Virus record (IMG/VR): IMGVR_UViG_3300010334_000236 | Location: 1-25,705 of that record | Source of the DNA: a virus | Strand: one strand, 5' to 3' | DNA length: 25,705 bases | Part shown: positions 1-25,705 of the stretch, one piece after another | Position numbering within the stretch: the stretch's first letter is position 1 | How the letters are laid out: every line of letters starts with the position of its first letter | Notes under the pieces: model-generated | Seen by the model: the letters and a program-made list of their open reading frames with translations, nothing else | What the model was told of the DNA's origin: nothing | Databases searched by the model: none | Made by a program: the position numbers and the translations under genes

Positions 1-2
1 AT

Positions 3-95
3 ATATGTTGTGTACTGGTCAAATAACTGTTTAGCAGCAGGATCTTGTGATCTAATCTGCTGTTCTGCATCCCCTGTTGCAGCCAGTTTGGCTGC
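3..95 (-). other. Coding-like frame without a start, after the broken radical SAM gene
   Basis: On the minus strand, from just after a TGA at 96-98 to the window edge, one frame stays open and reads like real protein ([19 protein letters not shown]..., ending ...LFDQYTTY). It has no ATG, GTG or TTG start after that stop, so it is not a separate gene. It lies in the +1 frame relative to the upstream RlmN-like gene and is most simply the continuation of that gene after a frame-disrupting loss. The segment reading LAATG resembles the LTATG stretch that I recall following the cysteine motif in phage RlmN-like proteins. That match is from memory and weak. It could instead be the interior of an unrelated gene joined by recombination or by an assembly error. 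Confidence 0.35.
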
Positions 96-213
96 TCAAG
101 TACGCAATCATGTATCGCTCTTCCCTGCGCACATATCTGCTCTCAATGAACCCTGTGAGCTGCTGCTCCACAAAGTTCACTGAAGCATCAATCTGGCTGT
201 GTAGAATTCTCAT
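52..213 (-). pseudogene. Truncated RlmN-like radical SAM gene (53 codons remain)
   Basis: The ATG at 213 starts 13 nt after the uvsX stop codon, so the two are adjacent in one transcript. The frame encodes [11 protein letters not shown]... and then FIESRYVRR and [12 protein letters not shown]. The last segment matches the start of the CxxxCxxC iron-sulfur motif of RlmN/Cfr-type radical SAM methyltransferases (SSQVGC-type), which methylate adenine in rRNA and tRNA. Only the first two cysteines are present. The frame then ends in RTAD and a TAG at 52-54, without the third cysteine or any of the SAM barrel. A full gene would be several hundred codons. I read it as a gene broken by a small deletion or by an assembly error, because protein-like sequence continues in another frame. 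The family call rests on this short motif and on memory of phage RlmN-like proteins. Confidence 0.5.
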
Positions 214-223
214 CTGATCCAAA

Positions 224-1315
224 TTACTCACTGTCCACACTTTTATCAGGCACATGTGTAACCTCATGTTTTGCCATGCGCACATGGAACTCATCCATGA
301 CTACTTCCAAGCAGCCATCTTCATTTCGATCCCAGGGCTTTTCAAACTGCTTTATCTGTGTACCATCCAGTTTTGTGTACACCCATTTGTTGCCTTCCTT
401 GACCAGTAGCTTCTTCTGCACAAACAAGTCATACAAACCGCTGTATGGATCCATGCCTCTGTCATATGGAATCTTAATTTCCACCTGCTCGAAGGGCTTA
501 TTGAAACGAGTTTTCATTATTTTGCACTGTGCTCGGATACCACTCACTTCACCACCTGTGAGTTTGTTGCCCATCTCATCCTCCTTTAGCTTTAGCTTCC
601 TGGTTGCCACAACTATGCTAGATGCAAAAATCTGCCCCTGTCCACCACTAACCACATCATCTGGGTTGAACATGTCCTGTGAAGCGTAAGAGTGATTTGT
701 GCATACTAGCCCCACATCATATTCACCAAACATGTTCACACAGTTACGCACCAACGCACCCAGTGCTCTGGGCTTGCGACCCATATCCCCCTTGAGATCA
801 CCAGCCTCAAACTGGTTCACATCAGTGGGCGTCATCAGCATACCCAGACTGTCAATCACAAACAACACTCTGGGTCGTTCAGCTTCGTCCAGTACACCAT
901 AACGAGTCTTGTAGTCCTTCATGAAATCTGAGATCAGTTTGGCTACCTCATCAATCATGGCCATGTTCAGTTTGAGCAGCTTTTCGTCACTTGTGTCTAC
1001 ATCCAGTGCATGCAGCCACTTTTCATCCAGTGCGTTCTCTGTATCAATCAGCACCACAAACACATCCTGTTTTTGGGCATTGGCTGTAATGTTACCTGAA
1101 GCCAAAAAACTTTTGCCCGAACCACTTTGTCCGGCCAAAATTGACACCTTGCCCAAAGGGATGCCACCGTCACGGAAACGACCACTTATTGCATAATTGA
1201 GTGCAAAGTTGCCTGTGCTGATCCACACCTTGGGATCTCGGAAGCCCACACTCAGGCCAGGAATGTTCTTGGTGATGTCTTTCCTAAATTTCGTTAAGTC
1301 TATCGCTTTGGTCAT
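224..1315 (-). CDS. uvsX: UvsX, RecA-like recombinase
   Basis: UvsX is the T4-type strand-exchange protein. It forms filaments on ssDNA, displaces gp32 with the help of UvsY, and drives recombination-dependent replication and repair. The 363-aa product has a Walker A loop GQSGSGKS at residues 62-69, LIDTEN at 89-94 (the region of the RecA catalytic glutamate), the Walker B strand VLFVIDSLG at 150-158, and a GGQGQ segment near 224-228 in the DNA-binding loop region. The reading frame is open further upstream, but the ATG at 1315 is preceded by AGGAGG with 8-nt spacing, and [10 protein letters not shown] is a sensible N-terminus, so I start there. It follows gene 32, separated by a terminator hairpin, so its transcript probably comes partly from read-through. 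Length is close to T4 UvsX. Confidence 0.93.
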
Positions 1316-1358
1316 GCGACTACCCTCCTGTGAATTAAGTTTTAATTTGTATGGAAAA

Positions 1359-1388
1359 ACCATGTGTGAGTTTGAACCCACACATGGT
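1359..1388 (-). terminator. Rho-independent terminator between gene 32 and uvsX
   Basis: A perfect 10-bp stem (ACCATGTGTG paired with CACACATGGT) with a 10-nt loop is followed on the minus strand directly by TTTTT (1354-1358 region on the plus strand). This is the standard intrinsic terminator shape. It sits 13 nt after the gene 32 stop codon and about 40 nt before the uvsX start, so it would cap most gene 32 transcripts. Confidence 0.8.
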
Positions 1389-1400
1389 GATTATGGATTG

Positions 1401-2450
1401 TTATGCCTTAGCAGCTTGACGCTTGCGGATGGCTGCCAGAATGTCTTCTGGAGAGGTCAGCTTCTTGGGAGCTTCATCAGCTGTGAGAGCAGCCACACGA
1501 GTCACAGGCCGCTCAACCTCAAACGGAGGATCCTCATCTGCAGGCGCAGCCTTGGGTGCCTGGATGCTGATATTGCGTGTGGGCAGCTTGACAGGGGCCT
1601 TCGCAGTATCTCCACCACGTGATGAATCCTCCCCTTCTGTGCGCAGGTTATATGGCTTATAATACTGTGCATACTTGTCAGCATCATAGGCCTTACCGTC
1701 CACAGAATCATGAAACATGTCCATGATGGCCTGCAGATGATCATCATCTGGCTTCTTGGGAAGGAAGTCGTTCAAGTTCCACAGACCATGCTTCTCAATT
1801 GCAGCCTGTTCATCGTTCGTGAGTGCACTTTCGCGACGAGCCCATGCGCTCTGACCATAGTCAGCATACTGGCCCTTTGTGCCCTTGACAAGACGGAAAT
1901 CCAAACCATTTTCATATCCAACTGGTGAGTTCTCAATTTCTTGATCCATGAACACAGTCTTGATGCGATCAAACACTGAAGGGTTGATCACCAGACGACG
2001 TATGGGATTTTCAGGAGCATTTGCAGCATCTTCAGCGTTGGGATTCTGACGCACAAAGCCTTGGAACAGGAAGCTCTTCTTCCGCCAGTACTTGCGGGCC
2101 ATGTCTTCCAGATCCTTACCACCTTTCCACCAAGGACGGATTTCTGCATTCACAGGGCATGAACCAGGCTTCCACATGTCCATGCAAGGAACTTGCACTT
2201 CTGTGGGCTTGCTGGAGGAGTCACCCTTGATGCCTGAGAACGGAATTTTGATGATCAGACGCTCTCTCCACCAGTAATCGTTACTAGTATCACCATCAGA
2301 TAGAAAACGTATGATTGCTGTGGAACTTTCGGGATTGTTCCAAAAAGGATAAGTGGCATTATCTCCGCCACGGTTACCGCCTTGAGTGCGGTCTTTGTTT
2401 GCTTGTTGAGCTAGGAGTTTTTCACGGATTTGAGCTAATGTTAGTGCCAT
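1401..2450 (-). CDS. 32: gp32-like single-stranded DNA-binding protein
   Basis: This protein coats ssDNA during replication, recombination and repair and interacts with UvsX and the replisome. The 349-aa product starts MALTLAQIREKLLAQQ, a basic, helical N-terminus like the cooperativity domain of gp32. It continues with the aromatic core (TYPFWNN, DYWWRERL, PWWKGG, KYWRKKSFLFQGFV) and INPSVFDRI. The metal site looks reduced: only two cysteines (C89 and C98, PC...SCP) are seen in the stretch where T4 gp32 has His-Cys3. The C-terminal third (from about 265) is low complexity with alternating acidic and basic residues, and it ends in a basic IRKRQAAKA instead of the strongly acidic T4 tail. AAAGG precedes the ATG with 8-9 nt spacing. 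The protein is somewhat longer than T4 gp32 (301 aa). Confidence 0.88.
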   Translation of the reverse strand: MALTLAQIREKLLAQQANKDRTQGGNRGGDNATYPFWNNPESSTAIIRFLSDGDTSNDYWWRERLIIKIPFSGIKGDSSSKPTEVQVPCMDMWKPGSCPVNAEIRPWWKGGKDLEDMARKYWRKKSFLFQGFVRQNPNAEDAANAPENPIRRLVINPSVFDRIKTVFMDQEIENSPVGYENGLDFRLVKGTKGQYADYGQSAWARRESALTNDEQAAIEKHGLWNLNDFLPKKPDDDHLQAIMDMFHDSVDGKAYDADKYAQYYKPYNLRTEGEDSSRGGDTAKAPVKLPTRNISIQAPKAAPADEDPPFEVERPVTRVAALTADEAPKKLTSPEDILAAIRKRQAAKA

Positions 2451-2497
2451 TGTATTTGCCTTTCGTTATGAGCCAATGTTTCAAAACAGCTACATGA

Positions 2498-2530
2498 ATT
2501 ATACCATGTAACTGCTATTAGTATTTAGCA
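2498..2530 (-). promoter_or_regulatory. Dual promoter of gene 32 (late TAAATA and extended -10)
   Basis: On the minus strand, GCTAAATAC (core 2522-2527) matches the T4-type late promoter core. Downstream of it, TGGTATAAT (TATAAT at 2498-2503) is a perfect extended -10 for the host sigma70 polymerase, with no good -35. Both lie 48-77 nt upstream of the gene 32 ATG, so the gene can be transcribed both early and late. Confidence 0.6.
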
Positions 2531-2539
2531 TTAGCCCGC

Positions 2540-2566
2540 AAAAAGCTATCAGTTTAACCGGCTTTT
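2540..2566. terminator. Weak bidirectional hairpin at the end of the 388-aa gene
   Basis: AAAAAGC and GCTTTTT can pair around a loop of about 14 nt, giving an A-stem/U-tail structure on both strands at the 3' end of the gene ending at 2549. The stem is short and AT-rich, so it is at best a weak terminator. Confidence 0.3.
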
Positions 2567-3715
2567 TTTGAGTTTTTCCAAAGTTTTTGTGATTTGATCC
2601 AGCACATGTTTGGGATTATGTTTAAACTCATTTTCCCAACCAGTAATATTATCACTCAAGTGTGACAATATTTCTCTTGGGTCTTCACTTTTTGTCACAT
2701 GGATTGCCTGTTTGATATCAGTGGTATCTGTTTCGTGGACTGCCACAAACTGGTTGAACCATTCCATGAGCTCACGATGTTCTGGCCATTCGTCGTGATT
2801 GGATGATGTTGTCATTTCATAATGGTCATACTGTGGTGTTTCGCAAGTTAGTGCTTGCCAGGCTGCTTGCATTTGCTCAGGCACATGCGCATGTTCTAAG
2901 GGGTTAGCACGCCACATATCACACATTTCAGTGGCTTCTGGCATGGCTGTTTCATAATGATTAACATCACTTATTTGCTTTAGCCCATTTTTGATTTTTG
3001 TTTGCATTTGGTCCATGTGTGGCACCATGTGACTGTCAGTTTGTGTAAGCCAGTTTCTCAAGCGTCTGCACTGTTGTAACACATTAATCATGTGCAATAT
3101 GGCCTCGCCTTGAGTATCCCATGCTTGACCACCATGGTTGATGTGTTGAGCAAGTGCTTTTGCACCTGCAATGTGTTTGATGGGCATGCGATATCTGCCC
3201 CCATCAGGGCCATGAATAAAGATGTCTCTCACCTTGCACCATCTTCTAACAGATTGATCATCCATGAGACGTTCACTATGTCTGATCACAACTTCTGTAA
3301 CGCCAGTTTTCCATCTGCTAGTCCGGGTGCTTCCGGTCCATGCACTTTCTGCCATATCTTGTTTGACTTGGTACGCAAAATTCTTGGGTTCTATGGTTTT
3401 ACCAAAAGGCCTTCTGGTAAAGCTGTGGTTGTACAGGTTGTGATTTTTAAGGCTGTGTTCCAGATCATCTATTAGATCATTTGGTGTGCTTTCACTTGTG
3501 TTGAAAACCACTTCTGGCATGCTGGGTTTTCCTTTGGTTGAGGCCAAAGTGACCATCATGTTGGCCTTACGACTGAACAACATGTCTGCCTTGGTAGGAT
3601 CAAATACCCTGGCTCCATCACAATACATGAAAATTACGTGACCCATGCCACTCAATTTATTGAATATTTGCTCTGCCATCCAAGAGTTGGCTTCATTTAT
3701 TTGGGCTGTGCTCAT
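2549..3715 (-). CDS. Conserved phage protein of unknown function, 388 aa
   Basis: I recognise the pattern but not a function. The middle of the protein (about residues 135-200) reads TGVTEVVIRHSERL...KVRDIFIHGPDGGRYRMPIKHIAGAKALAQHINHGG, a layout shared by large hypothetical proteins of marine T4-like phages. In that layout a basic strand with RHS is followed by an IF-x-GxRYRMP segment and a helix with GAKALAxHI. The N-terminus has MYCDGARVFDPTKA and the C-terminus is helical and lysine-rich. No signal peptide or membrane segment is seen. It lies between terL and gene 32 with a TAAATA core (3741-3746) about 25 nt before the ATG, so it is probably expressed late. The ribosome site is weak (GAGA). 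A virion or packaging-related role would fit the neighbourhood but is not shown by the sequence. Confidence 0.75.
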   Translation of the reverse strand: MSTAQINEANSWMAEQIFNKLSGMGHVIFMYCDGARVFDPTKADMLFSRKANMMVTLASTKGKPSMPEVVFNTSESTPNDLIDDLEHSLKNHNLYNHSFTRRPFGKTIEPKNFAYQVKQDMAESAWTGSTRTSRWKTGVTEVVIRHSERLMDDQSVRRWCKVRDIFIHGPDGGRYRMPIKHIAGAKALAQHINHGGQAWDTQGEAILHMINVLQQCRRLRNWLTQTDSHMVPHMDQMQTKIKNGLKQISDVNHYETAMPEATEMCDMWRANPLEHAHVPEQMQAAWQALTCETPQYDHYEMTTSSNHDEWPEHRELMEWFNQFVAVHETDTTDIKQAIHVTKSEDPREILSHLSDNITGWENEFKHNPKHVLDQITKTLEKLKKSRLN

Positions 3716-3740
3716 GTGATCATTCTCAATCTGTGTGTGT

Positions 3741-3746
3741 TATTTA
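3741..3746 (-). promoter_or_regulatory. Late promoter core TAAATA upstream of the 388-aa gene
   Basis: The minus strand reads GTTTAAATAACA just beyond the terL stop codon, giving a leader of about 20 nt before the ATG at 3715. It matches the core found upstream of ten other genes in the window. Confidence 0.5.
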
Positions 3747-3756
3747 AACGGATTTG

Positions 3757-5358
3757 TCACCAACCCAGGCTCACAGGCATGGGTTCCACCAATTGTTCAA
3801 TGTCCCATAATGAATCGTCTTTCATGTGTTCGGCTGTGAGATCATCCCACTTGCTGATTATCTGACTCATCCTCACAATCAACAATAATGCACTCACCAA
3901 ATCATCATGTTCTCCACTTTTGGCTGCAAATGAATCACCCTTACTCACATAGTTTTTAAGCTGACTGATCAACAACTTACTGCGTATCTTCATTTTGCTA
4001 GTTTCCACCAAACTTTTCAATTTGGTTACTGCCTGAGCCTTGGTTTTCATGTTTGTGTTCAAACCACGTCTGATCTTACTGTGTGCTTGGGACGGCTCAT
4101 TCATGAGCTGTGCAGGAATCACATCCAAACCCACCTCGTTCAAGAGTTCTGTCACACTTTGTCCATATGAGTTATTTTCAAAGGTCCAGAACAAATCTGG
4201 TTCTCCCACATGCTGGGGTATTTTGCGCAATTCTTTATCCATGTACTGGCAGATTTGAATCAACACCTTTAGTTGTGTGGCCACGCTGCTTCTGTTATGC
4301 ATCCATTCTGCTACTTGCACAAGCTGGGGCAGTCTCCAAACCTGAATAGCTGAATAATCTTGGCCAACACCTGCTGAGGGATCCAAAGTAACCAAATAAA
4401 TTGAATTAGCTTGGATGGGTTCAAACCACCGGATTTCTTGGGTCTTGAACAAAGGTTCTTGATGAGTGAGAGTGGCCAACACCTTGCTGTCAATTAATGT
4501 GGAATCTGCTGTGATAAATTGCAGTTCGTATTCTCTAGCAAACTTTTCATAACCAATCTTGGCACGTTCCTTGGCAGCCCATACTTCGTCTCTGTCAGGG
4601 TGCTGGGTCCATACAGCTTTAAATGCCCGGAATCCGTTGGCCCCCACACCATCTGGTCTATCATTACCATATTCATCCAGCACATTGTTGGCCGCATACC
4701 ATATTTGGGCAAATGTGTCTTCATCACTGTTGGGAGTGGAACACACAATGCATTTACCACCTGTGGCCAATGTGGGACTGATGGCTGTCCAAAACTCTTC
4801 TGCAATCTTGTTCTTAACGAATGCTAGCTCGTCGCAGAACAATAAACTGATGCTCTTGCCGCGTCCTGAACTGGCTGTTGTGGTTGTGCTTTCAATCTTG
4901 CTACCATTATCAAACACAATCTTTTGCACATTGTATGTGACGCCGCCTGGTCTCAACCAATCCGGCAAGTGTTCATATGCAAATCTCACGCGATCCATTA
5001 TTTCAGTAGCAGCTTTAAACACATTACCTGCAATCAACACATTAACATCCTCTTGAAAGATTGCAAACCATAACATGTATGCAGCAGCAGTTGTGGTTTT
5101 CCCCAACTGGCGAGAGCACATGGCCACCACTTGTCTGTAGTCTGAGTAGGTTCTGATCATGTCCTCTTGAAAGTCAAACAAATCAAATAACAATTTACCC
5201 TGTGTGGGATGTGTGATGTATACATAATTTTTAGTGAAGTACACAGGGTCCAATGCGCATTTGAGAAATTCGGATTGTTGATTAGCAGTTAGCGCGATCT
5301 TTTGGTGAGGTGCTTTTACAAGCTCATAGCCCGGGCTGTTTAATTTGTTAATACTCAT
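3757..5358 (-). CDS. 17: gp17-like terminase large subunit (TerL)
   Basis: TerL is the DNA-packaging motor. Its N-terminal ATPase pumps DNA into the prohead and its C-terminal RNase H-fold nuclease cuts the concatemer. In this 533-aa protein the Walker A loop is SRQLGKTT at 82-89, as in T4. Walker B is LLFCDELAF at 172-180 with D176 and E177, and the coupling motif is CSTPN at 206-210. The nuclease acids are D326 in TLDPSAGVGQDYSA, E394 in FENNSYG and D485/D486 in HDDLVSAL. It is shorter than T4 gp17 (610 aa), mainly at the N-terminus. The start codon lies only 3 nt after the stop of the upstream 82-aa gene and has no clear ribosome site, which suggests translational coupling. Confidence 0.96.
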   Translation of the reverse strand: MSINKLNSPGYELVKAPHQKIALTANQQSEFLKCALDPVYFTKNYVYITHPTQGKLLFDLFDFQEDMIRTYSDYRQVVAMCSRQLGKTTTAAAYMLWFAIFQEDVNVLIAGNVFKAATEIMDRVRFAYEHLPDWLRPGGVTYNVQKIVFDNGSKIESTTTTASSGRGKSISLLFCDELAFVKNKIAEEFWTAISPTLATGGKCIVCSTPNSDEDTFAQIWYAANNVLDEYGNDRPDGVGANGFRAFKAVWTQHPDRDEVWAAKERAKIGYEKFAREYELQFITADSTLIDSKVLATLTHQEPLFKTQEIRWFEPIQANSIYLVTLDPSAGVGQDYSAIQVWRLPQLVQVAEWMHNRSSVATQLKVLIQICQYMDKELRKIPQHVGEPDLFWTFENNSYGQSVTELLNEVGLDVIPAQLMNEPSQAHSKIRRGLNTNMKTKAQAVTKLKSLVETSKMKIRSKLLISQLKNYVSKGDSFAAKSGEHDDLVSALLLIVRMSQIISKWDDLTAEHMKDDSLWDIEQLVEPMPVSLGW

Positions 5359-5361
5359 GGG

Positions 5362-5610
5362 TTAATGCAATCTGAGAATGTCGTCCACACTTGTGTATGT
5401 TCGGAATGGAGTGTCGTTGACTCCTAAAAGTATTTCTTTAATAACTGCATGAATATTGTGCTTCCAGTGCAACAGAAATTTGTGCACTCTCTGTAATTCA
5501 GGTATTTGATCTTCTGTGCTCCACACAAATTCTTGTAACACATGGCGATAATCTGGTCTATAATAGATTATGTTGAGTGTCACAATAGACTTTCGGGGAT
5601 GCACAATCAT
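5362..5610 (-). CDS. Small conserved phage protein, 82 aa, unknown function
   Basis: No function recognised. The sequence begins MIVHPRKSIVTLNIIYYRPDY and continues LLQEFVW-like as VLQEFVWSTEDQIPELQRVHKFLLHWK, ending in DDILRLH. This pattern is familiar from small genes next to terL in marine T4-like phages, which supports it being real. There are no cysteines and no membrane segment. It is squeezed between the 181-aa gene (1-nt gap) and terL (3-nt gap), so all three are probably translated from one message. A role linked to packaging is inference from position only. Confidence 0.75.
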   Translation of the reverse strand: MIVHPRKSIVTLNIIYYRPDYRHVLQEFVWSTEDQIPELQRVHKFLLHWKHNIHAVIKEILLGVNDTPFRTYTSVDDILRLH

Positions 5611-5611
5611 G

Positions 5612-6157
5612 TTACTTGGGTAGATCCTGCAATTTGATAGTGCTCATGGGGCTATGAGTTCCATCTGTTACTGGATCTTGATTGTGCAATGGGTCATGAT
5701 CAAAATCATCTCTATCTGTACTAGTCAGAGGACTTATTAAACCTGCTTGATTATCATTTTCCAATATGAATTTATCATATGCTGCCTTCATAACAGTATA
5801 ATCCACATCTTCCTTCATTTCTTGCTTGAGGGCATTTGAGCCATACTTTGCACTGCTCAACCGCTCAGGCAAGTCAGCCTTACCTGAAAACTTATAGCTC
5901 TTGATGTCAAATTCAATTGCATCATCTGCCTCACCATGACCATAATCATATTCAGCTTGTTGTTCCATCACATGTGCGTCATCACATCCACAATCTGACT
6001 GTGCAGGCTCATCCATGGTGGTTATTGTGTCCACAACAGGATCAGATGGTGTCATGCCACTCAATTGCAGCAGACGCATGATCTCGAGTGGATAAGCTAT
6101 AGTCAAGTGCAGTTTACTGCCTTGGTCACTGCTCACAGTCAGTTCATATGTGTTCAT
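5612..6157 (-). CDS. Acidic phage protein, 181 aa, unknown function
   Basis: No function recognised. The N-terminus (TYELTVSSDQGSKLHLTIAYPLEIMRLLQLSGM) looks like a beta hairpin followed by a helix. The middle is very acidic and contains DCGCDD and AEYDYGHGEADDAIEFDI, followed by KFSGKADLPERL. The C-terminus is polar and probably disordered. The ATG overlaps the stop of the upstream gene as ATGA and has a strong site (GAGGAGAG) 7 nt upstream, so the start is well supported. It belongs to the string of small genes between the TerS-like gene and terL. Confidence 0.75.
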   Translation of the reverse strand: MNTYELTVSSDQGSKLHLTIAYPLEIMRLLQLSGMTPSDPVVDTITTMDEPAQSDCGCDDAHVMEQQAEYDYGHGEADDAIEFDIKSYKFSGKADLPERLSSAKYGSNALKQEMKEDVDYTVMKAAYDKFILENDNQAGLISPLTSTDRDDFDHDPLHNQDPVTDGTHSPMSTIKLQDLPK

Positions 6158-6987
6158 GATTTCTCTCCTCTCACAGGCGCAGTAAACATGTCGTATACTA
6201 CAGTTTCACCTTTAATGTTTTTCTTGACTTTGAAGTATCTTTTTCTGTCATCATCAAAGCCGCCTGTCATGTTCACCAGTGTGGATTCCACAGGTTCTGG
6301 TAAATCTTCATACTTGTTTTTGTACACAGGCTTGGGAGTATCATAAGCTTTGTTGAAGTCGTCCATGTCAGGATTCATTTGCGTTGCATGTGCTTCACGC
6401 TGAGCCGCAGTTAAAAAGTCATCCTGTGTGAAATAGTCACTTGTGGTTCTGGTGCTGGCCACTTTACTCAAATAATTAAGGAACTTTTTATTGTATGTGT
6501 CACCAAATACATCTTTAAGCAATGGTTGTTCTGCATCCAAATAACGGGGATTAGTGCTAAGCAAACTAGCATCAAGGGCATGCCCAGCATCTGCGGCTAG
6601 TTTGTCCAGGGTTTGTAATAACTGAATACGTGCAGAATCCACTTCAATAGCTTCGTTGTCTGATCTAACCACCACAAACTTTTCAGGCACATTAAGTATG
6701 CTTCGGATTTCCTGTTGCAAAATGTAAGCACTCACAGGCACACCAATAGCAAAGTCCACATAGATAATGTTTGAGTTCTCCATATCTGTAAATTCCAGAG
6801 TGTCCAAATCACCATCCACTTTTTGTATTGCGCCTACGCGAATTAATTTGTAGCGATCCAGCAGCCGCTCCAAGTTTTCCATGCGGTCGTCTGTGAGATC
6901 CACCACAGTCTTGAGTCTGTAGTGGAATTCACGTTGTGCTTCCATTAACCGTTGTTTAAAAGTTTTCATGTTTGCGTTCCAGTCCAT
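6154..6987 (-). CDS. Phage protein, 277 aa (271 from the second ATG), unknown function
   Basis: No function recognised. The protein is soluble-looking and charged. A helical N-terminus (MKTFKQRLMEAQREFHYRLKTV) is followed by a mixed core (NIIYVDFAIGVPVSAYILQQEI, FVVVRSDNEAIEVDSARIQLL) and a polar tail ending RYFKVKKNIKGETVVYDMF. Two starts are possible: ATG at 6987, or ATG at 6969 giving MKTFKQRL, an N-terminus common in T4-like virion genes. The inner start has a weak GGA upstream. The outer one lies only 6 nt from a TAAATA late core and would give an almost leaderless message. The gene lies between the TerS-like gene (5-nt gap) and the acidic 181-aa gene (ATGA overlap). Confidence 0.78.
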   Translation of the reverse strand: MDWNANMKTFKQRLMEAQREFHYRLKTVVDLTDDRMENLERLLDRYKLIRVGAIQKVDGDLDTLEFTDMENSNIIYVDFAIGVPVSAYILQQEIRSILNVPEKFVVVRSDNEAIEVDSARIQLLQTLDKLAADAGHALDASLLSTNPRYLDAEQPLLKDVFGDTYNKKFLNYLSKVASTRTTSDYFTQDDFLTAAQREAHATQMNPDMDDFNKAYDTPKPVYKNKYEDLPEPVESTLVNMTGGFDDDRKRYFKVKKNIKGETVVYDMFTAPVRGEKS

Positions 6988-6992
6988 GTTAC

Positions 6993-7445
6993 TTATTTAG
7001 TGGGCGTCTGGCTTAAAGCTTTGATCTGACTCAACAGCTGGTTTCTATCCAGCACAGTTACCTGATCTTGATTGATCAGCTCAGGTTTATCAGGTGATGT
7101 CCTGTCCATTTTGATACGATCCATTTCCAGCTTCATGAGCTTGAGTTTTTTTTCCATTTTGGAATTACGAGCATCTGATGCAATTTTAAGCATGTTCCCG
7201 CTGGCATTGAATATCTCCCCAGCATGCTTGACTTCCACACTCATACCCAAGTCATGTAGTGTTTTTCCGTATTGCATGGCCAATTGAGCTATCTCATCCA
7301 TTTCTTCGTCATGTAGTTCTGACGGATCCACTTGCTTAAAATTTGTATCCAGGACTTGGGCCTGTTTCAGTAAGCCCTCTGGTGTGATACTATCTTCTAG
7401 TGCAGCAATACCAAATGTGTCTTCCAGTTTTCCGAATCTGGTCAT
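6993..7445 (-). CDS. Probable terminase small subunit (gp16-like)
   Basis: TerS in T4 (gp16) recognises DNA and stimulates the gp17 ATPase. This 150-aa product has the right size (T4: 164 aa) and sits upstream of terL in the same direction. Its central region (residues about 70-115, HAGEIFNASGNMLKIASDARNSKMEKKLKLMKLEMDRIKM) is a long amphipathic helical pair. It resembles the coiled-coil oligomerisation core of gp16, where a helix with an (R/H)A-x-E-(I/V) start is followed by charged coils. N- and C-termini are polar. Identification rests on size, helical pattern and gene order, not on a catalytic motif. Alternatively it could be another small coiled-coil virion or scaffold protein. Confidence 0.6.
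   Translation of the reverse strand: MTRFGKLEDTFGIAALEDSITPEGLLKQAQVLDTNFKQVDPSELHDEEMDEIAQLAMQYGKTLHDLGMSVEVKHAGEIFNASGNMLKIASDARNSKMEKKLKLMKLEMDRIKMDRTSPDKPELINQDQVTVLDRNQLLSQIKALSQTPTK
6994..6999 (-). promoter_or_regulatory. Late promoter core TAAATA 6 nt before the 277-aa gene
   Basis: The minus strand reads ACTAAATAAG across the last codons of the TerS-like gene, with only 6 nt between the core and the ATG at 6987. Transcription starting at the usual distance would begin at about the start codon. Confidence 0.4.
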
Positions 7446-7449
7446 GATC

Positions 7450-7893
7450 TCACTTCTTTTTGGCTTTCTGCGTTACAAAAATATCATCTTCATTTAGGAT
7501 TCTGAATCCCACACCGTGCTTGGCACACCAGATGCTTGCAGCCTGCCACTTGGCAGTATTCAGTAACACATAGGCCTTGTCTCGCTTGCTTTTGGCAGCT
7601 TCCATGAAGGTTTCCTTCTTGGGCTTTACTTCCACCAATTCCACTCGGGTCTTACCAGATGCATCAGAATACTTGATCAAAAAATCAGGCACATACACAG
7701 TATGCTTGCCTGTTAGCGGATTTTGATAGGGAATTTGCAAACATTCACTACCCCACTCTAACACGTTGGGATGACTGTCCAAAAAGGACATAACTCTTAA
7801 TTCCCATGAACTGCGATATTGAATACGCTTGTTACCAACGATTTTTTGTGGATTTTGGGGCACAAATAAGCCCTGTGTGTATTTGCTGCTCAT
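7450..7893 (-). CDS. 4: gp4-like head completion nuclease
   Basis: T4 gp4 is a head-completion protein with a PD-(D/E)XK nuclease fold (related to the TnsA endonuclease domain) that acts on packaged DNA before tail joining. The 147-aa product follows the T4 protein closely: KYTQGLFVPQNPQKIVGN at the N-terminus, YRSSWELRVMSFLD at 26-39, NPLTGKHTVYVPDFLI at 58-73 and VELVEVKPKKE at 84-94. The nuclease residues visible are E31, D70, E88 and K90. The ATG at 7893 has no Shine-Dalgarno site. A late TAAATA core ends 9 nt upstream, so the mRNA leader would be only a few bases. The stop is followed after 4 nt by the TerS-like ATG. Confidence 0.9.
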   Translation of the reverse strand: MSSKYTQGLFVPQNPQKIVGNKRIQYRSSWELRVMSFLDSHPNVLEWGSECLQIPYQNPLTGKHTVYVPDFLIKYSDASGKTRVELVEVKPKKETFMEAAKSKRDKAYVLLNTAKWQAASIWCAKHGVGFRILNEDDIFVTQKAKKK

Positions 7894-7902
7894 GTCAACC
7901 GA

Positions 7903-7908
7903 TATTTA
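7903..7908 (-). promoter_or_regulatory. Late promoter core TAAATA upstream of gene 4
   Basis: The minus strand reads CCTAAATATCGGTTGAC and then the ATG at 7893. The core is typical of the other late promoters here, and the predicted leader is very short. Confidence 0.5.
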
Positions 7909-7913
7909 GGTGA

Positions 7914-8381
7914 TTACCTGGTTTGGTTTAAAACCTTAGTGGCTAACATGATGTTATTAAGGTAAATGGGGCGTGGATCACCATCATTCACACCTATCTG
8001 GCTGTGTGCTGTTCGGAAAAAATTGATGTTTTCCAGAAGTGCATCACTGGCAACACCTGCCTGAAACAGTGAGTTTGCACCCACACCTTGATCCTTGGCA
8101 GTCACCGCTGTGATGGCGCCAAACATTCTGCTCAATGTGGTGGGTACATCTGGTTGTTCCCACAATCCCTTGCTCACATTAAAACTTTGAGGATCTATCT
8201 GAAAACTGTTGTCCAGAGGTGAGTTATTCAATGTGTATGCATCTGCCTGTATGCTTCTGCTTACTACTTGACCAGTTTGTGCATCCACAAACTGGCTTGT
8301 GCCATTTTGATTTACCACAATTGACTCGCGACCCAAGTTGCCGCTTTGGTCTTTTAAATTTCTTGTGATTAAATCTGTCAT
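7914..8381 (-). CDS. Probable virion-associated protein, 155 aa, unknown function
   Basis: No function recognised. From MTDLITRNLKDQSGNLG the protein is polar and rich in N, Q and S (VVNQNGTSQFVDAQTGQVVSRSIQADAYTLNNSPLDNSFQ). It then has a helical segment (LSRMFGAITAVTAKDQ, NSLFQAGVASDALLENINFFRTA) and ends in YLNNIMLATKVLNQTR. I start at the ATG at 8381 because it forms an ATGA overlap with the stop of the upstream tube-like gene. An alternative ATG at 8396 would add five residues (MGFIQ) and has GAG close by. Coupling to a tail-tube-like gene suggests a baseplate or tail role, by inference only. Confidence 0.7.
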   Translation of the reverse strand: MTDLITRNLKDQSGNLGRESIVVNQNGTSQFVDAQTGQVVSRSIQADAYTLNNSPLDNSFQIDPQSFNVSKGLWEQPDVPTTLSRMFGAITAVTAKDQGVGANSLFQAGVASDALLENINFFRTAHSQIGVNDGDPRPIYLNNIMLATKVLNQTR

Positions 8382-9415
8382 CTGAATGAACCCCATCTGC
8401 TCAATGTTGTACCACCCAACGCTCTGGCCACTCTGGGCAGAAAGCCTGTTACACCTGATGCTCTGATTGCATTAGATCCCAGGCCAGCCAACACTCCACC
8501 CACAAAAGGTATTTGTCTGACACCACCCAATAGTGAGTCCACTGTGCTCTCAATATTATCATTCAGATCCAGCAGGAAAGAGTTCACACCACCAAATGCA
8601 TCAGAAGGCTCATAATAATCGCCTATGTCTAACCCAAACAGTTGTACTTCTTTTGCACTCACAGGAGCCGCTACTTGAGTATAAACAAAACCTTCATGCT
8701 TTATACCCATGTCTATAGTGGCCAACTCACTTATTGCTGATGCGTCCATGGAATCAAACGTGATGCTTTCAATCTTGGGATTATAAAATGTGACTTGTGT
8801 GAATTTTTTACCATAAAATGTATATACATCAAGTGTGTCGAAAAAATTGGTATCTCCGTTTGCCCCGCCTTGTGGTGAAAACCCCCAACCGTTACTCACA
8901 GGAAATTCCGTTCTGCCCTTGATGACACCAGACTTCCATGTGGTGGCAGCTGATTTAGGTCTGCCATCACCAAAGTACCATTTGTGATAGTCGCGCCACA
9001 CCCTAAGCACTCTGTCATCCACAGTGTCATGCAAGCTCAAACTTATGTCAGGATAATCAATGCTGGTGTGCACCACTCTTTTGCGATTGTATTGATTGAG
9101 AGTTTGCAGCTTGGGGCTGGCCTTTGCACGATCCACTTTGCTGATCTGAAATGCAAAGCCAGACTGCCAAGTCTGAAAGTTCTGCCCTCTGGCACCCACA
9201 CCTGGGGTAAAGCAGGCATAAAACATGAATTTATGTCGGGGTGTGGCCTGTATGACCCTATTAGCCTTGTTTACAACAGTGGCTCTCTTGTTGTTACGCA
9301 ACATGAGGGGCAGGCCCCTGTAGTAAACTCTGCTACCTGTTGCTGCGCCAGTAGTGGTGGCCCCACCAGTCAAAGACTGCGTCACATTACCGGTGATAGC
9401 CCCCAAAATACTCAT
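8378..9415 (-). CDS. Tail-tube-like baseplate or tube-initiation protein, 345 aa
   Basis: This looks like a virion protein of the T4-like tail-tube fold, comparable to the tube initiators of the baseplate (gp48/gp54) in neighbouring phages, but I cannot say which. The core reads PRHKFMFYACFTPG, FAFQISKVDRAKASP and LNQYNRKRVVHTSIDYPDISLSLHD, then RVWRDYHKWYFGDGRP. That order (fold entry, strand with P, NQYNRKR, an 'S-x-HDT' strand, W-x-YHKWYF-DGR) is what I expect of this group. The C-terminal 70 residues (from about 275) are glycine-rich and hydrophobic (VGGVLAGLG, FLPRVARALGG), unlike a plain tube subunit. It is located directly downstream of gp19. AAGG lies 11 nt before the ATG. If it is not a tube initiator it is another structural tail protein. 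Confidence 0.6.
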   Translation of the reverse strand: MSILGAITGNVTQSLTGGATTTGAATGSRVYYRGLPLMLRNNKRATVVNKANRVIQATPRHKFMFYACFTPGVGARGQNFQTWQSGFAFQISKVDRAKASPKLQTLNQYNRKRVVHTSIDYPDISLSLHDTVDDRVLRVWRDYHKWYFGDGRPKSAATTWKSGVIKGRTEFPVSNGWGFSPQGGANGDTNFFDTLDVYTFYGKKFTQVTFYNPKIESITFDSMDASAISELATIDMGIKHEGFVYTQVAAPVSAKEVQLFGLDIGDYYEPSDAFGGVNSFLLDLNDNIESTVDSLLGGVRQIPFVGGVLAGLGSNAIRASGVTGFLPRVARALGGTTLSRWGSFR

Positions 9416-9429
9416 GTGGATGTATTACC

Positions 9430-10011
9430 TTATGCTATAGTAACGCCAGGTCTAAACTGTGGATTCAGTTCCATTAGTCCGTCAGCTAGTGTGGCATTAT
9501 CATATCTGATTGTCATGTTGATCATGACAGGATCACTGCTGGAATAATCTAGCTGCTGATAATCAACTGACTTGAGGAAACAACCTTCCAGAGTCCATTG
9601 CTCAAACACTGTTTCATTACCACCATCCATGATTTCCATGATGGTGGTAAATTTGTAATTGATGCCTGCTGCTGCACTTGTTTGTTCAAAGAAGTTCATC
9701 TGCTTTTGTAGTTGGTGGCCCACCAGCTTGCTTACGGAGTTGGTGATGTCGTCTCGAACTTCCAGTTGGGTTTCCTGCCATGTGGCTTTGCCCGAATAAT
9801 ACATCACACTGTTGTATGAGTGCATTGTGCCTTCTTCAAAGTTCACGTTAGGGCGGTTTGCAGTCACCACTTGTTGGGTGAGTTCCAGGCCACCTGCAAT
9901 GGGTCCGAAATTGATCACACGCACTCTAAAGCGATGTTTGATCTTGGGTTGAAATTGGCCAGTTCGGGTACCGTTGATGGGAACGCCAAACTTACTGAGG
10001 GTCTCTACCAT
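9430..10011 (-). CDS. 19: gp19 tail tube protein
   Basis: Major subunit of the inner tail tube through which DNA passes on infection. The 193-aa length and order of motifs fit gp19 of cyanophage-type T4-like phages: FGVPINGTRTGQFQPKIKHRFRVRVINFGP at the N-terminus, then VTANRPNVNFEE, SYNSVMYYSGKATWQE, VRDDITNSVSKLVGHQLQKQMNFFEQ (about 87-110), EGCFLKSVDYQQLDYSSSDPVMINMTIRYDNA near the C-terminus. GGAGA precedes the ATG. The leader carries a stem-loop and a late promoter core, in line with strong late expression. It is the first of a minus-strand run of tail and packaging genes. Confidence 0.9.
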   Translation of the reverse strand: MVETLSKFGVPINGTRTGQFQPKIKHRFRVRVINFGPIAGGLELTQQVVTANRPNVNFEEGTMHSYNSVMYYSGKATWQETQLEVRDDITNSVSKLVGHQLQKQMNFFEQTSAAAGINYKFTTIMEIMDGGNETVFEQWTLEGCFLKSVDYQQLDYSSSDPVMINMTIRYDNATLADGLMELNPQFRPGVTIA

Positions 10012-10019
10012 AAATTATC

Positions 10020-10045
10020 TCCACACGAGAAAGTTGTTGTGTGGA
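10020..10045 (-). promoter_or_regulatory. Stem-loop in the gp19 mRNA leader
   Basis: TCCACAC (10020-10026) and GTGTGGA (10039-10045) form a perfect 7-bp stem with a 12-nt loop. It lies directly behind the late promoter, near the 5' end of the message, and its 3' arm includes the GG of the GTGTGGAG ribosome site. It could stabilise the message or modulate initiation. Confidence 0.5.
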
Positions 10046-10051
10046 TATTTA
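10046..10051 (-). promoter_or_regulatory. Late promoter core TAAATA upstream of gp19
   Basis: The minus strand reads CATAAATATCC, the closest match here to the full T4 late -10 (TATAAATA). The leader to the gp19 ATG is about 30 nt and holds the stem-loop. Confidence 0.6.
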
Positions 10052-10086
10052 TGGTGAACAGATTAAATTTTCCTGGGGGTCACACG

Positions 10087-10437
10087 TTATGCGTGCCCCA
10101 CCTGCCCATATGCTAGTTCTGCTATTGTTTCTTGTTGATTGATCAATCCTTGATAAATCACTTGTTGACTGGATTCCAACACTTCTGCTTGATGGTCTTC
10201 ATGCACCAAACTGACCAAATTACCCAAACATTCACTAAAACATTCAATAGTTACACCAAGTGCATTATTCTTGCCCAGTTTTTTACTATAAAACTCCAGG
10301 ATCTCCACAGCATAGCGAGTTATTTCCCCACACACATACTGCCTGGCATGTTCTCTTTCTTCGTTTTCTGTTTGATCTAAATCTAATTCATCGGTATCTG
10401 AAGGTGATTCCCATTCAGGTTTTACGTCGTCTCGCAT
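10087..10437 (-). CDS. Acidic small phage protein, 116 aa, unknown function
   Basis: No function recognised. The N-terminal 30 residues are strongly acidic (DELDLDQTENEEREHA). The rest is helical (VCGEITRYAVEILEFYSKKLG, ECFSECLGNLVSLVHEDHQAEVLESSQQVIYQGLINQQETIAEL), so a helical bundle or adaptor is likely. The ATG at 10437 has AGGAG 7 nt upstream, one of the best ribosome sites in the window. It is the first gene of the minus-strand run ending at gene 32 and is separated from gp19 by 75 nt with its own late promoter. Confidence 0.72.
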   Translation of the reverse strand: MRDDVKPEWESPSDTDELDLDQTENEEREHARQYVCGEITRYAVEILEFYSKKLGKNNALGVTIECFSECLGNLVSLVHEDHQAEVLESSQQVIYQGLINQQETIAELAYGQVGHA

Positions 10438-10603
10438 GATATCTCTCCTACTTGATTGATGTTAAGTGTAATTTCAATTAAGTCAAACCATAGTAAAACG
10501 TGGTGAATTCGTTGTAAATATTTACTTTGGATGGGTTGTCTGTTATCATGCTGTTCTACATGCATGTATTTGACTGCAAGTGCTGTCCTCCTTAGTATAA
10601 TGC
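10438..10603. promoter_or_regulatory. Divergent intergenic region with palindromic late promoter
   Basis: A perfect 12-bp palindrome, GTAAATATTTAC at 10514-10525, contains the late core TAAATA on both strands. It is almost equidistant from the two divergent start codons: 83 nt to the plus-strand gene at 10604 and 81 nt to the minus-strand gene at 10437. A TATAAT at 10596-10601 also precedes the plus-strand ATG, with TTGACT upstream but 20 nt away, which is too far for a good sigma70 promoter. No other gene is seen in the region. Confidence 0.5.
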
Positions 10604-11362
10604 ATGATCCCCTTAAAAGTGTTTTATCATGTGTATATTCCAGAAGATTTACGAGCATGCGCATGGACATGGAATGTGGATCAACAACTTCAGTTGATTA
10701 AAAAAAGTAATTTGCATAAGTTAGCAGACGTGTACATGTGCGTGACCATGCCCCTCTGGTGGTCCAGCTTGTTTGGTTCAGATTTCCTGGATACGCAATC
10801 AAATAATACAACCACATTCAGCCATAAATTAAAGGAATATGTGCACTGTAGATATCCTTGGGTAAAGGAAGTGCAAGTTAGGGACCTGACTGAAAACATA
10901 TTTGAGGGATCCACTCTCAGTTATCTACACAAAATGAGCATGCAAGAGGACTTTCTGGGCTTATATATTCATGCAAAAGGCATTATACCCCAGTCCAGTC
11001 CTAGTGTGGCTAATTGGCGAGAAATCCTAAACCATTACTGTATTACAGAATGGTGCACAAATGTCAAGCTATTGCAACAGTATCAAGTGGTGGCGTTAAA
11101 TGATGGATTGAGTGTGAATGCACCAGTTGTTAGTGGAAACTTTTTTTGGGCTAGATCAGATTATGTGAGAACGTTACCAGATCCCATACAATCCACACTG
11201 TATACACATACACCCAATCTGTGGCCTAAGGGTAATAATTATAGATATGCCTTTGAGTTATGGATTCTGCACAATAACCCACGTGTTAATTATGTGTGTG
11301 ACACAAAAGTTAATCATTATAGCGAATACTGCTTTCTGGAAGACCTAATAAAGAAGGGATGA
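10604..11362 (+). CDS. Glycosyltransferase-like conserved protein, 252 aa
   Basis: The protein begins MIPLKVFYHVYIPEDLRACAWTWNVDQQLQLI and has ADVYMCVTMPLWW, then FLGLYIHAKGI, SVANWREILNHYCIT and, near residue 180, APVVSGNFFWARSDYVRTLPDP. It ends with RYAFELWILHNNPRV. The SGNFFWARSDY-LP and FELWI pattern is shared by small phage and bacterial proteins annotated as putative glycosyltransferases. I do not see a clear DxD metal motif, so the enzymatic call is tentative. No Shine-Dalgarno site is visible before the ATG. It runs against the surrounding minus-strand genes and ends in a hairpin that begins with its own stop codon. It could modify host or virion glycans, but this is inference. Confidence 0.55.
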   Translation: MIPLKVFYHVYIPEDLRACAWTWNVDQQLQLIKKSNLHKLADVYMCVTMPLWWSSLFGSDFLDTQSNNTTTFSHKLKEYVHCRYPWVKEVQVRDLTENIFEGSTLSYLHKMSMQEDFLGLYIHAKGIIPQSSPSVANWREILNHYCITEWCTNVKLLQQYQVVALNDGLSVNAPVVSGNFFWARSDYVRTLPDPIQSTLYTHTPNLWPKGNNYRYAFELWILHNNPRVNYVCDTKVNHYSEYCFLEDLIKKG

Positions 11363-11387
11363 GCGGAGATGTTGCCATCTCCGCTCA
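11360..11387. terminator. Hairpin at a convergent junction (12 bp, TTGC loop)
   Basis: TGAGCGGAGATG and CATCTCCGCTCA pair perfectly around TTGC, starting at the stop codon of the gene ending at 11362. On the minus strand it is followed by a T-rich stretch (TCCCTTCTTTATT); on the plus strand there is no U-tract. It closely resembles the hairpin at 13249-13278. Confidence 0.6.
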
Positions 11388-11413
11388 TCAACACCGTGCA
11401 TGGTATCACTAGC

Positions 11414-11491
11414 TTACACTGGTAGTGGATCACCAGTGTTCAGGATCCGTACAGGTATATAGATGAATTCCACAGCTTTGACTGGCTTAAT
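11414..11491 (-). pseudogene. Orphan copy of the sheath gene 3' end (25 codons plus stop)
   Basis: Read on the minus strand this stretch encodes KPVKAVEFIYIPVR and ILNTGDPLPV followed by TAA. That is the exact C-terminus of the gp18 sheath protein encoded by 13291-16899, with 24 of 25 residues identical (one I for V). By direct comparison the two copies differ at 13 of 78 nucleotides, almost all silent. Just upstream the frame has a TAG and the similarity stops. It has no start codon and is not a gene. It is the remains of a sheath gene end that diverged while still under selection and was then cut off from its gene by the endonuclease cassette at 11572-13251. Confidence 0.9.
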
Positions 11492-11543
11492 TGACTAAGG
11501 CTCATATAGGCAAGTAATTATAATTATGCTGAACTCTGCGACA

Positions 11544-11549
11544 TAAATA
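11544..11549 (+). promoter_or_regulatory. Late promoter core TAAATA upstream of the first endonuclease
   Basis: CATAAATACG lies 22 nt before the ATG at 11572, and a strong GGGAGG ribosome site lies between them. The endonuclease therefore has its own late expression signals. Confidence 0.55.
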
Positions 11550-11571
11550 CGCACGACCCGGGAGGCAGATC

Positions 11572-13251
11572 ATGAACGACCTAAAAGACATTCTTAAAAT
11601 TATTCCTAAAAATAAATGGCTAAACACAGTCAAAAAGCATGCAGTGTGGACGCAATATCTTAAAGGCTTGTACCCGTTTACTACCAAATTAAATGAACAA
11701 ATCTATTTGTTTGTTCATGAACTGGTGTGTCCCCCAAAATGTAAAGTTATTATGTGTGACAAACAAGTAAATTGGATCACCAACCATTATACTACCACCT
11801 GCTCTAGCTCTTGTGCACAACAATTGAGAAAACAATCAGGCGATTTGTCTAGAATTCAGGATAAAATGAAAGCCACCATGATGCACCGTTATGGTGTAAC
11901 AAATGCAAGTCAGAGTGAACATGTAATAAACAAACGCAATCAAACCATGATGGATAGATATGGTGCATTGGTGACTCCTCATGCAAGAGAAAAAACTAAG
12001 TCTAGAGCAACCACTCTAAACTCAAAGGGGAGACAAACCATCAAACAGCGTTATGGGGTAGAAAACGCAAGTCAAATTCCCGGCCACGCTCAGAGAGTTA
12101 AAACCACATTACAACAAAATCACGGTGTGAATCATCCCGCCCACATACCATATGTGCAAGAGGATAGATTAACCAAAAGAATAGGAAAATATCAAGATCT
12201 TGCCTGTGATGTGGTCACTATAACTGATTGGAGTCCAGCGTCGCAGCAATTGAAAGACTTTTATGAAAATCCCAATCCTAGAATAGAGTTCAAGTGTAAC
12301 ACATGTGATCATGTGGAAGAATTAGCTATGGAAACATTCAGATGGCGCACGCATGAATGTGGCACCCCATGCATCAAATGCAGCGGTCTTAACAAAGGTA
12401 GTCTACAAGAACGGCAATTGAGAGAGTATGTAGAGTCTTTAGGAGTCACAACTGTTGCTAATGATAGATCTGTGTTGCATCCTCTTGAGCTGGACATATG
12501 GTTACCTGAACACAATTTGGCTATTGAATATTGCGGACTATATTGGCATAGTGAGCTGCATGGCACAAGTAAATTTAGCCACTTGAACAAGATGATACAA
12601 TGTGCAAACAAAGGCATACGACTGATCACCATATTTGAAGATGAATGGCTACACAAGTCACAAGTTGTGAAAGATAGAATTAAGAACATGCTGGGGTTAA
12701 ATGATCACAGGGTGGGCGCTAGATTACTTACATGTAGCCCAGTGTTACCATCAGCAGCCAACAAGTTCTGTAGCCAACATCATGTACAAGGTGTGGGAAA
12801 AACTGTACATGCATATGGATTATATGAAAATAATGAGCTAGTAAGTGTGATCACATTCAGTGCCTTAACACCTGCCAAAGGCAGTACACCACTAGCACAT
12901 GTGTGGGAATTGAACAGGTTCTGTACCAAACCTGGTTTGACCATATCAGGTGGTGCTAGCAGAATGTTCACATCATTTGTGAGAGATCTGGATCCAGTTC
13001 AGGTTGTCAGCTACAGTGACAGAAGATGGAACACAGGCCAAGTTTATGCACAGTTGGGATTTGATCATGTGCATGATACGGGCCCCAACTATTGGTACAT
13101 TGACTTTAAATCCCTGACCCGAATTCACCGCTATAATTTACGCAAGACTGGTCAAGATGATGCATCACTAACTGAGTGGCAGAATAGACAAAATCAAGGA
13201 TGGAATCGAATTTGGGATTGTGGACACAGCAAGTGGATCTGGAACAAATGA
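11572..13251 (+). CDS. Homing endonuclease, Hef-like/Vsr-like EDxHD family, 559 aa
   Basis: Free-standing mobile DNA endonuclease. The N-terminal part has cysteines at 53, 57, 62, 77 and 81 that may bind zinc. It is followed by four spaced modules with a RYG(V)-type core (RYGV at 106, RYGA at 129, RYGV at 160, NHGV at 183), the DNA-binding repeats of this group. A zinc-ribbon-like set of cysteines (242, 245, 263, 267, 270) precedes a Vsr-type nuclease: E280 in SLQERQL, D308 in LELDIWLP, E319 and H326 in AIEYCGLYWHSE, DEWL at 357. The C-terminal domain (about 383-525: HHVQGVGKT, LYENNELVSVITFS, ELNRFC, SGGASRMFTSF, SYSDRRWNTGQVYAQLGF) is typical of Hef-like phage endonucleases. It is AT-rich compared with its neighbours and is inserted between two copies of the sheath 3' end, so the sheath gene is the likely homing target. 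Confidence 0.88.
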   Translation: MNDLKDILKIIPKNKWLNTVKKHAVWTQYLKGLYPFTTKLNEQIYLFVHELVCPPKCKVIMCDKQVNWITNHYTTTCSSSCAQQLRKQSGDLSRIQDKMKATMMHRYGVTNASQSEHVINKRNQTMMDRYGALVTPHAREKTKSRATTLNSKGRQTIKQRYGVENASQIPGHAQRVKTTLQQNHGVNHPAHIPYVQEDRLTKRIGKYQDLACDVVTITDWSPASQQLKDFYENPNPRIEFKCNTCDHVEELAMETFRWRTHECGTPCIKCSGLNKGSLQERQLREYVESLGVTTVANDRSVLHPLELDIWLPEHNLAIEYCGLYWHSELHGTSKFSHLNKMIQCANKGIRLITIFEDEWLHKSQVVKDRIKNMLGLNDHRVGARLLTCSPVLPSAANKFCSQHHVQGVGKTVHAYGLYENNELVSVITFSALTPAKGSTPLAHVWELNRFCTKPGLTISGGASRMFTSFVRDLDPVQVVSYSDRRWNTGQVYAQLGFDHVHDTGPNYWYIDFKSLTRIHRYNLRKTGQDDASLTEWQNRQNQGWNRIWDCGHSKWIWNK

Positions 13252-13278
13252 GCAGAGTGGCATCAGCCACTCTGCTCA
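13249..13278. terminator. Hairpin at a convergent junction (13 bp, ATCA loop)
   Basis: TGAGCAGAGTGGC and GCCACTCTGCTCA pair perfectly around ATCA. The stem starts with the stop codon of the endonuclease gene and lies 12 nt from the sheath stop codon. It is related in sequence (TGAGCRGAG...CTCYGCTCA) to the hairpin at 11360-11387, so it is part of the same duplicated unit. Confidence 0.6.
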
Positions 13279-13290
13279 AGTAATCAAAGT

Positions 13291-16200
13291 TTAAACTGGT
13301 AGCGGATCACCAGTATTCAGAATACGCACTGGTATGTATATGAATTCTACCGCTTTGACTGGCTTGACTGCGATATCGATCCACAGTTCATTTCTGTCAA
13401 TTCTGGGAGGAGTGTTATTAGTTTCATCACACAGTACAGCAAAGTCGTACACAGCTCTGAGTGCAACCAGGTCGCCCATAAAGCTTTCAAATGTACGCTG
13501 TACAGCATCACGTGTGTATTGATCATTTGGCTCAAACAAGAATGGTTTAGCCAAATTGTCCAGCTGATAGTTAAGATAATTGATCAAGCGGCTCACGTTC
13601 ACTCTGTCCATGGCACTTGCAACAGGACTCAAAGTCTTCTGGCCGTAAATTACCAATCCTCTACCAGGAATAAATCTGATTGGATTTATGGCGTTTTCAT
13701 ACAAGACGTCGCTCTGCCCTTGTGTTAATTGTACAGACACATATTCATTTTCACCGTTCAAGTACCCCACGCTGGTTAACACACTCACCAGGCCTCTGTT
13801 AAAGCCTGCGGGGGCAAACCATTGGTAACTGACTTGGTCATTGAATGCATATGTGCGCAGTACCGCCACACTGGGTGGTACGAACACTTCATTGCCATCC
13901 AGGTTGGTGGCCAGACCCCAAGGATAATACACCCCAGCATATCTGGAGCGGGTAATCAATCCATCTTCGCCATTGGAAGGTGCGTTATTGGAGTTAATAG
14001 CCCATGCCTGTATGCTGGTGCCATCAGGTGTCAGTCTGGCAGGTGGATCCACAATCACAAATGCCACATCCTTCTTGTCTGTGTTGAGTGTGACCAGTTC
14101 ATCAATCAGTTCAGGATATCCGGGTGCGCTCAACAAGTTGAAGAAATTGGCTTCAGCTCTGATTTCTTGGTTGCTCACAATAGCAGATGCCATGGCCTGT
14201 ACAACCATTCTGCGTTGTGCTTTTCGTCCCATGTATGGGGCCCCTGTGTTGGTCAAACCACTCACAGTGACCCAACGATCACGGTATTGACCTGTGGTCA
14301 AGTACTTTGGACGCCATTCCTTAACATTGTTGCTGGAATATCTCATATTGAATACTAATGTACCAAATGCATAAGTGAGTGCACTAGGTGCATCTTCGTC
14401 CACATAATCACTCACCAGCATATCTGAAACCAGTTCACTTCCGTCCAGCAGACCAGTGTTGTTGGGTCTAACGTCAGCAAACACAATGCCCTGACTGCTG
14501 CTCTGATCGGTATTGTCAATCAATGTCCACAACATATTCAAACTGTCGTAACGGTAGATCTTGGGATAGTTTTCCAAGTCACTTGTGTCAATCCACAAGT
14601 CCATGTCAGCCAATGGAGTGAATCCATCTGTTTGGGTGGAGGGCTCTGTTGCACTCAACAGTACACCACCAGGGTTTGTGGCAGGGTACATGTTGCGATA
14701 ACCCATCCACATTGTGCCATCACTAACCATGATGTCCACTCTAAGATTTTGGTTGAACCAAATAGTTCCAGAGTCTGGTGATGCTATGGGTATAGCTGTA
14801 CCCTGGGCATACGGAATATCTTGGCCGTTCAAGGTCAGGCTGGATGCCGCTGTCCATGAGGTTCCATTCCATATCTTGACCAAGCATGTGGCAGTGGAAG
14901 GCGCAGTCATGTTGCTGTCGTATTGCACATACACACTGCCAATCTGTCGCTGGCTGCTGTAGCCCATGTTTGCACTTGTGTCATCCATGTACAAAGGAGC
15001 AGGCTTAGTTTGCCAAGTTCCAGTGCCGGAGTTATAACGCTTCACGTTATAAACTGCACCTCTGTTCCCTGCAACAGTGTTGATCCATATGTTACCACTT
15101 GCCACTTGCTCAAGTGTACGAGGCTGTGGTACAGTTTGTGAGTAGCCTTGGTAAATCAAGCTGTTGCCCAGTGTTGCTCCGCATGGAATGCCACTACGTT
15201 CTGTGAAGGGGATCACTGGCATTGAATTTACACCATTGCGGATGGTGAAGAATGTACCCAGCTTGTTAATAATTTTGAAGTTTTCCACAGCGCCCACAGT
15301 TATCACACTTGCGGTAATATATGGGCTTAATATGCTGCTGGCGTTAATTTGATTACTGAATTCAGTGGCAGTAACACCCCCTGGTGTGGTCACAGTGATG
15401 GTGTCTGAATAGCCGCCCACCGTGATTGTGATGGCTGTGTTTTGGGAATAAATTGTGGCAGTCACATCTGATGTGCCAGTTACTTCTCCGTAGAATGTTT
15501 GTGATTGTGCAATACCAAGTGCATCAAACAGCCCATATCTTGTATCCACTAACGCAATGTCTGTACCTGCATAGTTAATAATTCTCAGATAGCTGTCTGG
15601 ACCTTGGCTATAAATGGTGGCCACTGCCTTCATATTATTTGTTGCAAAAAACTCATTTAGTTGCATGGTCAATTCAAGTAATGTGGTAGAATTATTCACA
15701 AATGTAGCACTATTACTACCAATTCGGATTTGACTTTGGGCGCCAGATGTAAACACTGGACTACGATTAGTACCCGTTACTACAGTGGGAGTAGCTTCAC
15801 ACCAGCCTGCACCAGGCACTTGTGTATCTTTGCTGCCAATCACAAACCATCTTACTTGTGTGGTGTTGTTGGTGGTGACCACAATCTTTTCATACATCTG
15901 TACTTGTGTGACCAGATTGTTACTTCCATCCATGCTCTTGTACGCATTTACTGCCACACTGCCCACTGTACCCAATGTGCTAACAGGCAACACTGTCATA
16001 ATAGGAGTAGCTGTGAGTCCTAATGCTGTAAGCAACCCAGATGTACTGTCTGTTAGTATTATACCATTCTCAATATCCACATCTGCACTAACCAGTCGCA
16101 AGTTGTACACAGTGGCAGCGGTTGTGGCACTGGGCACACCAGTTTCATAACTAACCACTCTTTCTGCGACTTGTGCTCTTAGCACCTTTACAGATGGATT

Positions 16201-16899
16201 TGTGCTAGTGAGCAACACAGTGTTGATCTTCTGAACAGTGTCCATCAGGCTGTCTCCTGACAGTATGACCACTTCCAAGTTCAAGGTGTTTTTATTGATT
16301 ATGAGTGATCCCGTCACCCCCAAATTTGCATTAGGATCCAGTATGGGAGTTGCAGTCATACCTTGCACCATCAATTCCAGCTGGCTAGCTGAATCAATTA
16401 CTATGGGCTTGATGGCTCCCCATGCCAAGCTGCTGTTGATGTTACCATTTGATCTGAACATGCCCCAGCTGCTGTTGCCAGTGTCCAACCAATATGCGCC
16501 ATTTTTGGGTGTACCAGAAGGTGGTATGGCGGAACTTTCCAGTGCGGCCAAATCCACATCTGCTCTCATCACAAAAGCTCTGTTGGCCAATCCCAGGTAC
16601 TGGAAGGCTGCATACAGACCCCATTCGTTAAGCTCACTGCCATTCTGGGGAGTTCCAGCCTGGGTGGTGAATATGGGATTACCAAAAGTTTGTATGAGTT
16701 CTCTTTGAGAAGTGATACCATACAGCTTGTTGGCGTTCATTTTCACAGTGCCTGGTGCAATAGATGTAGTGTTACCAGGTTGCCCTTTATCTTGAGCAGT
16801 AGCTAGCATAATGAAAGGCACGGTGCCCTGTTGGCCCCCTGCATAAAAACTTTCATCTATAATTTGGACTTGAACCCCAGGGCTCACAAGATTTGCCAT
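13291..16899 (-). CDS. 18: gp18 tail sheath protein, giant 1202-aa form
   Basis: Subunit of the contractile sheath around the tail tube. The N-terminus (MANLVSPGVQVQIIDESFYAG, then PFIMLATAQDKGQPG, LYGITSQRELIQTFGNP, NEWGLYAAFQYLGLANRAFVMRADVDL) is characteristic of T4-like sheaths. So is the C-terminal core (INYLNYQLDNLAKPFLFEPND at about 1100, ELWIDIAVKPVKAVEFIYIPVRI). T4 gp18 has 659 residues, so this protein carries about 540 extra in the middle. There I see three comparable beta-rich modules at roughly 196-296, 388-465 and 478-556, probably surface domains. GAGGTC precedes the ATG, with a late core upstream. The last codons appear to come from a related phage (see the orphan copy at 11414-11491). 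Confidence 0.95.
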   Translation of the reverse strand: MANLVSPGVQVQIIDESFYAGGQQGTVPFIMLATAQDKGQPGNTTSIAPGTVKMNANKLYGITSQRELIQTFGNPIFTTQAGTPQNGSELNEWGLYAAFQYLGLANRAFVMRADVDLAALESSAIPPSGTPKNGAYWLDTGNSSWGMFRSNGNINSSLAWGAIKPIVIDSASQLELMVQGMTATPILDPNANLGVTGSLIINKNTLNLEVVILSGDSLMDTVQKINTVLLTSTNPSVKVLRAQVAERVVSYETGVPSATTAATVYNLRLVSADVDIENGIILTDSTSGLLTALGLTATPIMTVLPVSTLGTVGSVAVNAYKSMDGSNNLVTQVQMYEKIVVTTNNTTQVRWFVIGSKDTQVPGAGWCEATPTVVTGTNRSPVFTSGAQSQIRIGSNSATFVNNSTTLLELTMQLNEFFATNNMKAVATIYSQGPDSYLRIINYAGTDIALVDTRYGLFDALGIAQSQTFYGEVTGTSDVTATIYSQNTAITITVGGYSDTITVTTPGGVTATEFSNQINASSILSPYITASVITVGAVENFKIINKLGTFFTIRNGVNSMPVIPFTERSGIPCGATLGNSLIYQGYSQTVPQPRTLEQVASGNIWINTVAGNRGAVYNVKRYNSGTGTWQTKPAPLYMDDTSANMGYSSQRQIGSVYVQYDSNMTAPSTATCLVKIWNGTSWTAASSLTLNGQDIPYAQGTAIPIASPDSGTIWFNQNLRVDIMVSDGTMWMGYRNMYPATNPGGVLLSATEPSTQTDGFTPLADMDLWIDTSDLENYPKIYRYDSLNMLWTLIDNTDQSSSQGIVFADVRPNNTGLLDGSELVSDMLVSDYVDEDAPSALTYAFGTLVFNMRYSSNNVKEWRPKYLTTGQYRDRWVTVSGLTNTGAPYMGRKAQRRMVVQAMASAIVSNQEIRAEANFFNLLSAPGYPELIDELVTLNTDKKDVAFVIVDPPARLTPDGTSIQAWAINSNNAPSNGEDGLITRSRYAGVYYPWGLATNLDGNEVFVPPSVAVLRTYAFNDQVSYQWFAPAGFNRGLVSVLTSVGYLNGENEYVSVQLTQGQSDVLYENAINPIRFIPGRGLVIYGQKTLSPVASAMDRVNVSRLINYLNYQLDNLAKPFLFEPNDQYTRDAVQRTFESFMGDLVALRAVYDFAVLCDETNNTPPRIDRNELWIDIAVKPVKAVEFIYIPVRILNTGDPLPV

Positions 16900-16932
16900 T
16901 TTGACCTCATGCAGATATAACGCTTGTAGCGA

Positions 16933-16938
16933 TATTTA
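16933..16938 (-). promoter_or_regulatory. Late promoter core TAAATA upstream of the sheath gene
   Basis: The minus strand reads GCTAAATATCGC, followed by a leader of about 30 nt ending in GAGGTC and the ATG at 16899. This gene should be expressed at high level late in infection. Confidence 0.6.
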
Positions 16939-16975
16939 GCATGTGGGTTTAAAAACCAGGGTTTTTAGTCAGTGG

Positions 16976-17626
16976 TTATCCAGCGGTAATAGATTGGGCC
17001 CATTCCAGCACCAGTGTGGTGAGATCTGTTATACTGCCAGTATTTTCTATCACATGGTCAAAGTCCCAGCCCAGCCAATTGGTTTCACTGTAATGCACAT
17101 CCCGTAATTTACGCATAAAGGGTTTTATAATGTTCTGTTGCCATTCTGGTCTGTTATTCAACCAGAGTGCTTGGGAATACCATGCAGGTAAGGGATCACG
17201 CTTGACCCACACACAAATGCCCCCCTGTGCCTTGACCATGCTGAGTTCCTTTTTGAACCTTGTGTCAGTGATCACACAAGTGTTAGTGATGTGCACCAAT
17301 CGTTTGTGCATGAGATCACACCAGTGATCATCATTAAATTTACGACGGATCAAATCTGAACCAATCTGTGTCATGGCTTTTCTGGGTGTGAACTCATAAC
17401 CCAACTTTTGACTCCAGAAAGGATCTGGCTGCTCTCGCCATGCTCTGCTTTCTGGTGTGATGCCCTCCAACATATCATACTCCCAATCAAACATCACACT
17501 GATAGTTTGTTTGAGAGGATCTGCAAAACTCATGGTGTCCCAACCCAAGTGAGTTTTGAGAATTTGGCCCACAGTGTCTTTTCCATGACCTTTAAATCCA
17601 CTTATACTGATGATTTGCTTTTTCAT
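16976..17626 (-). CDS. 1: gp1-like deoxynucleoside monophosphate kinase
   Basis: T4 gp1 phosphorylates dNMPs (dGMP, dTMP and hydroxymethyl-dCMP) to the diphosphates for phage DNA synthesis. The 216-aa product starts KKQIISISGFKGHGKDT with the P-loop at about 10-18, where T4 has GVKRSGKDT. It then has TMSFADPLKQTISVMFDW (substrate-site helix), TQIGSDLIRRKFNDDHWCDLM and VITDTRFKKELSMVKAQGG, which match the T4 protein's order (GTDLI, DTR, ARAMGA). No Shine-Dalgarno site is visible before the ATG. A near-perfect dyad lies 2 nt upstream. It sits between the sheath and gp13-like genes on the same strand. Whether this phage modifies its cytosines cannot be told from this gene. Confidence 0.85.
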   Translation of the reverse strand: MKKQIISISGFKGHGKDTVGQILKTHLGWDTMSFADPLKQTISVMFDWEYDMLEGITPESRAWREQPDPFWSQKLGYEFTPRKAMTQIGSDLIRRKFNDDHWCDLMHKRLVHITNTCVITDTRFKKELSMVKAQGGICVWVKRDPLPAWYSQALWLNNRPEWQQNIIKPFMRKLRDVHYSETNWLGWDFDHVIENTGSITDLTTLVLEWAQSITAG

Positions 17627-17628
17627 GT

Positions 17629-17654
17629 GTGTATTGTGTGATCACACAACACAC
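17629..17654. promoter_or_regulatory. 26-bp dyad upstream of the dNMP kinase gene (operator candidate)
   Basis: The two 13-nt arms centred between 17641 and 17642 match at 12 of 13 positions. The central 16 bases, TTGTGTGATCACACAA, form a perfect palindrome. On the minus strand a TTGACT (17656-17661) lies just upstream of it, but no good -10 follows. No U-tract follows either, so it is more like a protein-binding site or a structured leader than a terminator. Confidence 0.45.
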
Positions 17655-17665
17655 TCAGTCAATGT

Positions 17666-18424
17666 TTAGCCAATCACAATTCCCAGGGGGACCCCATTAT
17701 CAACAAAATTCAGGATTTCAATTTCCAACTTCTCGATTTCTGCTAAACTTTCAGTTTTTAATGAATCGCCTTTTAGCGTAGCACCGCCCTGGGGACCCAC
17801 AATTTGACTGAATTTGGAGTAAGCTTGTCCCAGCATCTCTTTGCACAGAGCAAGTGTATAAGATCTCACCCAAGGTTTGGCAAATGGATCTTTCAGTATC
17901 ATGTCATCAGGCTTGACCTTCATGACCCACAATAACACACTTTCCTCACCCAAGATTTGACGCACAATGGTGAGCTTTTTGCTCACAGTGTTATAGTGAT
18001 ACATGACATCTCTACCAAACATCCTGCCTGCCTGTTCCTGGTACTGGTAAAACAATTCAAAGGTCAACAAACCAGCAGTGTATCCGCCACCTGCTCCGGC
18101 TTGCAACAGATACAAGTTTGTGTATGCCAAACTGAAAGGATCAATATATGTGCCGCCTGAACTGCCACCCAATCCTCTTCTGAACACCTGGCGCACATCT
18201 GTGATTTCGTCAGGCAGGAAATACTCTGTTTGATAAGGTTGTAGTGCTAGGAATGCATAAGCTTCTTCCACAGCATTAGAGCTACGTTGACGGTATCTGT
18301 CCAGAGCAATTCTCATGGCAGTTTGGTAGTCTTCTTCTTCCAATTCTACTTCCACCATGCTGCCGCCCAACATGCGTTTGATGTCACCAATTATCTCGTG
18401 TTTGTGACTAATTGTTGCACTCAT
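17666..18424 (-). CDS. 13: gp13-like neck (head completion) protein
   Basis: gp13 closes the packaged head and together with gp14 forms the tail-binding neck. The 252-aa product follows the pattern of T4-like gp13. An N-terminal helix reads HEIIGDIKRMLGGSMVEVELEEEDYQTAMRIALDRYRQ (T4: LKDVILRRLG...VELT-x-Q). Next come LPDEITDVRQVFRRGLGG, a glycine-rich turn with AGAGGGY, DVMYHYNTVSKKLTIVR, PWVRSYTLALCKEMLGQAYSKFSQIVGPQGGATLKG (T4: W-KLQWGQNLSKYNGMQLPGG) and a final helix IEKLEIEILNF. T4 gp13 has 309 aa. AGAAGG lies about 10 nt before the ATG, with a late core further upstream. In T4, genes 13, 14 and 15 are collinear. Here 13 is on the opposite strand from 14-15. Confidence 0.72.
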   Translation of the reverse strand: MSATISHKHEIIGDIKRMLGGSMVEVELEEEDYQTAMRIALDRYRQRSSNAVEEAYAFLALQPYQTEYFLPDEITDVRQVFRRGLGGSSGGTYIDPFSLAYTNLYLLQAGAGGGYTAGLLTFELFYQYQEQAGRMFGRDVMYHYNTVSKKLTIVRQILGEESVLLWVMKVKPDDMILKDPFAKPWVRSYTLALCKEMLGQAYSKFSQIVGPQGGATLKGDSLKTESLAEIEKLEIEILNFVDNGVPLGIVIG

Positions 18425-18450
18425 TTACATCACACCTTCTGTGTTTGATG

Positions 18451-18456
18451 TATTTA
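18451..18456 (-). promoter_or_regulatory. Late promoter core TAAATA upstream of the gp13-like gene
   Basis: The minus strand reads GGTAAATACATC with a leader of about 25 nt to the ATG at 18424. It separates late transcription of the neck gene from the early cluster upstream. Confidence 0.5.
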
Positions 18457-18482
18457 CCTATTGTATGACAGTTTCCATTGAC

Positions 18483-18767
18483 TCAATTCATTAACTTTTT
18501 GATGGCATCATATTGATCGCATACTCCCACCCAGTTCATGCGCAATAAAAATGCAAATCTGGCTGTACAAAACAACAGCACCAGGAAGCCCCAGCTGAAC
18601 ATCATATACATAATCATGGTGATCATGCTCCACCATACAGTGTTGGTGATCACATAGTTTAGCATGTGCACACAGGTGGTGGTCTTTGCAATACAGTTAA
18701 TCACAGTCAGTCTAGCATGAAACCATGCCATACATATGGCGCCCACGGTAAAAAACGCATACAACAT
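18483..18767 (-). CDS. Small membrane protein, 94 aa, unknown function
   Basis: The protein starts MLYAFFTVGAICMAWFHARL, a first membrane segment. After a polar stretch with two cysteines (TTTCVHMLNYVIT), it has a long hydrophobic stretch (WWSMITMIMYMMFSWGFLVLLFCTARFAFLL) that can form one or two more. A longer version from a GTG at 18788 is possible. I prefer the ATG at 18767 because it overlaps the upstream stop as TAATG and has GGAG at the right distance. It is the last gene of the early cluster and is translationally coupled to the gene before it. Small early phage membrane proteins often interfere with host envelope or superinfection, but nothing here proves that. Confidence 0.65.
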   Translation of the reverse strand: MLYAFFTVGAICMAWFHARLTVINCIAKTTTCVHMLNYVITNTVWWSMITMIMYMMFSWGFLVLLFCTARFAFLLRMNWVGVCDQYDAIKKLMN

Positions 18768-19189
18768 TAAAATGTACTCCAGGTGCACATGGTCCTGATT
18801 TGTTCCTCAAATTGATCAGCCGTGTAAGATCGCATGCTCACAATGGGACTGGCATGCAACATGATCACAAAAGGCATCTCAGGTTCTGCACACCAAATTT
18901 GTACACCATAAGCAGCATCGGTGACGCCTCTGCGACTGATAAAAAAATGTTCATATCCCATGGTCCTGAGTTCACTCACAATTTTAAACATATGTCTCAC
19001 ATTTAGTATGGGTGCCCCCAGCCAGTTTGTGCACACCACACGTGACCAGGGCAGGTGAGAATGCTCACATAATTGAGCACATGTGAGATCACTCACATGT
19101 GCTGCCTTTTGCGTGGCCCTGTTTGTGGAATTGGATTTGTCATACCACCACATACGAGTGAACTTGTTTGAGAACGATTTACACGCCAT
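18767..19189 (-). CDS. Early-cluster protein, 140 aa, unknown function
   Basis: No family recognised. From MACKSFSNKFTRMWWYDKSN the protein is mixed in character. It has four cysteines besides the N-terminal one (LTCAQLCEHSH, VVCTNWLG, QIWCAEPE), a helix HMFKIVSELRTMGYEHFFISRRGV, a hydrophobic strand PFVIMLHASPIV and a helix ADQFEEQIRTMC near the C-terminus. The fold looks like a compact alpha/beta protein. The ATG at 19189 lies within the end of the upstream gene (11-nt overlap). A TTG further upstream would extend it, but I see no ribosome site for either. Its stop overlaps the start of the membrane protein gene. Confidence 0.62.
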   Translation of the reverse strand: MACKSFSNKFTRMWWYDKSNSTNRATQKAAHVSDLTCAQLCEHSHLPWSRVVCTNWLGAPILNVRHMFKIVSELRTMGYEHFFISRRGVTDAAYGVQIWCAEPEMPFVIMLHASPIVSMRSYTADQFEEQIRTMCTWSTF

Positions 19190-19490
19190 TCTGTGCAGTC
19201 TGGGCCACGATTTGCTCAATCTGCCATTCTGATTCCAGTACAGGATTCAGGGTATAATTACCAATGCCTTGGTTAAGCTGCTTGACGCTGGTGATCAGGT
19301 GTGTATAGTAACTGCTACCAATCTGCCCAAGCCTGGGTCGGCGCACATATATTTTCCCGTTTTTGCTGAGATTGCTCTTAACGTAAAACCCGTTCTGGTG
19401 GTAGATACTGCCATCCGCTAGCTTGATTTTGACTTCTCGGCTAGGGCACATACCAGACGGTGTGTGCTTGATTCGATAAAGAGTGGTCAT
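19179..19490 (-). CDS. Early-cluster protein, 103 aa, unknown function
   Basis: No family recognised. It starts MTTLYRIKHTPSGMCPSREVKIKLADGSIYHQNGFYVKSNL and looks rich in beta strands in its first half (alternating hydrophobic and basic residues, KNGKIYVRRPRLGQIGSSYYT). A helical tail with VLESEWQIEQIVAQTAQNG follows. The basic first half would be compatible with nucleic acid binding. The ATG overlaps the stop of the upstream gene as ATGA, so translation is probably coupled. Confidence 0.65.
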   Translation of the reverse strand: MTTLYRIKHTPSGMCPSREVKIKLADGSIYHQNGFYVKSNLSKNGKIYVRRPRLGQIGSSYYTHLITSVKQLNQGIGNYTLNPVLESEWQIEQIVAQTAQNGV

Positions 19491-19732
19491 GTGACTTCCA
19501 TTTTACTGAATGAAACTTTGTAGATGCAATAGGGGTTGTGTGGATTTTGACTTTTCACATATTCCAGAAACTCCTCAGCATCAGACTGTGTGCCCCTCTG
19601 GATTTGACTATGATACGAGTAAATCCTCAAGTGCTCCAGATCTTCAGGATTCCAAGGATAGCCCACCACATAGTTGAACAGTGTGTCTGCATTCACAGTG
19701 AGTGTGTCGCATTTGTGATCAGTTCTGTGCAT
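19487..19732 (-). CDS. Early-cluster protein, 81 aa, unknown function
   Basis: No family recognised. The product (MHRTDHKCDTLTVNADTLFNYVVGYPWNPEDLEHLRIYSYHSQ...) contains a helix QSDAEEFLEYVKSQN and ends YKVSFSKMEVT. Its start overlaps the stop of the lysine/alanine-rich gene as TGATG, and its stop overlaps the next gene's start as ATGA. It is therefore a firmly embedded member of the operon. GGGTGG lies upstream of the ATG. Confidence 0.65.
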   Translation of the reverse strand: MHRTDHKCDTLTVNADTLFNYVVGYPWNPEDLEHLRIYSYHSQIQRGTQSDAEEFLEYVKSQNPHNPYCIYKVSFSKMEVT

Positions 19733-20745
19733 CAGGCCACCCCCATCTTGTTCCAGAAGGCCTTGACCACACTGCGGCCGCGATCCTTGCTGAGACCCAG
19801 CTTACCGCACACCAGTTCCACCATGCCTGCCTCATCCACGCTCACCTTGTTGACCCGGATCAGGTCACGCACCTGGCTGGCCACAGTGGGTGCACCTTGC
19901 GCCAGCTTGGGCTTGCGCTTGATCATGATAACCTTGGTCTCCTTGACCTTGGCGGGCTTCACCTTCGTACCCTTCACAGGTTTGGTCGCCTTGGTAGCCT
20001 TCTCAGCCTTAACCTTCACCTTGGCCCTGGCTTCCACAGCCTTAACCTTGGCTTCCACCTTCTTGGCGCGCTCGCGAACGGCTGCCACATCGCCACCCAG
20101 GGTGCGAAGCACCTCCTGCAAGGGTTTAACCCAGGTCTTGATGGTCTTGTCAGCCAATGCCTCACGCACACTCTGGGTGTAGTGTTCCACCAGGCGCTTG
20201 CGCACCTGTGCCTTGGCACCTTTGATGTCCAGGATCTTGGAGACCTGATCGTGTACATCCTTGAGCTCCACCTTGCCTGCACACACCTGCGCCCGCAAGT
20301 TGTCAATCAGGCTGTAGCAGCCCTTGTAGATCTCGTTCATGCGGCTAGCAGAAGTGGTCTCAATCTCCTCAAACAGACCCTGCTGCTTGATGTCCACAAC
20401 CACTTGGGCATCTCGCACCCTCTCCAGGGCGGTGCGGATACGTATAACAGAGTTGTTGCTGAGTTCAGCACCACGATTCACACAGTACGCAATCTTGCCC
20501 AACAGCACGCTGGTTACACCGTCCAGGCTGCCCATGTAAGACACCAGGTCCTCCAGCTTGCGCTGGACCAAAAACTGCTCCAACTCAGTGGTTAGCTCGT
20601 CCTCACTCACTTCGTAATGCACCCAGTTGAGCGCCTTGGCGTAGTCACCAGCAAAGCCAGTGGACTGATAGTTAAGGGCTGCAAAATTGGGCTCATTACC
20701 CACCATGTCACGTGCTTTCTTTTCCGTAGCAGTAAGCTTTGCCAT
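19732..20745 (-). CDS. Lysine/alanine-rich, histone H1-like protein, 337 aa
   Basis: The protein has three parts. Residues 1-210 are globular and helical (MAKLTATEKKARDMVGNEPNFAALN..., ALNWVHYEVSEDELTTELEQFL), a beginning I associate with unknown proteins of marine T4-like phages. Residues about 224-282 are low complexity and strongly basic, made of short K/A/V/T repeats (EAKVKAVEARAKVKVKAEKA, TKPVKGTKVKPAKVKETKV), like the tails of histone H1 or bacterial Hc1-type proteins. Residues 285-337 form a compact helical end with LVCGKLGLSKDRGRSVVKAFW that resembles a DNA-binding helix-turn-helix, though I cannot name it. Base composition is much higher in G+C than the neighbours (38 of 60 at 20041-20100), suggesting transfer. 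A strong early promoter and a GGAG site precede it. DNA binding is inference. Confidence 0.72.
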   Translation of the reverse strand: MAKLTATEKKARDMVGNEPNFAALNYQSTGFAGDYAKALNWVHYEVSEDELTTELEQFLVQRKLEDLVSYMGSLDGVTSVLLGKIAYCVNRGAELSNNSVIRIRTALERVRDAQVVVDIKQQGLFEEIETTSASRMNEIYKGCYSLIDNLRAQVCAGKVELKDVHDQVSKILDIKGAKAQVRKRLVEHYTQSVREALADKTIKTWVKPLQEVLRTLGGDVAAVRERAKKVEAKVKAVEARAKVKVKAEKATKATKPVKGTKVKPAKVKETKVIMIKRKPKLAQGAPTVASQVRDLIRVNKVSVDEAGMVELVCGKLGLSKDRGRSVVKAFWNKMGVA

Positions 20746-20773
20746 GTGCAGTTCTCCGTTCCGTTATGAGTGC

Positions 20774-20801
20774 ATTATAACATGGTGTGGGATTTAGTCA
20801 A
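20774..20801 (-). promoter_or_regulatory. Early sigma70-like promoter of the lysine/alanine-rich gene
   Basis: TTGACT (20796-20801) and TATAAT (20774-20779) are separated by 16 nt, with TG one base before the -10 (extended -10). The predicted start lies about 20 nt upstream of the ATG at 20745. The layout is the same as in the promoter at 21011-21038. Confidence 0.75.
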
Positions 20802-20808
20802 CCACTTT

Positions 20809-20979
20809 TTATGAAACCAACCCACGCCAGCCTGAGATAGGACTGTAACACAGAATGGGCTGAGTGTGTTGATAAATCACACTCTCAAAGCCAGCTTTAA
20901 CTGTGGCTGCCCGCGCATGGGTAAGATTATCACCCACATACACATCATACCCAAAGTTGGTGAGATGTACACGATACAT
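20809..20979 (-). CDS. Small early protein, 56 aa, unknown function
   Basis: Not caught by a 60-residue cut-off, but it looks real. It encodes MYRVHLTNFGYDVYVGDNL, then HARAATVKAGFESVIYQHTQP and ends SPISGWRGLVS. The order (short strand with YDVYVGDN, a helix, GFESVIY, then a terminal SPISGW) resembles small conserved proteins of T4-like phages whose function is unknown to me. AAGGGA lies upstream of the ATG, behind a consensus early promoter. Its stop lies next to the promoter of the lysine/alanine-rich gene. It is the first gene of the early cluster. Confidence 0.7.
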   Translation of the reverse strand: MYRVHLTNFGYDVYVGDNLTHARAATVKAGFESVIYQHTQPILCYSPISGWRGLVS

Positions 20980-21010
20980 GGTCTATATCCCTTCTCATCG
21001 TCCTATGTGC

Positions 21011-21038
21011 ATAATAGCATGTCCACATAATAAGTCAA
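21011..21038 (-). promoter_or_regulatory. Early sigma70-like promoter of the 56-aa gene
   Basis: TTGACT (21033-21038), a 16-nt spacer ending in TGC, and TATTAT (21011-21016) form a -35/extended -10 promoter. The leader to the ATG at 20979 is about 25 nt. It faces away from the late promoter of the gp14-like gene, so early and late transcription diverge here. Confidence 0.75.
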
Positions 21039-21089
21039 CAGGTTTTTGCACAAAAAATATCACATGACATCAAGCAGTGCATCCAAGCT

Positions 21090-21095
21090 TAAATA
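21090..21095 (+). promoter_or_regulatory. Late promoter core TAAATA upstream of the gp14-like gene
   Basis: CTTAAATAACAC is followed by AAAGGAGA and the ATG at 21114. It would drive the plus-strand unit of gp14-like, gp15 and possibly the nucleotidyltransferase. Confidence 0.55.
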
Positions 21096-21113
21096 ACACA
21101 AAGGAGATCTCTC

Positions 21114-22202
21114 ATGCCCCCATTAATATTCTGGAAAGGACCTGGTGCCAGAGGCAAGGATTATCAGTTCTTTGATAGACAGGCTAGTGAATACATAAGA
21201 ATTGGGGCTACGGAGATATACTGCCACAAATATCTGGGACCCACATCCACTCTGAACAGCACCCCAGATCCTGACGATAACATTTTGAACATTAGTGATT
21301 TGGTCAACTTGGAAATTAGAGACAGAAAGTATGATCCTGATGTTTATAGTTTGAAGGGTCACTACCTAGTGAGTGATTCTGAATTTGATCTCAAACAGTT
21401 TGGTCTCTTCCTAAGCTCAGATACCACATTCATAACATTTCATATAAACGACATGGTGGAGATCATGGGCAGAAGACTCATGACAGGAGATGTGCTGGAA
21501 CTTTTGCATTGGAGAGACACCAACACATTGGACTACAAGCCCATAAACAAGTTCATGGTGGTTCAGGAAGGCAGCAAACCTGCAGAAGGGTTTAGCCCCA
21601 CATGGTGGGCACATTTATGGAGAGTGAAATGCCAACCTCTCACAGACAGCCAAGAGTATCAGGACATACTGGATCAAGAACTCACAGACAGAGGAGATGG
21701 TATTGATCCCAGTTTTACCAAGCCAGATGGCAGTGCAGGTACCCTGGGAGATTTGTTGAGCACATATGACAAACAGATTGAAATTAATGATGCTATTGTG
21801 GAAGAAGCCAAACAGGCTGTGCCTTTCCGAAACTTCCAGACTCAACATTTTTATGTGTTACAAAAAGATGAGCTGAGCAGACCCGATGTTTTCAGTACTG
21901 ATGGTATACCACCCAATTCCAGCAAGCCAGTGCCCACAGGCACCACATTCCCCAGTACTTATCAAGAAGGTGATTGGGTGTTGAGAGTGGACTATGTGCC
22001 TCCTGTGTTGTTCTGCAGAACAGCCAAAAGTTGGAAAAAAGTGGAAACCAATTACAGAGCAGATTGGCAGCCAGCTGGCAGAGTGTTGTCCAGCTTCATC
22101 AACAACACAGCCACAACCACACTAGCTGACGGCACTGTGCAACCTGTTAAACAGAACTTGCGCGACGCAGTAAAACCAAAATTAGATCCGGACATCACAT
22201 AA
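21114..22202 (+). CDS. Probable neck protein (gp14-like), 362 aa
   Basis: gp14 is the second neck protein and connects the closed head (gp13) to the tail (gp15). This product starts MPPLIFWKGPGARGKDYQFFDRQASEYIRIGATEIYCHKYLG. It has DLVNLEIRDRKYDPDVYSLKGHYL, FDLKQFGLFLSSDTTFITFH and IMGRRLMTGDVLELLH (T4-like gp14 proteins have a similar strand with G-D-x-(I/L), after an entry motif with a fixed tyrosine). The C-terminal half is polar and contains NFQTQHFYVLQ and GDWVLRVDYVPP. Identification depends mainly on its position just before gp15, plus this overall layout, so it is less sure than its neighbours. AAGGAG lies 7 nt before the ATG. Almost all arginines are AGA codons. Confidence 0.58.
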   Translation: MPPLIFWKGPGARGKDYQFFDRQASEYIRIGATEIYCHKYLGPTSTLNSTPDPDDNILNISDLVNLEIRDRKYDPDVYSLKGHYLVSDSEFDLKQFGLFLSSDTTFITFHINDMVEIMGRRLMTGDVLELLHWRDTNTLDYKPINKFMVVQEGSKPAEGFSPTWWAHLWRVKCQPLTDSQEYQDILDQELTDRGDGIDPSFTKPDGSAGTLGDLLSTYDKQIEINDAIVEEAKQAVPFRNFQTQHFYVLQKDELSRPDVFSTDGIPPNSSKPVPTGTTFPSTYQEGDWVLRVDYVPPVLFCRTAKSWKKVETNYRADWQPAGRVLSSFINNTATTTLADGTVQPVKQNLRDAVKPKLDPDIT

Positions 22203-22206
22203 TCTC

Positions 22207-23841
22207 ATGGACTATTTCTTCTCAGCCCAAATCAGACAATACAGACTGCAAGTGATCAGAGCATTCAGTAATTTTTCAGTCAGTGTGGGCACAAATGCTG
22301 ATGGCACGCCCAAATTGAAACGAGTGCCTTGCAGATACGGAGACAGTAGCAGACTGGCAGAAACCATAATCACAGGCAACTCTGAAAACAAGATACCCAG
22401 TGCACCCTTCATAAGTGTGTATGTGAACAGCATGGCACTTGCCCCTGAGCGACGAGCTGCTCCCAGTTTGGTGAGCACGGTGAATGTGAATGAACGTGCA
22501 TATGATGGTGAAAGGTATCTGAGTGTGCCTGGCAACAGATACACTGTGAAAAGATATGCACCTGTGCCTTTCATGATGACTTTTAATGTGGACTTTTGGT
22601 GCAGCAACCTGAATCAAAAAGAAGAGTTGTTTGAACAGACCCAAGTGTTGTTTAATGGCATGGTGGACATACAAACCAGTAACAATCCACTAGATTGGAC
22701 CCTGTTCAGCACCCTGGAACCCACCAACATCACATGGAGTAGCCGCAGTATTCCCATTGGTACAGAAAACCCCATAGATGTCATGACTGTGGAATATCGT
22801 GTGCCCATCTGGATCAACCCACCTGCTCAGGTCACATATCAAAAGGCTATTGAACAAATTGTCACACGCATAAATGACAGTTCGCCTGATACAGACCAAA
22901 ATTGGGAATGGACCGCACAGGACCTGCTCACACAAAAAATCACCACACCTGATGATGCCAACATCAAACTGAGTTTGATAGACGACTACAAATATGAAAT
23001 ATCATTGTGCAACAGCGCATACAGTAACCAAGACACTGCACACAAAAGTACCAAAATAGTGGGCACTCAGCCTGTGCAGCTGACGCCAGGCAGTGAGTTC
23101 CAGATCAACAATGTGAGCATATTGATCACCACAACTCAAATAACAGATTTGCAAATAGTCATGACTCAGGCACTCCAGCACACTTCCATCACTGTGCAGT
23201 TCAATAATCAAAATTACATGATACTGTACAATCAAACTGGCGGAGACATCACACTCACCAATGTGACAGGCACACCTGTTCAGCAGTTGGGTTTTGTGCC
23301 CGCCACATATGAAGGGCACACACTGGCCTGGTGGAGACTGTTGGACCAATATGGGGCCATAAAAGACCATGTGTGTCATGAAGGCATGCACAAACTCATG
23401 TTGCTGACATCAGAAGATTTGGATGACAGGAACTCTGATGTCACAGGCACTTTTGCTTTGCATCCCACCAACCAGAACTTATTGATTTGGAGCGTGGATG
23501 CCACCACATGGCCAGCAGCCACCCAAGCACAAATTCAAGCCATAATTGATCCTCAACAAACTTGGCCAGGTTCAGGCCTGCCTGATGCTCAAGTGGGTCA
23601 ACGATATCTGTTGGTGGACTCCATAAGCGAACAAAGTGCAGCATGGGGTCAGGTGCAAGCAAGTGCACATGACATTATTGAGTTCACAGGCACAAGTTGG
23701 GTGCGTGTGTGGGATCATGTGGGTGCTCCCACCCAATTTATAAAAAATCAATTCAGCGGTAAATGGTATCGTTTTGAATCAGGTTACTGGCAATTGTGGC
23801 CCACCCAAGTGCCCAGAGGCCTGTGGAGACTGAGCTTGTGA
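22207..23841 (+). CDS. 15: gp15 tail terminator / sheath stabiliser with long C-terminal extension
   Basis: T4 gp15 forms a hexameric ring that ends the tail and stabilises the sheath. The first 225 residues follow T4 gp15: MDYFFSAQIRQYRLQVIRAFSNFSVSV (T4 YFYNSSFRRYATLMGDLFSNIQI), LKRVPCRYGDSSRL (T4 FIRVPITYAS), PFISVYVNSMALAPERRAAP, YAPVPFMMTFNVDFWCSNLNQKEELFEQ (T4 PSPIKMIYELSIFTRYEDDMFQIVEQ) and VEYRVPIWINPPAQV. T4 gp15 is only 272 aa. Here about 320 more residues follow, with an alternating beta pattern and tryptophan-rich segments (HTLAWWRLLDQYG, FSGKWYRFESGYWQLWPTQVP). The ATG is 4 nt after the gp14-like stop. The extension may be a surface domain, as in the enlarged sheath. Confidence 0.85.
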   Translation: MDYFFSAQIRQYRLQVIRAFSNFSVSVGTNADGTPKLKRVPCRYGDSSRLAETIITGNSENKIPSAPFISVYVNSMALAPERRAAPSLVSTVNVNERAYDGERYLSVPGNRYTVKRYAPVPFMMTFNVDFWCSNLNQKEELFEQTQVLFNGMVDIQTSNNPLDWTLFSTLEPTNITWSSRSIPIGTENPIDVMTVEYRVPIWINPPAQVTYQKAIEQIVTRINDSSPDTDQNWEWTAQDLLTQKITTPDDANIKLSLIDDYKYEISLCNSAYSNQDTAHKSTKIVGTQPVQLTPGSEFQINNVSILITTTQITDLQIVMTQALQHTSITVQFNNQNYMILYNQTGGDITLTNVTGTPVQQLGFVPATYEGHTLAWWRLLDQYGAIKDHVCHEGMHKLMLLTSEDLDDRNSDVTGTFALHPTNQNLLIWSVDATTWPAATQAQIQAIIDPQQTWPGSGLPDAQVGQRYLLVDSISEQSAAWGQVQASAHDIIEFTGTSWVRVWDHVGAPTQFIKNQFSGKWYRFESGYWQLWPTQVPRGLWRLSL

Positions 23842-23844
23842 ATC

Positions 23845-23850
23845 TAAATA
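23845..23850 (+). promoter_or_regulatory. Late promoter core TAAATA 5 nt before the nucleotidyltransferase gene
   Basis: TCTAAATACACAC is immediately followed by the ATG at 23856. With the usual spacing of late promoters, transcription would begin at the A of the start codon. Confidence 0.45.
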
Positions 23851-23855
23851 CACAC

Positions 23856-24623
23856 ATGAGTCTTAAACCTGTTACTCGTATTCCCGTGCATGAGGTGGAT
23901 GCCATAATTGACCCACACACCAGGTCAGTGATCAGAGCATTACAATCTGCACACATCCCTGTGAGAATAGTGGGCGGTGCAGTGAGAGACTTACTCAGAC
24001 ACTTACCACCCAGAGATGTGGATCTGGTGGCAGATGCAGATCCCACCATGCTGATATATCTGTTTCAAGCACATGGTTGGCAAGTGGATGTGGGTGGTAT
24101 CATGCATGGCACAGTCAAGGTGGTGTTTGGTACAGGTGATACAGAACAAAAAGTGGATGTGAGCAGCCTGGGTTATCGCATCCAGCGTCATGGACACACT
24201 TATAAATTGAAACACACTCATTCTTGGCAAGTGGACAGTGGGTTGAGAGATCTCACCATCAATTCCATGAGCATGAACACACAAGGCCATGTGTATGATT
24301 ACCAGAACGGATATTCAGATCTTAAAAATCAAGTGGTAAGACTGGGTCCACATGCAGATGACAGTTTGCATGTGGACCCCACTGGTATCATGAGATATTT
24401 CAGAGCACTCAGCCAGTTTGCCAAGCCCAAGGTGTTGTACAAAGATTTAGACTATATCCGTGACCATGTGCACTTGTTGGCAAATCATGTGGATGATAAA
24501 AAGGTGCACATGAACATGATCAGCATACTCAAGTCACCACACCGATCAAATGCACTCAGGATCATGTGCACCATGAACATGCACAAATATCTGCCTTATG
24601 TGCCTTGTGGGGATACCAAATGA
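23856..24623 (+). CDS. cca: Short CCA-adding-type tRNA nucleotidyltransferase / poly(A) polymerase-like enzyme
   Basis: Class II nucleotidyltransferase that in cells adds or repairs the CCA end of tRNA. The 255-aa product has IVGGAVRD at 38-45 (the GG-x-VRD flexible loop), the metal pair in RDVDLVAD at 53-60 (D54, D56), HGTVKVVF at 84-91, RDLTINSM at 131-138 (class motif RDFTINA), DLKNQVVR and HVDPTGIMRYFRALSQF at 172-188 (class motif EDPxRxLRAxRFA). That covers the head and neck domains. The body and tail domains of the usual about 400-aa enzymes are missing, so it is a minimal form. The ATG at 23856 follows the gp15 stop by 14 nt and has no ribosome site. A longer upstream start (23796) would overlap gp15. 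It could repair host tRNAs damaged during infection. Confidence 0.82.
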   Translation: MSLKPVTRIPVHEVDAIIDPHTRSVIRALQSAHIPVRIVGGAVRDLLRHLPPRDVDLVADADPTMLIYLFQAHGWQVDVGGIMHGTVKVVFGTGDTEQKVDVSSLGYRIQRHGHTYKLKHTHSWQVDSGLRDLTINSMSMNTQGHVYDYQNGYSDLKNQVVRLGPHADDSLHVDPTGIMRYFRALSQFAKPKVLYKDLDYIRDHVHLLANHVDDKKVHMNMISILKSPHRSNALRIMCTMNMHKYLPYVPCGDTK

Positions 24624-24674
24624 TTATGGGTGTGTTCTAGTTGACATAAATTGTCCTGACTTGATTTATCGTGA

Positions 24675-24680
24675 TAAATA
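24675..24680 (+). promoter_or_regulatory. Late promoter core TAAATA upstream of the second endonuclease
   Basis: GTGATAAATATCAC lies 27 nt before the ATG at 24708 and is itself part of overlapping inverted repeats (TTTATC-GT-GATAAA and GTGAT-AAAT-ATCAC). A TTGACA at about 24640 has no matching -10. Confidence 0.5.
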
Positions 24681-24707
24681 TCACAAACTTGAATGGGGGT
24701 ATGTGAT

Positions 24708-25562
24708 ATGATTGAATGTCAAATTTGTGGACGTAAATTGGGTAACCTGACTGGTAAGCATTTGACCAGTCATAACATGAGTGCAGCAGAATACAAACTG
24801 CAATATCCTGGCCATCCAGTCACCATGCCCAGAACGCAAAGTGAAGAGACCAAGGAGAAGCGTGCTGCTAGCATGCGTGGTCGTTCACATAGTGAAGAGA
24901 CCAAAGCCAAGATTGGTGCAGGCAACAAAGGAAAAACTCGCAGCCAACAGGATATTGATAAGTGGCGAGAAAGTTATTCAGAGTTCTTGATGGAGAATGG
25001 CGGCTCTCCCCAGAAAGGATACAAGCGTTCTCAAGAGTTTAAGGATCGCATGAGTGAAATTGCATCAAATAGGGATCCTGAACTAGTTCAACAGAAACTG
25101 GAACAAATGTGGGAAGCTAGACGAGGAAGTAAGGCCACAGAGGCGCAGCGTGAGAACTACAGAGATGGTAGACTCAAGTTTATGGTAGATAATCCTCACA
25201 AGCTACCTAAACAAATGTTCAATACAGTGCCAGAACAAGAGTTTGCATTAATTCTGGACAAATTGAATATATCTTACGAGCGCAGCTTCCATTTGGGGAA
25301 CAGAGTGTTTGATTTCAAAGTGGGACACAATATACTTATAGAGATTGATGGTCCGTACCATAGGACTCTGGGATTTTACTTGCCACCAGGATCATCTGAT
25401 GATGAAAAGGTTGCTAAATTAATGGGCTTCATAGAGAGAGATAGACTCAAGGATAACCTAGCACGGCAAAAGGGATATTTTATATACCGGATACCAGTAG
25501 GTCAACATGTTCCTGATAACTGGTTGAACATACTAAATGACCAAGGCTTCTCAGGCTGGTAA
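24708..25562 (+). CDS. Homing endonuclease with zinc finger, NUMOD3 modules and Vsr-like EDxHD nuclease, 284 aa
   Basis: Mobile free-standing endonuclease. Residues 1-40 form a MucR-like zinc finger (CQICGRK...H18...H22, with SAAEYKLQYPGHPV). Residues about 44-76 carry NUMOD3-type DNA-binding repeats (SEETKEKRAASMRGRSHSEETKAKIGAGNKGK). A charged linker follows, and the C-terminal nuclease has E176 in VPEQEF, D202 in VFDFKVG, E212/D214 and H218 in IEIDGPYHR, and RDRLKDNLARQKGY, which is the EDxHD/Vsr arrangement. An ATG at 24693 is in frame (MGVCD...), but GGGGG at 24696-24700 is well placed for the ATG at 24708. It has its own late promoter and ends just before a hairpin. Its homing target is unknown. 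Confidence 0.88.
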   Translation: MIECQICGRKLGNLTGKHLTSHNMSAAEYKLQYPGHPVTMPRTQSEETKEKRAASMRGRSHSEETKAKIGAGNKGKTRSQQDIDKWRESYSEFLMENGGSPQKGYKRSQEFKDRMSEIASNRDPELVQQKLEQMWEARRGSKATEAQRENYRDGRLKFMVDNPHKLPKQMFNTVPEQEFALILDKLNISYERSFHLGNRVFDFKVGHNILIEIDGPYHRTLGFYLPPGSSDDEKVAKLMGFIERDRLKDNLARQKGYFIYRIPVGQHVPDNWLNILNDQGFSGW

Positions 25563-25569
25563 AAAGGTA

Positions 25570-25597
25570 AACCCCAGGAAGGTTACTTCCTGGGGTT
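25570..25597. terminator. Hairpin at a convergent junction (12 bp, GTTA loop)
   Basis: AACCCCAGGAAG and CTTCCTGGGGTT pair perfectly around GTTA between the endonuclease stop and the partial gene on the right. On the minus strand it is followed by TACCTTTTT, a usable U-tract, so it most likely ends the minus-strand transcript. On the plus strand only CCTTAAATT follows. Confidence 0.65.
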
Positions 25598-25637
25598 CCT
25601 TAAATTGCAGGAGTTACTCTCCTACATCTTCAAGATC

Positions 25638-25705
25638 CTAGAGGAACTTCAGGTTAGCAGTATTAATTGCTATACCAGCCAAGTAATCGGCTGCGTTACC
25701 CAAGC
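25638..25705 (-). CDS. C-terminus of a minus-strand gene running off the window, unidentified
   Basis: The frame is open from the right edge and reads LGNAADYLAGIAINTANLKFL, ending in TAG at 25638-25640. It looks like the helical end of a real protein, converging on the endonuclease gene and sharing its hairpin. Past the TAG the same frame continues DLEDVGE and stops at TAA (25614-25616). The acidic heptapeptide resembles a natural C-terminus, so the TAG may be a mutation, a leaky stop or a true end. Too little is present to name the protein. Confidence 0.6.
   Translation of the reverse strand, partial: LGNAADYLAGIAINTANLKFL

Follow-up and report, generated by a model that had tools for sequence, protein, structure and literature searches.

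Positions 11489-13365 of the analyzed window, a stretch of 25,705 nt that comprises the whole of the virus record IMGVR_UViG_3300010334_000236 (25.7 kb, positions 1-25,705), most probably represent a mobile homing-endonuclease element that is inserted in the tail sheath gene and brings a replacement for the end of that gene (we put the probability of this reading at roughly 0.85). What can be observed directly is that a cassette has been inserted, where it begins and ends, that it brings a replacement tail, that the resident tail has been orphaned and that the cassette has recently spread between related phages. Several further phage lineages show the same architecture at their sheath gene, in one case together with a corresponding empty site. 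Cleavage, repair, rescue and self-protection are inferred from these comparisons.

The nearest named phages for the tail sheath of the window are the jumbo phages Atu_ph07, Phosso and PA5oct. Read in the direction of the sheath gene, that gene is followed by a hairpin, the endonuclease gene, another version of the sheath end (25 codons), a further hairpin and an open reading frame named o252. The features are as follows (L001 and L005 are related phages with and without the endonuclease, respectively):

13291..16899, minus strand: tail sheath gene, 1202 aa (Pfam Phage_sheath_1C, 8.5e-16; PHROG 10581 tail sheath, 1e-247)
13366..13433, minus strand: putative co-converted sheath tract just upstream of the insertion point (0/68 differences from L001, against 65/812 further upstream)
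13291..13365, minus strand: replacement sheath tail in the cassette, 24 codons plus stop (1/75 differences from L001)
13249..13278, no strand: hairpin between the convergent endonuclease and sheath genes, the endonuclease stop codon forming the first stem bases
11572..13251, plus strand: homing endonuclease gene, 559 aa, convergent with the sheath gene (PHROG 3339 homing endonuclease, 5e-111; PADLOC HEase, 9.6e-8)
12406..12684, plus strand: EDxHD-like nuclease domain, residues 279-371 (family profile against the I-Bth0305I structure 3r3p, E 1e-8)
12718..13248, plus strand: C-terminal GNAT domain, residues 383-559, most like phage Mu Mom (AlphaFold, Foldseek, VIA and profile)
11542..11549, plus strand: CATAAATA, motif before the endonuclease start codon
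11489..13365, no strand: whole inserted cassette, 1877 nt, composed of tail, hairpin, endonuclease and leader (about 10 differences from L001)
11414..11488, minus strand: orphan, the resident sheath tail cut off from its gene, without a start codon
11358..11389, no strand: resident hairpin between the orphan tail and o252
10604..11362, plus strand: o252, resident downstream neighbour, 252 aa, no family match (directly follows the sheath gene in L005)

A sequence-only reading of this DNA had described an endonuclease gene lying between two copies of a hairpin plus sheath end, and both hairpins were indeed found where it had placed them. Each has a folding energy of about -26 to -27 kcal/mol on either strand, which no shuffled sequence equalled, and the one at 13249..13278 is probably a two-way transcription terminator. 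The endonuclease reading frame is intact and is preceded by CATAAATA, a probable late-promoter-like motif that recurs upstream of the tail tube gene at 10053 (minus strand). The sheath reading frame runs through the cassette tail to its stop codon, so that the cassette tail is the in-frame completion of the host gene, and the orphan has an in-frame stop codon just upstream. The ends of the cassette (11489 and 13365) are accurate to about 5 nt. Because L001, which comes from a different sample, shows the same layout, the two-copy arrangement is not an assembly quirk of one contig.

The two tail copies in the window align over 78 nt with 66/78 identical positions (E 2e-22). From the shared Lys codon to the stop, the active tail and the orphan differ at 11/75 bases, and all of these differences are synonymous. 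About 26% of random single changes in this stretch would be silent, and the chance that 11 of 11 are silent is approximately 4e-7. Thus, both copies diverged while coding for protein. The earlier count of 13 of 78 differing bases, nearly all silent, needs only a trivial correction in number (12/78 in our alignment), and the silence is complete. The accompanying claim that neither a recent local duplication nor a decaying fragment explains the pattern is upheld by these silent differences, together with the grouping of the copies and the survey of endonuclease-free relatives described below.

When viral contigs were scanned with the sheath protein of the window, 23 relatives were obtained. The cassette DNA of L001 is 99.5% identical to that of the window, whereas the sheath gene around it is 8% diverged. 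By segment, the two differ at 65/812 positions in the sheath body, 0/68 in the last 68 nt before the junction, 1/117 in the tail plus hairpin, 9/1680 in the endonuclease, 1/83 in the leader and 8/75 in the orphan, the orphan divergence starting within 5 nt of the cassette end. The cassette is therefore a recently shared island between older gene halves that are 8-11% diverged. Informative sites support the grouping of tail with tail and orphan with orphan by 7:0:0, so the two copies within a genome are not each other's closest relatives. The orphan of the window goes with the L001 orphan and with the resident neighbour o252, and its orphan-hairpin-o252 junction matches that of L005, a phage in which the sheath gene is uninterrupted; it thus sits in the resident context, in favour of the earlier reading. 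In L001, no o252 lies between the orphan and the next open reading frame, o116, and the orphan-hairpin-o116 arrangement matches the uninterrupted L002 and L015. Most simply, these data are explained by the entry of one cassette into two different resident sheath genes. For the window, these comparisons with L001 and L005 agree with the earlier proposal that the cassette brought a foreign tail and orphaned the resident one. The proposal does not extend to L009, L127 and L047, three other loci whose two tails show little or no difference at the DNA level, so that a foreign origin of the tail cannot be claimed there. For the sheath body of the window itself, no close relative with an uninterrupted gene came to light.

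It is also possible, though unlikely, that a single insertion took place in the common ancestor of the window and L001 and that one lineage later swapped its orphan-hairpin-o252 block with an uninterrupted phage. Since the genes further downstream are 95-100% identical between the two genomes, one replaced block is conceivable and such a swap cannot be excluded. However, the crossover would have to fall no more than about 5 nt from the end of the cassette (the first orphan difference is at 14223 and the junction at 14218, in reverse coordinates), and the divergence of the orphan (8/75) matches that of the sheath body (8%), not that of the cassette (0.5%). This alternative keeps the inserted cassette with its replacement tail and differs only in history, without separate entries.

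A natural occupied/empty pair, and a clean one, is provided by L127 and the two contigs L128 and L129. The sheath gene is uninterrupted in the latter two, which come from two samples and are 99.99% identical; over 7 kb, L127 matches them at 98.9% identity, yet carries the tail, hairpin and endonuclease. At the 3' end of the sheath gene, L127 shows no differences from L128/L129 for 240 nt, then 12 differences in the 103 nt directly before the junction, and none beyond this tract except a 10-bp repeat. The 12/103 tract has been copied and changed, and it lies at the likely target, cleavage there being inferred. Both tail copies in L127 are identical and both have the 10-bp repeat that is absent from L128; here, either gene conversion has homogenized the tails or they came by transfer from a donor whose own tails were identical. 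Occupied and empty alleles can thus be compared directly for the family in L127 and L128/L129, and for the window itself only by way of L001 and L005. Co-conversion is indicated in both cases, by the 12/103 tract at the L127 junction and by the 0/68 tract shared by the window and L001.

A second pair was considered and rejected as proof of an empty site. L010 equals L009 minus its first endonuclease over 7.7 kb, but the L009 tails are identical over 101 bp, and L010 is better read as the product of loss through the repeat, or of assembly collapse, than as a susceptible target. With all short words of the element-free L010 retained in L009, disruption of the site is not sufficient by itself to protect this carrier.

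Scanning with the endonuclease family gave 80 loci, most of which abut the end of a sheath gene, either facing the sheath gene or following it on the same strand. The family occurs at sheath-gene ends in many jumbo-type phages, and nearly all loci compared are metagenomic contigs. Of the non-redundant sheath ends from all loci, 49 lie within 1 kb of an endonuclease and 101 have none at that distance. Two tail copies were detected in 7/49 of the former and in 0/101 of the latter (Fisher 2.9e-4), which answers in the negative the question of whether endonuclease-free relatives also carry two copies; the seven include L053 by score, and the other six are clean orphans. When only the far edge of the endonuclease was tested, the number was 9/45, two of them (L053 and L062) ambiguous. 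About 36 of the 45 testable sheath-adjacent members have no detectable orphan, and many members of the family therefore look like ordinary intergenic insertions. L053 and L062 have an unexplained sheath-like fragment at the start of the endonuclease.

Orphan tails beyond the endonuclease are present in the window, L001, the L009 group, L047, L098/L127, L045 and L049. All insertion points lie in the last 10-30 sheath codons and differ by lineage: at KP[VT]KA in the window, L001 and L009, at or within IPIR in L045, L047 and L049, and before IMNTG in L098/L127. More elaborate arrangements also occur. In L009, two endonucleases lie one after the other, and a third tail, which has decayed (VLNTGDSLP-stop), is present with a hairpin; in L047, two endonucleases are flanked by three tails of nearly identical sequence. 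The reading frame of the L098/L127 endonuclease continues into the orphan, which supplies its last 11 residues. The endonuclease adjoins the sheath gene without an orphan tail in L130, L131 and L143 and in PA5oct-like isolates, eight of which have one protein of the Mom-nuclease type between sheath and tube. In Campylobacter phage F367, two endonucleases in series lie beside the neck gene, and no copy of the neck tail is present.

By homology only, the protein encoded in the window is predicted to be a site-specific nuclease of a homing family. The family profile that matched 3r3p was built from 49 relatives, and residues D308, E319 and H326 of the nuclease domain are invariant in the alignment of 48 relatives. 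I-Bth0305I belongs to the EDxHD homing nucleases (family background in PMC3943268). The 3r3p entry is described as a 'mobile intron protein' and the match covers the nuclease domain only; here, no intron was found, and the enzyme differs from I-Bth0305I in having a repeat region at its N-terminus and a GNAT/Mom-like domain at its C-terminus. In the AlphaFold model (pLDDT 91.6), residues 383-559 form the GNAT domain, whose top Foldseek match is Mom of phage Mu (8bv8, E 8.8e-7), a DNA-modifying enzyme. VIA gave a Z score of 13.1 for Mom, tied with other GNATs, and the profile of the C-terminal domain aligns to Mu Mom with H404, R449, D483 and Y492 paired with like residues. The fold of I-Bth0305I was absent among the matches listed in the fold search, which were filled by matches to the GNAT domain. 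The domain thus fits the Mom family by fold and shared motif residues, and by analogy it may modify adenine in DNA.

This domain composition lends some support to another function, in which the protein is a restriction-modification-like weapon against the DNA of competing phages or the host and its location beside the sheath gene is incidental. Mom-REase fusions of jumbo phages with the same domain pair have been described by Iyer et al. 2021 (PMC7824862), five of them in PA5oct, and read as restriction-modification; in PA5oct, five places match the endonuclease of the window, and PA5oct-like phages have one such fusion beside the sheath gene. The passages of that paper considered here do not mention mobility, insertion at the sheath gene or replacement tails. 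However, insertion at a specific site, with replacement tails at one and the same gene end in each of several lineages, together with a clean empty site, is a hallmark of homing and is not expected of a fixed restriction system. We consider a weapon alone improbable, although homing and restriction-modification functions could coexist. On the insertion evidence, at least some jumbo-phage nuclease-Mom fusions are mobile homing elements.

Local tandem duplication of the sheath 3' end, followed by insertion of the endonuclease between the copies and decay of the outer one, would also leave an endonuclease flanked by two copies, and in L009, L047 and L127 few or no DNA differences separate the copies. 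For the window, this origin is already disfavoured by the 11 exclusively silent differences and by copies that do not group within genomes; moreover, no endonuclease-free relative has two copies, and the insertion in L127 includes a changed upstream tract. Overall, it is very unlikely. An intron or other spliced element, whose RNA would join the sheath body to the orphan and leave the inner tail unused, is highly unlikely despite the body-insert-tail geometry of an interrupted gene, given that no group I/II intron RNA structure was found with Rfam (no match at E up to 1 in positions 10000-15000 of the window, and none at the gathering score in L127, L001 or L009), the endonuclease is antisense to the sheath gene in the window, the sheath protein is already complete with the inner tail and a stop codon lies just before the orphan.

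Under the mobile-element reading, the cassette would have been inserted at one point in the sheath gene, about 25 codons before the stop, supplying an in-frame replacement for the lost codons and a two-way hairpin. When a phage with an uninterrupted sheath gene co-infects, the endonuclease is inferred to cut that gene near this point; in the subsequent repair of the break from the carrier, the endonuclease and the spare tail would be copied along with a short stretch upstream. What had been the tail of the recipient would become the orphan and double as the downstream homology arm, while the essential sheath protein, because its tail is replaced, would remain complete. The interpretation offered by the sequence-only reading is largely supported, with the reservation that cleavage of the sheath 3' end is inferred only, in the absence of cleavage data. 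Self-protection could rest on the changed upstream tract, on the Mom-like modifying domain or on both; the domain might explain why carriers with an unchanged target, such as L009, do not cut themselves. A more tentative possibility, which we regard as doubtful at present, is a homing element with built-in modification, in which the Mom-like domain marks carrier DNA and the nuclease spares marked DNA and converts unmarked co-infecting genomes. If so, the carrier would be spared even where the replacement tail recreates the exact target, and a single element would both rescue an essential gene and confer immunity akin to restriction-modification, as a naturally occurring analogue of engineered rescue gene drives.

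The usual view confines selfish genes in compact viral genomes to intergenic gaps or self-splicing elements. The present cases suggest that an element without splicing repeatedly inserts within the coding sequence of an essential structural gene and is rendered harmless by supplying a new gene end, and that part of the phage sheath gene evolves through parasite-driven replacement. The Seg/Mob and Hef endonucleases of T4 (PMC2988022) are likewise free of introns, lie beside conserved essential genes and spread by copying their flanks. They are intergenic or split genes (mobE in nrdA, mobA in a topoisomerase gene); none is described in that review as having a spare gene end, and the word 'duplicate' does not appear in it. 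We found no phage precedent for a replacement-end element in the literature searched (open-licence papers only). The view that a spare 3' end constitutes a strategy therefore holds insofar as a phage case exists and recurs, but it is not new to biology, the principle being known from fungal mitochondria. In atp6 of Allomyces macrogynus and in atp6, atp9, cox2 and nad3 of Glomus, mobile ORFs replace the C-terminus of the gene (Beaudet et al. 2013, PMC3630166), and the native 3' end is unexpressed in Glomus atp6 and cox2. As in the window, an endonuclease ORF lies in an essential gene, with a foreign 3' end in frame and the native 3' end downstream, and the two ends are far less identical in DNA than in protein (PMC3630166). 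The present element extends this principle to phages, and the occupied and empty alleles described here make it testable. The mitochondrial enzymes are of the LAGLIDADG and GIY-YIG types, whereas those of the present type combine an EDxHD-like nuclease with a Mom-like domain; the phage element, in addition, is always located at the tail sheath gene, is often on the opposite strand and supplies a hairpin.

A Mom-like GNAT domain (window 12718-13248) forms the C-terminal end of the homing endonuclease, as it does in all 48 relatives, and is a candidate for a DNA-modifying activity that shares one polypeptide with the nuclease. In the related viral locus L127 (7131-8762), which shares its contig with L098, the frame that encodes the endonuclease continues into the orphan sheath tail, so that the C-terminus of the protein is this tail, ending in ..AKWIMNTGAIAAGL-stop.

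Past the second endonuclease of L009 lies a third, decayed sheath tail with a hairpin (10030-10140), so the L009 lineage seems to have undergone two or more replacements of the sheath end. L053 and L062 have a sheath-like fragment of the YVDIAIEPVKTI type, perhaps present in L066 as well, in the stretch that separates the start of the endonuclease from its promoter-like motif:

Sheath-like fragments of the YVDIAIEPVKTI type (sheath-sense coordinates)
L053, 6610-6645, reverse strand of the locus: fragment
L062, 2598-2633: fragment
L066, 6505-6537: fragment, perhaps present

In Campylobacter phage F367 (L301, 2550-6313), two serial endonucleases of the same family as that of the window are oriented towards the neck gene, and there is a 4-nt overlap between the end of the neck gene and the first endonuclease; a search of this locus for a neck-tail copy found none.

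The downstream gene o252 (window 10604-11362; L009 10507-11328; also in L005) has no family match, and among relatives it adjoins the sheath gene, lies between o116, a neighbouring gene, and the tube gene, or is absent. Because of this shifting place and the lack of a family match, o252 may be mobile in its own right. A second putative homing endonuclease, with matches to NUMOD3 and a Ros/MucR-type zinc-finger, is located at window 24693-25562.

The middle of the sheath protein itself (window 13291-16899) differs greatly in length from those of L001 and L009 (whole proteins of 1202, 1289 and 1345 aa among the three), and identity across them is mosaic.
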